NCBI RefSeq assembly: GCF_003610555.1
Contig: NZ_RAPQ01000008.1
Span: 1 to 64,000 of the forward strand
Origin: Marinifilum flexuosum
GTDB lineage: Bacteria; Bacteroidota; Bacteroidia; Bacteroidales; Marinifilaceae
DNA: 64,000 nucleotides
Reading direction: 5' to 3'
Shown here: one piece after another, positions 1 through 64,000 of the stretch
Position numbering within the stretch: position 1 is the first letter of the stretch
Layout of the letters: each line of letters begins with the position of its first letter
The notes under the pieces: model-generated
What the model saw: the letters and a program-made list of their open reading frames with translations, nothing else
Told to the model about the DNA's origin: nothing
The model's database searches: none
Position numbers and translations under genes: made by a program

Positions 1-43
1 TCCATCATGTCTTCCCTATCGCCATACCGTTGTAAAGCGGGTG

Positions 44-76
44 CAAAGATAACGCATACTTTCCCAGATTTCCAAA
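44..76 (-). promoter_or_regulatory. TAnnTTTG promoter for a gene leaving the left edge
   Basis: On the minus strand TATCTTTG (44-51) matches the Bacteroidota -7 box TAnnTTTG, with a TTTG 21 bp upstream (73-76). It points at the left edge, where two adjacent ATG codons (6-8 and 3-5) begin a gene of which almost nothing is inside the window, so its product cannot be identified. Confidence 0.5.
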
Positions 77-282
77 TCAAAACCTCAGGTTTTTTACAAC
101 AAACCACCTAACACCCTCATAACCCGATGGAAATTTTTAAAAAAAAATAAGGCTGAAACTTTTGAGATGGTTCCAACCTTAGCTTTCGTTTCTAACCGAT
201 TTTTTAACTACTTAAAATATGTCAATTCAAAAGTAGTATTCAATTTGGTTAAGCTCTTAAAACATTTGTTAAGGAATATTAA

Positions 283-309
283 AAAAGCCCTCTCTTGCGA
301 AAAGGCTTG
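283..309 (-). terminator. Rho-independent terminator
   Basis: The minus strand reads AAGCC, a 13-nt loop, then GGCTT followed by a T run. It sits just after the stop codon of the gene ending at 316. Confidence 0.6.
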
Positions 310-315
310 CTGTAT

Positions 316-840
316 TTATAAGTCTTTCATTGATTTTTTTCTATCTCTTTCAACTTGCCATGGAAAATTATTTCCATGTGGAGCACCAAATTCCTTCGCA
401 GTTAGTTCTTCCGGTTTTAACCTGTAAACTTCAACATTTTTCACTGCCGGGGAATTATAGGTAAATTTACGATCGGTATACTGTGCCATAAGTATATTTA
501 GTGCATCAACTTTTTTATCGTAATCGGTAATGAACTCAATTTTACCTCGAGCAACAACACTTTTTCCTTTCATTCTATAACTACATGCAACATGAGCATC
601 TTGTGCAGCAAGTTCTACCGGTGTGCAAAAAGTAACACAAACTTGTGGGTTTGCTTTCATTGCATCTATTAACTTACCAAAATCGGCGCCATGCATATAA
701 ATATAACCATCATGGTATCCAAAATTCATTGGTACAACATATGGCCTGTTTTCATTATCAATAACTCCAAGATTACAGATTTCACATGAACGAATAATTT
801 CATCAATCTGTGTTTTGTCTTCTATAAATATTGTTCTCAT
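316..840 (-). CDS. Pyridoxamine 5'-phosphate oxidase-like flavin protein (NimA-like)
   Basis: This 174-residue soluble protein has the FMN-binding split-barrel layout of the pyridoxamine-phosphate-oxidase-like family, close to the NimA/5-nitroimidazole-reductase branch. The N-terminal stretch with GVIDNENRPYVVPMNFGY is the typical first strand pair, and GKSVVARGKIEFI is a later barrel strand. Length fits the branch (150-180 residues). Substrate cannot be deduced: many members are generic flavin or heme binders. It is monocistronic, ends in a terminator and is separated from dnaG by about 65 bp. Family is clear; nitroimidazole reduction is only a possibility. Confidence 0.8.
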   Translation of the reverse strand: MRTIFIEDKTQIDEIIRSCEICNLGVIDNENRPYVVPMNFGYHDGYIYMHGADFGKLIDAMKANPQVCVTFCTPVELAAQDAHVACSYRMKGKSVVARGKIEFITDYDKKVDALNILMAQYTDRKFTYNSPAVKNVEVYRLKPEELTAKEFGAPHGNNFPWQVERDRKKSMKDL

Positions 841-904
841 CCTTTTATTATCAAGTATACTGTAAGCAGCACGGAAACCAATTACAGTTTGGTTAGTATT
901 AGGT

Positions 905-2860
905 TTATAGTATTGTTCGATTTCCTAATTCTTTTGAAATAGCATTTTTTATCTGATCGAGTACCATTTTTTGTTGCATCAATTCCATCATTCGGTCAGC
1001 ATTACCCGTTTGCTGGGCTTTTTGCATCTCATCCAGAACCTCCTTCATTAGGATTCTCACTTTTTTGCCCTTGTATTCGTTCACCATTTTAGGAACCAAA
1101 TCCTTTAATTTTTCAACTATAGACTCTACAAAACTTCCATTCTTGGTCCAGATTTTACTTTCCTCGTAAGGTTCACTTAAAATATCGGCGGCAAGCTGAC
1201 TAACTTTTTCATTGGTATGATCGCGAAAAAAAGTTTTTGCATTAAAATCTGCATGATTCATATTCGAACCATATTGATCAAATACCAACTGATATAATGG
1301 ATTAATCGATTCCAGTTCATCCTTTTGAAGTTCAGATATAATAAATGTACCAACCAGAGTAATTACCTCTTCACCATTTTCGTTTTTATCTCGGAATAAT
1401 ACCTCGGTGCCAAAGTTCAGTAAAAAGCGAACCAATGCTCGCTCTTCCAAGTCACATTCGTTACCCGATCTTAAAAATCCTGAATTTTCAGCCATTTTCC
1501 TAGCTGGTTCTGGTTCATTAAAATCCGAACGTTGATTTTTTTTCCAGGCTTCCTCCTTACGCTTGTGAATGATTTTATTAATCTCTGTATATAAAACTCG
1601 TTCATCCACATTCAAAATGCCACTACATTCTCTCACGTAAACCGAACGCACAATGGCATCGGGAATAATGGCAATGGAACGAACAATATCTATAATCAGG
1701 TTTGCACGTTTTACCGGATCATCCTGAGCATCTTTTAAAAGAAGGTTCGTTTTAAAAACGATAAAGTCTGTTTCGTTTTGTTCGATATAGTTGGTAAGCT
1801 CAGTCGCTCCCATGGTTTTTGAGAAGGAATCCGGATCTTCACCTTCCGGCAGCAATAAAACTTTGGCATTTACCTCTTGTTCCAAAACCAAATCAATTCC
1901 TCGCAATGATGCCTTAATACCAGCAGGGTCGCCATCATATATAATGGTAACATTGTTTGAGAATCGTTTTATCAAACGAATTTGATCTGGAGTAAGTGCA
2001 GTACCAGAAGATGCAACAACATTTTCAATTCCCGCCTGATGAAAAGAAATTACATCGGTATATCCTTCTACCAAAAAGCACTTGTCGTTCTGAACAATTG
2101 ATTTCTTTGCCTGAAAAATACCATACAGTACTCTACTTTTGTGATATACTTCGGATTCAGGAGAGTTCAGATACTTGGCAGTTTTCTTGTCATTTCGAAG
2201 TGTACGTCCTCCAAAGGCTAATACTCTTCCAGCAATACCATGAATTGGAAAAATCACTCTTCCTTTAAATCTATCAATTAAGCGATTCTCCTTATCAATA
2301 CTTAAACCTGTTTTTACAAGATATTCCTTCTTGTATCCACTATCTATTGCTTGTTTCGAGAATGCTTCCCACTCTTCAAGGCAAAATCCTATCTGAAACT
2401 TTTTAATGATGTCGTCACGGAAACCACGTTCTCTTAAATAACTCATTCCAACAGCCATTCCCTGCGGATGCTGGTGCAAGTTGTGAGTAAAAGCTTTTTG
2501 AGCAAAAGAATTTACGATCATCATACTTTCCCTGTCGTTCTTTTGCTTCTCTTGTTCTGGCGATAATTCCTGTTCGATTACATCAATATTGTATTTTTTT
2601 GCCAGATATTTTAATGCACCCACATAATCAAGGTGCTCATGCTCCATGATAAAGTTTACTGAGTTTCCCCCTTTACCACATCCAAAACATTTATATATAC
2701 CTTTTGCTGGAGATACTGTAAATGAGGGAGTTTTCTCATTATGAAAGGGACATAAACCCAAATAGTTTACACCTCTTCTTTTAAGAGTAACAAAATCCGA
2801 AACCACTTCAGATATCTCTGCAACATCAAAAATTCTTGATATAGTAGACTGATCAATCAT
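905..2860 (-). CDS. dnaG: DNA primase DnaG
   Basis: Primase that makes RNA primers for the replication fork. The chosen start (MIDQST) gives about 651 residues; an in-frame ATG seven codons upstream is less likely because the family begins just before this sequence. The zinc-binding N-terminus is visible as C37-P-F-H40 and C58-F-G-C61. The catalytic TOPRIM core follows with LVEGYTDVISFHQAG and the metal-binding IIYDGDPAG. The C-terminal third is the less conserved DnaB-interacting helical region, rich in Glu and Lys. Length and domain order are normal for the phylum. It is transcribed alone, divergently from the exported protein gene at 3040. Confidence 0.97.
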   Translation of the reverse strand: MIDQSTISRIFDVAEISEVVSDFVTLKRRGVNYLGLCPFHNEKTPSFTVSPAKGIYKCFGCGKGGNSVNFIMEHEHLDYVGALKYLAKKYNIDVIEQELSPEQEKQKNDRESMMIVNSFAQKAFTHNLHQHPQGMAVGMSYLRERGFRDDIIKKFQIGFCLEEWEAFSKQAIDSGYKKEYLVKTGLSIDKENRLIDRFKGRVIFPIHGIAGRVLAFGGRTLRNDKKTAKYLNSPESEVYHKSRVLYGIFQAKKSIVQNDKCFLVEGYTDVISFHQAGIENVVASSGTALTPDQIRLIKRFSNNVTIIYDGDPAGIKASLRGIDLVLEQEVNAKVLLLPEGEDPDSFSKTMGATELTNYIEQNETDFIVFKTNLLLKDAQDDPVKRANLIIDIVRSIAIIPDAIVRSVYVRECSGILNVDERVLYTEINKIIHKRKEEAWKKNQRSDFNEPEPARKMAENSGFLRSGNECDLEERALVRFLLNFGTEVLFRDKNENGEEVITLVGTFIISELQKDELESINPLYQLVFDQYGSNMNHADFNAKTFFRDHTNEKVSQLAADILSEPYEESKIWTKNGSFVESIVEKLKDLVPKMVNEYKGKKVRILMKEVLDEMQKAQQTGNADRMMELMQQKMVLDQIKNAISKELGNRTIL

Positions 2861-3039
2861 ACGAACAAAAATAGAAAACAAGATTGATAATCGCTCACCG
2901 TTTGAAAACTTTTAAATTTGAATAAAACAAACATACTATAATAAAGGATGCTAAGTTTTATAATCATATACTTTAGCATTCCTATTTTTTTTGATCGTAC
3001 ATTATAATACGTAACTTGAATTTTTAACAAATCGAAATA

Positions 3040-3888
3040 ATGAAACAACTATTACTTACCACAATTTTAATCTGTCTTATAAGCTTTATTGGTAAATCAC
3101 AGGAACATCTGCCTACTGCAAATGATTATTCTGCATTTGTAAAAACCAAAACACTAATTGTTTTAGATGATAATCCAATGAGTGAGTACAACTTTAGGAT
3201 AAAAGATGTTATCAAAAATAATTGGACCATTACTGAATATGGATTCATTTCGAACAAAGAGTTTGAGAAAAAACGTTTCAACCCTAAGTATTCATTTATT
3301 ATTAATAGCATCGTTACTTTTAATAAGGATAAAACCAAAGCCAGATACAACTTTCTAAGTCTGGTAATGGGCGGTAAGGAAAAAAGAATTGCCAACATGC
3401 CTGATTTATGCTCAGTTCCCTTATCGTACAAACATGTACACGAAGATGTTTATTCGTACAAACTGCCTTGTTTTATCAGGTTCATGCAAAATCATGTGAA
3501 ATTGGTCAGTAAAAATCCTGAAATTATATCGGCCAACGTATTAAAATACTATAATAAAAATGCCTCCTTGCTTCAGGGCAAAACTCTTTATCTTATTAAA
3601 GTGGAATTACAAAAAGAGGTAAATAGTTTGGCAAAAATCCGTAAGGTTTATCCAGGCAAGGTGAAAATTGTAACTAAAGAAGAGGTTGAAAAGGCAATTA
3701 ATTGTAAAAAAGAGAACATAGTGTTCCTGCACAAGGTGGGACCTGAAAGCTCAAAAACAAAAGCAAGATGTTTTAAGATTTTGGTTGGTGCCAGTGATTC
3801 AGATTTTTATTATTTTGACTATCACATGATTAAAAAGAAACAAAGCGATTCATTTTTAGAAAAAGATTTTAAACGAATAGCCCGATAA
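3040..3888 (+). CDS. Exported protein of unknown function
   Basis: The 282-residue product starts with a signal peptide (MKQLLLTTILICLISFIGKSQ) and no lipobox cysteine, so it is probably periplasmic or outer-membrane associated. The mature part is rich in Lys and Tyr, with alternating hydrophobic residues suggesting beta structure, and has three scattered cysteines. I do not recognise a family. The sirtuin gene begins 10 bp after its stop, so the two are probably cotranscribed, although an exported protein and a cytoplasmic sirtuin have no obvious shared pathway. Confidence 0.8.
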   Translation: MKQLLLTTILICLISFIGKSQEHLPTANDYSAFVKTKTLIVLDDNPMSEYNFRIKDVIKNNWTITEYGFISNKEFEKKRFNPKYSFIINSIVTFNKDKTKARYNFLSLVMGGKEKRIANMPDLCSVPLSYKHVHEDVYSYKLPCFIRFMQNHVKLVSKNPEIISANVLKYYNKNASLLQGKTLYLIKVELQKEVNSLAKIRKVYPGKVKIVTKEEVEKAINCKKENIVFLHKVGPESSKTKARCFKILVGASDSDFYYFDYHMIKKKQSDSFLEKDFKRIAR

Positions 3889-3898
3889 ATCAATACTC

Positions 3899-4585
3899 AT
3901 GAAAAAACTAGTTGTATTAAGCGGTGCAGGAATGAGTGCCGAAAGTGGCATCCGAACTTTTCGCGATATGGGAGGCTTGTGGAAAGAATACGATGTAATG
4001 GAAGTTGCCAGTCCTACCGCATGGAATAACAATCCCAATTTGGTTCATCAGTTTTACAATGAAAGAAGAAAGCAATTGTTTGAATGTGCCCCAAACCAAG
4101 GCCATCATCTCATAAAAAAGCTGGAAGAACATTTCGATGTTCACATTGTAACTCAAAATGTAGATGACCTGCATGAAAGAGCTGGTAGTTCAAAAATTTT
4201 GCATCTGCATGGCGAATTGAAAAAAGCTCGCAGTACAGTAGATTCGAGTCTGGTTTATGAACTTGACAATTGGGAACTTGGATTAGAGGATAAATGTGAG
4301 AAAGGATCACCACTTCGTCCGCACATTGTGTGGTTTGGCGAAAGTGTTCCAGCCATTTCTGAAGCTGCAGAAATAGTTTCCCAAGCTGATATCTTATTAA
4401 TAATAGGAACTTCCTTAAATGTTTACCCTGCAGCTGGCTTAATTGATTATGCACCTGACAATACTCCAGTTTATATTATCGATCCAAATCAACCTGCCGT
4501 TCACACCAATCACAACATTACATTTATAACAGAAGCAGCGAGTGTAGGAATGAAAAAACTTTTCGAAACTCTCGAACTCAAGTAA
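3899..4585 (+). CDS. SIR2-family NAD-dependent protein deacylase without zinc site
   Basis: Sirtuins remove acyl groups from lysines using NAD+. The Rossmann motif GAGMSAESGI (9-18), TQNVDDLHERAG (85-96) and catalytic H104 in HLHGEL are present, as are the later GTSLNVYPAA and ID-N motifs. The sequence FYNERR supplies Y53 and R56, the Tyr-x-x-Arg pair that in SIRT5/CobB-type enzymes recognises succinyl or malonyl groups, so desuccinylase activity is likely. The four zinc-ligand cysteines of most sirtuins are absent: after HLHGEL only one cysteine remains (DKCEKGS). At 228 residues it is a compact form. A strong terminator follows. Confidence 0.92.
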   Translation: MKKLVVLSGAGMSAESGIRTFRDMGGLWKEYDVMEVASPTAWNNNPNLVHQFYNERRKQLFECAPNQGHHLIKKLEEHFDVHIVTQNVDDLHERAGSSKILHLHGELKKARSTVDSSLVYELDNWELGLEDKCEKGSPLRPHIVWFGESVPAISEAAEIVSQADILLIIGTSLNVYPAAGLIDYAPDNTPVYIIDPNQPAVHTNHNITFITEAASVGMKKLFETLELK

Positions 4586-4612
4586 GCTGAACACCTTCCT
4601 TATATAAAAACA

Positions 4613-4639
4613 AAAGCCGGAATATTGAATTCCGGCTTT
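4613..4639. terminator. Bidirectional terminator between sirtuin and phosphate permease genes
   Basis: An 11-bp perfect stem (AAAGCCGGAAT and its complement) with a 5-nt loop is flanked by A and T runs. It serves the converging genes ending at 4585 and 4662. Confidence 0.85.
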
Positions 4640-4661
4640 CTTATATTATTAATGATTTAGA

Positions 4662-6962
4662 TTAGTCATCTATAGAGTCTTCTTCAATCATTGAATCAAC
4701 TTCTTCTCCATTAAAACCAGAGAAGTCTCTTGAAGCTTTCAGTAGATTTCCAGCATGTAAAGTAAGGTTCTTGGTTTCATTCAGGATCCCCAGGTAAAGA
4801 ACTGAATTTCTAGTACCAACTTTTTCAGCTTTAATTCTCTTGATTTGCTCTTTTCTAAATTTGCGAATTGATTTCAGCAAATCTTTTTGCTTTTCAAGAG
4901 CTTTTTCAATTTCAGCAGCTTCGTAATTACTGTCTTTCAACAAACGGTTAATTGTTCTGAAGAAATCATCAAGTTTAGTTTGAATGATATTTAATTCATT
5001 CACCTGTTCCTTAATCAAAGTCTTGTGATTGTTATCAACGTAATCGAAAGCTGGACCAGCAATAAAGCTCATTGAATGTGCAATCTCACGCAAGTAATCA
5101 ATCAACTGAACGTAAAAAGGACCTGTTGCGATACTATCTTCACTCAATTTCTTCATCATGGCAGGAACCTGATCTTTCATCTGTTTCGCTTCCTTATCCA
5201 ACTTGCCTGCTTTCTTATTGCATTCTTTTAATTTAGAACGCTCTTCGAAAGCCAACCCGTTAATGATTTTGCCATATAGATTAGGAATCTTAACTGTGAT
5301 ACCTGAAACTGCGAAAGTCAACTGTTCAAAGATTCCACCTTTTATAATAATTGTATCATCTTCTTCTGTTGGTTGCTCTTTAGCCTGTGATTTCTTCTTG
5401 TGGAAGATATGAGATCGAACCACAAAAATTACAGCAAGAGTCAACAATCCAAAAATAGCAAATCCACCTAGCCAGTTGATTAAATTAGCAAAGATAAAGG
5501 CTGCGGTAAATGCACTAAATGCTGTAAAGAACCATCCACCAATTACTGTAAGTACACCAGTAATACGATATACTGCTGAATCTCTTCCCCAAGCTCTATC
5601 AGCTAATGAAGTACCCATTGCAACCATAAATGTCACATAAGTTGTAGACAATGGTAACTTTAGGGATGTACCTATCGAAATTAGAATACTTGCAACAGTA
5701 AGGTTTACCGATGCACGAATCATATCAAATGCTGGCTTATCCTTTGGATCTACTCCAGGAATAACTACTTCCTCAGGTTTATTAAATCTATTGGCAATAC
5801 CTTGCTGAACAGTTGCAGGCATCATGCGCTTAAAGTTGCTATTCGCTGATAATGAACGACGAACCAATAAACGTGCAAAGAACGATGATCCAAACTTTTC
5901 GTCTCCCTCATTTTGGCTACTTAAGCCAATCTCCGTCTCGGTAACTGTTCTTGCTTTTTTAGATAACCATAGTGTTACGGTCATAATAATACCAGCAATT
6001 ATCAACAGGTATGTTTCTGTCTGAACCTTCTGACTCAAAATACCCATTGTCATTCCATAAGGATCAGTACCTGGATTAGCTGCAAAAGCCTGGAAAGATT
6101 TGAAACCAGCCAATGGCACCCCAATAAAGTTTACAAGGTCGTTACCAGCAAAAGCCATTGCCAATGCAAATGTACCCACCAAAACAATCACCTTAAGAAT
6201 GTTTAAACGAACAAACCAAACCAAAGCTTGTAATAATATAGTCCAACCAACAAATGAAACCGCTATAATGGTTAAGGTGTTAGACTTAATCCAAGCCAAA
6301 GTATCTTTGGTAATAAAAGAGGATCCTTTAGCACCTTTAATCAGGATAAAGTAAGTAATTGCAGTAATTGCAATACCCCCAAAAATGGCACCAAAATACT
6401 TGAATGTTTTCTCGTATCTATACGTGAAAACCAATCGTGTTACCCATTGTACCAATGAACCGGATAAAAAGGCAATAACAACACTCAACAAAATACCGGT
6501 TATAATGGCCAGTGCTTTGGCTGAATTAATGTAAGTTCCTAAATCAAGCAGAGTTTGATCGGCAGAGTTCATGATTTTAACTATGGCCACAGCAACAGCA
6601 GCTCCAAGCAACTCAAATACAATCGATACTGTAGTTGAAGTTGGAAGACCTACGGTATTGTAAAAATCCAACAGAATAATATCTGTTAGCATAACCGCAA
6701 TAAAAATGATCATGATTTCTGCAAAGTAGAATTGGTCGGGGTGAAAAATCCCCTTACGAGCTACCTCCATCATACCACTCGAGAAAGTTGCTCCAACCAA
6801 AATCCCAAGGCTGGCAATAATCATGATGGCCCAACGTGGGGCAGCCTTAGAACCAAATGCAGAGTTTAGGAAATTAACGGCGTCATTACTCACGCCCACG
6901 ATTAGATCGCTAATGGCAAGTGCAAATAGCACAACCACAATTAGTAAATAAAAGTTCTCCAT
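4662..6962 (-). CDS. PiT-family inorganic phosphate transporter with PhoU-like cytoplasmic tail
   Basis: Inner-membrane phosphate permease driven by the cation gradient. Two copies of the PiT signature are visible: GVSNDAVNFLNSA near the N-terminus with TVGLPTSTTVSIVFE, and a second half containing NDLVNFIGVPLAG and LPLSTTYVTFMVAMGTS. About ten membrane segments are followed by roughly 230 charged, helical residues resembling a PhoU-like regulatory domain. The start MENFYLL is preferred over an upstream ATG because it directly precedes the first membrane helix. It is about 766 residues, much longer than a minimal PiT because of the tail. Its upstream region holds a TTAACA-like direct repeat (7037-7054), so PhoB control is possible. 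Confidence 0.92.
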   Translation of the reverse strand: MENFYLLIVVVLFALAISDLIVGVSNDAVNFLNSAFGSKAAPRWAIMIIASLGILVGATFSSGMMEVARKGIFHPDQFYFAEIMIIFIAVMLTDIILLDFYNTVGLPTSTTVSIVFELLGAAVAVAIVKIMNSADQTLLDLGTYINSAKALAIITGILLSVVIAFLSGSLVQWVTRLVFTYRYEKTFKYFGAIFGGIAITAITYFILIKGAKGSSFITKDTLAWIKSNTLTIIAVSFVGWTILLQALVWFVRLNILKVIVLVGTFALAMAFAGNDLVNFIGVPLAGFKSFQAFAANPGTDPYGMTMGILSQKVQTETYLLIIAGIIMTVTLWLSKKARTVTETEIGLSSQNEGDEKFGSSFFARLLVRRSLSANSNFKRMMPATVQQGIANRFNKPEEVVIPGVDPKDKPAFDMIRASVNLTVASILISIGTSLKLPLSTTYVTFMVAMGTSLADRAWGRDSAVYRITGVLTVIGGWFFTAFSAFTAAFIFANLINWLGGFAIFGLLTLAVIFVVRSHIFHKKKSQAKEQPTEEDDTIIIKGGIFEQLTFAVSGITVKIPNLYGKIINGLAFEERSKLKECNKKAGKLDKEAKQMKDQVPAMMKKLSEDSIATGPFYVQLIDYLREIAHSMSFIAGPAFDYVDNNHKTLIKEQVNELNIIQTKLDDFFRTINRLLKDSNYEAAEIEKALEKQKDLLKSIRKFRKEQIKRIKAEKVGTRNSVLYLGILNETKNLTLHAGNLLKASRDFSGFNGEEVDSMIEEDSIDD

Positions 6963-7036
6963 GTTATTAAGTTCGTAAATTCGAAGCAAACATACTAACA
7001 CATGGAGACTATTTTATTTCTATTTTGTTACGTTTG

Positions 7037-7054
7037 TGTTAATTTAACGTTAAC
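7037..7054 (-). promoter_or_regulatory. Candidate Pho-box-like direct repeat upstream of the PiT gene
   Basis: The minus strand reads TTAACG-TTAAA-TTAACA: two TTAACA-like hexamers with an 11-bp period, about 80 bp before the PiT start. Similar repeats precede the TonB receptor gene at 31048. The resemblance to Bacillus PhoP boxes is inference. Confidence 0.35.
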
Positions 7055-7442
7055 ACTTCTGCTGTTCAGACTTGTTTAATTTAACCAAAAAATCTGCTGT
7101 AGCAACATTCAAAGCCATTGGTACATTATTAATTACACAAGTTCTAATTAACGTTTGAATATCATGTTCGTGACCATGAGGTGTTTCGGCATCAATTAAA
7201 AATATTACTTCATCAACCTTTCCTTCAAGAATTTGAGCTGCCAATAAAATATCTCCTCCGTTTGGTCCGTGTCCAAAAGCTTCAACCTCAAGGTCAAGTA
7301 CTGAGTTTAATATTTCAGAAGTATTAGTGGTCCCTATTAGCTTGTGCTTTTTCAATTCATCAAGGTGTCTTTTTACCCATGCAAGCATTACACTCTTCTT
7401 CTCGTTATGCGCTACTAAGGCAATTGTTTTTTTACTTTCCAT
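7050..7442 (-). CDS. mgsA: Methylglyoxal synthase
   Basis: Converts dihydroxyacetone phosphate to methylglyoxal and phosphate, a glycolytic bypass that relieves phosphate limitation. The 130-residue protein opens with IALVAHNEKK (substrate phosphate loop) and continues with IGTTNTSEIL, GHGPNGGD (the catalytic Asp region), FLIDAETPHGHEHD and VPMALNVATAD, all in family order. The length is close to the usual 130-150. The PiT phosphate transporter gene lies directly downstream on the same strand, which is meaningful because the enzyme is normally inhibited by phosphate. Confidence 0.93.
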   Translation of the reverse strand: MESKKTIALVAHNEKKSVMLAWVKRHLDELKKHKLIGTTNTSEILNSVLDLEVEAFGHGPNGGDILLAAQILEGKVDEVIFLIDAETPHGHEHDIQTLIRTCVINNVPMALNVATADFLVKLNKSEQQKC

Positions 7443-7723
7443 CTCTAATCTCTTATAAATTTTGATCTTCTATTTTAAATATTCTATGTAATACAAGCGT
7501 ATGTAATCAAAAAAAAACGTATTTGTTAAAAGAACTCTACCTATTCCATTAAGTTTTTTGTATTTTTCTGATTAGTACAACACCGATTTGTTTTTGATTG
7601 ATACCATATCTTCTTAAATTTGATATGGCATATCAGTTATCGATCGGCATTATAATATAAATATTGAATTTTTAAACATTATAACAAATAAACAAAGTAT
7701 TCTTCAAATCAGTAATAAAATTG

Positions 7724-7731
7724 TAAATTTG
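7724..7731 (+). promoter_or_regulatory. Possible -7 promoter box for the SPOR lipoprotein pair
   Basis: TAAATTTG matches TAnnTTTG about 25 bp before the ATG at 7757. No good -33 TTTG is seen. The rest of the AT-rich 7443-7756 gap shows nothing else I can support. Confidence 0.35.
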
Positions 7732-7756
7732 TTAATATTATATTAATGCTAGCAAT

Positions 7757-8179
7757 ATGAACTACCTATCTAAAATACTGTTATTGTCCGTTCTAATATG
7801 TGGAATTGGCTTAAGTTCTTGTAAGGAAGAGGCGAAAGAACCAGTAAAAAAAGAAACAACTAAAAAAGTTGCCAAAAAGAAAGAGGTTAAAAAACCTACA
7901 CCAAAACCTGTTGAAAAGAAAAAATTGGAACCTGTTGTAGAAAAAGTTCCGAACAAATACTTTTTAATTGTTGCAAGTTTTGAAAACAAAACAAATGCCG
8001 AAAAACTTCAATCTCGTTTAAAGAAGGATGGTTATGTATCTAACATTCACAATGCAAAAAATGGATTTTTCAGAGTTTCATACAAAGCTTTTTCGGATAG
8101 AAAATTAGCATTTCAAGAATTGGCATCGGTTCGAGCAACAGAAGAACATAAAGACACCTGGCTATATATCAAACGATAA
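7757..8179 (+). CDS. SPOR-domain lipoprotein (first of tandem pair)
   Basis: A lipoprotein of 140 residues: the signal peptide ends in a lipobox (GIGLSSC, Cys at about residue 22). A Lys/Pro/Val-rich linker (about 25-65), typical of a segment crossing the periplasm, comes next, and then a C-terminal SPOR domain (about 68-140, starting YFLIVASF). SPOR domains bind glycan strands lacking stem peptides and collect at division sites. The next gene encodes a paralogue 10 bp downstream, so the two form an operon and probably arose by duplication. Confidence 0.87.
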   Translation: MNYLSKILLLSVLICGIGLSSCKEEAKEPVKKETTKKVAKKKEVKKPTPKPVEKKKLEPVVEKVPNKYFLIVASFENKTNAEKLQSRLKKDGYVSNIHNAKNGFFRVSYKAFSDRKLAFQELASVRATEEHKDTWLYIKR

Positions 8180-8189
8180 TTTTTAGGAC

Positions 8190-8609
8190 ATGGCAAAACT
8201 AAGCTATCTATTCATTCCTCTTTTTCTTTTACTGGTATCCTGTAAAGATGAGAAAAAGGTTACTACTGTTAGTAAGGACAATGTTGTTGAACAAACAGCA
8301 AAAAGACAGGTTCCAGAGCTAACTCCACCACCTGAAAAGCCAGAACCTAAATTAAGTAGTGCTGAAATTGCCAAAAATAGAGAAATTTTCGACTATCATA
8401 TTGTTGCAGCCAGCTACAATTATCAGAAACAGGCCGATGCTTTTAAAGACAGATTGTATCAAAAAGGTTATCCTTCCATTGTGTTAGAGAATAATGGAAA
8501 ATTTAGGGTAGTTCTTCAATCATTTAATAACAAAGAATCGGCAATAAAAGAATTGAAACGCTTGAGAAAGCTGAATAAAAAACCTGATTTATGGCTGCTT
8601 CGTCAATAA
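8190..8609 (+). CDS. SPOR-domain lipoprotein (second of tandem pair)
   Basis: This 139-residue paralogue of the preceding gene has a lipobox in LLLVSCKDEK, a shorter Pro/Glu-rich linker, and a SPOR domain starting at YHIVAASYNYQKQADAF. Both proteins end in the same sense (DLWLLRQ here, DTWLYIKR in the first), which supports duplication. Its stop codon overlaps the converging PAP2-like gene by 7 bp. Confidence 0.87.
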   Translation: MAKLSYLFIPLFLLLVSCKDEKKVTTVSKDNVVEQTAKRQVPELTPPPEKPEPKLSSAEIAKNREIFDYHIVAASYNYQKQADAFKDRLYQKGYPSIVLENNGKFRVVLQSFNNKESAIKELKRLRKLNKKPDLWLLRQ

Positions 8610-9214
8610 AGCTGAAGAAGCATTACTGTTGAAAAGATAACAACAAAACCTAATATAAAACCTGCATATACCTGTAAAGGAGTGTGCAGGTTTAATTTTA
8701 ATCGGGAGTATCCTAACAATCCTGCCAATAAAATCCCAGCAATAAAATATACTCTTAAGGAACCAGCATAAAGAATGGTAAAACTTAATACCATTCCAAT
8801 AAATCCACCAATACCAGCCATATGAATGCTAATTTTCCACTTGGTAGAAATTAAAGCAATTACACCTATAGAAACAATTGCAGCCAATTGCAGGTGAGCA
8901 ATAATTCTCGTAATTGGGAATTTCATTAAAAGATAAAATCCCAGTGCATAAAAAATAATAGTAAAGGCCAATGGCACCAATCTCTCTCTTCTTTCATTTA
9001 AACCATAATCCGAAACAAATTTTTGAGCCTTTAAAAGTGGAAGCACACTTATTGGAAGAAGTATGGTTGAAATTCCCACAATTAGATAAATAACACGAAT
9101 TAATTGAGGTGGAGTAAAATCAAGAAAAGTACCTGAGTGAAATATTACAAAAATGGAGTACAAAGGCATTAACATCGGATGCGCTACTCTTGAAATTATT
9201 CTTGAAAGATTCAT
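8603..9214 (-). CDS. PAP2-like integral membrane protein
   Basis: The 203-residue product has about six hydrophobic segments. Near the end SRLKLNLHTPLQ matches the third phosphatase motif of PAP2 enzymes (SR-x5-H-x3-D) except that Gln replaces the final Asp, and a preceding KISIHMAG corresponds to the second motif (usually PSGH). The fold is therefore PAP2-like, but lipid-phosphatase activity is uncertain with these substitutions. The 3' end overlaps the SPOR gene on the other strand by 7 bp. Confidence 0.7.
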   Translation of the reverse strand: MNLSRIISRVAHPMLMPLYSIFVIFHSGTFLDFTPPQLIRVIYLIVGISTILLPISVLPLLKAQKFVSDYGLNERRERLVPLAFTIIFYALGFYLLMKFPITRIIAHLQLAAIVSIGVIALISTKWKISIHMAGIGGFIGMVLSFTILYAGSLRVYFIAGILLAGLLGYSRLKLNLHTPLQVYAGFILGFVVIFSTVMLLQLY

Positions 9215-9277
9215 ATTCTGTTCGGATTATACTATTTATTATCAGTCTTTAACCAACTAATCTTTTAACAAAAGAAA

Positions 9278-9303
9278 GGTGCAAAGATAATTGTCTTTGC
9301 ACC
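9278..9303 (-). terminator. Hairpin after rpoN, overlapping a promoter-like box
   Basis: GGTGCAAAGA and its perfect complement are separated by 6 nt, with a T-rich run on the minus strand. It follows the rpoN stop. The minus strand of the stem also contains TATCTTTG, a good TAnnTTTG box for the PAP2-like gene at 9214, so the element may act as terminator, promoter or both. Confidence 0.6.
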
Positions 9304-9328
9304 AATTCGAATTATAATTAATTCTTTT

Positions 9329-10783
9329 TTACAATTCCTTTCTTAATCGAGCAACCGGAATATTCAATTGCTCACGATATTTCGCCACTGTTCTACGTGC
9401 AATCTTGTAGGACTTCTCCTTTAAAATGGCCGCCAACTTATCGTCGGTTAATGGCTTTTTCTTATCCTCATTGTCTACACATTCCTGAAGAATCTTCTTG
9501 ATTTCACGAGTAGAAACTTCCTCTCCGGTATCGGTTTGCAAACCTTCGGAGAAGAAATATTTCAATGAGAAAATACCAAAATGCGTTTGAATGTATTTCG
9601 AATTCGACACACGAGAAATGGTTGAGATATCCAATCCTGTGATATCAGCAATGTCTTTCAGAATCATTGGTTTCAACTTTCTCTCATCTCCTTCCATGAA
9701 ATACTCTCGCTGAAACTCAATAATTGCATTCATAGTTACCAACAGTGTATTCTGACGTTGCTTAATGGCATCGATAAACCATTTTGCAGAATCGAGCTTT
9801 TGTTTTACAAACATCACAGCATCTTTCTGCTCTTTGCTTTGATTCTTTTTATTGCCAGCATAATCCTGAATCATTTCAGAATAGGTACGACTAACATGCA
9901 ACTCCGGAACATTTCGTGCATTTAGGCTTAATCGCAAATCACCATCTTCCTCTTCCAAAATAAAATCGGGAATAATGGTTGGCGATGCTTTCACCATTGG
10001 ATTATTGAAAGCTCCTCCTGGTTTCGGATTCAATTTCAAAATCTCATCAATTGCACATTTAAAATCTTCATCGTTGGCACCAACGCGCTTCTGAATTTTA
10101 TCGTAATGCTTCTTGGTAAATTCCTCGAAATGCTTTTTAAGAATAAGATAAGCCAACTTTACATCAGGGTTGTGTTTTCCCTTTCGGGATATTTGAAGCA
10201 ATAAACACTCTTGCAAATCGCGAGCTCCAACTCCTGCAGGGTCGAAATCCTGAATAACACGCAGCAGCTCTACCAACTCTTCGAACGAAGTTTCGATTCC
10301 TGTTGAGAAAGCCAAGTCATCAACAATACTATCAATATCTCTTCTCAAGTAACCGTCTTCATCGATATTCCCAATCAGATATTCGGTTAACGCAGCTTTT
10401 TCAGGTTCCAATATTCTTAATCCCAACTGAGAAATCAACAATTCATGAAAAGTAGTTCCCCCCGAAAACGGAATTTCCTCATGCTTATCGTCTTTAGAAT
10501 AATTTTGTGCCGATAATTTATAGGATGGAATATCCTCGTCGTTCATGTAATCCTCTAAAGTAAATTCTTCTTTATCGGTATCACGATCGTTTGTATCTTC
10601 TGTTTGGGCTGATTCTTGAAACTCTTCTACTTTTTCGCCTTCTTCAAGAACCGGATTTTCTTCCAATTCTTTCTTAATTCTCTCCTCAAGCTGCAAAGTT
10701 GGAAGTTCCAACAGCTTTATCACCTGTATTTGCTGTGGCGATAACTTTTGTAATAATTTTTGCTGTAAACTTTGCTTTAGCAT
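9329..10783 (-). CDS. rpoN: RNA polymerase sigma-54 factor RpoN
   Basis: Alternative sigma factor that needs AAA+ activators for open-complex formation. Region I (1-50) is Gln/Leu-rich (LKQSLQQKLLQKLSPQQIQVIKLLELP). An acidic region II (about 55-95) follows, then the core-binding region and the C-terminal RpoN box, here ARRTVAKYRE, which contacts the -24 element. At 484 residues it is full length for the family. It stands alone between the PAP2-like gene and asnS; no sigma-54 activator is encoded in the window. Confidence 0.96.
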   Translation of the reverse strand: MLKQSLQQKLLQKLSPQQIQVIKLLELPTLQLEERIKKELEENPVLEEGEKVEEFQESAQTEDTNDRDTDKEEFTLEDYMNDEDIPSYKLSAQNYSKDDKHEEIPFSGGTTFHELLISQLGLRILEPEKAALTEYLIGNIDEDGYLRRDIDSIVDDLAFSTGIETSFEELVELLRVIQDFDPAGVGARDLQECLLLQISRKGKHNPDVKLAYLILKKHFEEFTKKHYDKIQKRVGANDEDFKCAIDEILKLNPKPGGAFNNPMVKASPTIIPDFILEEEDGDLRLSLNARNVPELHVSRTYSEMIQDYAGNKKNQSKEQKDAVMFVKQKLDSAKWFIDAIKQRQNTLLVTMNAIIEFQREYFMEGDERKLKPMILKDIADITGLDISTISRVSNSKYIQTHFGIFSLKYFFSEGLQTDTGEEVSTREIKKILQECVDNEDKKKPLTDDKLAAILKEKSYKIARRTVAKYREQLNIPVARLRKEL

Positions 10784-11172
10784 TCTGTTTCGTGTTCTGG
10801 TTTAGTCGAAGCAAGATACATAATCTGCGCTGAACACACAAATATCAAGCCAAAACGAAAAAGTTAAAAAAGATTAAAGGGAAATAACAATCAGCTGTCG
10901 GTTGTCAGCATTTTGTATTATGATTAAGATGATCGTATATCATTTTAATGATGTATTAAAGTTTTGTATACATTATATATAGGCATACCATTTTTCGTCG
11001 CTGGAAACCAAAACTCTTATCTCTACTATGTTGTTGCGACAATTATTATTCTTGTATTTTTTCCCAGCTCTTCGTTCGCTTCTCTTACTATGGACTGGGC
11101 TACAAAGATGACGCACCGCTGGTGCTTGATTCATAAAACAAGACAATATCGTAATTGCTAATTCGTAATTAT
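10784..11172. other. Intergenic region with a short palindrome, no convincing gene
   Basis: Short open frames here have no homologous look. A small perfect hairpin GCACC-GCT-GGTGC lies at 11113-11125 just after GGGCTACAAAGATGAC. Similar palindrome-bearing stretches occur elsewhere in the window (58504, 61433), so this may be a decayed dispersed repeat. Confidence 0.4.
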
Positions 11173-11203
11173 AAAAAAACCGCATCACAAAAGTGACACG
11201 GCT
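11173..11203 (-). terminator. Terminator after asnS
   Basis: On the minus strand CCG-(2)-TCAC, loop, GTGA-(2)-CGG type pairing is followed by seven Ts. It is located about 70 bp beyond the asnS stop. Confidence 0.65.
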
Positions 11204-11273
11204 TGATATATTCTCTATCTCTTTATTGATACTCTCACATAGAGTGAGAACATCAAATTATTCGATATTTCTA

Positions 11274-12719
11274 CTAAAATTCTGCATTCTTTGGAGTTCT
11301 TGGGAAAGGAATTACGTCGCGGATGTTACCCATACCAGTAACAAACAACATCATTCTTTCGAAACCAAGGCCGAAACCAGCATGAGTTGCAGATCCAAAA
11401 CGACGAGTATCCAGGTACCAATCCATTTCTTCAGCAGGAACATTCATTTCCTTCATTCTGGTTGTTAATTTCTCAAGATCTTCCTCACGTTGCGATCCTC
11501 CAACAATTTCACCAATACCTGGGAATAAGATATCCATTGCAGCAACAGTTTTTCCATCGTCGTTCTGCTTCATGTAGAATGCCTTGATATCCTTAGGATA
11601 ATCGATCAAGATAACTGGTTTCTGGAATTTCTTCTCAACCAAATATCTTTCGTGCTCCGATTGTAAATCAGCTCCCCAACCTTCAATCAAGTACTGGAAT
11701 TTCTTCTTCTTGTTTGGTTTCGAGTTACGAAGAATATCGATAGCTTCGGTATAAGTCAAACGAACAAAGTCGTTCTCCAATACAAACTTCAATTTCTCGA
11801 TCAACTCCATCTGACGATCTTCTGCTTTCAAACCTTTTTCTTCCTCTTGCAAGCGCTTGCTCAAGAACTGAAGGTCTTCCATACAGTTGTCCAAAGCATA
11901 TTTAATCATATACTTCAAGAATTCTTCAGCCAAATCCATGTTATCAACGATATCATAGAATGCCATTTCAGGCTCAATCATCCAGAACTCAGCCAAGTGA
12001 CGAGTTGTGTTTGAGTTTTCGGCGCGGAAAGTAGGACCAAAAGTGTAAATCTCACCCAAAGCCATAGCTCCCAACTCACCTTCCAGCTGACCAGAAACAG
12101 TAAGGTTGGTTTCTTTTCCGAAGAAATCTTCTTTATAGTTAATTGTTCCATCCTCGTTTAAAGGTGGATTTTTAGGATCTAAAGTTGATACTCTAAACAT
12201 TTCACCAGCACCTTCGGCATCCGAACCTGTAATCAATGGTGTGTGCATGTAATAGAATCCTTTCTTGTTAAAGAACTCGTGAACAGCAAAAGCCATTGCG
12301 TGACGAATACGGAATACTGCACTAAATGTATTGGTACGGAAACGCAAGTGCGCCTTTTCTCTTAAGAACTCTAAAGAGTGTTTTTTAGGTTGTAGTGGAT
12401 ACTTTTCAGGATCGGCAACACCTAATACTTCGATATTTTTAGCAGCAATCTCAACAGATTGTCCACTACCTTGCGATTCAATAATTTCTCCATCAACCGA
12501 AATGGCTGCACCAGTTGTGATCTTTTTCAACAAATCCTCATTAAAATTAGGAACATCAACAACTACCTGAAGATTTTGAATAGTAGAACCATCATTTAAA
12601 GCCACGAAATTAATTTGCTTATTACCGCGCTTTGTTCTTACCCATCCTTTCACATTCACCGTACTGCCTGCTTCTGCAGAAGCCAACAGATCTTTGATCT
12701 TAATTCTTTTCTGTTCCAT
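11274..12719 (-). CDS. asnS: Asparaginyl-tRNA synthetase
   Basis: Charges tRNA-Asn. The N-terminal OB-fold anticodon-binding domain (about 15-105; [21 protein letters not shown]) precedes a class II catalytic core with motif 1 ([19 protein letters not shown]), motif 2 ([20 protein letters not shown]) and the C-terminal motif 3 ([15 protein letters not shown]). At 481 residues it is the AsnRS form rather than the longer bacterial AspRS: it has no GAD insert and ends in the AsnRS-type [15 protein letters not shown]. Monocistronic with its own terminator. Confidence 0.96.
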
Positions 12720-13243
12720 TTTAATTAATCCTTAATGAGATGAATACAGCTACAAGCCTCAAGCCTTAAGCTGCAAGTAATTCTCAAATTCAATTGAGAA
12801 CAACCTAGTTAAATCATTCTATTTGTGAACGATAATGCATCAAAAAATCACTTTGCGCAAAATCGAACTACAAAAATATAAAAATTGATTGCAATACGGT
12901 TTACTATGTGCTAATTAATTGAAAAAAAGAGGAAATAGATTTATTATCTACCTCACAAACTCCACATGATAATATCTTCTAATATAAATTCAGAAACAAG
13001 AATTATGAATCAGGAAACATATAATTTCCATACCTACTATAAAGGGTTTGTTTGCATGAAATACCTTTCTTTTAAATAAAATAAGCCTACAAATGAAATA
13101 AAACTTATTTAGATTTTATAATTATGACCATGGTCATAATATGTTTTTACCATGATTATTATAATTTTTTACCATGGTGAAAATTTAATAACTTAAGGTA
13201 GTTTTAATTGAAACCTAAGTTCATTTTAAAATAAAGGTACTGT
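12720..13243. repeat. Intergenic region with degenerate short repeats and palindromes
   Basis: Near 12747-12780 there is a degenerate run of AAGC/CAAGC steps (CAAGCCTCAAGCCTTAAGC), a low-complexity repeat. The middle is AT-rich without a gene. The palindromic cluster at 13121-13190 is listed separately. Confidence 0.45.
13121..13140. promoter_or_regulatory. 20-bp perfect palindrome, candidate operator
   Basis: ATTATGACCATGGTCATAAT is perfectly self-complementary. A further ACCATGGT core lies at about 13172-13187 inside TTTTACCATGGTGAAAA-like sequence, with a half site TTTTACCATG between them. All sit 55-125 bp before the HU-related gene at 13244. The arrangement looks like a multi-site operator for a dimeric regulator. 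Confidence 0.45.
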
Positions 13244-13639
13244 ATGAGTGTTGAATACAAAGTTGTAAAGATAGTTCCTCCTGGTAAAAAGGAAGAAGAT
13301 TGTAAACCTTATTATCCAAGAATTACCAAAAGAGTAAAAAGGGATTTAAGAGATTTGGCCGAGGACATTTCCCAAATATCAACCTTTAGTACCATAGATG
13401 TAATTGGAGTTTTGGAAGCATTTACGAGCTTAATACCAAATTACTTAAAAGATAATTGTTCTGTTGAATTAGGTGATTTGGGTACATTCTCATTGCATAT
13501 TAATGCCGAAGGATCAGAATCTCCTGAGAAAGTTAGCCGCCATAATGTTAAAAGGGTAAAGATGGCATTCCGACCAAGTCCAAGAGTAAAGAAAGATTTG
13601 CAAACTACTACTTTCAAGAAGTTACCTACGAAAAAATAG
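13244..13639 (+). CDS. HU-related (HU-HIG type) DNA-binding protein
   Basis: The 131-residue basic protein has the HU/IHF-related fold used widely in this phylum: an N-terminal YKVVKIVPPG segment, a helical part (DLAEDISQISTFSTIDVIGVLEAFTSLI), then GDLGTFSLHINAEG and the DNA-binding arm FRPSPRVKKDL. It is longer than canonical HU (about 90 residues) because of the N-terminal extension. It probably shapes the nucleoid or a specific locus. A palindrome cluster lies directly upstream, suggesting regulated, perhaps autogenous, expression. Confidence 0.87.
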   Translation: MSVEYKVVKIVPPGKKEEDCKPYYPRITKRVKRDLRDLAEDISQISTFSTIDVIGVLEAFTSLIPNYLKDNCSVELGDLGTFSLHINAEGSESPEKVSRHNVKRVKMAFRPSPRVKKDLQTTTFKKLPTKK

Positions 13640-13828
13640 CATATATCAACACATATATAATAAACCGTTTAGGAATCAAATAAATATTTTTTTCAAGATT
13701 TCTCAACACTTCGTAAATGATTGATTTTCTGAAACCTTAGCATTAGAATGATAAAATAAGATATTTGGGGTTTATGATTTTTTATCAAGATTATTAACTT
13801 TAGCGCTTGCATCAATCAAAGTAAATCA

Positions 13829-15487
13829 ATGATTCAAAATAAGTTAGTCAATTCCATTCAGGAAACGATTCAGAAAAACTGGGAACATCCAGCTTTTACA
13901 AACTACCAAAAAGACACGATTACATTTCAGGAAGTAGCCCAGCGAATTCAATGGATGCACTTTCTGTTTAAAGAATTAGGAATAAAAAAAGGTGATAAAG
14001 TTGCAGTTATTGGTCGCAACCTAAACAACTGGGCAGTTACCTATTTGGGTGCCATTACTTATGGTGCGGTAATCGTTCCTATTCTACCTGATTTTAATTC
14101 AAGTGATATACACCATATTGTTACTCATTCAGAGTCGAAATTGCTTTTTGCCACCGAAAACATTTTCAATAAAATTGATGATGACAAAATGAAAAAGTTG
14201 ATGGGGATCATTTCTCTTGGAGAATTTGAACCACTTTGCTCTTCATGCGATAAACTAAATAAGGCAGTAGAAAAGGCAAATAAAAAATCGAAGGAAATCG
14301 CGCTAAGCAAAGATCATTTGAACTTTGCTGATCCGAAAGAAGATGACATTGCCGTTCTTTCCTATACTTCAGGAACTTCTGGATTCTCGAAAGGTGTAAT
14401 GTTGCCATTTAAAAGTTTATACTCAAACGTAAAAATTGGCTTTGATTATATTGATTTAAGACCACAAGATAAGGTAGTTTCATTTTTACCATTGGCTCAT
14501 GTATTTGGTTGTTTATTCGAATTCTTAACCGAGTTCTGCTGTGGATGTCATGTGGTATTTTTATCGCGTGTTCCAACTCCACAGATCATTACCAAAGCTT
14601 TTCAGGATATACAGCCAAAGCTGATTTGTTTGGTTCCCCTGATTATGGAGAAAATCTACAAGAAAAGAATTCTGCCAGTATTGGAAAGCCGCAGGGTAAA
14701 GCTGATGCTTAAAATTCCATTGCTGGAAAAGAAAATCTATAAGAAAATAAGAAGCTCGTTGATTGAAACCTTTGGAGGTAAATTTATTGAGGTAATTATT
14801 GGCGGTGCTGCTTTAAATAAAGAAGTTGAAGATTTTTTGAAGAAAATAGAATTTCCATTTACCGTTGGATATGGAATGACAGAATGTGGTCCGCTAATTA
14901 GTTACAGTCCTACACAAAAGTTCCGATCTCATTCATGTGGTGAGGTGGTGGATCGCATGCAGGTGCGCATCGATTCGGAAGATCCGTATAAGGTGGTTGG
15001 CGAAATTCAGGTGAAAGGTGATAATGTAATGAAAGGTTATTACAAAAATCCTGAAGCTACTGCCGAAGCCATGACCGAAGATGGTTGGTTACGCACCGGT
15101 GATTTGGGCGTTGTGGATGCCGACGATACAATATATATACGTGGTAGAAGTAAAAACATGCTTTTAGGACCATCGGGCCAGAACATTTACCCTGAAGAAA
15201 TTGAAGCGGCTTTAAATAATATGCCATTTGTTCAGGAATCGATAGTTACCGATGATAAAGATCACAAATTAATAGCTTTAATCTATCCGGATTACGAAGC
15301 TTGTGATGCCGAAGGATTAAATAAAGATGAAATTCAACAAGCTTTAGATAAAGACAGGCAGATTATTAACAAGTCTTTACCTGCTTACATGAAGGTTTCG
15401 AGAATCATCCTGTTCCCTGAAGAATTTAAGAAAACTCCTAAGCGAAATATTAAACGATATTTGTATACAAATTTGTATCGCGAATAA
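13829..15487 (+). CDS. Long-chain acyl-CoA synthetase / AMP-dependent ligase
   Basis: Activates a fatty acid through an acyl-adenylate to acyl-CoA. The 552-residue protein carries the AMP-binding P-loop SYTSGTSGFSKGVML, the adenylate motif GYGMTECGPLISYS and the hinge/C-terminal motif GWLRTGDLGVVD, with the final catalytic Lys region KTPKRNIKRYL. It resembles the FAA1-like group of Bacteroidota. The exact chain length of the substrate is not visible. A TAACTTTA sequence about 35 bp upstream is a near match to the -7 box. Confidence 0.92.
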   Translation: MIQNKLVNSIQETIQKNWEHPAFTNYQKDTITFQEVAQRIQWMHFLFKELGIKKGDKVAVIGRNLNNWAVTYLGAITYGAVIVPILPDFNSSDIHHIVTHSESKLLFATENIFNKIDDDKMKKLMGIISLGEFEPLCSSCDKLNKAVEKANKKSKEIALSKDHLNFADPKEDDIAVLSYTSGTSGFSKGVMLPFKSLYSNVKIGFDYIDLRPQDKVVSFLPLAHVFGCLFEFLTEFCCGCHVVFLSRVPTPQIITKAFQDIQPKLICLVPLIMEKIYKKRILPVLESRRVKLMLKIPLLEKKIYKKIRSSLIETFGGKFIEVIIGGAALNKEVEDFLKKIEFPFTVGYGMTECGPLISYSPTQKFRSHSCGEVVDRMQVRIDSEDPYKVVGEIQVKGDNVMKGYYKNPEATAEAMTEDGWLRTGDLGVVDADDTIYIRGRSKNMLLGPSGQNIYPEEIEAALNNMPFVQESIVTDDKDHKLIALIYPDYEACDAEGLNKDEIQQALDKDRQIINKSLPAYMKVSRIILFPEEFKKTPKRNIKRYLYTNLYRE

Positions 15488-15493
15488 TAAAGA

Positions 15494-15517
15494 AAGCCGG
15501 TCTGTTTAGATCGGCTT
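15494..15517 (+). terminator. Terminator after the acyl-CoA synthetase gene
   Basis: A 10-bp stem (AAGCCGGTCT pairing with AGATCGGCTT, one G-U pair) with a GTTT loop is followed by a T-rich run. It touches the end of the converging gene at 15516. Confidence 0.85.
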
Positions 15518-16373
15518 ATTTTTTGAACAATCCTCTTTGTAATTTTGTGCGATGATTTAATTTGAATACCAAATCAACTACAGGCATTAAGAACAATTGT
15601 GTTTTTGTGTCATTATTTAAATAGTAAGTTTTGTATCCTGCCGATACAGAAAATCTACTGTCCCTATGCCAATGTATTTTCCCTTGACTCTCTATTGCAT
15701 ATTCTCCTCCAAAATCGATATTATAATAGTCGGCCGAAATTGAAAAGTTAAAATTCCTGTAAACATTTCCCACCAACTCTAATCCTGCAAAATATACTTT
15801 CTGATCATCGTAGTAAGAGCCCGATCGTTGATACAAGAAATAGTAATCCAACTTTGGAAAATTATCATCGCCAGCCTTCAATGAAAAATCGAAACCAACA
15901 CGAGCTGTCAGTACCAAATCGGGTATGCGAATAAAACAATCTTCAGGTTGCGGGTTGAGTATTCGGCTCAATATCAATTCATTTCTAAATGTGAATATAT
16001 GCGGAACATCGGCATTTTTTGGAATCTGATCCTTAAATCCTGAATTTTTTGCCCATTTTATTCCCAAAGTTGGATAATATAAGGTATGCTGACTCGATAA
16101 AATGGTATTCTTTCCCAGCCATTGGTGTTTGAATCCAATATTGGGTACCAATGGAAAAATTAACAATTCTGAATTCAATTCAGTCTTGGGATAATTACCA
16201 TACCTGCTTTTTGCCAAAGCACTTAAATGTATTTCACCCATGGGAACAACCTTCGCACCTCTATCGGTCCATGCGCTATAATAATCAACTCTTTTTCCAG
16301 AAACGGGTGATTGAGCTTTTGATACAAATACGCAGCAAAAACATATTACTGACAAACAAATTAACTTTCTCAT
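15516..16373 (-). CDS. Probable outer-membrane beta-barrel protein
   Basis: The 285-residue protein has a signal peptide ending FVSKAQ and a mature part of alternating polar and aromatic residues (for example GFKHQWLG, FDFSLKAGDD, FNFSISADYYNIDF, RFSVSAGYKTYYL). The penultimate region forms amphipathic strands typical of small outer-membrane barrels. No specific family is recognised and no ligand can be given. It lies convergent to the acyl-CoA synthetase gene. Confidence 0.75.
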   Translation of the reverse strand: MRKLICLSVICFCCVFVSKAQSPVSGKRVDYYSAWTDRGAKVVPMGEIHLSALAKSRYGNYPKTELNSELLIFPLVPNIGFKHQWLGKNTILSSQHTLYYPTLGIKWAKNSGFKDQIPKNADVPHIFTFRNELILSRILNPQPEDCFIRIPDLVLTARVGFDFSLKAGDDNFPKLDYYFLYQRSGSYYDDQKVYFAGLELVGNVYRNFNFSISADYYNIDFGGEYAIESQGKIHWHRDSRFSVSAGYKTYYLNNDTKTQLFLMPVVDLVFKLNHRTKLQRGLFKK

Positions 16374-16642
16374 TGATTATAGCTTTAAATAGTAAGCGTA
16401 AAATTCTGCATTTTATTATAAAAAGAGAGTGAATTTTAGACAAATGTTAAAACCGTATCAAAAATACCATTTACCGATAAAAATGAAATGGTTACCTAAT
16501 TATGGCTTCATATGCATTTTTCTTAGTCTATTTTTAGCTTACCAAATTAATCCGAAGTATTGAAATGCTGAATGTTAACAAAATTTAATAGTAACCACAG
16601 GAAACTTTAAGAACATTTTAAGTTTCCATAGTGTTATGTGAT

Positions 16643-16650
16643 TATCTTTG
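16643..16650 (+). promoter_or_regulatory. -7 promoter box of the efflux operon, implying a very short leader
   Basis: TATCTTTG matches TAnnTTTG and ends only 4 bp before the ATG at 16655. Transcription would start at or next to the start codon, so the TetR mRNA may be leaderless. Confidence 0.55.
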
Positions 16651-16654
16651 TAAG

Positions 16655-17263
16655 ATGAAAAACCAGAGAACAGATATAATAGAAGTTTGTTGGGAGTTGT
16701 TCTTTCAATTTGGAATTAAAAGTGTAAGCATGGATGATATTGCCAGTAAACTTGGCATCTCGAAAAAAACCATTTACCAGCACTTTAAAAACAAATCGGA
16801 TTTGGTTGAGCAAGCTTTGGAATGGCAAATTAACCATCCGCGTTTTTCATTCCAATCTGAGGAAGTTAGTCATCTTAATGCCATAGATCAATATATCGCA
16901 TTTTACAAGTTCGTGATTTCACAAATAGAGAATTCTTGTGATTCAATGAGGTACGATTTGCGTAAATACTATCCAAAATTGTGGCATAAATTTCATCGTA
17001 CCAATCTAAGTAGATTTCAGACCGAATTGGCACAAAATTTAGAACAAGGGATTAAAGAAGACTTATTCAGGCCTGAAATTAATATTGAATGGATTAGCAA
17101 AACCATGGCTCGATTTTATTTAAACATGGCCGAAACAGATAATGTGATATTGGAAAAAGAAGATATATCCAATATAGAATTCCACAAAGAATTGGGTATT
17201 TACCATTTACATGGCGTTTGCACAAACAAAGGAATAGAATACTTTAAAAATAACTTTAAATAG
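16655..17263 (+). CDS. TetR-family transcriptional regulator
   Basis: A regulator of 202 residues with an N-terminal TetR helix-turn-helix (about 8-55; SMDDIASKLGISKKTIYQHFKNKSDLV) and an all-helical ligand-binding domain. The start MKNQRTD is preferred to an upstream ATG that would lie inside the promoter. It is first in an operon with TolC, membrane-fusion and RND genes (10 bp gap to tolC), so it is the probable local repressor of that pump and of itself. Confidence 0.9.
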   Translation: MKNQRTDIIEVCWELFFQFGIKSVSMDDIASKLGISKKTIYQHFKNKSDLVEQALEWQINHPRFSFQSEEVSHLNAIDQYIAFYKFVISQIENSCDSMRYDLRKYYPKLWHKFHRTNLSRFQTELAQNLEQGIKEDLFRPEINIEWISKTMARFYLNMAETDNVILEKEDISNIEFHKELGIYHLHGVCTNKGIEYFKNNFK

Positions 17264-17273
17264 ATCAGAAATA

Positions 17274-18602
17274 ATGAAAAACATCCTACTATCATTTGTA
17301 GTGATTTTTCTTGTGTTCAGTTATCCCACACAAGCTCAAACTGAAGACAAAATTAATTTCACTCTTGCCGAGGCACAGGAATATGCTTTGGAAAACTCAT
17401 ATTCGGTAAAGGGGACCGATTATGACCTACAGGTAGCCAGAAAAAAGGTATGGGAAACCATTGCCGATGGATTGCCACAAGTTGACTTTTCTATTGATTA
17501 CAACAACAATTTGAAAATACCTAAATTTTTCCTGGAGCAAGAAGGAGAAAGTGTAGCTATTTCAATGGGATCTAAATATTCAAGTACAGCTGCAATTAGT
17601 GTAAACCAAAAGATTTTTGATGGGTCGTATATAATAGGTACAATGGCTGCTAGTGTTTACGTTCAACTTTCAAAAGACCAGAAGGAAAAAACTGAAATTG
17701 AAATTAAAGATGCAGTTGCACAAGCTTATTATACTGTTTTAGTTGCAGAAGACAATTACAAAACCGTAAAAGAGAATCTGTCCATAAATGAAAACTTACT
17801 GAATGAAACCAAAGCTTATTGGGAAAATGGTTTTCGCGAAGAACTGGATGTAGATCAGATCAAATTGAATCTGAATCGAAACAAAACTCAATTGTCAGAT
17901 GCAAAAAGAGCAATTTCTACTTCATTAACTGTACTTAAATTTACTATGGGAATGGATATTGAAAAGAATATTGAGCTAAGCAATAGTCTTGAAAAGCTGG
18001 TGGATCCAATTCGATCAACAACCCCTGAAGTAAGCAGTTATGATTTTGCATCTCATATTGATTACAGAATTTTAGAGACTCAATTAAAATCTCAAAAATT
18101 ATTGATCAGAAATGAACAAGCTCAGTACTTACCAACCATCTCTGCTTTTTACAATTATGGTAAGAATACCAGCACCGAATTCAGTAATGTGTTTAAATCA
18201 GAAGTTCCATGGTTTAAATCTTCGGTAATTGGATTAAAATTAAATATGCCAATTTTCTCTGCTGGTAAGCGAAGATCAAAAGTAAAACAGCAAAGAATCG
18301 AATACATGAAAATTGAAAATAATATGGCTGAAGCCGAGCAAAATCTAAAAAAAGATTTGAGCTTATCATTTTCGAATTTACTTAATGCACAGGAAACCTA
18401 TGAAAATAACCTGGAAGCTGTAAACATCGCAAAAAGAATATACGACAAAACCATAATCAAATTTAACGAAGGGATTTCCACTAGTACGGAATTATCGGAA
18501 AATGAAAAGCAATACCTGGATGCACATTCGAATTACATTAATTCAACACTTGCATTGCTGAATACAAAAATTGCTTTTGATAAGGCTCTCGGAAAATTAT
18601 AA
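17274..18602 (+). CDS. TolC-family outer-membrane efflux protein
   Basis: Outer-membrane channel of a tripartite pump. The 442-residue protein has a signal peptide (ending PTQAQ) and the two internally similar helical-hairpin repeats of TolC, beginning FTLAEAQEYALENSY and, in the second half, SHIDYRILETQLKSQ, with the typical AQYLPTISAFYNYG strand. It lies between the TetR gene and the membrane-fusion gene, with which it must assemble. Confidence 0.92.
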   Translation: MKNILLSFVVIFLVFSYPTQAQTEDKINFTLAEAQEYALENSYSVKGTDYDLQVARKKVWETIADGLPQVDFSIDYNNNLKIPKFFLEQEGESVAISMGSKYSSTAAISVNQKIFDGSYIIGTMAASVYVQLSKDQKEKTEIEIKDAVAQAYYTVLVAEDNYKTVKENLSINENLLNETKAYWENGFREELDVDQIKLNLNRNKTQLSDAKRAISTSLTVLKFTMGMDIEKNIELSNSLEKLVDPIRSTTPEVSSYDFASHIDYRILETQLKSQKLLIRNEQAQYLPTISAFYNYGKNTSTEFSNVFKSEVPWFKSSVIGLKLNMPIFSAGKRRSKVKQQRIEYMKIENNMAEAEQNLKKDLSLSFSNLLNAQETYENNLEAVNIAKRIYDKTIIKFNEGISTSTELSENEKQYLDAHSNYINSTLALLNTKIAFDKALGKL

Positions 18603-18633
18603 TTAAAAAACATCCTACAAAAACCATAAACAG

Positions 18634-19755
18634 ATGAAAAAAATATTAATTGTTGCAATTATTCCTCTACTATTTGCTTGTTCTGCCAAGGATGCAGACA
18701 AGGAGTTGAGCAAGGAAGATCAATTGAAAAAATACAAATCGGAATTTGCTACTTTAAAAAAGAAAATCTCTGCTCTAGAAAAAGAAATTAGGAGCGAAAG
18801 CAATACCGATGAAGCAATAAGTGTAGCTGTTACAGAAATCACAAATTCTAAATTTGAACATTTTATCCAGGTAACCGGTAATGTTGAAGCTGACAAGAAT
18901 ATCACAATTACTCCTGAGGCCAATGGTAACATCATTTCTATTAATGTTGTTGAAGGACAAAAAGTAAGAAAGGGTGATGTAATTGGAAAATTAAATACTG
19001 CTCAAATTCAAAGAAGCATCGATGAAGTAAAAACAAATCTTGAACTTTCAAATATTCTTTTTGAAAGACAACAAAGACTTTGGAATCAGAAAATTGGATC
19101 GGAAGTTGAATACCTGCAGGCAAAAGCCAATAAAGAGGCTTTAGAAAGTAAACTTGAAGCATTGGTGGCTCAAAAAGACATGGCAATCATTACTGCTCCA
19201 TTTAATGGTATTATCGATGAAATTCACCAAAAGAAAGGTGAGTTGGCAGGGCCAAGCATTCCTTTTGCACAATTGGTAAATATTGATCAGGTATACGTTG
19301 AAGCTGATATTGCTGAAACTTACCTGAACTACATTAAAGCTGGCGAGAAGGCCGAATTAGAATTTCCTGCTATCGACTTTCGCACCAGTGCATCGATTTA
19401 TCGTACTTCAAATATTATTGATCCTGGAAACAGAAGTTTTAAAGTTCGTGTTAACCTGAACAATCCGGGTCATAAAATTAAGCCAAATCTAATTTCAGTT
19501 CTTAAAATTAAAGATTACGAAATTGACAATGCCATTGTAGTTCCATCAATAATTGTAAAGAAAGATTTTGAAGGCAGCTATTTGTACGTGGCTAAAAAAG
19601 AGGGTAAGAAATTGGTTGCTAACAAAACTTACATCAAAATCTCGAAAACCTACAACAACCTTTCTTTAATTGAATCAGGAGTTCAACTAGGTGATAAAAT
19701 TATTACTGAAGGATATTCGCAAGTTGTAAACGGAACACTAATTAGCACTAAGTAA
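18634..19755 (+). CDS. RND efflux periplasmic adaptor (membrane-fusion lipoprotein)
   Basis: This 373-residue lipoprotein (lipobox LLFACSAK) begins with a coiled coil (about 25-60). It continues with the lipoyl/barrel-sandwich motif ITPEANGNIISINVVEGQKVRKGDVIGKL-like region (about 90-120), a helical hairpin, and the second half lipoyl strand IITAPFNGIIDEIHQKKGELAG. It bridges the inner-membrane RND pump and TolC. The position between those two genes (10 bp to the pump gene) fits. Confidence 0.92.
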   Translation: MKKILIVAIIPLLFACSAKDADKELSKEDQLKKYKSEFATLKKKISALEKEIRSESNTDEAISVAVTEITNSKFEHFIQVTGNVEADKNITITPEANGNIISINVVEGQKVRKGDVIGKLNTAQIQRSIDEVKTNLELSNILFERQQRLWNQKIGSEVEYLQAKANKEALESKLEALVAQKDMAIITAPFNGIIDEIHQKKGELAGPSIPFAQLVNIDQVYVEADIAETYLNYIKAGEKAELEFPAIDFRTSASIYRTSNIIDPGNRSFKVRVNLNNPGHKIKPNLISVLKIKDYEIDNAIVVPSIIVKKDFEGSYLYVAKKEGKKLVANKTYIKISKTYNNLSLIESGVQLGDKIITEGYSQVVNGTLISTK

Positions 19756-19765
19756 TTCGCAAAAA

Positions 19766-22700
19766 ATGGACAATATAAAAGATAATGCTTCTGCCGAACA
19801 AGTTCAGCGGGAGTTTAAACCCACATTTGGTGCGTTAAAGAATAAAAACTCCATTTTTATTCTGACTTTCATTCTGATTGCTTTTGGATGGTTCTCGTAC
19901 CAAAGTATGCCAAGAGAGTATTTCCCTGAAGTTGTGATACCCAATATCATGATTTCAACTCCCTATCCGGGAAACTCTCCTATCGATATTGAAAATCTGG
20001 TAACCAGACCTATCGAGAAGGAATTAAAATCATTAAAGGGAGTTAAGAAATTAAGCTCGGCTTCCTACGAAGACATGAGTTTAATTGTGGTAGAGTTTAA
20101 TACTGATATTCCGGTAAAACAAGCTCTCCAAGACACAAAAGACAAGGTTGACAAATCATTAAGTGAATTGCCTGATGATTTGGATACAGATCCAATTGTT
20201 GAAGATGTGGATTTTGCAGATTTTCCAATCCTAAATGTAAACCTTTCGGGTGATTTTGGCTTGGAAGATTTAAAAGAGTATGCAGAAGAGTTACAAGATA
20301 AATTTGAAGCGCTTCCTGAAGTTTCAGAGGCAGATATCAAAGGTATCGACGAAAGAGAAATTAAAATTAATGCCGATTTGCACAAAATGGAAGCAAACGG
20401 TGTTACTTTCCACGATATCGAATTGGCCATAGGAGATGAAAACGTAACGGTTAGTGCTGGTACATTAATTACTGATAATACAAGAAGAAGTATACGTACA
20501 AGTGCCGACTATACCAGCATGAAACAAATAGAAAACACAATTGTTAAAGTTTCTAATGGTAGAGTAGTTTATCTGAAAGATGTTGCTGAAGTTGAAGATG
20601 GTTATGAAGAACTTTCTTCCATTTCGAGACTAAATAACCAACCTGTAGTTTCTTTATCGATTACTAAAAAGTCTGGTGAAAACTTATTGGCTGCAACCGA
20701 TGCCATTTACAAAATTATTGGCGAGGAAAAAGAAAATGGTTCACTTCCGAGGGGATTAATCGTAACCGTAACCGATGATACCTCTGAAGATGTTCGTGGT
20801 CAGGTTGCCGATTTGGAGAACTCTATCATTATGGGGATGCTGCTGGTAATAATCGTTCTTTATCTTTTCATGGGATTAAGAAATGCATTGTTCTCGGGTT
20901 TGGCAATTCCAATGTCAATGTTAATTTCCTTCATCATCCTAAACCAAATTGGTTACACGGTAAATCAAATGGTATTGTTCTCTTTGATTTTGGCATTGGG
21001 TATGCTTGTTGATAATGCCATTGTGGTAGTCGAAAATGTATACCGACTACACGAAGAAGGTTTATCGAAATTGGAAGCAACCAAAAAAGGTGTGAGTGAA
21101 ATTGCTGGTCCTATTATTTCATCAACGGCAACCACTTTGGCAGCATTCTTCCCATTGCTTTTATGGGGTGGAATCATGGGTGAGTTTATGAAATACCTTC
21201 CAATTACATTGATTATTGTATTGGCCTCTTCATTGTTTGTTGCATTGATACTTAATCCAGTATTTACAGCAACTTTCGTAAAGATTGATGATGTGAACAA
21301 AAAAATGAATAAAAAGAAATTCATTCTTATTGGAAGTTCATTTCTTGTTGTATCTCTGCCTTTCTATATCATGAAGATATTTGGTGTATTGGAAAGCTTC
21401 CTAATTGCCAATCTCTTAATGCTTATTGGTATTATAGTCCTTTTCAACCTGCTTGCTTTAAAGCCATTTGCCCGCTGGTTTCAAACCAAATTACTTGTAA
21501 TGCTTGAAAATAGATACGAAAAGACCTTACGATTTGCATTAAAAGGAATCAAACCACTTTTGTTCTTTGTAGGTACATTTATTCTGATGATCGCTTCTAT
21601 TGCTTTCTATTTTAGCACGAAACCTTTATTTGTTTTCTTCCCGGATAATGATCCAAAATCTATTTATATAACTATGGAATTACCATTGGGAACAGATATT
21701 CACAAAACAAATGAGCTTACCAAACGTGTTGAGGTAATTGTGAATAAAACCATGGAACCATATGAGGATATTATCCGATCAAAATCAACCAATGTTGGTT
21801 CTGGTAAAGGTGGAATGTTTGAATCAAGTCGTGCAGCCAACAAATCATTAACAACAATTTCATTTGTTGAATTTAAAGATCGTGCTGGCATTAGCACTTC
21901 TGAAGTTATGAAAGAACTGACTGCAAATTTTGAAGGTTTTGTGGGTGCTAAAATTTTCGTTGAAAAAGATGATCAGGGACCTCCTGTTGGTTACCCAATA
22001 AATATTGAGGTTTCAGGAGATGACTTTGAAAATTTATTAATTCAGGCAAATCGCGTTAAACACTTGATTGATGATGATAGAATTCCAGGTGTTGAAGAGT
22101 TGAAGTTAGATTTAGATCAGGGTAAACCTGAAATGCTAATTAATATAGACCGAGATAAAGTTCGTCGTTTTGGTTTGTCAACAAATCAAGTTGCTCGGGC
22201 ATTGCGTAATTCTCTTTACGGATTAGAGGTTTCTAAATTTAAAGATGGTGAAGATGAATATGATATAATGCTTCGATTAAATGACAAATACCGATATGAT
22301 GTACCTTCATTAATGAATCAAAAAATTAGTGTAATGAGTCCTATCAGTAATAAAATGGTTCAGGTTCCTATTTCGGCCATAGCAGATTACTCTTACGGAT
22401 CAACCTACGAAAGAATTAATCGGATTGAAAATACGCGTGTTGTTACCATTTACTCGAACGTAAAAGAAGGATTTAATGCTAATATCATTAATACAAGAGT
22501 AAGAGAATTGTTGGCTGATTTCGAAATGCCAAAAGGTTATTCTTATAAACTTACCGGAGAACAAGAAGAGCAAGAGGAAACTCAGGCATTCCTAACCCAG
22601 GCATTAATGATTGCTTTGGCCTTAATTACTTTAATTTTGGTTTCTCAGTTCAATTCTGCCATTAAGCCACTTATTATCATGATTACAGTACTATTTAGTA

Positions 22701-23203
22701 CAATTGGTGTTTTCTTAGGATTGGGTATTTTCCAAATGCCATTTGTTATTTTGATGACAGGAATTGGTATCATTTCACTTGCGGGAATCGTTGTTAACAA
22801 TGGTATTGTTCTGGTGGATTATATTGATTTACTAAGAAAGAGAAAGATTCTGGAATCCGATATGGCCGATAGAAAATATCTAAGTTCAGCCGAAGAGGTT
22901 GATTGTATTGCTCAAGCGGGTAAAACTCGTTTACGTCCAGTATTACTAACAGCCATTACTACTGTACTTGGTTTATTTCCACTTGCCGTTGGTATGAACT
23001 TCGATTTTTTCTCTCTATTGAGTGAATTCAATCCACATCTTTCATTTGGTAGTGATAGTACTGCCTTTTGGGGGCCAATGTCGTGGACGGTTATATTTGG
23101 ATTAACCGTTGCAACTTTCCTAACGCTGATAATTGCACCTGTGATGTTTAGACTTTCTACACAAATTGAGCATCGCTTTTATAATTTTTTCTCAAAGAAA
23201 TAA
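19766..23203 (+). CDS. RND-family efflux transporter permease
   Basis: Inner-membrane proton-driven pump, 1145 residues, with one N-terminal and two groups of membrane helices around two large periplasmic loops. Visible RND features are PREYFPEVVIPNIMISTPYPG, the helix-4 region LGMLVDNAIVVVENVYR with its paired Asp/Asn-type residues, ISSTATTLAAFFPLLL, and in the second half GIISLAGIVVNNGIVLVDYID and TRLRPVLLTAITTVLGL. It is slightly longer than AcrB-type pumps. Substrate is unknown. Last gene of the operon, followed by a terminator. Confidence 0.94.
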   Translation: MDNIKDNASAEQVQREFKPTFGALKNKNSIFILTFILIAFGWFSYQSMPREYFPEVVIPNIMISTPYPGNSPIDIENLVTRPIEKELKSLKGVKKLSSASYEDMSLIVVEFNTDIPVKQALQDTKDKVDKSLSELPDDLDTDPIVEDVDFADFPILNVNLSGDFGLEDLKEYAEELQDKFEALPEVSEADIKGIDEREIKINADLHKMEANGVTFHDIELAIGDENVTVSAGTLITDNTRRSIRTSADYTSMKQIENTIVKVSNGRVVYLKDVAEVEDGYEELSSISRLNNQPVVSLSITKKSGENLLAATDAIYKIIGEEKENGSLPRGLIVTVTDDTSEDVRGQVADLENSIIMGMLLVIIVLYLFMGLRNALFSGLAIPMSMLISFIILNQIGYTVNQMVLFSLILALGMLVDNAIVVVENVYRLHEEGLSKLEATKKGVSEIAGPIISSTATTLAAFFPLLLWGGIMGEFMKYLPITLIIVLASSLFVALILNPVFTATFVKIDDVNKKMNKKKFILIGSSFLVVSLPFYIMKIFGVLESFLIANLLMLIGIIVLFNLLALKPFARWFQTKLLVMLENRYEKTLRFALKGIKPLLFFVGTFILMIASIAFYFSTKPLFVFFPDNDPKSIYITMELPLGTDIHKTNELTKRVEVIVNKTMEPYEDIIRSKSTNVGSGKGGMFESSRAANKSLTTISFVEFKDRAGISTSEVMKELTANFEGFVGAKIFVEKDDQGPPVGYPINIEVSGDDFENLLIQANRVKHLIDDDRIPGVEELKLDLDQGKPEMLINIDRDKVRRFGLSTNQVARALRNSLYGLEVSKFKDGEDEYDIMLRLNDKYRYDVPSLMNQKISVMSPISNKMVQVPISAIADYSYGSTYERINRIENTRVVTIYSNVKEGFNANIINTRVRELLADFEMPKGYSYKLTGEQEEQEETQAFLTQALMIALALITLILVSQFNSAIKPLIIMITVLFSTIGVFLGLGIFQMPFVILMTGIGIISLAGIVVNNGIVLVDYIDLLRKRKILESDMADRKYLSSAEEVDCIAQAGKTRLRPVLLTAITTVLGLFPLAVGMNFDFFSLLSEFNPHLSFGSDSTAFWGPMSWTVIFGLTVATFLTLIIAPVMFRLSTQIEHRFYNFFSKK

Positions 23204-23222
23204 ACATATACAACAATAATAG

Positions 23223-23250
23223 AAAAGCCGACAATTAGTCGGCTTTTTTA
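23223..23250 (+). terminator. Terminator of the efflux operon
   Basis: AAAAGCCGAC, a 5-nt loop and GTCGGCTTTT followed by Ts make a strong intrinsic terminator 20 bp after the RND stop. Confidence 0.9.
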
Positions 23251-23252
23251 TT

Positions 23253-23585
23253 ATCCTAATGATCATGGTGTTTCTAAATGTATTTCATGTAAACAATATA
23301 TGTTTGTTGAAAAAATATTTGTTTTATTTCATCTGCATTTACTATCTTCATGTATCTTAAATTATAATTGATAACATACTGATTTAGCTAATTTTATCCA
23401 ATTATTTATTAAAAATTAAAATGATTTTTTCATCATTAAATATGACTTGTTTATCCACAAAAATCGATGGTAAATAAAATGAACCAAACTGATTTTGGGC
23501 AAAAACATAATAATTCGTAAATTTTTAAAAATGAGTTTGTTATTTCCAATCAACCAAATTAATCATATTCACTAAACCTTTAAAC
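23253..23585. other. AT-rich intergenic region with one perfect DnaA-box sequence
   Basis: No gene is seen. TTATCCACA, the exact DnaA-box consensus, occurs once at 23451-23459. A single copy is not evidence for an origin. Confidence 0.35.
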
Positions 23586-24179
23586 ATGGAAATCATCTCG
23601 GTAATACTGCAAATCTTAATCTTAGCTGCCCTTGCTTTCATCATTTCCTTTTTAATTCAAGAAAAAAGAAATGCTGCTGCAAATTCAACTATTGAAGAAG
23701 CTGAATCAGAAGTGAAAGAATCAACCACAAACTCACTTCCTGCTTCTGATGAGAAGAGAGAAGAGTTTCTTCGAATCAATGCTTTTTTTATGAAGATTTT
23801 ATGCGAAAAAAAGAGCAAGAGTAACTTTAAAAGGCTTCAGAAAGAATTTTTGGAGCTTGGAACGAGACTGTACTATTTAGCTTCGGAACTAACCATTCGG
23901 AAGTTTTTAGAATTTAAATCTCTAAGTTCTTTTGTTGAAGGAACAGTGCACGAACACAAGATTGCTTTGCTATGGTTTGCCGAGTTTAATGTTTTGCTCC
24001 GAAAAGATTTGGGATTGGAAACCTCTCCGGAACAGATAAAGGATTATCTAAACATCATTCTTACCTACTGGGACGAAGATGAATTGGAAAAACAAGAGTT
24101 GGATGATTTAAAAGATCAACTGGCTGATTCCATAGACAATTACTTTAGTGTGTTCAATGTAGGAACATCCTTAAACTAA
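23586..24179 (+). CDS. Membrane-anchored protein of unknown function
   Basis: This 197-residue protein has one N-terminal membrane helix (about 4-24, VILQILILAALAFIISFLI), a short Glu/Ser/Thr linker, and a cytoplasm-facing, highly helical and charged domain (about 58-197) ending in an acidic stretch (DEDELEKQELDDLKDQL). I do not recognise the family. It is monocistronic, with an AT-rich leader and a terminator directly after the stop codon. Confidence 0.75.
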   Translation: MEIISVILQILILAALAFIISFLIQEKRNAAANSTIEEAESEVKESTTNSLPASDEKREEFLRINAFFMKILCEKKSKSNFKRLQKEFLELGTRLYYLASELTIRKFLEFKSLSSFVEGTVHEHKIALLWFAEFNVLLRKDLGLETSPEQIKDYLNIILTYWDEDELEKQELDDLKDQLADSIDNYFSVFNVGTSLN

Positions 24180-24205
24180 AAAAAGTGCCTTTCGGCACTT
24201 TTTTT
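24180..24205 (+). terminator. Strong intrinsic terminator
   Basis: AAAAGTGCC-TTTC-GGCACTTTT followed by a T run, directly after the stop at 24179. It also faces the end of the minus-strand gene at 24214. Confidence 0.9.
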
Positions 24206-24213
24206 TATTGTAT

Positions 24214-25623
24214 TTATTTTCTTTGATAACATCTTATCCAGTCAATCTCCATTTCTGCATTCAAATCATTTCTTGCTTCTTTTACTGCAAGACTAAAATT
24301 CAGATACATTGGATCTTGAGGAATTCCTGTTGTTTGAGTTTTTACAGGAACATCATTTATTTTCCACACCAATTCGTTTGCACTCCAATCAAGTGTATAA
24401 ATAAAATATCCTTTATTCAAATCAATTCCCTTCACTTTGAATTCACTCTTCTGAGGAGAATTTTCACTTCCCCAAAAATTGGCATTCATAATTTTTCCTC
24501 CATTAAAGGTCTTAAAAATGTCAATATGTGGTAAGCTTTTGTCTGCAACCATCCAGAATGAATTCTGAACCTGACTAGGGTTTTTCACTTTAATCTTAGC
24601 TTCGAATCTTCCGAACTTTTGACGGAAAGAGTTACCCGTATTAATAATAGCTGAAGTATAGTCGAATTTTTTAGGAACAAATCCTAAATTAGGATTCCAA
24701 ACCAATCCTTCTTTGGTTTCTTTTTTTGCCAATAGGAAAGCAGACGATCCTGAAATATTAACATTTTCACCATCAGTAAATGTATGCAAGTCCGAATCTA
24801 ATGAATATCCTTTATCCATTAATTTGTCTCCCCAATAATAACGGGTAATCCACTTATTGGAATCTAAATTTCCAGCATCGAATTCTTCCGAGAAAGTTAA
24901 TTCCCATTTCTTAATTTCTTCAAATGGATTTTTAGCTTTTAACTTGAAATGCTTTACAAATTTCTCTGATGATTTTAAGTTATTGTACTCTTGGAGTTTC
25001 TTATAATCCTCTGTTTTTTCGAATCGTTTTTTGTCCAAAAGAAATGCTTTCTCTTCTTTAAAATCTTCCGAACTTATTCTTTCCTCAAGCTGATAATATT
25101 TCTGCAAATCAGATGATTTATCCACCTCATTGTAGATTTTTAATGCTTTGGACCTTTTAAACTTAAAATACTCTTTTAATCTAGCTGAGCTTTTTAGTCT
25201 TTTGTATTCCGAAATTTCTTCAGCATTTTCCTTTTTATTCAGTTTTGATGATTTCATAAGCGCTTCCAATTCCTTAAAACGCGCCAAATCTTTTGATTCT
25301 GCAACCAAATTAAAAGTAGATAATTCCGAAGAATCTTTTAATCGAAAATAAGTTTTAAACTTTTTTGATCGCTGATACTTTTTAAAAGCTCTCTCATCCT
25401 GATACAGCTCACTCCTTTTAAAGGATTTGCTTTCTATCATTTTCTTATTTCTCTTGAATTCATCAGATAATACCAATAATTCAAGTTCATTAAACTGCTT
25501 TAATTCATCCGATTTTGAGAACTGTTCAAATTCTTCAAAATCACTTCTAAGCTCATCTCTTTTTTTCTCGATAGCAACAGTATTTGATGCCTTACGAAGT
25601 TTTGATGCTAAAAAAAAGCCCAT
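24214..25623 (-). CDS. GH16-fold protein with lost catalytic glutamates and N-terminal helical repeats
   Basis: The 469-residue protein has two parts. Residues 20-240 are a very Lys/Glu/Ser/Phe-rich helical region with about three degenerate 60-residue repeats (recurring SDEL-x-F-x-ELE, LKSS and YFKLK-type steps). Residues 245-469 are a glycoside-hydrolase-16 jelly roll (WELTFSEEFDAGNLDSNKW, FGRFEAKIKV, FSLAVKEARND, MEIDWIRCYQRK). The GH16 active-site signature E-[IL]-D-[IL]-x-E reads H366-I-D368-I-F-K371: both catalytic glutamates are replaced. There is no signal peptide. It is therefore more likely a carbohydrate-binding or structural relative than a glycanase. Confidence 0.82.
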   Translation of the reverse strand: MGFFLASKLRKASNTVAIEKKRDELRSDFEEFEQFSKSDELKQFNELELLVLSDEFKRNKKMIESKSFKRSELYQDERAFKKYQRSKKFKTYFRLKDSSELSTFNLVAESKDLARFKELEALMKSSKLNKKENAEEISEYKRLKSSARLKEYFKFKRSKALKIYNEVDKSSDLQKYYQLEERISSEDFKEEKAFLLDKKRFEKTEDYKKLQEYNNLKSSEKFVKHFKLKAKNPFEEIKKWELTFSEEFDAGNLDSNKWITRYYWGDKLMDKGYSLDSDLHTFTDGENVNISGSSAFLLAKKETKEGLVWNPNLGFVPKKFDYTSAIINTGNSFRQKFGRFEAKIKVKNPSQVQNSFWMVADKSLPHIDIFKTFNGGKIMNANFWGSENSPQKSEFKVKGIDLNKGYFIYTLDWSANELVWKINDVPVKTQTTGIPQDPMYLNFSLAVKEARNDLNAEMEIDWIRCYQRK

Positions 25624-25722
25624 ATTTTTTTAATTCTTTAGGATAAAAACGAATGCCAATTTAAATAATATCGGTAAATAATCATAATCCGAATTAGTGT
25701 GAATAGAAGAATACCTTGTTTT

Positions 25723-26547
25723 TTACTGCTTTACAAAGTTGTAGGTAATTGTTCCAATTTGAGTTTGTGGACTTGTATTGCTCACATTGAATCTTGATCG
25801 ATTGGTTGCATCCAAAGCAGCCTCAAACAAACAATCGTCTTGAACACTGCATTGATCTTTTACTATTTTAGATTCAACAACTCTTCCACTACGGCTAACA
25901 CCGATTTTTACAACAATTTTACCTTCGCCCTCGCACTTAAAAACCGGAATGGGTAAATAAATCTTATGACGTCCCTCAAGACTATAATAAACACTACTTG
26001 GACCACTATACTCTATACTTTGTAGTGAATCCAAAACACGTTGTTTTTCTCTCTCTTCGGCTATGCTTAAACTATCTTTTTTAAATTCATTTAAACCATC
26101 ATCGCCGCCCGACGTATCATCTGACCCATATTCATCCAAATTCTTCTTAATCTCATCAATCATATCCTCCACCTTTTGTTTAGGATCGGAATTTGATTTT
26201 TTAACGTCTTGGTTTACGGCAATTGATCGTAGAAGTTTGTCTACACTTTCGTTTATTTCAGAATTTTTTTCTTCGATCTCTTTTTTAATCTCTTCTTCTT
26301 TCTCTTCCAGAATTTGTTCAGCTATTTCTTGTGGTATATCAATCAAAATTTCAGCTTCAAGAAACTCTCTCTTAGTGTGAAGTTTAAAGGAAAACAGAAG
26401 TATTAAAAGAATCATGTGAAAGGCTAAAGTCCCCATCACACCATATTTATTTCTCTTTAAGAATCCCTGAAATTCAGATATCACATAAGGAACAAATTCT
26501 TTGATTTGCTCAACTAACATTTTACCTATTTCGGAGAATGACTTCAT
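25723..26547 (-). CDS. TonB-like energy-transducing protein
   Basis: The 274-residue protein has a cytoplasmic N-terminus, a single membrane helix (about 37-55, VMGTLAFHMILLILLF), a long charged periplasmic linker rich in Glu/Lys/Asp (60-170), and a C-terminal TonB-like domain (about 195-274, KIVVKIGVSRSGRVVESKIVKDQC). The C-terminal layout resembles TonB C-terminal domains of this phylum but is divergent. No ExbB/ExbD genes are adjacent. Confidence 0.75.
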   Translation of the reverse strand: MKSFSEIGKMLVEQIKEFVPYVISEFQGFLKRNKYGVMGTLAFHMILLILLFSFKLHTKREFLEAEILIDIPQEIAEQILEEKEEEIKKEIEEKNSEINESVDKLLRSIAVNQDVKKSNSDPKQKVEDMIDEIKKNLDEYGSDDTSGGDDGLNEFKKDSLSIAEEREKQRVLDSLQSIEYSGPSSVYYSLEGRHKIYLPIPVFKCEGEGKIVVKIGVSRSGRVVESKIVKDQCSVQDDCLFEAALDATNRSRFNVSNTSPQTQIGTITYNFVKQ

Positions 26548-26650
26548 ACTTTTAACTCAAAATTCTTAATGGTTCTGCAATATTAACGAATCTTATTCAA
26601 AATTATTAAGAATTATATCTGGTATCAAGTAGAATTAAACAGGAATGAAC

Positions 26651-26683
26651 AAAAAAAAGCCGCCTAATAAAATTAAGCGACTT
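26651..26683 (-). terminator. Terminator after the YwqK-like gene
   Basis: On the minus strand AAGTCGCTTAA pairs with TTAGGCGGCTT (two G-U pairs), followed by eight Ts. Confidence 0.75.
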
Positions 26684-26711
26684 TCTAAAGAACTTTTATT
26701 ATCTGAATTTA

Positions 26712-27179
26712 CTAAAACTTCCGTTCTTTAATTAAATTGCCTTCAGCATTCCAGATGGACCATGTTCCGACTTTCTTTCCTTCGTAATACTCCATTTCAT
26801 AGCGTTTTACGCCATTGTCGTCCCAAATGTACCACTTGCCGTGCTTTTTATTCTTTTTGTAGTTTGCTTCGGCAATTTTAACTGATTTATCATTCCAGGT
26901 AATCCAGATTCCATCCATTAAACCTTTTACGTAGGATCTGACTTCCTGAATTTTTTCGTTTTCGAAGTAAAGAGTAATTTTTCCATTTCTCTTTCCTTCT
27001 TCAATATTCATTTCGATTCTTTTTACACCACTCTCATAAAACTCTGTATATGTCCCGGTGTATAAATCTCCTTTTGTAGTGTAGTACAATCCCTCTATCT
27101 CTTCAATACTTTGAGAAAAAGAGAGATTCGCAATCAAGCAAAATAGTACGCCTAAGATTACTCCAAGTCTTTTTATCAT
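26712..27179 (-). CDS. Exported MORN/YwqK-repeat protein
   Basis: A protein of 155 residues with a signal peptide (ending NLSFSQ) and about four repeats of the type G-x-x-Y-x-N-G-x-x-x-x-E: ESGVKRIEMNIEEGKRNGKI, then KGLMDGIWITW, KKNKKHGKWYIWDDNG and EGKKVGTWSIWNAEGNLIKERKF. Such proteins are often labelled YwqK-family antitoxins, but the signal peptide and absence of a toxin gene argue against that role here. It lies 10 bp downstream of the 27190-27561 gene, so they are cotranscribed. Confidence 0.8.
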   Translation of the reverse strand: MIKRLGVILGVLFCLIANLSFSQSIEEIEGLYYTTKGDLYTGTYTEFYESGVKRIEMNIEEGKRNGKITLYFENEKIQEVRSYVKGLMDGIWITWNDKSVKIAEANYKKNKKHGKWYIWDDNGVKRYEMEYYEGKKVGTWSIWNAEGNLIKERKF

Positions 27180-27189
27180 TTACTCTTAA

Positions 27190-27561
27190 TTAGTCCTTTT
27201 TAAGTACAAGGCGGATAACATTGTTTTTACCGCTTACGTTTACTTCTTTCATTTTATTATCTGTATATGAAATGTAGCTCGACAAAACATTATATTTTCC
27301 AGGAACTACATTATCAATTTTAAAGTTACCGTCAAAATCGGTGTACACAGTTTCTTTCGATCCTTCAAAACGGATAGCTACTCCAACCAATGCTTCACCA
27401 GTTTCGTTATCCAAAACTATACCTGAAAGACTAGTTATTTCAATCGCTGCCAATTCTACTGCTTCTATTTCTTTGTCACCATTAGGTGTAACTACGTTGA
27501 TTGCCTGACTTTCTAGTCCAACAACAAGTAATGCGATAAAAAGGAAAACAAGTTTTTTCAT
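27190..27561 (-). CDS. Exported carboxypeptidase-regulatory-like (CarboxypepD_reg) domain protein
   Basis: The 123-residue protein has a signal peptide and a single beta-sandwich domain (about 45-120) with SGIVLDNETGEALVGVAIRFEGS and TDFDGNFKIDNVVPGKYNVLSSYISY, the transthyretin-like repeat common at the N-terminus of TonB-dependent receptors. Here it stands alone. The function is unknown; it is probably periplasmic. First gene of a two-gene operon with the YwqK-like gene. Confidence 0.82.
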   Translation of the reverse strand: MKKLVFLFIALLVVGLESQAINVVTPNGDKEIEAVELAAIEITSLSGIVLDNETGEALVGVAIRFEGSKETVYTDFDGNFKIDNVVPGKYNVLSSYISYTDNKMKEVNVSGKNNVIRLVLKKD

Positions 27562-27798
27562 TGTTTCTAATTTTTTGTTTTAGTGATAAATCCTCTAATT
27601 ATTATTTAAATTTCTTTCTCAATAATGAACTTAATTTGTTTATCTTTAATTGAAATCGAATTTGATTTTTGATTCAATGATTAATTCACATTGAATAACA
27701 CTACAAAAATAAACTGGCATTTTTTAGTCTTGATTATAAGAAGCTTATCAAAACCTTAAGTGTTAGTTAACTTTTTATTGAGATAATATTACAAAAGG

Positions 27799-28509
27799 AT
27801 GATTTCTCAGTTAAATCGCAGGATATCTGGAGTATGGGATGATTTTATCAATCTGTTTTATCCCAATATTTGTCAGTCGTGTGGTAATGTTTTATTTAAA
27901 AATGAGCATGCCATTTGTAGTCGTTGCTTGTATCAAATTCCTAAAACGAATTTTCACCTACAGAAAAATAATCCTGTTTCAATTCTTTTCTGGGGAAGAG
28001 TAAAAATAGAATATGCAAGCTCTTACTTTACATTTGCCAAAGGAAGCAAGTTTCAAAAACTAATTCACAAACTGAAATATCATCACAGAACTGATATTGG
28101 TATTGAACTTGGAAAACAGCTTGCCCACCAATTAAAAGGTTCAAAGTTTTTTGATGACGTTGATCTGATTGTACCAGTTCCATTACATCCAAAAAAACAG
28201 AAAATTCGTGGATACAATCAAGCAGAGGTAATTGCCAATGGAATGAATGAAATTATGAAACTAGAAGTAAATGGTACGAACCTTTACCGTTCAGTTCATA
28301 CCCAATCGCAAACCAGAAAATCCAAATTGGAGCGTTGGGAAAATGTTGATAATATATTTAAGCTTCATGAAACCACCCTGTTTGAGTACAAACATATTTT
28401 ATTGATTGATGATGTAGTAACAACTGGTTCAACCCTGGAAGCCTGTGCACATGCAATTTTAGAAGCAAAAGGTAGCAAGGTAAGTATTGCTACCCTGGCA
28501 TATGCTTAA
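27799..28509 (+). CDS. ComF-family phosphoribosyltransferase-like protein
   Basis: This 236-residue protein has an N-terminal zinc finger (C-Q-S-C and C-S-R-C pairs at about 25-47) and a C-terminal type I phosphoribosyltransferase fold with VPVPLHPKKQKIRGYNQAE and the PRPP loop ILLIDDVVTTGSTLEAC. In competent bacteria ComF acts with the DNA-uptake machinery; in Bacteroidota the role is less well known. It stands as a single gene between divergent and convergent neighbours. Confidence 0.9.
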   Translation: MISQLNRRISGVWDDFINLFYPNICQSCGNVLFKNEHAICSRCLYQIPKTNFHLQKNNPVSILFWGRVKIEYASSYFTFAKGSKFQKLIHKLKYHHRTDIGIELGKQLAHQLKGSKFFDDVDLIVPVPLHPKKQKIRGYNQAEVIANGMNEIMKLEVNGTNLYRSVHTQSQTRKSKLERWENVDNIFKLHETTLFEYKHILLIDDVVTTGSTLEACAHAILEAKGSKVSIATLAYA

Positions 28510-28609
28510 TACCGATTATCATTGAAATAACCATTTAATGCACTTTGTTTCTAAATGATTTGAATTTATATCAGCATTAATTCTTGATCTAAGGAATAGC
28601 TTAAATGGA

Positions 28610-29317
28610 TTAATTTGCTGCGTCAACAAATTTATAACCAACTCCTTTTACCGTTTGAATGTAATCATCACCAATTTTCTCACGAAGTTTTCTAATGTGA
28701 ACATCAATTGTTCTATCTCCAACAATAATTTTTTCGCCCCAAATTGATGAATAAATTTCATCTCTAGTGAAAACCTTTTGTGGACGAGATACCAACAAAA
28801 TCAACAATTCAAATTCTTTACGTGGTAATGAGAATTCTTTTCCATTCTGGATAATTAAATATCTCTCACGATCGATAGAAATATTTCCAATCGTAATTAA
28901 TCCATTACTTGCATTTCCTCCTTCATCGGAAACTCTTCCCGATCTTTTTAGTAATGCTTTTACTCGGCTGATAAAAACTTTTGGCTTTATTGGTTTGTTA
29001 ATATAGTCATCAGCTCCAGCTTCGAATCCTGCAATTTGAGAATAATCTTCTCCTCTTGCTGTTAGGAAAGAAATCAATACATCGGAAAACTCTGGAAGCG
29101 ACCTTATTTTTTCACATGTTTCTATTCCATCCATTTCTGGCATCATCACATCCAAAATAATTAAATGTGGATGCAGTTTTTTTGCTTTTTCAATTGCCTC
29201 TCTACCATCTCCGGCAGTTGATACTTGAAATCCTTCTTTTTTAAGATTATAACTTAAGAATTCCAGAATATCCGACTCATCGTCTACCAATAAAATTTTG
29301 TAGTTACTACTTTCCAT
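28610..29317 (-). CDS. phoB: OmpR/PhoB-type response regulator
   Basis: The 235-residue regulator has an N-terminal receiver (about 5-120; LVDDESDILEFL, phospho-Asp in LIILDVMMPEMDG, Lys in INKPIKP) and a C-terminal winged helix (about 135-232; SLPRKEFELLILLVSRPQKVFTRDEIYSSIWG, VGDRTIDVHIRKLREKIG). It is the second gene of an operon with the histidine kinase at 29342 (24 bp apart), matching the PhoR-PhoB pattern. Assignment to phosphate sensing is inferred from family resemblance and from Pho-box-like repeats upstream. Confidence 0.88.
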   Translation of the reverse strand: MESSNYKILLVDDESDILEFLSYNLKKEGFQVSTAGDGREAIEKAKKLHPHLIILDVMMPEMDGIETCEKIRSLPEFSDVLISFLTARGEDYSQIAGFEAGADDYINKPIKPKVFISRVKALLKRSGRVSDEGGNASNGLITIGNISIDRERYLIIQNGKEFSLPRKEFELLILLVSRPQKVFTRDEIYSSIWGEKIIVGDRTIDVHIRKLREKIGDDYIQTVKGVGYKFVDAAN

Positions 29318-29341
29318 TCGGTATTGGTTGTTTAGTTCTTA

Positions 29342-30379
29342 TTATTTTGATTTATCAAGTGAAAAAGTAAAACTAGTACCTTCGCCATAAGTACTACTTA
29401 CATTTATACTTTGATTGTGAGCATCAATAATATGCTTAACTATTGCTAGGCCTAGGCCCGATCCTCCCATATTTCGTGCTCTACTTTTATCTACTCGATA
29501 AAATCGTTCGAAAATACGAGGTAAATTATCCGATTCAATCCCGATACCATTGTCTCTTACTTCAATGAGCGCTTTATTATCCATACTCATCACTTCTATT
29601 GTAGTGGTACCTTTATCTTTTCCGTATTTTATCGAATTTACCATTAAATTGTTTAAAACCTGAAAGATTTCTTTCTTATCGGCGTAAACAAAATTTGGAG
29701 CATCAATACGATGCTTAAACTGTAACTTTATTCCATTTTTCTTGGCTCGCATCTCCTGCATCTCCAGCACTTCATTTATTAGGTCACTAATATTAAATCT
29801 TTCGTAAACAAGTTTAAGTTCTCCCGATTCCAATTTTGAGATGACCTCCAAATCTTTTACAATGGTGATCATCCTATTGATACTTTTTTCTGTTCTTTCG
29901 AGGTAATTCCTGTTAATGGATTTGTCTTCAAGCCCACCATCAAGTAATGTTAGTATATAACCTTGAATATTAAAAATTGGAGTTTTCAACTCGTGAGAAA
30001 CATTGCCAATAAATTCTTTTCTAAATTTCTCTTGTTTCTTAAGCTGAGCTACCAATGATCCTCTTTGTTCACTCCATTCTCTAACTTCTTTTTCAGCTTC
30101 AGCAAGTACATCCGTACTCTTCACTTTATCACTTAAATCTTTATCAATTATTTGAGTATCATGAATGGTTTTATACAACATTCGAACTTTAGAATACAAA
30201 AATCGATTTACCAACATCTTACTTAGGTTGTAAATAATCCCTCCTGATATAATGGCAAATAATATGATATAAGCCGGTTCAATTGGTAACCACAAGCCAA
30301 TAGCACAAAAAATAAGCACAAGAGCTCCGGCCAAAAGACTTACAAATACACTAACCTTTGTTGATGATATAATTTTCAT
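29342..30379 (-). CDS. phoR: PhoR-type sensor histidine kinase
   Basis: Residues: 345. Two membrane helices (about 10-30 and 33-50) with almost no periplasmic loop are followed by a linker, the phospho-acceptor motif FIGNVSHELKTPIFNIQGY (His at about 126), and the ATP-binding domain with NLMVNSIKYG, DNGIGIESDNLPRIFERFYR and GSGLGLAIVKHI. The absence of a large periplasmic sensor matches PhoR-type kinases that sense through the transporter/PhoU complex. It is divergent from the TonB-receptor gene at 31048. Confidence 0.87.
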   Translation of the reverse strand: MKIISSTKVSVFVSLLAGALVLIFCAIGLWLPIEPAYIILFAIISGGIIYNLSKMLVNRFLYSKVRMLYKTIHDTQIIDKDLSDKVKSTDVLAEAEKEVREWSEQRGSLVAQLKKQEKFRKEFIGNVSHELKTPIFNIQGYILTLLDGGLEDKSINRNYLERTEKSINRMITIVKDLEVISKLESGELKLVYERFNISDLINEVLEMQEMRAKKNGIKLQFKHRIDAPNFVYADKKEIFQVLNNLMVNSIKYGKDKGTTTIEVMSMDNKALIEVRDNGIGIESDNLPRIFERFYRVDKSRARNMGGSGLGLAIVKHIIDAHNQSINVSSTYGEGTSFTFSLDKSK

Positions 30380-30607
30380 CTGTTTATAATTTTCTTTCCG
30401 TTATCAGATGGAAGCCACAAAATCAAAATAATCATTGTCCTTTGTGTTTAATAATTATTTCAATCATGCTCGTTTCATTTCTTTTCTAAACTTACATGAA
30501 AATACAGATTTCCAAGTAATTTATTGTTATCAATTAAGCGTATAAATCACACTTTTTAATACGTAGCAAATATTTAAATAAAAGTAGGATATTTTCTGAA
30601 ATAGAAG

Positions 30608-30624
30608 TTAACTTTACGTTAATC
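30608..30624 (+). promoter_or_regulatory. Candidate Pho-box-like direct repeat (distal)
   Basis: TTAACT-TTACG-TTAATC: two TTAACA-like hexamers with an 11-bp period in the 668-bp gap between phoR and the TonB-receptor gene. Confidence 0.35.
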
Positions 30625-30871
30625 TTATTGTATCTCAGAAGCTTGATTCTTAATTTTATCTTAACATTTCTTCAATAATTCTGTCATAACAATTCAACAA
30701 ATAGAGAATAGAAAAAATCTCAAAACACAATCCAATTTTTCACTAGGAATTATAAAATTGCCTTTGTGTAATATTTCCGTAACCTTTCCTTTACATGTTT
30801 GTAATTTACATCACTTTATAATTGACTTTCAGCTTATTTAAAAGGTAATTAAATAGAATAGTACGTCCGTT

Positions 30872-30930
30872 TTAACTTTCTTTTCACACTCTATTTACAT
30901 TTGACAAATGTCTTTAACCTCCTATTAACA
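30872..30930 (+). promoter_or_regulatory. Cluster of TTAACA-like repeats with 11-bp period upstream of the TonB receptor
   Basis: TTAACT, TTCACA and TTTACA start at 30872, 30883 and 30894, exactly 11 bp apart. A second pair, TTAACC and TTAACA, starts at 30914 and 30925, again 11 bp apart. This is the architecture of PhoP/PhoB-type binding sites (direct repeats read on one face of the helix). It lies about 120-175 bp before the receptor start and next to the phoRB operon. Confidence 0.45.
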
Positions 30931-31047
30931 AAGCGAGCTTCTTTGATAATTTTTATTTAAAACCAGCTTATTATTCTGCTCATATATCATTCCTAACATC
31001 GCAATGTGATTTGAAAGTAAAAATCGTATTGACTTATTAAGGAAAAA

Positions 31048-33816
31048 ATGACAAAACAAGTATTATTAGTTTTATTACTAACTCTTTCTTCATTTGGTTT
31101 ATATGCGCAAAAGGGAAGCATTACAGGAAATGTGAAGGATGGAAAAACCGGTGAAGCATTAATTGGAGCTTCGGTTTTCGTTGATGGAACTACATTAGGA
31201 ACAGTAACCGATTTTGATGGTAATTATACCATTCCTAATGTTCCTGTTGGAACAGTAACAGTAAAATGTTCTTTTATTTCTTACGAAACCTCTTCAAAAG
31301 AAAATATCACCGTAAGCGAGGGAAATTCGCAAAGTGTTGATTTTGTTTTGGGAGAATCAACCATTGCTCTTGAAGATGTAAAAGTAGTTGCCAAAGCAAA
31401 CCGAGAATCGGAAGTAGTTCTTTTATTGGATCAGAAAAAATCTATCGGCATCAAACAATCAATCGGTGCTCAAGAATTGGCTGCGCAAGGAGTATCCGAT
31501 GCAGCAGCTGCAGCCTCAAAAATTTCAGGTGTTACCAAAAACGAAGGAACTGGAGATGTATATGTAAGAGGATTGGGTGACAGATATCTTTCAACAACCA
31601 TGAATGGATTACCAATTCCATCGGATGATGTTGACAAAAAGAATATCGATTTGAATTTATTCTCAACTGATATCATCAAAAATATCACAATCAACAAAAC
31701 TGCTTCTGCAGACAAATATGCAGATCTGACTTCAGGTAATGTTGATATTGTATCGAAAACTTTAAGCGAAAAAATTAGCATTGGTCTATCGGCTAAAACA
31801 AACACCAATGTTTTAAAAAGTGGCGTTTTTGATAATTTCAGAGCAACTCAAAATAACAATGATGTTACTCTGGGTTTTTATGATCGTGCGTTTAATACGG
31901 TTGACGCAATTAGAAACCAAAGTTGGAACACCACCAAAAGAGATTTCCCACTTGGCTACGAGTTTTCTGTTTTAGCAGGAAAGAAAGTAAAGTTGTTCCA
32001 AAAAGATTTATCAATATTCGCTACTCTTTCTCATGAGAACGAATCAAAATACTCTGATGGTATCTTTAAAAAATATCGTTCGAATGTATTGGATGAATCA
32101 TTTAACGATACAGAAGAATTCACTACTGAATACAGTTCAACGGGTTTATTAAACCTTGCCTATGATTTAAATGAAAATCATAACATCAATTTTAACTCCG
32201 TTTGGGTAAAAAAGACAAATGATGAGTTGTATGAGTCGGGACGTAATGGCGAAGGATATGTATTTGACCAGGATCCACAGGAAGATGGAGCTTTTGTAAG
32301 AGATCAGAATTTAAAAGAAACCACTTTATGGGTTAATCAATTGCTTGGCTCTCATAAATTGACTGAAAAAAATAAATTACAATGGGCTGCAGCTTACAAT
32401 ACAGTAAAGGCTGAGGAACCAAACAGAATTCGTAACGAGGTAAACATTTTGGATGAAAATACGGTACAGTTTGCTCACGTAGGTGATTTCCAACAAAGAA
32501 AATCTCAACAAAATATTGATGATAAAGAGATCAATGGATATGTAAAAAACGAGTACCAATTCCTTAATCAGGATGATCAAAAATTGAAACTTACCCTAGG
32601 TGGTGATTTTAGAAATAAAGAAAGAGATTTTAACTCTTTATCTATTGGAGTAAGGGCAAAAGGTGTTCAAGTAACTTCAATTGATAATTTGAATGAAGCA
32701 TTGGTAAATGGAAATCTATATGCTGTTAATAGACTAATTATTAGAAATAGAAAACCTGACTTGTATAATGCAACACTTAATGTGTATGCAGGATATTTAA
32801 ATACAGGATTCCAATACAAAAAATTATCGGGTAATGTTGGTGTACGTTACGAGCAAGATAAAATTGAAGTAGATTGGGATGTTGCCAATTACATAGATCG
32901 TGAAACAGGAATACCAAGAATTGGAAGTCTATCAAACGACTACAATTACGTTCTACCTTCGTTTAATTTAAAATATCAATTAACCGATAAGAGTGCATTG
33001 CGTTTGGCTGCAAGTAAAACCATTACACTTCCGGAATTTAAAGAGTTGGCTCCTTTCGAATATGTAACTCCAACCGGTAGAGTGATAGCAGGTAATCCTG
33101 ATTTAAAGAATTCTGAAAACTACAATGTAGACTTAAAATGGGAAATGTTCCCAACTGCAAAACAATTGATATCAGCTTCTGCTTTTTACAAGCAAATCAA
33201 TGATCCAATTAACCTTGCACAAACAAGAGGATCATCAGGAAACTTTAAATATGATAATACAGGTAAACAGGCCGACGTTTATGGTATCGAATTGGAAACC
33301 AGATTTGCTTTAATTAAAGCTGAAACTACCGAAATGCCAGAATTAAATGTGATTCTGAACGCTACAAAAATGTGGTTCGAACAAGATCTTTTGGAAGATT
33401 TCCAATACAATAACAAAACCAAAACCGATCTACAGGGAGCTTCGGACCTTATCTTAAACGGTACTTTAAGTTTCTCAAACAAAAAAGAAAAGGAATTTAA
33501 AGCCGCACTTACAGGAAACTATTCATCAGATAAGATTTATGCACTAGGTGCACCAGAAGACAAACAAAATTCTGCAACACTTTTCAACGAAGCAATCATT
33601 GAAAAAGGATTTATCACGGTTGACATGGTAGTAAGTAAAAAATTATCTGACCGATTCTCTCTTAAACTAACCGGTAAAAACCTGTTGAATCCGAAAATTG
33701 AACAATCGCAAGAAATTAAAAAGTTGGGATCCGGAGAGATTACCGACGAGATTGTAAAATCTTATAAAAAAGGCATAAGCATAAGCTTAGGTCTGAAAAT
33801 TAACTTGAATAAGTAA
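31048..33816 (+). CDS. TonB-dependent outer-membrane receptor
   Basis: This 922-residue receptor has a signal peptide (ending GLYAQ), an N-terminal carboxypeptidase-regulatory-like domain (about 22-105), a plug domain (about 115-230; SIGAQELAAQGVSDAAAAASKI, VYVRGLGDRYLSTTMNGLPI) and a long beta barrel. No SusD-like gene follows; instead the partner is the lipoprotein at 33854. The Pho-box-like repeats upstream and the adjacent phoRB genes suggest induction under phosphate limitation and a phosphorus-containing ligand, but the ligand is not shown by the sequence. Confidence 0.92.
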   Translation: MTKQVLLVLLLTLSSFGLYAQKGSITGNVKDGKTGEALIGASVFVDGTTLGTVTDFDGNYTIPNVPVGTVTVKCSFISYETSSKENITVSEGNSQSVDFVLGESTIALEDVKVVAKANRESEVVLLLDQKKSIGIKQSIGAQELAAQGVSDAAAAASKISGVTKNEGTGDVYVRGLGDRYLSTTMNGLPIPSDDVDKKNIDLNLFSTDIIKNITINKTASADKYADLTSGNVDIVSKTLSEKISIGLSAKTNTNVLKSGVFDNFRATQNNNDVTLGFYDRAFNTVDAIRNQSWNTTKRDFPLGYEFSVLAGKKVKLFQKDLSIFATLSHENESKYSDGIFKKYRSNVLDESFNDTEEFTTEYSSTGLLNLAYDLNENHNINFNSVWVKKTNDELYESGRNGEGYVFDQDPQEDGAFVRDQNLKETTLWVNQLLGSHKLTEKNKLQWAAAYNTVKAEEPNRIRNEVNILDENTVQFAHVGDFQQRKSQQNIDDKEINGYVKNEYQFLNQDDQKLKLTLGGDFRNKERDFNSLSIGVRAKGVQVTSIDNLNEALVNGNLYAVNRLIIRNRKPDLYNATLNVYAGYLNTGFQYKKLSGNVGVRYEQDKIEVDWDVANYIDRETGIPRIGSLSNDYNYVLPSFNLKYQLTDKSALRLAASKTITLPEFKELAPFEYVTPTGRVIAGNPDLKNSENYNVDLKWEMFPTAKQLISASAFYKQINDPINLAQTRGSSGNFKYDNTGKQADVYGIELETRFALIKAETTEMPELNVILNATKMWFEQDLLEDFQYNNKTKTDLQGASDLILNGTLSFSNKKEKEFKAALTGNYSSDKIYALGAPEDKQNSATLFNEAIIEKGFITVDMVVSKKLSDRFSLKLTGKNLLNPKIEQSQEIKKLGSGEITDEIVKSYKKGISISLGLKINLNK

Positions 33817-33853
33817 TTACTAAATAACTTTTTATATCCAAAATTGAAACAAA

Positions 33854-35866
33854 ATGAAAAAGTTGACTATTAAAATCTTAGGTCTATTAATCTTGGCAAT
33901 GCCAATTTTATCAAGTTGTTCTGACAGTGATGATCCGATTATTCCTGTTGATCCAGTATTGGAAGCATTGGCAAACGGTGAATTAGCAGGTAAACTACCA
34001 GAAAGTGTAACTTTAACTGCTGCTAGATATAACTTAACTGGTGCTTTCACTGTTCCTGAAGGAGTAACTTTAACTATCCCGGCAGGAACTCAAATTATTG
34101 CTGACGCTGCTGGTACCGAAGTGTTTATTGGAGTATTAATGGGTGGTAAAATTAATATCAACGGTACTTCTTCTAACCCTGTTATAATGTCATCTGAAAA
34201 TGGTAACCCAGGTGATTGGGGTGGATTAACCATTTGTGGTAAAGCTACTACTACTGCAGGTGCTAACGCTGAAGCAGAAGTTGGTGGATTTATTTATGGT
34301 GGAAATAATGACGCTGATAATTCAGGTTCTATCAACTATTTAGTAATTAAAGGAACTGGTGCACAAATCAATCCTGAGTCGCAATACAATGGTGTTTCCT
34401 TCTATGCTGTTGGTTCTGCTACTACTGTAAAAAATGTTGCAGTAATTAATGGTTCTGATGATGGTGTTGAGTTCTTTGGTGGAACTGTTTCTGTTGAGAA
34501 CTTGTTCTTGCAAAACAACGAAGATGATGCTATCGACTGGACTGAAGGTTGGAATGGAACCGTTAAGAATGCATACGTTGAGCATACTATCGAAGGTTTC
34601 TCAACAGTGGTTGAAGCTGACAAAGACAATAAAAATCCTAAAATTGAAAACTTAACTGCGGTTTCTACAGTTGGTGGTACTGCTTTACAGTTTAAAAAAC
34701 AATCAGGTGCAACCATTACAGGTTTATCTTTAACTGGTTATACTACTATTCTTGATATGAAAGATGATGGTCCTCTTTCAAATGTAATTATTGAAGGTGT
34801 TGAAGCTGACGGACTAAAAAGTTATGCAGGTGCTGCTACTGTTGATGTTAGTGGATGGGATTGGACAGATGCTACTCCTGTTGATGGTGTAAATGCATTG
34901 GTAGATGGTGGTACTTTAAATGGTCTACTTTCATCTTCAGCTACACTTAATGCAGATACTGAATACAAACTTACAGGATCTTTCATTATTGGTGATGGTG
35001 CTACTTTAACCATTCCGGCAGGTACTAAAATTATTGCTGATGCGGCAGGAACAGAAGTTTATATTGCTGTTTTGATGGGTGGTAAAATCAACATTAACGG
35101 TACTACTGATAATCCAGTTGTGATTTCATCTGCTGATGCAAATCCTGGTGATTGGGGTGGATTAACCATTTGTGGTAAAGCTACTACAACTGCTGGCGAA
35201 AATGCTGAAGCAGAAGTTGGTGGTTTCATTTACGGTGGTACTACTGATAACGATAACTCAGGTACTATCAACTACCTTGTAATTAAAGGAACTGGTGCTC
35301 AAATTAACTCTGAGTCGCAATACAATGGTGTCTCTTTATACGCAGTAGGTTCTGAAACTACTATCGAAAATGTAGCTGTAATTAATGGTGCCGATGATGG
35401 TATCGAGTTCTTTGGCGGAACTGTTTCGGCTAGCAACCTTTACCTGGAAAACAACGAAGATGATTCAGTAGACTGGACTGAAGGATGGAACGGAAAAGTA
35501 ACTAACGCTTACATTTCTCATACCATTGAAGGATTTTCAACTGTATTCGAAGGTGATAAAGTAAACAACAATCCACAATTCGAAAACATTACTGCTATCT
35601 CTACAGTTGGTGGTACAGCTCTTCAATTCAAAAAGCAATCAGGTGGATCAATCACAGGATTATACCTTGAAGGTTATGATGTTGATTTGGATATGAAAGA
35701 TGAAGCTTCTGAAAACGAAAATGTAAACAATGTTCAAATTAACGGAGCTAATCCTGATGTAACATTGGTTTCAGGTTCTACTGAAAGAAAGTACACTTTA
35801 AATGCAGGTAAAGATGCTGCGAAAGTAGATATTTCCGCTTGGACTTGGAGAGAAGCTGGTTTGTAA
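33854..35866 (+). CDS. Surface lipoprotein with two tandem beta-helix-like halves
   Basis: This 670-residue lipoprotein (lipobox ILSSCSDS) contains two copies, 312 residues apart, of a module of about 300 residues. Each has LTIPAGT-x-IIADAAGTEV, GDWGGLTICGKATTTAG, INYLVIKGTGAQIN, NNEDD-x-x-DWTEGWNG and STVGGTALQFKKQSG, and the Gly/Asn-rich ladder suggests a right-handed beta helix. Nucleotide identity between copies is also high in these blocks. It follows the TonB-dependent receptor by 37 bp and is probably its surface partner. Its biochemical role is unknown. Confidence 0.85.
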   Translation: MKKLTIKILGLLILAMPILSSCSDSDDPIIPVDPVLEALANGELAGKLPESVTLTAARYNLTGAFTVPEGVTLTIPAGTQIIADAAGTEVFIGVLMGGKININGTSSNPVIMSSENGNPGDWGGLTICGKATTTAGANAEAEVGGFIYGGNNDADNSGSINYLVIKGTGAQINPESQYNGVSFYAVGSATTVKNVAVINGSDDGVEFFGGTVSVENLFLQNNEDDAIDWTEGWNGTVKNAYVEHTIEGFSTVVEADKDNKNPKIENLTAVSTVGGTALQFKKQSGATITGLSLTGYTTILDMKDDGPLSNVIIEGVEADGLKSYAGAATVDVSGWDWTDATPVDGVNALVDGGTLNGLLSSSATLNADTEYKLTGSFIIGDGATLTIPAGTKIIADAAGTEVYIAVLMGGKININGTTDNPVVISSADANPGDWGGLTICGKATTTAGENAEAEVGGFIYGGTTDNDNSGTINYLVIKGTGAQINSESQYNGVSLYAVGSETTIENVAVINGADDGIEFFGGTVSASNLYLENNEDDSVDWTEGWNGKVTNAYISHTIEGFSTVFEGDKVNNNPQFENITAISTVGGTALQFKKQSGGSITGLYLEGYDVDLDMKDEASENENVNNVQINGANPDVTLVSGSTERKYTLNAGKDAAKVDISAWTWREAGL

Positions 35867-35890
35867 TCAGAATTCACAATAATATAAATG

Positions 35891-35919
35891 AAGCAGACTC
35901 AAATGGGTCTGCTTTTTTG
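35891..35919 (+). terminator. Terminator of the receptor-lipoprotein operon
   Basis: AAGCAGACTC, a 4-nt loop and GGGTCTGCTT (one G-U pair) are followed by Ts, 25 bp after the stop. Confidence 0.85.
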
Positions 35920-36139
35920 ATACAAAAAAATTGACTCAGTATAATTTAGTAGTAGGTAGTACTCAAAATTATGGTTAGTCAGTAATGAAAAGTATTTGTA
36001 ATCTACTTGGTTTGTGCGGAATTTGTGGGCATTGGAAGGACAAGCTTCTTATCCGCAGAAAACATTTAGAGAGACGGGGAAGCTTCGAAGAATTGAGAAG
36101 ATCACCCCGCCGAAGTTAATATTTTCAAGTAGAAGCAGT

Positions 36140-36215
36140 TTGGGCTTACACGCCCTAGATTTTTTGCTTACTTTTTGATCGATGCAAAAAGTAAGAGCCA
36201 TGCGGCTTGAGCAAA
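36140..36215. repeat. Possible dispersed repeat with an 11-bp inverted repeat
   Basis: CTTACTTTTTG and CAAAAAGTAAG flank a short ATCGAT-centred loop, preceded by GGGCTTACACGCCCTAG. The flanking 35930-36330 contains no gene. The block looks like an intergenic repeat element rather than a terminator, because no transcript ends here. Confidence 0.4.
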
Positions 36216-36350
36216 GTTAAACGATAGAATTATTAATAATTTAGTAATTGACTTAATCACCCATTTATCCCAAATAAAATCTATTTATTTAACCATCTAT
36301 TATTACACAAATTCCCCATTTTACTAATGCTCTAGCTCACAAATAGGGGG

Positions 36351-36665
36351 TTCGGACGAAATTCCGAGGGGTATATGTGTAACACATATAAGGCTCGGAC
36401 GAAAATACACGCCCATTTTATAATTATAAAATCAGCTCGGATGAAAATCCGAAGGGGGTATGTGCAACACAAAGGGGCTTGGATGAAAATACACGCCCAT
36501 TTTATAATTTTAAAATCGCCTCGGATAAAAATCCAAAGGGGGTATGTGTAACACACAGGGGGTGCGGACGAAAATACATGCCCATTTCATACTCTGAAAA
36601 TGTGCTCGGACGAAAATCCAAAGGCATTGTTGAATCACAAAATATACATGGATAAAAATCCGAAT
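36351..36665. repeat. Tandem repeat array, 85-bp unit made of two 42-43-bp half units
   Basis: The motif CGGAYGAAAATCC recurs at 36353, 36438, 36522 and 36607 (spacing 85, 84, 85 bp), ending with a half copy near 36650. Each unit contains a second CGGACGAAAATACACGCCCAT half. Typical parts are GGGGGTATGTGTAACACA and CCCATTTTATAAT. Copies are diverged, and the array abuts the 3' end of the rhodanese gene. A minus-strand open frame across it (36332-36556) is a by-product of the repeat. Confidence 0.75.
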
Positions 36666-36666
36666 A

Positions 36667-37059
36667 CTATTTCACAATTTCCAGTTTTAGTTCTTTCCAA
36701 TAATCCAATCCATCCTCCAAAGAACAAACCTTAATCTTAAATTTTTCAAATAGCATTTTGCCTGCAGCTATACTTCTCTCACCATATTTGCAGTAAAGTA
36801 AATAGGTCTTCCTCTCTCCCAACGAATCGATAATATGATACAATTTGTCTGATGATTCAGCTAATATGGCACCATCAATATGTCCCTTTTTAAAATCTTT
36901 TTTTAATCGAACATCAATTACTACGGCTTGCGGATTTAACTTGGCAACCCTTAAAAATTGCTTTGGACTTAATACCTGAACCGTATCAACTTGTGCAAAT
37001 GCATTCTGATTTACAATTAGTGCAAAAAATACGATCAGTGCTATCTTCAAATATTTCAT
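36667..37059 (-). CDS. Exported rhodanese-like domain protein
   Basis: The 130-residue protein has a signal peptide (ending NAFAQ) and one rhodanese domain: VVIDVRLKKDFKKGHIDGAI and the active-site loop LLYCKYGERS with a Cys at about residue 97. It could move sulfur or handle persulfide in the periplasm. The gene lies 12 bp after hemW on the same strand and is probably cotranscribed with it. Confidence 0.87.
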   Translation of the reverse strand: MKYLKIALIVFFALIVNQNAFAQVDTVQVLSPKQFLRVAKLNPQAVVIDVRLKKDFKKGHIDGAILAESSDKLYHIIDSLGERKTYLLYCKYGERSIAAGKMLFEKFKIKVCSLEDGLDYWKELKLEIVK

Positions 37060-37070
37060 TTACTTGTTCG

Positions 37071-38207
37071 TTAATCTTCTTCTATATAAAAAAAATCCGA
37101 CATGATATCATTGGAAATAAACACACCTTCGTCGCTTAATATTAAAGCATTATTCTCCTTACGAATGTGTTTTGATTGGATATATTTAGCTGCTTTTTTT
37201 TCACAATGTCGATACAAATCATCTCCAAATTGCTCTTTCACCAAACTCAAATCCAATCCCCAATAGGTTCGAAGCGAGGTAAGAATTAAATCATTAAATC
37301 GATCAAAGAAATTTAAATCTTCCTTCTCCGAAAATTCTCCTCCTTCTTGAACGGCTTTCATGTACTTATAATTGTGTGCAATGTTCCATTCTCTTTCGTT
37401 TAAGTTGTAAGAATGTGCCGAAGGTCCTATTCCAAGATATTGCTTTTGTTTCCAATAACTCGAATTGTGTTTTGATATGTATCCATCTCTACAAAAATTA
37501 GAGATCTCATAATGAGTAAAACCATTTTGGCGAGCCGAATCAATCAAATATTTAAACTGATTAAAACTCTCCTCTTCTTCTAATTCAACCAACTGACCTT
37601 TCTCCAATTTTTTTGAAAAAACCGTATTCGGATCAAACATTAAATGATAAGAAGAGATGTGCTGGATATCTAAATCATAAACCAAATCAAGATTCTCAAC
37701 CCATTTCTCCATACTTAAGCCAGGTACTCCATAAATCTGGTCTACCGAGATATTATCAAAACCATAATCCTGTGCCCTTTTTATGGTATCGTAAGCTTCC
37801 TTGCCCGTATGTCGGCGGTTCATTAATATTAAATCTTCATCGTGGAATGATTGTATTCCAACACTTAATCGATTCACCGAAGATTTGCCAAGTTGCTCAA
37901 GGTATTTCTTTTTTAAATCATCAGGATTGGCTTCGAGAGTAATTTCAGCATCCGCATCAATGTTCCAGTATTTCGAACACTCATCAATTAGCATTTGTAT
38001 TTGATCTGGTTGATATACCGAAGGTGTTCCCCCACCAAAATATATGGTTGAAACAGATTTTTGATCCAGATAATCCTTTCTTAATTCCAACTCCTTTTTA
38101 AAGCATTCCAGCATATCATTAGTAGATTGCAACGAAATACTTTTGTGAAAAGCACAATAGTGACAAAGCTGTTTGCAAAAAGGGATATGAAAATAAATTC
38201 CTGACAT
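37071..38207 (-). CDS. hemW: HemW-like radical SAM protein (heme chaperone family)
   Basis: The 378-residue protein has a [4Fe-4S] motif C-K-Q-L-C-H-Y-C at about 11-18, the SAM-binding GGGTPS, ITLEANPDDL and the HemW-type SVGIQSFHDEDL, with the C-terminal wing region of the family. It is often misannotated as oxygen-independent coproporphyrinogen oxidase; the N-terminal form IYFHIPFC and the length favour HemW, a heme-trafficking protein. Followed by a rhodanese gene. Confidence 0.9.
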   Translation of the reverse strand: MSGIYFHIPFCKQLCHYCAFHKSISLQSTNDMLECFKKELELRKDYLDQKSVSTIYFGGGTPSVYQPDQIQMLIDECSKYWNIDADAEITLEANPDDLKKKYLEQLGKSSVNRLSVGIQSFHDEDLILMNRRHTGKEAYDTIKRAQDYGFDNISVDQIYGVPGLSMEKWVENLDLVYDLDIQHISSYHLMFDPNTVFSKKLEKGQLVELEEEESFNQFKYLIDSARQNGFTHYEISNFCRDGYISKHNSSYWKQKQYLGIGPSAHSYNLNEREWNIAHNYKYMKAVQEGGEFSEKEDLNFFDRFNDLILTSLRTYWGLDLSLVKEQFGDDLYRHCEKKAAKYIQSKHIRKENNALILSDEGVFISNDIMSDFFYIEED

Positions 38208-38508
38208 ATTGAATTAAATTTCTTGCAAGGTAGAAGCAATTCTTTTATTTTCCATGTCTGATTTTAATTTATACCATTTAAATATCAAAGTGAGTTTTAA
38301 GTGAAATTTTAAATTGAAATGCCGATATATAATTAGTGAGGCATTTGGAGTAAAACGAACAAATGGCGCATACTAATTAATAATTGGTATAGACGAACTT
38401 CTGTGTATAATATCATATCTTAATGACACGAATTTTATTTTTATGCAACACTTTGTAATACTCTAACGTCTTTAATACAGAGAACAAAAAACATAAACCT
38501 ATTGAGCT

Positions 38509-39228
38509 ATGAAAGGATATAAAAAAATAATTTCACCGATTTTAATTTTATTAATTAGTGTTGCCACTGCTTTACCAACTTTTGCCGATGGTATTAGAGG
38601 AAATGGCAATGTAAAATCGGAACAAAGAGAAGTTGGCAATTTTGAAACCATTAAGGTGAACGGAGCTTTCACAATTTACTTATCGCAAGATGATGATTAC
38701 AGCTTAAAAGTTGTTGCCGACGAAAATTTATTGGATGTTATTACCAGTAAAATGAAAGGTGATGTTTTGTACATTACTACTGAAAAGAGCATTTACAAAT
38801 CAACAGAATTAAAACTTTATATTGGTTTTAAACATTTAAGCGAAATAAAAGCCAACGGTGCAATTTCTCTAAAATCCGATCAGGTTTTGAGATTCGACGA
38901 ATTGGAAATTGAAATTAATGGAGCATCATCTGCCGATTTAGAATTAACTGCAAACTGTTTAAGTATCGACAATAGTGGTGCATCAACCATAAAACTTGCT
39001 GGTAAATCAGAAGAAATTGACATTGATATTTCTGGAGCTGGTAGTGTGAATGCAATTAATATGAAAGCACTAAAAGGAACCATTGATATTAGCGGTGTTG
39101 GTAGCGGAAAAGTTCATGTATTGGAAGAATTGAGAGTAAGTATCTCGGGAATTGGTTCAGTAAAATACAAAGGAGATCCTAAAGTTACCAGCGATATTTC
39201 ATTCCTTGGAAGCTTGAAGAAATATTAG
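38509..39228 (+). CDS. Exported head-GIN domain (DUF2807) protein
   Basis: This 239-residue protein has a signal peptide (ending LPTFA) and a repetitive beta-helical domain: RGNGNVKSEQREVGNFETIKVNGAFTIYLSQ and later G-A-S/G-S-x-S steps such as NGASSADLELTANCLSIDNSG and ISGAGSVNAINMK. It carries the head-GIN signature typical of Bacteroidota. Probably an auto-transporter-like or surface adhesin-type module, but function is not established. Ends in a strong terminator. Confidence 0.87.
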   Translation: MKGYKKIISPILILLISVATALPTFADGIRGNGNVKSEQREVGNFETIKVNGAFTIYLSQDDDYSLKVVADENLLDVITSKMKGDVLYITTEKSIYKSTELKLYIGFKHLSEIKANGAISLKSDQVLRFDELEIEINGASSADLELTANCLSIDNSGASTIKLAGKSEEIDIDISGAGSVNAINMKALKGTIDISGVGSGKVHVLEELRVSISGIGSVKYKGDPKVTSDISFLGSLKKY

Positions 39229-39253
39229 ATCTAAGTATGATATCTATATAAAT

Positions 39254-39285
39254 AAAAAAGCTCTGCATGTTTGCAGAGCTTTTTT
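39254..39285 (+). terminator. Strong intrinsic terminator
   Basis: AAAAAGCTCTGCA, a 4-nt loop and the complementary TGCAGAGCTTTTT. It also faces the converging gene ending at 39333. Confidence 0.9.
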
Positions 39286-39332
39286 ATTTATTTGCATTGC
39301 AGAGGCGGCATTTAGCCGTCTTTACTTTAAAA

Positions 39333-42300
39333 TTATCTTTTTTTATAACCGATAACAGCATTCGAAACCGAACGAGGTTCAGGTGGTAATGAAAAAATAT
39401 TTCGTTCGTAATTCGAATTGTATGGCGATATATTTAAAGTTTCTCCATTTACAACCAATGTTGAACTTCCGCCTGGATCGAATCCCATGGCTTTAACAAT
39501 ATTGTACTTCTCCAAAATTTCAGCCATATCGAAATGTGTAGCTCCCACCGATTCTCGAATTCTACCATTAATGGTTAGTACATATAAATTACCTGTCTTA
39601 TCAATTCCCACAGCAATTTTTGGACCTCTCATATCTGTAAAGTCCAATCGGGCGGCTTGTGTTTTTATAGAATTCTGTGTCTTCCATCCTTCCACTTTCA
39701 TATCGATACATTGCTTTCCTTTATTTAGTAACATCGGACCTGCTTCAACAGCATGCAAAACATTCTCTAAACCGTTCAGCGTAATTTCAAGTTTGTCACC
39801 AACATTTGCAATTGCCGATTTCATCACCGATAATGGAATGCATAAAGTTAATCCAACAGGAATTTGTTTTACTTCCTTGGAATCGTAAATGATTTCTTTT
39901 ACTGTATTTCCTGCCAATCGATATACAATACAATCTTTCGCTGGAATCATTTCTTCTTCGTACATTAAATCGAAGAAAGCGCATTTGTCTTCTTTAAATT
40001 CATTGTAATTTTTGGCATCAAATTGTAATTCGACATCATTTGTTTTTATTCTAATGCCCCTTTTACAATTTACTCTTTCAATATCTAGCTTACCAGATTT
40101 GTAGATTAACAATGCAGGCTTATTAAAGAGAGGCCCACTTAAGCACTTTCCGTTTGAGATTAATAATCCTAAAGGAGAACCAATATAGGATTCTGGTAAG
40201 CCCAATTTACCAACCAACTCTGGATTTAATATATAACCACCATTCCATGCAATTTTTGCTTGACACTTGTTAATTTCTTCAAACTCTTCTACAAAATTTG
40301 TTACCGTTTTTGTCTGCAATGAACTAACTGTGGTAAACTCCCAATTTTCATTATCATCTTGCACATTTGCCTTCGCTAAAATTCCATTCCATGGATATCC
40401 ATCATCATAAATTCCTGTTACATTCGAGTATTCTACATCTGCTTTTTCCTGATCGGATTTTGATATATTTTCCAATATCAATTTTAATGGAGAACCCTTG
40501 GTTTGGGCATCTTTTTGTATCAATTGTAGCAATTCTTGCTCGCCTAACTTTTCACTTAATTCTTTAAATAAGTCTGAATGCAATAGTTCCGAAAAATCCT
40601 TAGCCGTTTGCACGGGAGTTGGGTAAGCTAAGGTTGAACGAACTCCTGCAGGAACAAATTGAATGTATCCTGTATTGTTAGGAATTCCCATAATATTTGC
40701 TGCCAATTCGGTTGTTACTTTACCAATATGAAATCTGTCCAGATTCAATATGTCTGTCATAAAAGCAGCATTTCTTCTGTTCGATATTAAGTAACCATTC
40801 TTATCCATTACTTTTCGTAATGTCAATAAAGCCTTCTCTCCCATTTGTGGAATATGAATTCCTACAGTTAAAGAATCAATCGACACTACTTGTAGAATTT
40901 TTTTATCGTACAAAAGTTTTAATTCCTGGTCGGAACCACACTCAATAAATTCACGAATATCGCTCGCGGTTGTCCAATTGGTTAAAGCTTCTTCTGGAGC
41001 AAATACATATACCTTTTCAATGTTTTTACCCTTTAACTTTTCCTTGCAAATCGGATCATGCATATCCATTCCCAATCGACTTTTAATGGAATTCAGAACA
41101 AAATATTCAAGCTCATATTTCACATACTTCCCGGGAAAATATGCCAATGGAATATTCTGTTTCATCTTCTTGAAAAGGAAACTTCTGTCATCAATAGAAA
41201 TCATCGAAGAAGAGGTTAATTGAGAAAGAGCTAAATTTTTATCTATAAAAAACCTTGACGAACCACTCACCTTTCTTCCAATACCAGGAGGCAAATGTTT
41301 CGATTTAAGAAGATTTACCATACCCGATAATTCCTGATGTGTAAAATCATGAAACAGATAATAGTTTTTATTTCGATGTCGATAGGTAAAAGAATGGTCG
41401 TGTCTTATTGAAATCTCACCATTGCGAACAGCAAAAAGATTATCAATGGAGTTGTAAAAATTATGCACCTGTTCCAAACCTAAATTATCTGAATCCGGAT
41501 GGTCTTCAATCTGTCGCTTTGCAAAATAAAAAGTGCCTCCCCTAATTTCTTGCTCTTCCATTCTAAACGAACTTGGATCAATTAACGACTTTAAATAAAG
41601 CATAAAACCTAATCTTCCATAGCCTGGTAAATAGTGTCTGTTTTCAGTATTAACAAGAGCTTTAACATCATCATTGGTAAACCTTACTTTTGATTTGTAA
41701 AACTTGTAAAGCTCTCCAACTTCGTTTAAGTTTTTCTGATTAGACTGTAATTGTAAATAAAGTTTTTTTACGATTTCTTCTATACCCGAATTTAAAGAAT
41801 TGATGCTATATCTATTATCAATTACTTTTTTATTGTGACTCACACTTCGGTGATGAATGTGTGGAAAAAACACCTTCTCTATGGTTTCATTCACATGCGA
41901 ATCAAGTATGCTTCTGCCAGTAAACTCAATAACTTTTAATCTTTCCTTCTCAGGCAGATGTTCACCAATAACTTCTGCATAAACATTTTCTGGTTGGTAT
42001 CTTCTGCAGAATATAGGTACACCAGCTGCAGCAGCTTCTAAAATAGGTAAACCTCTCCCCTCTGTTTTCGATGGCAATAATATCAAAGAAGAAATACTGT
42101 ATAATTCAGGAATACCAATAGGATGTTCAAAATGATTCTTAAATCTTTTTTTATCCATCTCACTAAACAAAAATCCCAAGTATACTCTTTTTCTAAATTC
42201 CGGATCAATACGTTCTAAAAGTTCTTGAAATCGTGTTAACAATTTTTGAAAATAAGGATATTGCCCTAAAGGAATTGGTCCGGTAATTAATATGGTAATT

Positions 42301-43493
42301 TTTAAATCTTCCGATTCTCTGATTTTTTCTTTTAAACTCTCAACTTGTAACATTTTACCAACAAGATCGAATCCCAATTCAATCCTTTTTCTTGAAATCA
42401 CCCTGGTTGGTTGCAAAAAAATAATATTCTCAGACAAGAATTTATGCATCGCCTTTGTTTTGTATCCAATGTAAATGGGTTCGGGATTTTTCTTGCTCAC
42501 CAATTTGTATTCCAATACATCTTTTACCGAATAGCTAACCAATGCTTTTTTGTGATACCGGCTTAGCATCTTCTCCATCTGGAAAAGAGATTCTATTCTT
42601 CTTCTCTTATCAATATTGTTGTATTCAGTAGAATCAACAGCCGTTCCAATTTCAGTAACATTTGCAGGATTGTGTCCTTTATAATGTATCAGGTATTCAC
42701 TTTGCTTTTTGTTAATATTTACATTCATCCACGAACGCGATTCCCATGGATACAACACCTCCAGTTGTGAAAAAAATTCACCAAGATGTGAGTTCAGGAA
42801 GAAGAAATCACGAGGCCCTTTTTTCAATCCTTTTACCTCTTTGTTAATTTCAGAATTCCCTCCTTCCCAATAAAAATCATGATTATTATTAATTACAGGA
42901 ATACCCATGTATTCAGAAACCAAAACTGTAGCCAAAGCAGCGGCTACATTTCCCGGATTTGAACACAAGTTTATAAGATATAACAAGCCAATATTATTAT
43001 TATCTATATACGTAGCTAGCTTTTCACAAATGGAAAGAGTTTGATCCCAAAACTTTACAATCAAAGCATTGTATTCCTTACTTCCACGTTCCAATTTGGT
43101 AAAGTAGAAATCTTTGTATAGTGTCCAATCATCAAATCCCTGCATTTCTTCAATGGCAAAGGTTTTGGTTCTTGAATCCATAATCTTAGAAGCCTCTGGA
43201 TAAAATTTACCAGCGATATAATGTATTTTAATATCATCGCCAAAATTGTACCGGAATGTTTTTGCATATTTCTCTACCTCTATACTAACACCATCAATAG
43301 AATAATAAAAGGTAGAAAAAGCAATCCCTTTTTTATTAATATTAGATTTAAACCTTTCAAAACTTTGATTAAACTCAACTACCGGAATTGATTTGTTTTC
43401 CTTAAAACGATCAATAAACAATCCTAAATCAAACCATGTTTTAATTTTTTCAGAACACAACATCTCCATCAATTCAGTAGCTTTCATAGTCAT
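39333..43493 (-). CDS. Large glycosyltransferase fused to a phosphodiester-glycosidase (NAGPA-like) domain
   Basis: The 1386-residue cytoplasmic-looking protein (no signal peptide) has three parts. Residues 1-600 form a GT-B glycosyltransferase of the GT4 type (NPGNVAAALA, NNNHDFYWEGG, YSISSLILLPSKTEGRGLPILEAAAAGVP). Residues 600-1060 are a linker domain I do not recognise. Residues 1070-1386 match phosphodiester glycosidases: AWNGGYILNP, SPLGLLISNGK, then GFDPGGSSTLVVNGE and RSVSNAVIGY. The first half would build a sugar phosphate or glycan; the last domain cleaves sugar-1-phosphodiesters in known homologues. Such a fusion is unusual. The start could also be the second ATG, two codons in. 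Confidence 0.82.
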   Translation of the reverse strand: MTMKATELMEMLCSEKIKTWFDLGLFIDRFKENKSIPVVEFNQSFERFKSNINKKGIAFSTFYYSIDGVSIEVEKYAKTFRYNFGDDIKIHYIAGKFYPEASKIMDSRTKTFAIEEMQGFDDWTLYKDFYFTKLERGSKEYNALIVKFWDQTLSICEKLATYIDNNNIGLLYLINLCSNPGNVAAALATVLVSEYMGIPVINNNHDFYWEGGNSEINKEVKGLKKGPRDFFFLNSHLGEFFSQLEVLYPWESRSWMNVNINKKQSEYLIHYKGHNPANVTEIGTAVDSTEYNNIDKRRRIESLFQMEKMLSRYHKKALVSYSVKDVLEYKLVSKKNPEPIYIGYKTKAMHKFLSENIIFLQPTRVISRKRIELGFDLVGKMLQVESLKEKIRESEDLKITILITGPIPLGQYPYFQKLLTRFQELLERIDPEFRKRVYLGFLFSEMDKKRFKNHFEHPIGIPELYSISSLILLPSKTEGRGLPILEAAAAGVPIFCRRYQPENVYAEVIGEHLPEKERLKVIEFTGRSILDSHVNETIEKVFFPHIHHRSVSHNKKVIDNRYSINSLNSGIEEIVKKLYLQLQSNQKNLNEVGELYKFYKSKVRFTNDDVKALVNTENRHYLPGYGRLGFMLYLKSLIDPSSFRMEEQEIRGGTFYFAKRQIEDHPDSDNLGLEQVHNFYNSIDNLFAVRNGEISIRHDHSFTYRHRNKNYYLFHDFTHQELSGMVNLLKSKHLPPGIGRKVSGSSRFFIDKNLALSQLTSSSMISIDDRSFLFKKMKQNIPLAYFPGKYVKYELEYFVLNSIKSRLGMDMHDPICKEKLKGKNIEKVYVFAPEEALTNWTTASDIREFIECGSDQELKLLYDKKILQVVSIDSLTVGIHIPQMGEKALLTLRKVMDKNGYLISNRRNAAFMTDILNLDRFHIGKVTTELAANIMGIPNNTGYIQFVPAGVRSTLAYPTPVQTAKDFSELLHSDLFKELSEKLGEQELLQLIQKDAQTKGSPLKLILENISKSDQEKADVEYSNVTGIYDDGYPWNGILAKANVQDDNENWEFTTVSSLQTKTVTNFVEEFEEINKCQAKIAWNGGYILNPELVGKLGLPESYIGSPLGLLISNGKCLSGPLFNKPALLIYKSGKLDIERVNCKRGIRIKTNDVELQFDAKNYNEFKEDKCAFFDLMYEEEMIPAKDCIVYRLAGNTVKEIIYDSKEVKQIPVGLTLCIPLSVMKSAIANVGDKLEITLNGLENVLHAVEAGPMLLNKGKQCIDMKVEGWKTQNSIKTQAARLDFTDMRGPKIAVGIDKTGNLYVLTINGRIRESVGATHFDMAEILEKYNIVKAMGFDPGGSSTLVVNGETLNISPYNSNYERNIFSLPPEPRSVSNAVIGYKKR

Positions 43494-43620
43494 AATAGGC
43501 AGAATTCAGTTTAACAAAATTTCAAATAATATTCAAATTACGAAATTCTGGTAAATTGGTCAATAGCATATTGATTCAAACATATTTATACTATGAACTT
43601 GATAACTTAAAATAGCTTGC

Positions 43621-43628
43621 TAACTTTG
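43621..43628 (+). promoter_or_regulatory. -7 box for the VanZ-family gene
   Basis: TAACTTTG matches TAnnTTTG and lies 28 bp before the ATG at 43657. Confidence 0.5.
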
Positions 43629-43656
43629 AGCAACTATTATCGATATACATTAATTT

Positions 43657-44085
43657 ATGAAGAGAAAATTGTTCTGGCGAAATATTATTTGGGCAATAAT
43701 TATATTTATTTTGTGCTCTATTCCAGGCAACGATTTACCAAAAACATCTGCCATTCACATTCCACATTTCGACAAGATTGTTCACTTTGGAATGTTCTTT
43801 ATTATGGGAATTTTTTTAATGGCTGAGCTAAGTTTTCAAACCAAGTTAAAAAAATCTCAAATAATTCTGATAACAGTATTTTTAGTTGCTGCTTATGGTG
43901 GTGCAATAGAATATTTACAGCAAAATTATTTTACAAATCGTAGTGGTGATTATATTGATTTAGCAGCAGATATTTTGGGAGGAATTGTTGCAATTTTACT
44001 TTATCCATGGATTAAAAAACAAAAGGACTTGCTGTTAAATCGCAAGCCCTTTAGTGAAATATCTTTTCTAAAGAAAATCTTATAG
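43657..44085 (+). CDS. VanZ-family membrane protein
   Basis: A protein of 142 residues with about four membrane segments and the VanZ-like pattern LCSIPGNDLPKTSAIHIPHFDKIVHFGMFFIMG, with later GAIEYLQQNYFTNRSGDYIDLAADILGGI, the conserved charged residues of the family. VanZ-like proteins confer low-level teicoplanin resistance in enterococci, but most homologues have no known drug role. The start MKRKLFW is used because the preceding frame overlaps the promoter. The 3' end overlaps the IscR-like gene by 6 bp. Confidence 0.87.
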   Translation: MKRKLFWRNIIWAIIIFILCSIPGNDLPKTSAIHIPHFDKIVHFGMFFIMGIFLMAELSFQTKLKKSQIILITVFLVAAYGGAIEYLQQNYFTNRSGDYIDLAADILGGIVAILLYPWIKKQKDLLLNRKPFSEISFLKKIL

Positions 44086-44523
44086 AGTTATATACTCATT
44101 CGTATTTTCCATTTCGGTAATTAATTGACCAATAGTTTTTCCTTTAAACAGATCATATATCTGTTTTCTGATGTGTCCAAACTGATTATGAACAGGACAA
44201 GCTGCTTGTGCTTTATCATCAGATTTACATGGACGAATTCCAATTAAACAATTTTCAAACATATCCAATCCATCAACAATCTCAACAATATTCATCAGGG
44301 TAATTTCACTTGGATCTTTACCCATTCCAAATCCACCGTGAGGTCCTTTTGTTGATGTTAGTAACTTTTGTCTTGCAAGACTTTGCAAAATTTTACCCAA
44401 AAATGGTGTTGGAATTTCCAGCTCCTCTGATATCTTCTTTATTCCTATTTTTTTGCCTTCTTTTGCATTTATCGACAAATAAATTACTGAGCGAATTGCA
44501 TATTTACAAGTATTCGATAACAT
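44080..44523 (-). CDS. Rrf2-family regulator with IscR-like Fe-S ligands
   Basis: The 147-residue protein has an N-terminal winged helix (about 1-65; NTCKYAIRSVIYLS, ISEELEIPTPFLGKILQSLARQKLLTSTKGPHGGFGM) and a cysteine loop FENCLIGIRPC with ACPVH: three cysteines plus a Cys-x2-His histidine, as in IscR's [2Fe-2S] site, though spacing is C-x6-C-x8-C rather than C-x5-C-x5-C. It probably senses iron-sulfur status, oxidants or nitric oxide. No iron-sulfur assembly genes are adjacent, so its targets are unknown. Confidence 0.87.
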   Translation of the reverse strand: MLSNTCKYAIRSVIYLSINAKEGKKIGIKKISEELEIPTPFLGKILQSLARQKLLTSTKGPHGGFGMGKDPSEITLMNIVEIVDGLDMFENCLIGIRPCKSDDKAQAACPVHNQFGHIRKQIYDLFKGKTIGQLITEMENTNEYITL

Positions 44524-44655
44524 CTTTAATTTTTATTTTTACTCCACATTTATCTAACAATCAGGTCAAAGATAACAATAATTACAACTAATTAAGCATC
44601 TTTAATTCTTTAATTCCTTATTTATTATGATTCTTTTTATTATAAAAGCCCCATT

Positions 44656-45093
44656 TTACAAAGGAATCTTATCAATTCGCTTCTGGTGTCTGCCACCTTC
44701 AAATTCAGTATTTAGAAAGATTGTTGCAATTTCTTTTACCTCTTCAAATGAAATAAATCTAGCAGGAATACCACATATATTTGCATCATTATGCAATCTT
44801 GCTAAACCAGCAATTTCCGCAGTCCAACACAAAGCTGCACGAACTTTTTGGTGTTTGTTAGCTGTCATGGTAATACCATTTCCACTTCCACATAGAGTAA
44901 AGCCAAAATCAAACTCTCCTGCTTCAACTGCTGCAGCTAATGGATGAGCTGTGTCAGGATAATCCATACTTTCTTCAGAGTTAGTACCGAAATCTTTTAC
45001 TTCATATCCCTCTGCTTTCAAAATTTCAGACAAATCATTTTTAAACTGAAATCCTGCATGATCAGCAGCCAATGCAATTCTTAGTTTTTTCAT
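44656..45093 (-). CDS. rpiB: Ribose 5-phosphate isomerase B
   Basis: Interconverts ribose and ribulose 5-phosphate in the pentose phosphate pathway. The 145-residue protein begins IALAADHAGFQFKNDL, has DFGTNSEESMDYPDTAHPLA, and the catalytic Cys in FTLCGSGNGITMTANKH, all standard for RpiB; length is typical. It is single with no clear operon partner. Confidence 0.95.
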   Translation of the reverse strand: MKKLRIALAADHAGFQFKNDLSEILKAEGYEVKDFGTNSEESMDYPDTAHPLAAAVEAGEFDFGFTLCGSGNGITMTANKHQKVRAALCWTAEIAGLARLHNDANICGIPARFISFEEVKEIATIFLNTEFEGGRHQKRIDKIPL

Positions 45094-45303
45094 CTTATTA
45101 AAATTATTAAAGACAGTGTTGCCTTTATGTGGTTTTTGTTCAAGTTAATTTTGGAGTACAAAACTAAGTAAATTATATGAGTTGTTTTTAAAAAGACCAA
45201 TTTTCCAATCCTAAAATCAGGCATTTTGTCTAAAACTGCATATTAAATGAATTGTTGAAACGCATCAATCTGAAATAAAACAGTTTAGCCAGACGCTTTC
45301 CAC

Positions 45304-45728
45304 TTATGAACAGATTTGTTCACATTCAGTTAACATACTGTTGATTTTTCCTTATTAAAAATCCCAAAGTATTTTTTGGAACTAACAAAATTGAAATTGT
45401 ATAGAAAAATATTTCCCAGGTACCAATTTTATTTTTTACCAGTGTTATCAAAGCTTTCAACCAGTTATCAACACTCTGTTAATATCTGCAGATAACTAAA
45501 TTATCAAAAATCAGAGTTATCAACAAGAAGTTAATAAAGTATACATTTCACTATATTTCAGACTCTCTATATTAACAATTGGTGTTGATATCCTGTTATT
45601 AGACTATTTTCTAGCAGAAAAACAATAAAATTCATGCTCTCTTACCAACACTATTAACAGGATATAATAATCATCTTATTTTTTAGAAATTTTAAAAAAA
45701 TTAATATTAATAATATGAGTGTTGATAA
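45304..45728. other. AT-rich gap with clustered DnaA-box-like sites (candidate origin)
   Basis: The 752-bp gap between rpiB and the receiver gene has no gene. It holds TTATCAACA (one mismatch from the DnaA box TTATCCACA) at 45465 and 45517 on the plus strand and at 45720-45728 on the minus strand, with related TTATCAAAG (45445), TTATCAAAA (45502), TTATGAACA (45304-45312) and minus-strand ATATCAACA (45583-45591). An A/T stretch at 45675-45718 could unwind. These are the ingredients of oriC, but a regulatory region or chance in AT-rich DNA is possible. Confidence 0.35.
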
Positions 45729-45845
45729 TTGCGATAAGGGATAAAATCAAGATTGAAATTCAACAGTGAATTGTTGGGTGTGTTTACTTAATTATTTCAA
45801 TGATTTTGTTATCTTGCAATCTATAGAAAATCCACACTGAAGAGA

Positions 45846-46229
45846 ATGAGTTGGGAAGCTAAAAATTATTCGATACTTCTTGTTGAAGACAACAAATTGA
45901 ATCAAACGGTAGTTAAATTTACTTTAAAGCGATATGGTTATTTAATCGATGTCGCTAATAATGGTTTGGAAGCTGTCGATATGTATAAAGAGGGAAATTA
46001 TGATTTTATTCTAATGGATGTAATGATGCCAGAAATGGACGGATTAGAAGCTACAAAAATCATAAGAGAAATTGAAAATGGGCAGGAGCGCATTCCAATT
46101 ATTGCTCTCACAGCCGATATAATGGTCGCTAACGAAGAAAAATGTATCGAGAATGGTATGGATGCACACTTGTCGAAACCCTTCGATGTGGACCATCTAT
46201 TTAAGGTTTTAACAAATCTAGGTTTGTAA
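45846..46229 (+). CDS. Single-domain response regulator (CheY-like receiver)
   Basis: A stand-alone receiver of 127 residues: LLVEDNKLNQ with the acidic pair, phospho-Asp in FILMDVMMPEMDG (about 57), Thr in IIALTAD and Lys in HLSKPFD. There is no output domain, so it acts by protein contact or as a phospho-relay, for example with the soluble kinase at 47747-48610 in the same neighbourhood. That pairing is inference. Confidence 0.9.
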   Translation: MSWEAKNYSILLVEDNKLNQTVVKFTLKRYGYLIDVANNGLEAVDMYKEGNYDFILMDVMMPEMDGLEATKIIREIENGQERIPIIALTADIMVANEEKCIENGMDAHLSKPFDVDHLFKVLTNLGL

Positions 46230-46318
46230 TTCTCTATTCATGGTATCTTTCACAAATTTTTAACAAGCATTGTTTACTTTTGATTAAGGATTTCTACTGG
46301 AATTAAAGATTTTAAGAT

Positions 46319-46326
46319 TATTTTTG
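46319..46326 (+). promoter_or_regulatory. Promoter-like box ending 4 bp before the ruvB start
   Basis: TATTTTTG matches TAnnTTTG. The -33 element is not evident. If used, the ruvB mRNA would be nearly leaderless. Confidence 0.35.
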
Positions 46327-46330
46327 TCGC

Positions 46331-47353
46331 ATGGATGATAACCTGGACATACGAAGCCATAACTTTTCGGATAAAGAAAAAGAATTAGATAATAAACTAA
46401 GACCACTTCAGTTTTCAGATTTCCGTGGACAAAAGAAAATTGTTGAGAATCTAAATGTATTTGTTGCAGCTGCAAAAATGCGCGAGGAAGCATTAGATCA
46501 TGTTTTACTTCATGGACCTCCCGGACTTGGAAAAACTACTTTATCAAATATTCTTGCCAACGAATTAGGAGTTGGATTAAAAGTTACTTCAGGACCAGTT
46601 CTTGATAAACCTGGTGATCTTGCAGGTTTGTTAACCAATTTGGAACCAAATGATGTTCTTTTTATCGATGAAATTCATAGATTAAGTCCTATTGTAGAGG
46701 AGTATTTATACTCTGCAATGGAGGATTTTAAAATTGATATCATGATTGATAAGGGGCCTGCAGCAAGATCAATTCAATTGGAGTTAAATCCTTTTACTTT
46801 AATTGGAGCAACAACTCGTTCTGGGTTGTTAACCTCACCTTTAAGAGCGCGATTTGGTATAAATTGTCATCTCGAATATTACGACCTGCCAATACTATCT
46901 AAAATAGTAGAACGTAGTGCAAGTATTCTTGATGTTGAAATTACTCATGAAGCAGCTGGAGAAATTGCATCAAGAAGTAGAGGAACACCTCGTATTGTAA
47001 ATGCTCTTTTGCGTAGAGTAAGAGATTTTGCTCAAGTAAAAGGAAACGGATCCATTGATATAGAAATTACCAAATTTTCTCTTGAAGCTTTAAATATCGA
47101 TAAGCATGGTTTGGATGAGATGGACAACAGGATTTTAAACACGCTAATTGATAAATTTAGTGGAGGACCAGTTGGAATATCTACCATTGCAACTGCAGTA
47201 GGCGAGGATAGTGGCACAATTGAGGAGGTATATGAACCATTTTTGATTAAAGAAGGATTCATTAAACGTACTCCGCGAGGAAGAGAAGTTACTCCTTTAG
47301 CTTATTCGCATCTTGGAAAAAACAATTTCAATGATCCAGAATTACTTTTCTAG
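46331..47353 (+). CDS. ruvB: Holliday junction branch-migration helicase subunit RuvB
   Basis: AAA+ motor that drives branch migration with RuvA during recombination repair. The 340-residue protein has Walker [12 protein letters not shown] (about 65-75), Walker B FIDEIHRL, sensor 1 GATTRSGLL, the arginine-finger region PLRARFG and the C-terminal winged helix ([30 protein letters not shown]). All motifs are intact. It is followed by a small membrane protein gene 12 bp downstream. Confidence 0.96.
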
Positions 47354-47365
47354 AAATACTTTAAT

Positions 47366-47695
47366 ATGAAACGATTACTATCAATTCTTTATACGCTTGC
47401 AACGGTGTTAATTATTGTAGGCGCACTTTTTATTTTACAAGCTGAATCGTATGGAGTAGCCATTTTGGCTTCGGGTGTGGGCCTAAATATAGTTTACAGA
47501 ATATTTAATTTGAATACTGAAAGAATAAGTCAATTAAAATTTTCTGAACTTTTAAAAGTATTAGGAATTATTTTAATGCTTGTAGCATGTATACTGATTT
47601 TTACAGATTATGATCAGAAGTATAACATGATGATTTTTGCAGTAGTACTCGATGTTATTATCAATTACAAAGAAATAACTCTTAAAACAAAATAG
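47366..47695 (+). CDS. Small integral membrane protein, unknown function
   Basis: This 109-residue protein has about four membrane segments (LSILYTLATVLIIVGALFIL, YGVAILASGVGLNIVY, LLKVLGIILMLVACILIF, MIFAVVLDVIINY). It is not recognised as a named family. It is cotranscribed with ruvB (12 bp gap) and ends in a terminator. Confidence 0.8.
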   Translation: MKRLLSILYTLATVLIIVGALFILQAESYGVAILASGVGLNIVYRIFNLNTERISQLKFSELLKVLGIILMLVACILIFTDYDQKYNMMIFAVVLDVIINYKEITLKTK

Positions 47696-47728
47696 AAAAA
47701 GGAGCTTGTGACCAGCAAGCTCCTTTTA
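47696..47728 (+). terminator. Terminator after the ruvB operon
   Basis: AAAAAGGAGCTTG, 7-nt loop, CAAGCTCCTTTT. It also faces the converging kinase gene. Confidence 0.85.
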
Positions 47729-47746
47729 ACATCCCTAGTAATTTTC

Positions 47747-48610
47747 CTAAATAGCAATATTCTTTCGAGTATTAGACGAAGAATATATTTCGTTAATATT
47801 TTGTTTCAATATAGCTTCAATTTTTTCTTTGAGTACAAGATTTGATTCTGAGAATTTAAATGGAATGGTAAAGTAGAATATTGAACCATTTCCCAAGTTT
47901 GAATCGATGTATAACTTGCCTCCAAGAAATTCAACCAATTCTTTGCTGATACTTAAGCCCAAACCAGCACCTGAATGTTCTCTGGTATATGAATTATCAA
48001 CTTGGGTAAATTTCTTAAATATTTTTGCTTGTTGCTGATCACTTATTCCAGGTCCAGTATCTTTCACATAGAAAAGAATATTGTGTCTGTCCTGAATTGC
48101 ACAACCAAAATCAATTTCTCCTGAGCTTGTAAATTTCAATGCATTATCAAGGAGATAACATAGTACTTTGGTTAGTTTTTTCTGATCAGTGAATATTTTA
48201 TTATCACGTAAATCTTCGGTATAATTTAAAACCAAATTTTTACCGCTCATATTAATCTTTTGCCCGTAGGCCGAGTACAATGTAACCAGTAAATCATGTA
48301 CTTCAATTTCTGATTCGTTGTATTCTAATGAACCGCTTTCTAATTGCGATAGTTCTAGGATTCTATTGAATAGATCCAGTAATTCTTTACTGCTCGATGA
48401 CAGTATTTTTGTAAATTCATTTCGATCCTCTTTTGATAAAGTATCATCACGAAGAAGTTCTGATGCTCCTACAATCGCATTCATCGGCGTTCGAATTTCA
48501 TGCGACATATTGGCTAAAAATGCATCCTTCAGCTTCTCGGTCTTTTCGAGCTGAGCTTGCGCTTCTGCTAATTGTCGTTGCAATTCTTTATATGTAGGAC
48601 GTTTCTCCAT
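47747..48610 (-). CDS. Soluble histidine kinase
   Basis: The 287-residue kinase has no membrane segment or sensor domain. A short coiled coil (about 5-30) leads into FLANMSHEIRTPMNAIVG (His at about 37) and an ATP-binding domain (LCYLLDNALKFTSSGEIDF, DTGPGISDQQQAKIFKKFTQ, GAGLGLSISKELV). It is a cytoplasmic hybrid-type core without receiver. It lies 115 bp downstream of the last Gly-Gly peptide gene on the same strand, so read-through transcription is possible; a receiver gene at 45846 is 1.5 kb away. Its signal is not visible. Confidence 0.88.
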   Translation of the reverse strand: MEKRPTYKELQRQLAEAQAQLEKTEKLKDAFLANMSHEIRTPMNAIVGASELLRDDTLSKEDRNEFTKILSSSSKELLDLFNRILELSQLESGSLEYNESEIEVHDLLVTLYSAYGQKINMSGKNLVLNYTEDLRDNKIFTDQKKLTKVLCYLLDNALKFTSSGEIDFGCAIQDRHNILFYVKDTGPGISDQQQAKIFKKFTQVDNSYTREHSGAGLGLSISKELVEFLGGKLYIDSNLGNGSIFYFTIPFKFSESNLVLKEKIEAILKQNINEIYSSSNTRKNIAI

Positions 48611-48725
48611 TTAAATGAATTTGTCTTTAATTTCTTTACATTTCTTGATTATAGCCTACACTACAAGGCTCAACCAAATACATCTTTTAAAGATGCAATC
48701 ATGAAAATATGGTATGGGAATTTTG

Positions 48726-48818
48726 TTAGACTAGAATGTCTTCATTTATCGACTTATCTTGGTAACCACCAAGTGTATTGTCTTGCTCCTGAATTGTTAA
48801 TTCTTCAAAGGTATTCAT
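48726..48818 (-). CDS. Gly-Gly leader peptide, copy 5 (diverged leader, Cys to Ser core)
   Basis: A 30-residue peptide: leader MNTFEELTIQEQDNTLGG (18 residues, only M, F4, E5, L7 and GG shared with the other four copies), then core YQDKSINEDILV. The core matches the others at 11 of 12 positions; the cysteine is serine. Since leader and spacer have diverged but the core has not, the core is under selection. It is the copy closest to the histidine kinase gene. An imperfect hairpin at about 48684-48698 lies downstream. Confidence 0.8.
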   Translation of the reverse strand: MNTFEELTIQEQDNTLGGYQDKSINEDILV

Positions 48819-48878
48819 ATTGAATAAGATAAAAGAGTAGTAAATATAAAAAATACGATCTACTTATTCAAATTTTTC

Positions 48879-48971
48879 TTATACCAGGATATCTTCGTTA
48901 ATACATTTGTCTTGGTATCCACCTTTAATGTTTTTTAAATCTTCAGTGTTTAATACTTCAAAATTTTTCAT
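48879..48971 (-). CDS. Gly-Gly leader peptide, copy 4
   Basis: The encoded leader and core are the same as in copies 1-3. Against copy 1 five codons differ (GGA for GGT, GAT for GAC, ATC for ATT, CTG for CTT, GTA for GTT), all synonymous and mostly in the last five codons. Fixation of only silent changes shows that the 30-residue product is translated and constrained. See the copy 1 entry for the peptide. Confidence 0.85.
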   Translation of the reverse strand: MKNFEVLNTEDLKNIKGGYQDKCINEDILV

Positions 48972-49046
48972 TGCTATTTTTATTTGGTCGTTAATAACTA
49001 GGAAAATACTTTTTGGAAAATTTGGATTACTATGGGTCGAGGTTGA

Positions 49047-49139
49047 TTAAACAAGAATGTCTTCGTTAATACATTTGTCTTGGTAACCACCTTTAATGTT
49101 TTTTAGATCTTCGGTGTTTAATACTTCAAAATTTTTCAT
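49047..49139 (-). CDS. Gly-Gly leader peptide, copy 3
   Basis: It encodes the same leader and core as copy 1. Its coding sequence shares with copy 2 two silent changes relative to copy 1 (Thr ACC, Leu CTA). A longer in-frame reading beginning with an ATG at 49259 would start inside copy 2 in a different frame and is not used, because only the 30-codon unit is conserved. Confidence 0.85.
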   Translation of the reverse strand: MKNFEVLNTEDLKNIKGGYQDKCINEDILV

Positions 49140-49215
49140 TGCTATTTTTATTTGGTCGTTAATAACTAGGAAAATACTTTTTTGGAAAATTTGGATTACT
49201 ATGGGTCGAGGTTGA

Positions 49216-49308
49216 TTAAACAAGAATGTCTTCGTTAATACATTTGTCTTGGTAACCACCTTTAATGTTTTTTAGATCTTCGGTGTTTAATACTTCAAAA
49301 TTTTTCAT
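49216..49308 (-). CDS. Gly-Gly leader peptide, copy 2
   Basis: Identical peptide to copies 1, 3 and 4, with the same two silent changes as copy 3 (ACC, CTA). The spacer after it is identical to that after copy 1. Start codon is the ATG that begins MKNFEV; an upstream in-frame ATG at 49428 lies within copy 1. Confidence 0.85.
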   Translation of the reverse strand: MKNFEVLNTEDLKNIKGGYQDKCINEDILV

Positions 49309-49384
49309 TGCTATTTTTATTTGGTCGTTAATAACTAGGAAAATACTTTTTTGGAAAATTTGGATTACTATGGGTCGAGGTTGA

Positions 49385-49477
49385 TTAAACAAGAATGTCT
49401 TCGTTAATACATTTGTCTTGGTAACCACCTTTAATGTTTTTTAAATCTTCAGTGTTTAATACTTCAAAATTTTTCAT
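49385..49477 (-). CDS. Gly-Gly leader peptide, copy 1 (first of five)
   Basis: A 30-residue secreted-peptide precursor. The leader MKNFEVLNTEDLKNIKGG (18 residues) has the hydrophobic and acidic pattern (F4, L7, L12, I15) and terminal Gly-Gly cut by C39-peptidase ABC exporters. The core is YQDKCINEDILV, 12 residues, acidic, with one cysteine; no Ser/Thr-rich lanthionine substrate is seen, and no modifying enzyme is nearby. A possible role is a signal or narrow-spectrum bacteriocin. It is transcribed divergently from the CHAT protease gene and 43 bp after the ECF-type element at 49521-49554. The exporter at 63623 could process it. Confidence 0.85.
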   Translation of the reverse strand: MKNFEVLNTEDLKNIKGGYQDKCINEDILV

Positions 49478-49520
49478 TGCTACGGGTTCTTTTTTTTAGT
49501 TTTTTAGGAAACATTTACAC

Positions 49521-49554
49521 CCCTTTATTCCGGTTTTTTGAAAAAGGTAACCCT
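49521..49554 (-). promoter_or_regulatory. Putative ECF-sigma promoter of the peptide array
   Basis: Minus strand: AGGGTTACCTTTTT, 9 bp, GGAATAAAGGG, ending 43 bp before the ATG of copy 1. The same 14- and 11-bp blocks at the same 9-bp spacing lie before the ECF sigma gene (54214-54247). The intervening 9 bases differ, as expected for a spacer. An AAAGTGAAAAAAA sequence (plus strand) lies 23-36 bp further upstream in both places. Confidence 0.75.
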
Positions 49555-49671
49555 GAGATTGAAAGTTTTTTTAAAAAAAAGTGAAAAAAACTGTATATAT
49601 TTAAATCCTTTTAGGAAAGATTGCGTACATAAGACATTGTTTCTAAGAAGATTAAGAAAAAACACTTGAGC

Positions 49672-52500
49672 GTGAAAAAAAATTTAAAAAAAATTCTACT
49701 TTTTTCTCTTTTACTTGTTTTGCTGGCAGGCGAAAACAAGAATTTAGCATTTACATCAATTTTTTCTGATGATCAGAAAACTGAAAATTTATCTCCAGAT
49801 TCTGTTCTTGTTAGGCAGGTTAATCGGGCACTAGAATTTTACAAATCTCGAGAATATAATTATGCCGTACAGTCTTTTGAAAATGCTGTACAAACAATAG
49901 ATAATGGGGGTGTTATCGATAAAAATATAGTTTATCGTACTTATGTCAATTTTGGTGTTATTAAAGGAAGGCTAGGAAAGAGAAGTGATGCATTAAAATA
50001 TTATAGCTTAGCTGAAAAATTTATTGTCGATAATTATGGATATGAAGATTCTAAGCTTGTTCCAATCTATGTAAATACAGGAAATATATATAATGATTTA
50101 CATGATTTATATAAAGCTCAAAGTTATTATGAAAAAGCACTATCAATCATAGGTGATAATAAGTCACGTTATCTTTCACAAATTAACAATAATCTTGGGA
50201 ATAACTATTATAATAGGCATGAGTATAATAAGGCATTAGATTTTTTTAAAAAATCATTATTGATAAAAAAGGATATTAATGATAAAAATATATCATCTAC
50301 TCTAAATGGGATTGCTAATTGTTATAAACAACTGAAAAAATATAAGGAAGCTGACTTATACTATCTGCAAAGTATTGATAATATTAAAAGTTTTGGTGAT
50401 GAAAATCATTACAGATTAGGTACTCTATATCTAAATTACGGAATTCTTCAAAATGAAATTAAAAATAAGAATAGTGTTTTAAAATATTTTGATTTAGCCT
50501 ATAATGTTTACTTGAGTAACTACGGAGCTAAACATCCAGATGTTGCCAATTGCTTAATGAATATGGGAGACTTTTATGGAGAACAAAAGCAAAATATTAC
50601 TTCTCTAAAGTATTACCAAAAAGCCATTATTTCTGAATTGGATAACTTTTCGGATAGTACAATTTATGCTAATCCCGATCTAAACGAAATTGAACCGCAA
50701 ATATTAATACTTAGTATTTTAAAAGGTAAGGCGAAGGGATTTTCAAATTTATACAAGGAAAATGAGAAAGTTAGTGACCTTGATTTTAGCTTGGATACCT
50801 ATGATTTATGCCTAAATATTATTGATAAGATTAGAATTGGTTACCAGGATGAGCAAAGTAAGTTTGCTTTATCGCAGAACGAAAAAGATACCTATACCTT
50901 AGCAATTGAAATTGCGGTGCAATTGTATGAACTTACAAAGGATAAAAGCTATAAGGAGAGAGCTTTTAAATATGCAGAGCGATCGAAAGCAGCAAGTTTG
51001 ATGTCTTCTTTGAATGATGTAAATGCCAAAAATGTAGGTGGAATTCCTGTTGAATTGCAGGAGGAGGAGCAACAATTGAGAAAAGATATTGCAAGCTATC
51101 GCGAAAAAATATACGAAGAACGTAAAAGGTTGAATTCAGATCGAAAAAAGATTTCGGAATGGCAAGGGAAATTGTTCGAATTGAATGAGAGTTATAATCA
51201 AATGGTACTTCGTTTCGAAAAAGATTATCCTAAGTACTACGATTTGAAATATAGGAATAATACTATTGAGATGTCGGAGCTTCAGTCCAGACTATCTTCC
51301 GATGAAATACTAATTGAATACTCTATTTCCGACTCCTCACTTTTTACTTTTATTGTCACTTCAGATTCATTTGAAATAACAAAACAAGAAATCAATTCAG
51401 ATAGTTTAAATCACCATATCGAGGAGGTTAGGAATGCTTTAAAAACGAATGATTTTGCAGAAAATAGTTCCGAATTTTATCAGCGCTATACAAAATCAGC
51501 TTTTAATTTATACCAAACTTTTATTGGTCCGCATAGTAATGTAATTCAAAATAAGAAACTTGTTATTATACCAGATGGCAAGATGGCTTATGTGCCTTTT
51601 GGGGTTTTAATTAAGCAAGAAGCTAATCCTGATCGTATGAATTATCGGGACTTAGATTATCTAATTAAATCAAATACAATAACATACCAGAATTCTGCAA
51701 CAATTGGTTTTTCAATTGAACCTGCCGGATTTAGTTTTACAACCAGTAAATCGGTATTGGCGTTTGCACCATCATACAATGGAATTGATGATTCAATTTT
51801 ATATACCGAACGAGCATATAGAGATAAGTTGTATCCTTTGCCATATACCAAAGAGGAGGTTAATAATATTTCGCACGTAATGGAAGGTGATTTGTACTTG
51901 GATGATTTTGCCACCGAACAAAATTTTAAAGATCATGCAAGTGATTATGATGTTCTTCACCTGGCCATGCATACAATTATTGATGATGAGAACCCTATGT
52001 ATTCTAAACTGGTTTTTACTCAAACAAGTGATACGGTTCAGGACGGATTATTGAATACGCACGAAATTTATAACATGAATTTTAACGCCAGAATGGTAGT
52101 TTTAAGTGCTTGTAATACAGGAGATGGTAAGCTTTTAAAGGGTGAAGGTGTTATGAGTTTGGCCAGAGGATTCTTTTATGCTGGTTGTCCTAGTATTATT
52201 ATGACCTTATGGACGGTTGAAGATCAAACCGGATCTAATTTAATGACCAACTTTTATGGCTATCTTTCGCAAGGATTCGAGAAGGATGAAGCTCTTCGCC
52301 AGGCTAAGTTAAAATATCTGGAAACTGCGGATCCTCTCAAGTCACATCCTTATTTTTGGTCAGGATATGTTACCATGGGTGATGTTGAACCATTATATGA
52401 TTTCGATATAATGAATAACTTGGTTTATTTTGGATTTGGTGGTGCTGTTTTGTTGTTACTAATCGTTTTTAGGAGAAGAATTAGAAGAAGAGTAGCATAA
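49672..52500 (+). CDS. Membrane-anchored TPR-CHAT caspase-like protease
   Basis: About 942 residues. N-terminal signal/anchor (KKILLFSLLLVLLAG), then TPR repeats (about 40-370; repeated A-x-x-YY-x-K-A pattern, e.g. AQSYYEKALSIIG, ALDFFKKSLLIK), a coiled linker (about 440-530), a CHAT domain (about 620-890) and a C-terminal membrane helix with basic tail (RRRIRRRVA). Catalytic His is in VLHLAMHTIID and Cys in VVLSACNTGDG, with GEGVMSLARGFFYAGCPSIIMTLW following as in caspase-HetF-type proteases. No ATG start exists: GTG at 49672 or TTG at 49666. TPR and CHAT would face the periplasm. Divergent from the peptide array, convergent with the sigma operon. Confidence 0.9.
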   Translation: MKKNLKKILLFSLLLVLLAGENKNLAFTSIFSDDQKTENLSPDSVLVRQVNRALEFYKSREYNYAVQSFENAVQTIDNGGVIDKNIVYRTYVNFGVIKGRLGKRSDALKYYSLAEKFIVDNYGYEDSKLVPIYVNTGNIYNDLHDLYKAQSYYEKALSIIGDNKSRYLSQINNNLGNNYYNRHEYNKALDFFKKSLLIKKDINDKNISSTLNGIANCYKQLKKYKEADLYYLQSIDNIKSFGDENHYRLGTLYLNYGILQNEIKNKNSVLKYFDLAYNVYLSNYGAKHPDVANCLMNMGDFYGEQKQNITSLKYYQKAIISELDNFSDSTIYANPDLNEIEPQILILSILKGKAKGFSNLYKENEKVSDLDFSLDTYDLCLNIIDKIRIGYQDEQSKFALSQNEKDTYTLAIEIAVQLYELTKDKSYKERAFKYAERSKAASLMSSLNDVNAKNVGGIPVELQEEEQQLRKDIASYREKIYEERKRLNSDRKKISEWQGKLFELNESYNQMVLRFEKDYPKYYDLKYRNNTIEMSELQSRLSSDEILIEYSISDSSLFTFIVTSDSFEITKQEINSDSLNHHIEEVRNALKTNDFAENSSEFYQRYTKSAFNLYQTFIGPHSNVIQNKKLVIIPDGKMAYVPFGVLIKQEANPDRMNYRDLDYLIKSNTITYQNSATIGFSIEPAGFSFTTSKSVLAFAPSYNGIDDSILYTERAYRDKLYPLPYTKEEVNNISHVMEGDLYLDDFATEQNFKDHASDYDVLHLAMHTIIDDENPMYSKLVFTQTSDTVQDGLLNTHEIYNMNFNARMVVLSACNTGDGKLLKGEGVMSLARGFFYAGCPSIIMTLWTVEDQTGSNLMTNFYGYLSQGFEKDEALRQAKLKYLETADPLKSHPYFWSGYVTMGDVEPLYDFDIMNNLVYFGFGGAVLLLLIVFRRRIRRRVA

Positions 52501-52519
52501 GAATTAAAAGGTATAATTT

Positions 52520-52552
52520 GAAAGCCTGAAACATTGTTTCAGGCTTTTTTAC
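52520..52552 (+). terminator. Terminator after the CHAT protease gene
   Basis: AAAGCCTGAAACA-TTG-TTTCAGGCTTTTTT, 20 bp after the stop. Confidence 0.9.
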
Positions 52553-52842
52553 TTTTTGGGTAGCAAAGAGGTTTAAACTTGCTAAAATCTGTTATAATGA
52601 TTTGTAATCTTTGTATCAAAGTTGATTGGTATTAAAAATGGTTTCTACATTTTACAGAGATAATTCTGTAAATAAAAGATGTTTGTACTCTATTAAGTAG
52701 TAAGAGTCTTTTAGTTGAGATGAAATATATAAGATTTATACCACTAGAATTTAATAATTTCTCTTTTAAAATTATAGGGTAAAAAATAATTCTATAAGTA
52801 GATCATGTATTATTTTCATAGAGTAGATATGTAGAAAAAAGG

Positions 52843-52871
52843 AAAGCCGCTCAATCTAATTGAACGGCTTT
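52843..52871 (-). terminator. Terminator after the sigma operon
   Basis: AAGCCG...CGGCTT stem with inner CAAT/ATTG pairing and a T run on the minus strand, just beyond the stop at 52899. The 290 bp between the two terminators hold no gene. Confidence 0.8.
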
Positions 52872-52898
52872 ATATATGTGTTAATGAATGAGTGTAAT

Positions 52899-53645
52899 CT
52901 ATTCCAGCTTACTAAGAATTTCCTGAGCTTTTGCTTTATAGAAACTATTTCCTCGAGCAATTGTATTAAACTGCTTAATGGCTTTATCTCTTTCATTAGT
53001 CATTAAGTAGCAAAAACCTATGTACCATTCGGATTGTTCTATAAACAAGTTGTTTTTATGCTTTATTACTCTAGTAAAATTCTTATTTGCTTTATGATAT
53101 TCATTAATTTCTAAATTAGAAATACCTGAATAAAAGTTACTCGTAATATTTGTACTATCCTTGTCTAATATTTGCCTAAATAGGGTTAAAGCCGTGTGAT
53201 AATCCCTAGCTTCGTAACTCTTTAATGCTGTAACAAGCATATTATCTATATTAGCATCCGCCGAACGAGTATTTACTATCGCATATGGTTTGTAGTAATT
53301 ACTGTATACTTTTTCATTGGAATAGGAGTTCTTGTTATTTACAAGAAACATTAAACTACCTAAACCAATAAACAATGCTAATGAAGCGGCAACAATATTC
53401 CATTTGGTTAGATATTTAAATTTGCGCTTCTCTTGTTCTTTAGGAGGTATTTCTATTGCATCTAGCTTGCTTCTTAGATCCATAATGTCATTTTCCATTA
53501 TAGCCTCGTCAACCTCTTGGTGTAAATCCAGCTCCATTTGTAAGTCTGGATCATCCAGAAGGTCCTTTTCAAATTCCTTTAGCTGGTCGTCAGATAAACC
53601 ACCATCTAGGAAATCTTCAATACGGTCAAAATTCATATCACTCAT
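52899..53645 (-). CDS. Transmembrane anti-sigma-like protein with periplasmic TPR
   Basis: About 248 residues from the chosen start MSDMNFDRIEDF. An acidic, helical cytoplasmic N-terminus (1-65; DFLDGGLSDDQLKEFEKDLLDDPDL) resembles anti-sigma domains without zinc. It is followed by basic KRKFKYLTKW, a membrane helix (83-102, NIVAASLALFIGLGSLMFLV) and periplasmic TPRs (about 135-248; LKSYEARDYHTALTLFRQIL, ANKNFTRVIKHKN, DKAIKQF). ATG overlaps the sigma stop codon by 8 bp (ATGAGTGA), so the two are translationally coupled. It is the likely membrane inhibitor of the sigma factor. Confidence 0.82.
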   Translation of the reverse strand: MSDMNFDRIEDFLDGGLSDDQLKEFEKDLLDDPDLQMELDLHQEVDEAIMENDIMDLRSKLDAIEIPPKEQEKRKFKYLTKWNIVAASLALFIGLGSLMFLVNNKNSYSNEKVYSNYYKPYAIVNTRSADANIDNMLVTALKSYEARDYHTALTLFRQILDKDSTNITSNFYSGISNLEINEYHKANKNFTRVIKHKNNLFIEQSEWYIGFCYLMTNERDKAIKQFNTIARGNSFYKAKAQEILSKLE

Positions 53646-54204
53646 CATATACTTCTTTAAATTCATTATCACTTTTAATACTCTCTATCAGCATTTGTTT
53701 ACACTGATGTTTCCTTTTCTTTGCATACTTCTCACTCTTATAGCCCATTATATCGGCAATTTCTTTTAGTGAGATTTTGTCTAAAGCAAGTTGAAGAACT
53801 TTCTTACAATCCGGGCCAAGTTTTTGAAAGTGTTTCTGATATAGTCGGTACCTCTCAGTTTGGTCATAAGTCTCAGAAGCTTCGTCTAATCGATTATCCA
53901 GAACTCCTTCCGAATTGATTTCATTGCTGTTCTTTTTCTTTTCAAGTTGCTTTAACCACAAAAGTCTGCAAATGGAATAGATGTATGTTTTAAAGTTACA
54001 ACTAAGAACCAACGGTTCTTTTTTCATTTTACGATAGATTACAATAATAGCTTCTTGGAAAAGATCGCGTGCATCCTCCTCGTTCCCATTATTGTTCTCG
54101 ATAAAATTGCGAATACTCGGAAAGAACTTTTTGTAGATGTAATTTAATACATCATTATTGCTCATACTTATTCCCTCAAGTATCGCTTCAGTAGTGTAAT
54201 CCAT
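53638..54204 (-). CDS. ECF-type RNA polymerase sigma factor
   Basis: The 188-residue sigma factor has region 2 (about 20-90; YIYKKFFPSIRNFI, EEDARDLFQEAIIVIYRK, FKTYIYSICRLLWLKQLEKK) and region 4 (about 125-180; LGPDCKKVLQLALDKISLKEIADIMGYKSEKYAKKRKHQCKQMLIESI). There is no region 1 or 3, as in extracytoplasmic-function sigmas. Its ATG is 9 bp after an ECF-type element also present before the peptide array, which implies autoregulation. Region 4 is followed by an Asp/Glu-rich tail. Confidence 0.9.
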   Translation of the reverse strand: MDYTTEAILEGISMSNNDVLNYIYKKFFPSIRNFIENNNGNEEDARDLFQEAIIVIYRKMKKEPLVLSCNFKTYIYSICRLLWLKQLEKKKNSNEINSEGVLDNRLDEASETYDQTERYRLYQKHFQKLGPDCKKVLQLALDKISLKEIADIMGYKSEKYAKKRKHQCKQMLIESIKSDNEFKEVYDE

Positions 54205-54213
54205 ATTTTCTAT

Positions 54214-54247
54214 CCCTTTATTCCTTTTATGGCAAAAAGGTAACCCT
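54214..54247 (-). promoter_or_regulatory. Putative ECF-sigma autoregulatory promoter
   Basis: Minus strand: AGGGTTACCTTTTT, 9 bp (GCCATAAAA), GGAATAAAGGG, ending 9 bp before the sigma start. Identical blocks occur before the peptide array. The 54250-54640 stretch upstream holds no gene I can support. Confidence 0.7.
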
Positions 54248-54645
54248 CAAAAAGTGAAAAAAATTTAAAAAAATATCAACCTTACACGTAAGTAATTGAA
54301 AATCAAATGAGTGATAAATAAAAAAAACTGTTTTTTTTTCGTCTTTTTTTTATTTATTATCATAAACCAAAGCAATATACTACTTATATTCAAATTTGGT
54401 TACTGCTAAAGCTTATTTTTTTATGATGAAATTATAAAAAAGTGGTGTAAGCGTACTAAAAAAGGAAGTGAATGCCTCATTGTAAAAGTCTAGTAAAGCA
54501 ATTATGCTTTAAATTTTATATCAAAATTAAAATATGCAGATTGTATTTGAGGAATCGGTTTTAATAATTCTGATTTTTGAGAATTGAAAAAGTAATCTAT
54601 CCAACTAAAAAAATAAATGCAAAATTGAAAAAAGGTATATAACAA

Positions 54646-54677
54646 AAAAATCGGCTTTCATATGAAAACCGATTTTT
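54646..54677 (-). terminator. Terminator of the tRNA-Val transcript
   Basis: AAAAATCGG and CCGATTTTT flank an inner TTTC/GAAA pair on the minus strand just after the second tRNA, with a T run following. Confidence 0.8.
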
Positions 54678-54678
54678 G

Positions 54679-54753
54679 TGGGCGATATAAGATTCGAACT
54701 TATGACCCCTTGGGTGTAAACCAAGTGCTCTGAACCAACTGAGCTAATCGCCC
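54679..54753 (-). tRNA. tRNA-Val (anticodon TAC)
   Basis: A 75-nt cloverleaf: acceptor GGGCGAT/ATCGCCC, D-arm with GCTCAGTTGGT, anticodon stem CTTGG/CCAAG with loop TTTACAC, and T-arm with TTCGAAT. CCA is not encoded. The T-stem reads ATAAG/CTTAT, while the other copy has ATAGG/CCTAT: a compensating base-pair change. Confidence 0.95.
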
Positions 54754-54780
54754 CTGTTATTGGGAAATTTTGCTTTTTTG

Positions 54781-54855
54781 TGGGCGATATAGGATTCGAA
54801 CCTATGACCCCTTGGGTGTAAACCAAGTGCTCTGAACCAACTGAGCTAATCGCCC
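54781..54855 (-). tRNA. tRNA-Val (anticodon TAC), second copy
   Basis: Nearly identical to the copy at 54679 (27 bp away) with the same anticodon loop TTTACAC. Differences are confined to the T-stem pair and preserve pairing. The two are probably one transcript read on the minus strand. Confidence 0.95.
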
Positions 54856-54996
54856 TTGCCCTTAAAAGCGATGCAAATATAAGATGGAATATTTTTATCT
54901 GCAAGAATAATTTTCAAAAAAATGAAAAAAATATTTCTGAATGACCCTAATATTCGAGGAAAGCTTTAATTTTATCACTCGTAAAAAATTGATACT

Positions 54997-55347
54997 ATGG
55001 ATAATAATTTAGAGAAAGACTGGAATAGTTTGTTATATAAAATTTCTGAAGAATTTAATGTTGCTGCTGATTTAAATGGAACTTTGCTTTTAATTGGCAT
55101 ACAAGAACGAGGTTTAGGGTTTAAGGAAACTTATTCAAAAGAGGAAAAGTGGGATCACATCGATTTAGCAACATGTACACTGCTTATGAAATGGAATTAC
55201 TATTCTATCAAAGGATATGATGAAGACAATTGGCCTATATTTGTAAAGAACAAACTGGTTCCACCCTTTTCAAAGGACAAAGAAAATCAATTGTTAAAAT
55301 CATCGATTGTAGAATATTTTAAAGACAATGGATATTTGAACGATTAA
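54997..55347 (+). CDS. Small conserved protein of unknown function
   Basis: The 116-residue soluble protein has no signal peptide. It has a mixed helical and strand pattern (SEEFNVAADLNGTLLLIGIQERGLGFKE) and a Lys/Asp-rich end. I do not recognise a named family, though the compact size and clean frame suggest a real gene. It is 24 bp upstream of the cyclophilin gene on the same strand. Confidence 0.7.
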   Translation: MDNNLEKDWNSLLYKISEEFNVAADLNGTLLLIGIQERGLGFKETYSKEEKWDHIDLATCTLLMKWNYYSIKGYDEDNWPIFVKNKLVPPFSKDKENQLLKSSIVEYFKDNGYLND

Positions 55348-55370
55348 ATAACAAACCTATACACATTAAA

Positions 55371-56183
55371 ATGAAGAAACTACTTTACCTGGCCTTAATA
55401 CTTTCAATGGTATCTTGCCAACAAAAATTAGAATTAGGAAAGAGTAACAGAATTGTAGAAATTGAAACTGAGTATGGTGATATCAAAATTAAGCTATATG
55501 ACGAAACACCACTGCATCGTGATAATTTCGTAAAACTTGCCCATGCAGATTATTTCGATGGTACATTGTTTCATAGAGTAATTGATGGATTCATGATACA
55601 AGGGGGAGATCCTGATTCAAAAGCAGCCAAACCTGGTGTTAGATTAGGAGAAGGCGGTCCGGGATATCAAATAGATGCTGAGTTCAATCCTGCTTTATTT
55701 CACAAGAGAGGAGTAATTGCAGCAGCTAGAGAGGGTGATGCAGTTAATCCACAGAAGAAATCATCTGGATCTCAATTTTATTTGGCACAAGGTAGAGTAT
55801 ATACTCAAGGAGGATTGGATACCTTGTTAATGAAATTGAATGATAGAGTTAAAAATCAAATCTTTGAAAAGGCTCAAAAAGATAAGGCTACTGAGATTAT
55901 GAAATATCAATCGGAAGGTGACATGGATAAGGTTTCAGAATTGATTGATAAGATTCAAGTTGAAGTTGACTCTATTTTTGTGACTCAGCAAATTAAGTTT
56001 ACGCAGGCTCAGATTGATGCTTATACAACAGTAGGCGGAATTCCTCACTTGGATGGTAATTATACTGTTTTTGGTGAAGTAATTGAAGGAATCGAGTTTA
56101 TTGATAGTATTGCTAAAGTGAAAAAGGATCAATTTGATCGCCCATTAAAGGACGTATCTATGAAAATAAAAATCGTTCAATAA
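55371..56183 (+). CDS. Cyclophilin-type peptidyl-prolyl isomerase lipoprotein
   Basis: This 270-residue protein is a lipoprotein (lipobox SMVSCQQK) with a cyclophilin domain: VEIETEYGDIKIKLYDETPLHRDNFVKLA, FHRVIDGFMIQGGDPDS, GSQFYLAQG and VFGEVIEGIEF. The insertion of about 65 residues (KLNDRVKNQIFEKAQKDKATEI...) between strands is a Bacteroidota feature. It folds periplasmic or outer-membrane proteins. A paralogue follows at 56287. Confidence 0.93.
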   Translation: MKKLLYLALILSMVSCQQKLELGKSNRIVEIETEYGDIKIKLYDETPLHRDNFVKLAHADYFDGTLFHRVIDGFMIQGGDPDSKAAKPGVRLGEGGPGYQIDAEFNPALFHKRGVIAAAREGDAVNPQKKSSGSQFYLAQGRVYTQGGLDTLLMKLNDRVKNQIFEKAQKDKATEIMKYQSEGDMDKVSELIDKIQVEVDSIFVTQQIKFTQAQIDAYTTVGGIPHLDGNYTVFGEVIEGIEFIDSIAKVKKDQFDRPLKDVSMKIKIVQ

Positions 56184-56203
56184 AAGAATAGAATGAATAT
56201 GAG

Positions 56204-56233
56204 AGCTCCGAAATTATTTTCGGAGCTTTTTTT
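56204..56233 (+). terminator. Terminator between the two cyclophilin genes
   Basis: AGCTCCGAAA, 4-nt loop, TTTCGGAGCT plus T run. The following gene must therefore have its own promoter. Confidence 0.85.
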
Positions 56234-56286
56234 GTGATGAATTTTAATGATATCTATCTTAGTTCAGTTTTTTAAAAAGAATAACA

Positions 56287-57111
56287 ATGAGAAAATTAAC
56301 CATACTTCTGATTTTATTTTTATTTCAATTTTCTGCGAAGAATACTTTTGCCCAAGGAACCAATTCAATAATTCTAATTGAGACCAATTTGGGTAATATG
56401 AAGGTCATGCTTTACAAGGAAACACCCAAGCACAGACAAAATTTCTTACAATTGGTGGAGAATGATCATTTCGATGGCACTCTTTTTTATCGAGTAATAA
56501 AGGGATTTGTTGCTCAAGGAGGATCTCAGGATTCAAGAAATGCACCAGCAGGTAAAGCCATTGGATACGGAGATGCAAATAGAACCATACAATCTGAATT
56601 CATTGAACAGTTTTTTCATAAAAAAGGAGCGCTTGCTTCGCCACGACAGCCAGATAAGGTGAATATTTTTAAAGAATCGGATGTATCGCAGTTCTATATT
56701 GCACATGGAAGGGTATTTACCAATGAAGAATTGGATGTCATGGAAAAGGAGGTTAATGTTCCTCTAAGGAAAAGAATTGTGAAGAGATATTTGACTCCGA
56801 AAAAAAGAGAGATTTTGGATTCCTTAAAAAAGGCCAAAAAGGTAACAGAGTTTCGTGCAATTGCAAAAAAAATAAAAGAATCAATTGAGTTTGATTACGA
56901 TGCATCAGCTGAAAAATTGGAGTTCACACCTGAACAAAGAAAAGCATATACCACAGTTGGTGGAGTACCACATTTAGACAATAATTATACAGTTTTTGGT
57001 GAGGTAATTAGTGGAATAGAGGTTTTGGATAAAATTGTAAAGCTTCAAACAGATTCCAACGATCGACCTTATACCGATGTAAAGATGAAAGTAAAAATCT
57101 TAAAGTATTAA
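56287..57111 (+). CDS. Cyclophilin-type peptidyl-prolyl isomerase, exported paralogue
   Basis: A protein of 274 residues with a signal peptide (ending NTFAQ) and no lipobox, so it is soluble in the periplasm. The domain has IETNLGNMKVMLYKETPKHRQNFLQLV, FYRVIKGFVAQGGSQDS and VFGEVISGIEVLDKI, with the same large central insertion (about 60 residues, Lys-rich) as the lipoprotein at 55371. The two arose by duplication and differ in anchoring. Its stop codon overlaps the MITE-like element at 57111. Confidence 0.92.
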   Translation: MRKLTILLILFLFQFSAKNTFAQGTNSIILIETNLGNMKVMLYKETPKHRQNFLQLVENDHFDGTLFYRVIKGFVAQGGSQDSRNAPAGKAIGYGDANRTIQSEFIEQFFHKKGALASPRQPDKVNIFKESDVSQFYIAHGRVFTNEELDVMEKEVNVPLRKRIVKRYLTPKKREILDSLKKAKKVTEFRAIAKKIKESIEFDYDASAEKLEFTPEQRKAYTTVGGVPHLDNNYTVFGEVISGIEVLDKIVKLQTDSNDRPYTDVKMKVKILKY

Positions 57112-57320
57112 CCTGAGTTCGATTTAAAATATCAGACACAGAAAAGCATATTTATTAAAGTAAAGATTGGATGAAGATGATTTTTTCAAAGAATTTGCCT
57201 GCTTTTGGCATAAATTTCCTCAAATTATCTTGAAATATCCCGATATTCCTTCGAAAATTTGAGAAAATTTCTACTCAAAACCAGTGTAAACTGTGACAAT
57301 ATTTTAAATTGAACTCAGGT
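57111..57320. mobile_element. MITE-like element, 210 bp, 20-bp terminal inverted repeats
   Basis: Ends ACCTGAGTTCGATTTAAAAT (57111-57130) and ATTTTAAATTGAACTCAGGT (57301-57320) are inverted repeats with one mismatch. TATTA lies directly outside each end (57106-57110 and 57321-57325), a candidate 5-bp target duplication. An inner inverted repeat CTCAAATT...AATTTGAG could fold the middle. There is no reading frame, so it is non-autonomous. The left end coincides with the stop codon of the cyclophilin gene. Confidence 0.65.
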
Positions 57321-57378
57321 TATTAAATGCTTTTGGTATTTAGCCATTTGCTTTTAGCCAATGAGAAAAAAGTTTTTG

Positions 57379-57386
57379 TAACTTTG
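57379..57386 (+). promoter_or_regulatory. -7 promoter box for pheS
   Basis: TAACTTTG, TAnnTTTG type, 32 bp before the ATG at 57419. A -33 TTTG is not at the ideal distance. Confidence 0.5.
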
Positions 57387-57418
57387 CCGACTGTTGCAAT
57401 AAATAAAGAAGTTATATC

Positions 57419-58441
57419 ATGCTTGACAAAATAAAAAACCTGCTTGATGAGTTGAATGGATTTTCAGCTACAACACTGGAAGAGGTAGAACAGTTCAGAA
57501 TTAAACACCTTAGTAAAAAAGGTAGCATTGCTTCGTTGTTTGCCGATTTTAAAACTGTTCCAAACGAGGATAAAAAAGCTGTTGGACAAGCTCTAAACGA
57601 GCTTAAAACAGTAGCTATGGATAAAGTAAATGCTTTAAAGGAAAGTTTTACCGGTGCTGAATTTGGCAAGTCTGGTTTAGATTTGACTTTGTCTGGTGAT
57701 CCTGTAAAGTTAGGTTCTCGACACCCACTTTCGTTGGTAAGAAATGAGATTACAGAAATCTTCGCTCGTTTAGGATTTACCATTTCTGAAGGTCCTGAAA
57801 TTGAAGATGACTGGCACAACTTCTCGGCATTGAACTTCCCGGAAGAGCATCCAGCACGCGATATGCAGGACACTTTCTTTATCGAGAAAAGTCCGGATGT
57901 AATTTTAAGAACTCATACATCATCGGTACAGGTTCATGATTTGCAAGAAATGGAATTGCCAATTCGTTGTTTAACTCCAGGTAGAGTATTTCGTAACGAA
58001 GCAATTTCGGCTCGTGCACACTGTATTTTCCACCAAATTGAGGCTTTATATGTAGATGAGAAAGTTTCTTTTGCTGATTTGAAGCAAACACTTACTTATT
58101 TTGCAAAAGAGTTCTTCGGTGAGAAAACTGAAATTAGATTGCGTCCATCATATTTTCCATTTACTGAGCCATCAGCAGAGGTAGATGTTACTTGTTCGCT
58201 TTGTGGCGGAAAAGGATGTAATGTATGTAAAGGAACTGGTTGGCTTGAAATTTTAGGTTGCGGTATGGTTGATCCTAATGTATTGGAATTAAATGGTATC
58301 GATAGCAAGAAGTATTCAGGTTTTGCATTGGGAATGGGAATCGAGCGTATTACCATGTTGAAATATGGTATTAAAGATCTTCGCTTGTTCTTCGAGAACG
58401 ATATCCGTTTCCTTGAGCAATTTACTGCAGCAGGATTCTAA
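57419..58441 (+). CDS. pheS: Phenylalanyl-tRNA synthetase alpha subunit
   Basis: Class II synthetase subunit that charges tRNA-Phe with PheT. The 340-residue protein has an N-terminal coiled coil (1-85) that contacts tRNA, then motif 1 (HPLSLVRNEITEIFARLGF), SEGPEIEDDWHNFSALNFPEEHPARD, motif 2 (RVFRNEAISARAHCIFHQIEALYV) and motif 3 (GFALGMGIERITMLKYG). The FTEPSAEVDVTC phenylalanine pocket is intact. pheT is not adjacent downstream. Confidence 0.96.
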   Translation: MLDKIKNLLDELNGFSATTLEEVEQFRIKHLSKKGSIASLFADFKTVPNEDKKAVGQALNELKTVAMDKVNALKESFTGAEFGKSGLDLTLSGDPVKLGSRHPLSLVRNEITEIFARLGFTISEGPEIEDDWHNFSALNFPEEHPARDMQDTFFIEKSPDVILRTHTSSVQVHDLQEMELPIRCLTPGRVFRNEAISARAHCIFHQIEALYVDEKVSFADLKQTLTYFAKEFFGEKTEIRLRPSYFPFTEPSAEVDVTCSLCGGKGCNVCKGTGWLEILGCGMVDPNVLELNGIDSKKYSGFALGMGIERITMLKYGIKDLRLFFENDIRFLEQFTAAGF

Positions 58442-58467
58442 GAAAATCACAATAGATTTAAAATATA

Positions 58468-58497
58468 AATGCCTTCCATTATGGAAGGCATTTTTTT
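58468..58497 (+). terminator. Terminator of pheS
   Basis: AAATGCCTTCCAT-TATGGAAGGCATTTTTTT directly after the stop. Confidence 0.9.
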
Positions 58498-58503
58498 ATG
58501 AAG

Positions 58504-58523
58504 AGACGCACGGCCGTGCGTCT
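58504..58523. repeat. 20-bp perfect palindrome between converging genes
   Basis: AGACGCACGGCCGTGCGTCT is GC-rich in AT-rich DNA and sits between the pheS terminator and the OsmC stop codon. It resembles REP-type intergenic palindromes; a related one is at 61433-61456. Confidence 0.55.
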
Positions 58524-58532
58524 GTACATGTT

Positions 58533-58952
58533 TTATTCCTCGTGGTAAATAATCTCCGATGTAACAGGAATTACTTTTTTGTACAAAGCGCTAACACCAC
58601 AATATTCTTCTTCTGATAGTTTTACAGCTCGCTCAACTTTAGCATGAGGAATATCCTTGCCGAAGAATTCATAAACGATATGCATGTTTTTGTAATAACT
58701 TGGTTGTTCTTCGGTCAATTCGCCTTCAACCGAAACTTTTATATCGCGAACTTCAACACGCATTTTTTTAAGAATCATGGCGATATCGATACCTGTACAA
58801 CCCGCTAGTGCTGTTAACATTAATTTTTTAGGACTAACACCTGAGCCATCGCCACCTACTTGTTTGCTGGCATCTGTTATAAGTTCGTGTCCATCCATAT
58901 CGGCTTTATAGGCAAGTCTACCTTGCCAACTCATTTCTACTTTGTGTTTCAT
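58533..58952 (-). CDS. OsmC/Ohr-family peroxiredoxin-like protein
   Basis: The 139-residue protein (start at MKHKVEMSW; an upstream ATG seven codons away is less likely) has the OsmC layout: LMLTALAGCTGIDIAMILKKM with the first cysteine, and SEEEYCGVSALYKKVIPV with the second. In the family these cysteines reduce organic hydroperoxides. The spacing and length are typical. Convergent with pheS. Confidence 0.9.
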   Translation of the reverse strand: MKHKVEMSWQGRLAYKADMDGHELITDASKQVGGDGSGVSPKKLMLTALAGCTGIDIAMILKKMRVEVRDIKVSVEGELTEEQPSYYKNMHIVYEFFGKDIPHAKVERAVKLSEEEYCGVSALYKKVIPVTSEIIYHEE

Positions 58953-59240
58953 TGTTTTTAAAATTACAAGCAATAAGTTTCAAGTAATAAACCTGCACTT
59001 ATTTAACTCAGTGTATTTGATATTTTCTCCTACTAAAATTAGTAAGAATTTAATTCATATAAGTCTCGAATTGACTATTGGAGAAGTAAAACTTAAATTA
59101 CTATATTTAAACCTGATTCTAACATTGGTGAAATTAGAATTACGAAATGATTAAAACATCAGTAAAAACTACTATTTGGTTATGTTTTTAAGATGTATGA
59201 TAAAGCTATTTTATAACAAGTTTATTCAGTAAGCGTTGAA

Positions 59241-59945
59241 ATGAAGCAAAATATTAATCTTCCAAACTGCAATCAGTTGGCTGAGAAGTTCAGTGTTAAG
59301 TTTCCTGATCTGGGTGTTGACGATCAAAATCTTTTATTTTGGGATGAAGATGTACAATTCTTTAAACGTGGAAGTGTAATCTATAAAGAAGGAGATTTTG
59401 CCAAAGGTTGCTTTTTTCTTTTTTCGGGTATTTTAAAAGTATTTAAGACCGGAATTGAAGGAAAAGAACAAATCATACGATTTGCAAAAGAAGGCGATTT
59501 AATTGGATTTAGATCGGTATTAAGTCACGAACGTTTTTGCACTTCCGCAAAGGTTATCGAAGATGCCGTTGTGTGTTTTATCCCATCAAATGTTCTTACC
59601 AAACTGATACAAGAGAACTCAAATTTTGCCTTGCAGTTAATGAAAGTTACCTGTGCCGAGTTGGGGGAGGCAAATAGTTATATTACCGATATCGCCCAGA
59701 AAACGGTTCGAGAGCGTTTAGCAGAGGTTTTGGCACAATTAGAAGATACCTTTGGATTAAATGAAGAAGGTACCTTAAAAATATCGCTTACGCGCGAGGA
59801 GTTGGCCAATATGGTTGGAACAGCTACCGAATCGGTAATTCGATTGTTGTCGGAGTTTAAATCGGATAAACTGATAGAACTAAACGGTAGAAAAATAAAG
59901 ATATTAAATAGCGAATCGCTGCGAAAAACCGGCGGTTTGATTTAG
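59241..59945 (+). CDS. Crp/Fnr-family transcriptional regulator
   Basis: This 234-residue regulator has a cyclic-nucleotide-type beta barrel (about 30-140; FKRGSVIYKEGDFAKGCFFLFSGILKVF, GKEQIIRFAKEGDLIGFRSVLS), the dimer helix and a winged helix (about 165-225; LTREELANMVGTATESVIRLLSEFKSDKLIEL). It lacks the N-terminal four-cysteine cluster of Fnr. The effector is unknown. A Glu/Lys-rich pattern matches Bacteroidota Crp-like regulators of stress response. Confidence 0.9.
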   Translation: MKQNINLPNCNQLAEKFSVKFPDLGVDDQNLLFWDEDVQFFKRGSVIYKEGDFAKGCFFLFSGILKVFKTGIEGKEQIIRFAKEGDLIGFRSVLSHERFCTSAKVIEDAVVCFIPSNVLTKLIQENSNFALQLMKVTCAELGEANSYITDIAQKTVRERLAEVLAQLEDTFGLNEEGTLKISLTREELANMVGTATESVIRLLSEFKSDKLIELNGRKIKILNSESLRKTGGLI

Positions 59946-59965
59946 AAAATATTATAAAATATGAG

Positions 59966-59998
59966 GAGCCCGTTCAATAATTTGAGCGGGTTTTTTGT
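59966..59998 (+). terminator. Terminator of the Crp/Fnr gene
   Basis: CCCGTTCAA-TAAT-TTGAGCGGG stem followed by six Ts, 20 bp after the stop. Confidence 0.85.
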
Positions 59999-60086
59999 TT
60001 CTGAAAGTTTCGAAAAGTGCAAGAGTTAAACAGTCGAATGGACAATTGTAGAATCCAGTTAATATGTTATTTCATCTTAAAAGTGC

Positions 60087-60254
60087 TTAGTACTTTTCCC
60101 ACAGGTGCTTTACCGTTTCGCAAAATAATACAATAAAAACTATCGCGCATATTGCGAATGCTATATAACCATCGGTTTCGGGTATTCGGAATGATACAAA
60201 CAGTGCCAAAATAAGACAAAGGATGGTTGCTGATAATAATAAGTAAGTTTTCAT
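60087..60254 (-). CDS. Small 55-residue membrane protein
   Basis: Short frame on the minus strand: MKTYLLLSATILCLILALF, FRIPETDGY, then a second hydrophobic stretch (IAFAICAIVFIVLFC) and KHLWEKY. Two membrane helices joined by a short loop. Start and length fit a genuine small membrane protein in the gap between the Crp/Fnr and 60449 genes; it is shorter than most gene finders report. Function is unknown. Confidence 0.55.
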   Translation of the reverse strand: MKTYLLLSATILCLILALFVSFRIPETDGYIAFAICAIVFIVLFCETVKHLWEKY

Positions 60255-60448
60255 AAAAATAAATTCTTCTGGATAGCCCGTAAAAGTTAGGTGTTTCGAT
60301 TATTGATAACAATATTTCAAATTAAGATTAACAAAATTTAACACTTGATTTTTGGTGTGGCTTGTAAAATAAATTAACTTAATTCTCGTTTTTAAAAGAA
60401 TATTATAATAAAGCTAACCATTTTATTAACCCAAAAACCCCTTTAAAA

Positions 60449-61198
60449 ATGACAAACAAAGAGTGTTACGATTCCCTATTGGAAATGTATGTTGCAATTC
60501 ACAAGGATGCAATAAAATCACCTAATCTTCCTATTCAAACAGCCATAAGTGAAGCTCTAAAATTGCAAGAGAATGCCCTGCAGGACAAAGATCAATTGAT
60601 TACTACCGATCTTGATGCTACACTTATTGATGATCTTGCACCACGTGCCTATGCATGTAAGCATGCACAAATAATGTGGGAAAAAGTATTTAAAGCAAAA
60701 TCGGATGCTGAAGATTTGTGGAGAGAGAAGGCTCCTAAAGCTTACGATTTAAGAGATACGTTATTGCACTATTGTCGATATGTATACAGAAATGATAAGG
60801 ATTTAAAAGATCGAATCGATCGTATTGCGGATGGCAGTGGTCATGATGATTTGGTGATGGATTTGGCCAATCTGGCCAACCTTGGCAAAGAAAATCCGGA
60901 ACCTTTAACGGCCAATTCTATCGATCTTACTTTATTCGATCAGGCTGAAACCATGTCGAATGAATGTGGTGATCTGCTTGCAAAAGTTCATGGTGCCAGA
61001 ACTGCTAGTGATGCCGATGCAAAAGAGATGAGAGATAGAGCTTATACCTACCTAAAACAAGCTGTGGATGCAGTTAGGGCAGCAGGTCGATTTGTATTCT
61101 GGAGAAACGAGAAGAGAATTGATTTGTATGGTAGCGAATATTTCCGTGAGCTACGTGAAAATAGCAGAAAGGAAAAGGAGGAAGAATTGGAGGCATAA
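60449..61198 (+). CDS. Soluble helical protein of unknown function
   Basis: The 249-residue protein has no signal peptide, is rich in Ala, Asp, Leu and Lys, and is predicted all-helical with coiled segments (DDLAPRAYACKHAQIMWEKVFKAKSDAEDLWREKAPKAYDL, AKEMRDRAYTYLKQAVDAVRAAGRFVF). It resembles a family of uncharacterised Bacteroidota proteins, but I cannot name one with confidence. It ends in a Glu/Lys tail and is followed by the repeat array at 61211. Confidence 0.7.
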   Translation: MTNKECYDSLLEMYVAIHKDAIKSPNLPIQTAISEALKLQENALQDKDQLITTDLDATLIDDLAPRAYACKHAQIMWEKVFKAKSDAEDLWREKAPKAYDLRDTLLHYCRYVYRNDKDLKDRIDRIADGSGHDDLVMDLANLANLGKENPEPLTANSIDLTLFDQAETMSNECGDLLAKVHGARTASDADAKEMRDRAYTYLKQAVDAVRAAGRFVFWRNEKRIDLYGSEYFRELRENSRKEKEEELEA

Positions 61199-61210
61199 GC
61201 TTCTGAAACC

Positions 61211-61400
61211 CTCGCGAAGAGCGGTCCCAGTAGGCTATGGATGGGTAATTTAGGCTATGGAGAGCATGAATTAGGCTATGATTTGCAAAAAGTAGGCTAT
61301 GGACGAATAAAACTCCCGCAGGAAACCATCATTTAGGCTATGGAGCATCTGATTTGGGCTATGGGCGCTTAAATATCGCGCAGGACGACCTAATATTTGC
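61211..61400. repeat. Intergenic array with 21-bp period (TAGGCTATGG)
   Basis: TAGGCTATGG, or its close form, begins at 61231, 61251, 61272, 61293, 61334 and 61355: steps of 20, 21, 21, 41 and 21 bp. Between and around them a second element related to TCGCGCAGGACGACC recurs at about 61213, 61314 and 61375. The array therefore has an alternating higher-order layout. It is not coding in any frame. Confidence 0.7.
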
Positions 61401-61432
61401 GATGAACAGCCAAAAATATACAATATCCTTGT

Positions 61433-61456
61433 AGAGCCGTAGCATGCTACGGCTCT
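61433..61456. repeat. 24-bp perfect palindrome upstream of the thioredoxin gene
   Basis: The half AGAGCCGTAGCA is followed by its exact complement. It lies 20 bp before the ATG at 61477. It has the same build as the palindrome at 58504 (AGA(G)-CG-rich arms), which suggests a family of intergenic palindromes. No T run follows, so it is unlikely to be a terminator. Confidence 0.55.
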
Positions 61457-61476
61457 GCTAATTAAAACCCAAAACA

Positions 61477-62838
61477 ATGAAAAAATTACTACTACCCATT
61501 TGTGTGTTATGCTGTTTTACGCTGCTATCGTGCAACACAAAAAAAACAAACCCTACAATTGAAACTAAATCAACTCCAGATACCTTACAATTGTCAGTTA
61601 CCATGAATACTGATGATGTATGCAATTTTAATTTTGTTGGTGATTTTTATTTCGACCATCATATTCCTGTGGAGAGTGACTCTATTCTTCCAAGCGTTTG
61701 CAAAATTCACTATCCTTTAAAGTATAAAACTCAAATATTTGAATATTCGTGGATGCAGTTAAAACCTTTTCAATTTGAGAATCATTATTTTTTGGTAGAT
61801 GATAAAGCCAATAAATTGGAGTTTACATTTAATGGTGGAAGTTTGAACTGGCCGAAGGAATCGGGAATGGTTGTTTTGGATGATATCTATGAAAGTTATT
61901 TGCCGATAAAAAAACAGTTGAATCTTGGGTCCTATTCGAGTAAACAATCTCTAATTAGGCAAATTGATAGTATCTACACTTCGAATAAGAACAAGTTTAA
62001 GGATGAGCATATCAAACTGCAGGTAAATCATATACATTATATCGACAAACTACAAAAGATAGATTCTTATAGTCCTATTGTAATTGATTTTATAGTGAAT
62101 ATGAAAGATGAACCTATTGCCTGTAAAATAACTGCAGATATTTTTAAAACCTACATCAAGTACCATATTGATAATATCAATTACCAGGAATTAGAAAGCA
62201 GATATTCACCGGTTTTTATTGACTTGTTTACCAAGGCTATGTATCATTATTTGCGCGATACTGAGAATAAAGGAGATAGTCAGAATGTTAAAGGATTAAA
62301 TTGGTACAAACAAACTGCCTACTATCAAAATCACAGGGAAAAATTTGAGCCGGAAATTACACCTATTGATGTTACTGAATTTAAGAACAAGATCAAAAAA
62401 GTAAGTTTATTGGATGTAAACCAGAACAGCCTGATGTTGGAAGACATTGTAAAAAATAATCCGGCTGATTTTTATTTAATTGATTTTTGGGCTACCTGGT
62501 GTGGACCTTGCAAGTCTGGAATAAAAAAAATTGAAACACTGCCAATTCCGAATAATGTTAAGGTTATCAACTTGAGTTTGGATAAGGTTCAAAACATTGA
62601 AAAATGGAAAAGATTTGTAAGAGAAAACGGTCAAAAATTAAGTTATCTAATCAACAAAAAAGATCTAAACAATAAAGACTTTATCAAATACATTCGTGTA
62701 AAATCCATACCTCGTTATTTAATCATCGATAAACATATGAACTTGGTTGATGAAGAATTTTACCGACCACACGAGCCTAAGTTTATTTCTGATTTAATGA
62801 AGATAAGTGCTGGTGATAATCAGATGGTTAACCAATAA
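61477..62838 (+). CDS. TlpA-like thioredoxin lipoprotein
   Basis: The 453-residue lipoprotein (lipobox FTLLSCNTKK) has a long N-terminal part without recognised fold and a C-terminal thioredoxin domain (about 325-445) with the active site WATWCGPCKSGI (Cys-Gly-Pro-Cys), followed by a cis-Pro type SIPRYLIID. It faces the periplasm and probably reduces disulfides there. It is 16 bp from the following gene and belongs to the group that includes the exporter at 63623. Confidence 0.88.
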   Translation: MKKLLLPICVLCCFTLLSCNTKKTNPTIETKSTPDTLQLSVTMNTDDVCNFNFVGDFYFDHHIPVESDSILPSVCKIHYPLKYKTQIFEYSWMQLKPFQFENHYFLVDDKANKLEFTFNGGSLNWPKESGMVVLDDIYESYLPIKKQLNLGSYSSKQSLIRQIDSIYTSNKNKFKDEHIKLQVNHIHYIDKLQKIDSYSPIVIDFIVNMKDEPIACKITADIFKTYIKYHIDNINYQELESRYSPVFIDLFTKAMYHYLRDTENKGDSQNVKGLNWYKQTAYYQNHREKFEPEITPIDVTEFKNKIKKVSLLDVNQNSLMLEDIVKNNPADFYLIDFWATWCGPCKSGIKKIETLPIPNNVKVINLSLDKVQNIEKWKRFVRENGQKLSYLINKKDLNNKDFIKYIRVKSIPRYLIIDKHMNLVDEEFYRPHEPKFISDLMKISAGDNQMVNQ

Positions 62839-62854
62839 ATTGTGCTGCAATCTA

Positions 62855-63535
62855 ATGAAGCATTTAGTATTGATCTTATTGTGTTTGTTAGGCAATTACA
62901 GTTTGCATAGCCAAGTTTATAGCAAAAAAATCATCTATAAATACCAGATTGAAAATTCTTCGACTGAAGGAATAAAGAAGAAGCAAATCATGTATTTGGT
63001 ATGTAATGGTAAAGCTTGGGTTTTCGATCCTCAAAAGCAATTTTCAGTTGGTTGGGTTGATGAAGAGAAGGATATATCCTCACCTAATAGTAGTACAGGA
63101 GTTATTGATAATGGAGACACCGTTTGGCTGCATCCGCCAAGGCATGATATCTATTTTGTACATGAATTTACTCCTTTTCCAGAGGTAAGACTTCCTTTAG
63201 AAGTAGGTAAACAGTGGACAACGGATTTTGGCTATGTTTGGTCTAGTAAAGAATTGAATATACCGGCAGGAGTTAAAGTAAAACCGCACTATACTGTAGA
63301 AGCAAAGTTTGAGGATTATTCTGATATTTTGTATCGAACTATTAACTGTTACAAAGTTATGGGAGAGATAAATAATCAATTTATAAATTCAAAGTGGATA
63401 GGAATTTTTAATGATGAGTTGGGATTTATAAGAATGGAATTTATCAACACCAACAAATCAATTACTAAAATGAACTTATTGGATTCTTTTGACTGGGATC
63501 AATGCAAGGAGAGATTTGGATTGTTTAGTTTATAG
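62855..63535 (+). CDS. Exported protein of unknown function
   Basis: Start taken at MKHLVLILLCLLG, which gives a signal peptide (ending SLHSQ); an upstream ATG would overlap the thioredoxin gene. About 226 residues in a mostly beta pattern (IYKYQIENSSTEGIKKKQIMYLVCNGKAWVF). It has a few aromatic-rich strands and two cysteines. No family is recognised. It is 16 bp after the thioredoxin gene, so cotranscribed and probably periplasmic. Confidence 0.72.
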   Translation: MKHLVLILLCLLGNYSLHSQVYSKKIIYKYQIENSSTEGIKKKQIMYLVCNGKAWVFDPQKQFSVGWVDEEKDISSPNSSTGVIDNGDTVWLHPPRHDIYFVHEFTPFPEVRLPLEVGKQWTTDFGYVWSSKELNIPAGVKVKPHYTVEAKFEDYSDILYRTINCYKVMGEINNQFINSKWIGIFNDELGFIRMEFINTNKSITKMNLLDSFDWDQCKERFGLFSL

Positions 63536-63622
63536 CAAGGTATTCATACATTTTTTTGTTTAGTGGTTTCCAACAATTTTCCTTATTTTTAGGCTTGATA
63601 CTAAATCTAACTCCTACTTAGC

Positions 63623-64000
63623 TTGAAAAAACGATTTCCACACTTTCGACAGTTGGATGCCATGGATTGTGGCCCAACCTGTTTGCGCATGATTGCCAAG
63701 CACTATGGCAAAAATTACACTTTACAATCATTACGCGATAAATCGCACATTACCCGCGAAGGCGTTTCGATGTTGGGTATTGCCGATGCAGCTGAAAGTA
63801 TTGGAATGCGTAGTATGGGCGTTCGTATTTCTTTCGATCAGTTGGCGAAGGAAGCTCCACTACCTGCAGTTTGTCACTGGGGACAAAACCACTTTGTGGT
63901 GGTGCATAAGGTTGAGGAGAAGCGCAACAAAACCATTGTGCATGTTGCTGATCCTGGTTCGGGCTTGCTAAAATTTACCAAAGAGGAGTTCATTAAACAA
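63623..64000 (+). CDS. C39-peptidase ABC exporter, partial (N-terminal peptidase domain)
   Basis: Continues past the right edge; 126 residues visible. The only possible start in the frame is TTG at 63623 (a stop is at 63608). The C39 domain has oxyanion Q10, catalytic C16 in MDCGPTC, H90 in QNHFVVV and D110 in VADPGSG, spaced as in known bacteriocin exporters. The transporter's membrane and ATPase parts lie beyond the window. This enzyme type removes Gly-Gly leaders while exporting the core peptide, so the array at 48726-49477 is a natural substrate. Confidence 0.88.
   Translation, partial: MKKRFPHFRQLDAMDCGPTCLRMIAKHYGKNYTLQSLRDKSHITREGVSMLGIADAAESIGMRSMGVRISFDQLAKEAPLPAVCHWGQNHFVVVHKVEEKRNKTIVHVADPGSGLLKFTKEEFIKQ

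Follow-up and report, generated by a model that had tools for sequence, protein, structure and literature searches.

The window analysed here, a stretch of 64,000 nucleotides of Marinifilum flexuosum (contig NZ_RAPQ01000008.1, positions 1 to 64,000), carries five 30-codon open reading frames (ORFs) on its minus strand at 48726-49477, each translating to a peptide of 30 aa (Table 1). An earlier note, made from the letters of the window, had described five such frames without a strand, with a period near 169 bp and with four copies encoding the same leader and core. All five frames are present, the proteins of copies 1 to 4 are identical and these copies are spaced by 168-169 nt (TRF: 3.5 copies of 169 nt, 98%). 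Their core peptide has 12 residues and 1.45 kDa. The note further stated that the copies differ by up to five codons, all synonymous. The differences are indeed synonymous, but five is the number between copies 4 and 1, and the maximum is seven (copy 4 versus copies 2 and 3). Copies 2 and 3 show 100% identity across the full 169 nt, spacer included, which indicates a recent duplication and makes this pair uninformative on selection. The leader of copy 5 differs from that of copies 1-4 at 11 of 18 residues, and 11 of the 12 core residues are shared; the single core change is C to S, yet the cores are separated by ~6.5 synonymous changes. A chance origin of the array is excluded because arrays or contig-end pieces of arrays occur in 20 other genomes of the family (Marinifilum, Labilibaculum and Ancylomarina).

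Table 1. Genes at the locus, in window coordinates (positions of the peptide genes include the stop codon)
Feature	Position	Strand	Description
Histidine kinase	47747..48610	-	HisKA and HATPase_c only (Pfam), no hydrophobic segment; directly after the array
Terminal copy 5	48726..48818	-	Leader MNTFEELTIQEQDNTLGG, core YQDKSINEDILV; leader different, core near-identical
Peptide gene copy 4	48879..48971	-	Same protein; 5-7 synonymous codon changes
Peptide gene copy 3	49047..49139	-	Identical to copy 2 across 169 nt
Peptide gene copy 2	49216..49308	-	Protein identical to copy 1
Peptide gene copy 1	49385..49477	-	Leader MKNFEVLNTEDLKNIKGG, core YQDKCINEDILV
TPR-CHAT protein	49672..52500	+	Divergent from the array; start GTG 49672 (or TTG 49666)
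Anti-sigma-like protein	52899..53672	-	Short N-terminal part, one hydrophobic segment at about residues 91-113, C-terminal TPRs
ECF-type sigma factor	53638..54204	-	Sigma70_r2, 26.1 bits (cut-off 24)
C39 peptidase-ABC exporter	63623..64000, on to 65830 beyond the window	+	Only C39 match of the genome
HlyD-like adaptor	66330-67628, beyond the window		Follows the C39-ABC gene

By their Gly-Gly motif, their residues at -4, -7 and -12 and the C39 exporter in the genome, the array peptides are assigned to the Gly-Gly leader type. G17 and G18 are invariant in all 54 peptides of alignment A1, and the leaders are hydrophobic at -4, -7 and -12 in 42, 52 and 54 of them, respectively, the exceptions being T at -4 in 12 peptides and Q at -7 in two. 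According to the accessible part of PMC6363468, the C39 protease requires hydrophobic leader residues at exactly these three positions. They are also all hydrophobic in 35 of 35 peptides from outside the family, for which the search pattern already demanded a hydrophobic residue near -4. The leader scores above the cut-off of the generic bacteriocin-signal model TIGR01847 (19.2 versus 15.7), and the window peptide stays under the cut-offs of the Pfam families ComC (18.3 versus 20.4 bits) and Bacteriocin_IIc (24.2 versus 27.1). None of ten tested peptides passes a cut-off of any known peptide family in NCBIfam, the generic leader model excepted.

The C39 match of the window's genome (G000) spans 63635-64006, at the start of a 735-aa C39-ABC protein whose gene begins 14 kb from the array, at the right edge of the window. 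All 21 array genomes have a C39 match versus 13 of 35 other family genomes, a contrast that is inflated by shared descent. The match lies on the contig of the array in 18 of the 21, at ~12-47 kb, and on other contigs in G003, G004 and G046. Since the exporter is 14 kb off and outside the operon, it may serve other cargo. In G002, the C39 match has two additional Gly-Gly peptides encoded within 2 kb of it (L062, 6037-6363), whose cores contain DGDG (MKNFEVLNSLMLSCIKGG... and MKDLLKDAITNLELVTVKGG...). One has a leader like that of the array, and both are perhaps other cargo of the same exporter.

Array peptides were detected in 21 of the 56 family genomes (best E ≤ 1e-10) by searching 194 genomes with the 30-aa peptide and the 56 with an HMM; three further family genomes gave weak matches, chiefly to the leader. 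When the peptide HMM was run over 393 genomes drawn from the order, the window's genome alone matched at E ≤ 1e-4, which suggests that the core type is limited to the family. The assemblies contain between one and six copies per genome, and the spacing of the copies varies between species. The order of divergent CHAT gene, array and kinase gene is whole on one contig in 14 of the 21 array genomes; in the other seven (G001, G012, G023, G044, G049, G039 and G004) the array is cut by contig ends and the pieces fit the same order. The outer flanks vary among genome groups, while the unit of CHAT, array and kinase stays whole. The Marinifilum genome G004 has another TPR-CHAT gene, shorter at 702 aa (L055, 3100-5375), which is divergent from a single Gly-Gly peptide gene (MKNFEILSGMEMQTVKGGDNDKNISEDGTVIEIQ) at ~60 nt and is a further instance of the pairing. 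In the Ancylomarina genome G020, two tandem TPR-CHAT genes adjoin one peptide pair (L044, 8386-14550). In L049 of G033 (3533-4302 and 4525-6881), the CHAT and anti-sigma genes are each read in two frames, either through gene decay or through assembly error, and all five peptide copies are intact.

The cores of all 54 peptides of A1 carry a net charge of -2 to -5 and have 12-15 residues; 53 of the 54 are array peptides, and each of these has valine as its last residue. The earlier note had named random core changes among related genomes as something that would refute its reading. Cores do change between species, but the changes are not random with respect to charge, final valine or matching within genomes. 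The one cysteine that the note ascribed to the core is found in the main copies of the window and is not constant, the same core position being C, M or S within Marinifilum.

Selection on the core was assessed in the 11 genomes that have both main and terminal copies, using the first main copy of each. Their leaders are of two kinds, main and terminal, and each kind is similar from genome to genome, so both kinds seem to predate the species. Summed over the 11 genomes, main and terminal copies of the same genome differ at 19 residues in the cores and at 106 in the leaders, with a pooled pN/pS of 0.10 for cores and 0.59 for leaders. The former value bears out the purifying selection on the product that had been proposed from the synonymous codon changes, and a core pS of 0.78 makes recent gene conversion improbable as the cause of the core likeness. 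A terminal core is closer to the main core of its own genome than to those of other genomes (permutation p 0.017 for the five genomes with 30-aa peptides and 0.0028 for the six with 33-aa peptides), as a common binding partner would impose.

The divergent TPR-CHAT protease, the downstream kinase, the C39 exporter at 63623 and the pairing beyond the family all add to what the earlier note contained. The TPR-CHAT protein starts with a short hydrophobic stretch that looks signal-like by eye; in hydropathy, all 19-residue windows of this stretch stay below 1.6. Seven TPRs follow, then a helical linker, the CHAT domain and, at the C-terminus, a hydrophobic helix. Pfam scores are 196.3 bits for CHAT (cut-off 24) and 88 bits for TPR_12 (cut-off 30.1), and the nearest named relative is the protein of M. 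breve (94%). The AlphaFold2 model (912 residues) has a mean pLDDT of 83.4 and a pTM of 0.78. All 53 of 53 proteins compared share a His and a Cys of the CHAT domain at model positions 737 and 784, which we take to be the catalytic pair from motif and position. The window protein is assigned on these grounds as a TPR-CHAT protease with its presumed His and Cys intact and a predicted activity. In a Foldseek search, the first seven matches were TPR-CHAT chains of Craspase complexes or like entries, followed by separase, with Csx29 as the nearest fold; the best E value was 1.8e-14, and the query TM of 0.31-0.42 implies that the domains are set differently from those in the Craspase chains.

One position in helix A of the TPRs is occupied by Asn in 256 of 370 cells, versus 391 of 5362 elsewhere in helix A; it is the commonest residue there in all seven TPRs and the majority residue in five. 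In other TPR proteins, an Asn ladder of this sort binds the backbone of a peptide. The nearest solved TPRs by sequence are engineered TPRs and then kinesin light chain, a reader of W- and Y-acidic cargo peptides; NprR and a Rap-type phosphatase rank lower. The Pfam scan of the TPR-CHAT protein detected no HTH or phosphatase output domain.

An orthologue of the kinase (≥ 50% identity) is present in 20 of the 56 family genomes, all of which bear the array; the array genome without it is G039, in which the array lies at a contig end. Kinase identity is 97% between G000 and G001 and 98% between G000 and G002, though the cores of these genomes differ. The sigma and anti-sigma genes adjoin the CHAT gene in 18 of the 20 family genomes where that CHAT gene was fetched, and are not adjacent to it in G012 and G023. 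The putative anti-sigma role is drawn from the adjacent sigma gene. Elsewhere in the window, two tandem tRNA-Val (tac) genes lie at 54678-54855, just past the sigma factor gene, and a 1386-aa ORF at 39333-43493 resembles what we take to be a glycosyltransferase joined to a phosphodiester-glycosidase-like part. The search for defence systems with PADLOC returned weak TPR- and kinase-type matches only.

The pairing of a Gly-Gly peptide with a TPR-CHAT gene is conserved beyond the family. A contig scan with the CHAT alignment confirmed 223 relatives of the CHAT gene, and the best 79 of these 223 loci were looked at. Five of them, with a match that starts inside the protein, were left out (L084, L114, L125, L137 and L143). 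The 57 loci from outside the family were used, of which 12 with under 500 nt upstream were not counted, leaving 45. A Gly-Gly ORF of 25-75 aa with an acidic core was found within 1 kb upstream of the CHAT gene in 39 of these 45 loci, versus 1 of 220 other gene starts in the same loci, all of them 2 kb or more away from the start of the CHAT gene. The zone searched at CHAT genes extended 300 nt beyond the start codon, unlike the control zones, and all counted ORFs begin upstream. No such ORF lies within 1 kb upstream of the CHAT gene in L102, L132, L136 and L139. L135 and L144 (Prolixibacter) were missed because the cores of their Gly-Gly peptides are neutral and were removed by the acidity filter, which also sets in part the acidity of the outside cores that were counted. 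Most outside peptide genes are divergent from the CHAT gene, as in the window, and those of L099, L121, L129 and L151 run with it.

An HMM of the family leaders was also run, with no acidity filter, against 4216 small ORFs of the 57 outside loci. Its best 22 matches, in 17 loci (E ≤ 0.041), are all on the minus strand and within 3 kb upstream of the CHAT gene. The outside cores differ by clade (e.g. DDDLWPP, RDLDLIVEDFD, DEDILLPDEE and TEDEDVWM) and the peptides are constrained, with a pooled pN/pS of 0.25-0.47 (five groups, 23 sequences). With labels that are loose, being based on BLASTP to the proteins of the window at 1e-4, a sigma gene was found within 3 kb downstream of the CHAT gene in 34 of 40 outside loci, and a kinase gene upstream of it on the strand of the peptides in 17 of 33.

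Repeated cassettes precede the CHAT gene at two loci: L142 holds two copies of the peptide and anti-sigma-like gene, and L144 holds two peptide pairs. Several Cys-rich Gly-Gly peptides of a different, bacteriocin-like kind (e.g. MKELKNLRGAKTLSKNEQRNIKGG...) are encoded ~4.3-4.5 kb upstream of the CHAT gene in L093 and ~5.3-5.8 kb upstream in L107.

CHAT genes occur in 67 of 148 sampled genomes of the phylum. For a wider sample, one CHAT gene each, mostly high in the ranking by score, was taken from 40 of the 66 other matching genomes, in other orders and classes, and 39 were examined. No leader-like case was found among these 39, and their three acidic Gly-Gly hits (L156, L164 and L186) were judged to be glycine-rich tracts without a leader. 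The pairing thus belongs to one Bacteroidales group of TPR-CHAT genes. Short Gly/Pro-rich ORFs without a leader lie just upstream of the CHAT gene in L156, L164, L167 and L186, all from other Bacteroidota, those of L167 and L186 being alike; they are possibly another kind of small CHAT partner.

Region-wise dS was compared for 18 genome pairs, seven of which have a CHAT-domain dS below 0.6. In all seven, dS is higher in the TPR region than in the CHAT domain. The two TPR halves of G000/G001 have a dS of 1.57 and 1.08, compared to 0.21 for CHAT and 0.06-0.39 for 13 neighbouring genes; for G044/G049 the values are 1.08 and 1.57, 0.21, and 0.01-0.34 for 14 neighbouring genes. The CHAT proteins of G033 and G039 are 52-88% identical between residues 41 and 280 and 92-100% identical past residue 360, as far as G033 reads. 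The contrast fades in wider pairs, being level in G030/G036 and reversed in G001/G002 (TPR dS 0.40-0.45 versus CHAT 0.91); in G012/G023, several neighbouring genes have a dS above 1, which gives a poor baseline. The divergence of the TPRs looks like an exchange of old alleles. G000 and M. breve share the same core and have TPR regions that are 93% identical, whereas between their CHAT domains 20-60% of the synonymous sites are different. In G001, the CHAT domain resembles that of G000 (99%) and the TPR region that of G002 (89%, versus 74% to G000); the G001 peptide copy next to the CHAT gene has the M of the core of G002, and the other assembled main copy of G001 the C of G000.

Two further ways of linking TPRs and peptide were tried and rejected. 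Core distance and TPR distance are correlated in three genome groups (Spearman 0.86, 0.75 and 0.51), but core distance tracks the CHAT domain and linker about as well (0.84-0.89, 0.65-0.77 and 0.24-0.43 for the other regions), so that coevolution by distance says nothing for the TPRs as receptor. A hypervariable groove was not found either: in the seven close pairs, TPR differences amount to 27% in helix B and 33% in loops, and to 15% in the groove-facing helix A.

We propose that the array provides the precursors of one linear, acidic 12-residue peptide, of which the C39 ABC exporter would cut the Gly-Gly leader and export the core. The exported core would be the ligand of the divergently encoded TPR-CHAT protein, which is placed in the envelope because of its signal-like N-terminus and C-terminal hydrophobic helix. 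Binding of the core along the TPR superhelix would switch the caspase-like CHAT protease, for which the neighbouring membrane anti-sigma protein is the likeliest substrate, and its cleavage would free the ECF sigma factor. The genes, the leader type, the exporter, the conserved pairing and the constraint on the core are observed results. From export through binding and protease switching to the anti-sigma target, each step is less certain than the one before. According to the accessible part of PMC10028731, Csx29 cleaves Csx30, an inhibitor of CASP-sigma, and the choice of the anti-sigma protein as substrate leans on this analogy. This mechanism gives the kinase no place, and a peptide that leaves the cell would need to re-enter the periplasm. 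We rate the chances of the whole explanation, with an exported peptide as TPR-CHAT ligand and the switched protease acting on the anti-sigma protein, at about even. More tentatively, the locus may represent a new class of secreted-peptide signalling in Bacteroidales, in which Gly-Gly peptides gate a membrane-anchored TPR-CHAT protease acting on an anti-sigma factor and in which TPR alleles and cores are exchanged together between strains, the joint exchange being drawn from four Marinifilum genomes.

Five rival explanations are less likely. In the cell that produces it, the peptide could inhibit CHAT or serve it as a pseudo-substrate or substrate, with no signalling between cells. The tight gene pairing would suit such a role, acidic tails with hydrophobic residues could fit a protease or TPR groove, and several copies would raise the dose. 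However, the C39 recognition positions are kept and would be idle in a cytosolic inhibitor; this explanation, which we find unlikely, could still hold if export reached only the periplasm. Slightly less likely again is a role against relatives, with the peptide as a short effector of the bacteriocin or microcin-like kind and the TPR-CHAT protein as its immunity or self-recognition partner. The match of the leader to TIGR01847 agrees with an effector, and core matching within genomes and raised TPR divergence also fit toxin-immunity pairs. Class II bacteriocins, however, are mostly longer and cationic, which makes acidic cores of this size unlikely candidates; moreover, the partner keeps the protease His and Cys, needless for a plain immunity protein, and outside peptides with unrelated cores have the same kind of partner.

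We consider it very improbable that the peptide is sensed by the histidine kinase rather than by the TPR-CHAT protein, along the lines of ComCDE-type pheromone operons. The kinase gene directly follows the array on the same strand, its orthologues are confined to array-bearing genomes and a kinase recurs upstream of CHAT in about half of the outside loci, but the kinase is near-constant while cores differ. With HisKA and HATPase_c only and no hydrophobic segment, it cannot sense an exported peptide directly. Still more improbable is that the cores are RiPPs, natural products that would be modified by an enzyme encoded away from this locus. The window peptide does match TIGR04149, an rSAM-modified family, but under the cut-off (15.7 versus 25), the cysteine comes and goes between copies and species, and no modifying enzyme was detected among the part of the neighbours scanned with Pfam; in line with the earlier note, there is no sign of a plain lanthipeptide. 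That the ORFs are untranslated and the repeat acts as DNA or RNA can be all but dismissed, for the near-fixed spacing in the window is set against spacing that varies between species, the synonymous pattern in and outside the family and the lack of any Rfam match at E ≤ 0.1.

If the exported peptide is indeed the ligand of the TPR-CHAT protein, a peptide-signalling route would be added to a Gram-negative phylum for which, to our knowledge, few such routes have been described. We know of no described ligand for membrane-type TPR-CHAT proteins, and the paired secreted-type peptide is a candidate that can be made as a synthetic 12-mer. The pairing points to an unrecognised peptide-and-protease signalling module, the signalling role of which we infer, and would tell annotators where small genes may hide, namely upstream of the relatives of this CHAT gene, 223 of which were counted and the best 79 loci looked at. 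In the open-licence literature, CHAT proteins paired with Gly-Gly peptides were not found among the matches listed. The parts are of known kinds and their combination appears to be new.

The array resembles the Gly-Gly pheromones of the ComC/BlpC type of Gram-positive bacteria in its leader layout, C39 exporter, short linear core and single core type per genome, and differs from them in its TPR-CHAT protease partner, five tandem copies and Gram-negative host. In contrast to ComCDE, the adjoining kinase is not membrane-bound (no hydrophobic 19-residue window). RRNPP receptors such as NprR and Rap read a short linear peptide with a TPR superhelix, but these are cytoplasmic and have an HTH or phosphatase output, whereas the window protein has a predicted protease output and a membrane anchor. 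In heterocyst-forming cyanobacteria, PatS is the small peptide of the heterocyst circuit. That circuit likewise unites a CHAT-TM-TPR protein, a C39-type exporter and a small peptide (HetF, PMC8406250; HetC, PMC10986499, in the accessible parts of both papers). Its peptide is unrelated to that of the array, it serves developmental patterning, and the same parts of these papers do not describe a gene pairing of peptide and CHAT. The Craspase system is similar in that its TPR-CHAT protease Csx29, the nearest solved fold, is encoded together with an ECF sigma factor and the inhibitor of that factor (accessible part of PMC10028731; see also PMC9729208). Csx29 works together with Cas7-11 in one complex, and target RNA gates it, whereas the window protein is of an envelope type and adjoins Gly-Gly peptide genes; if the proposed mechanism is true, it would be a cell-exterior counterpart of the RNA-gated Craspase.
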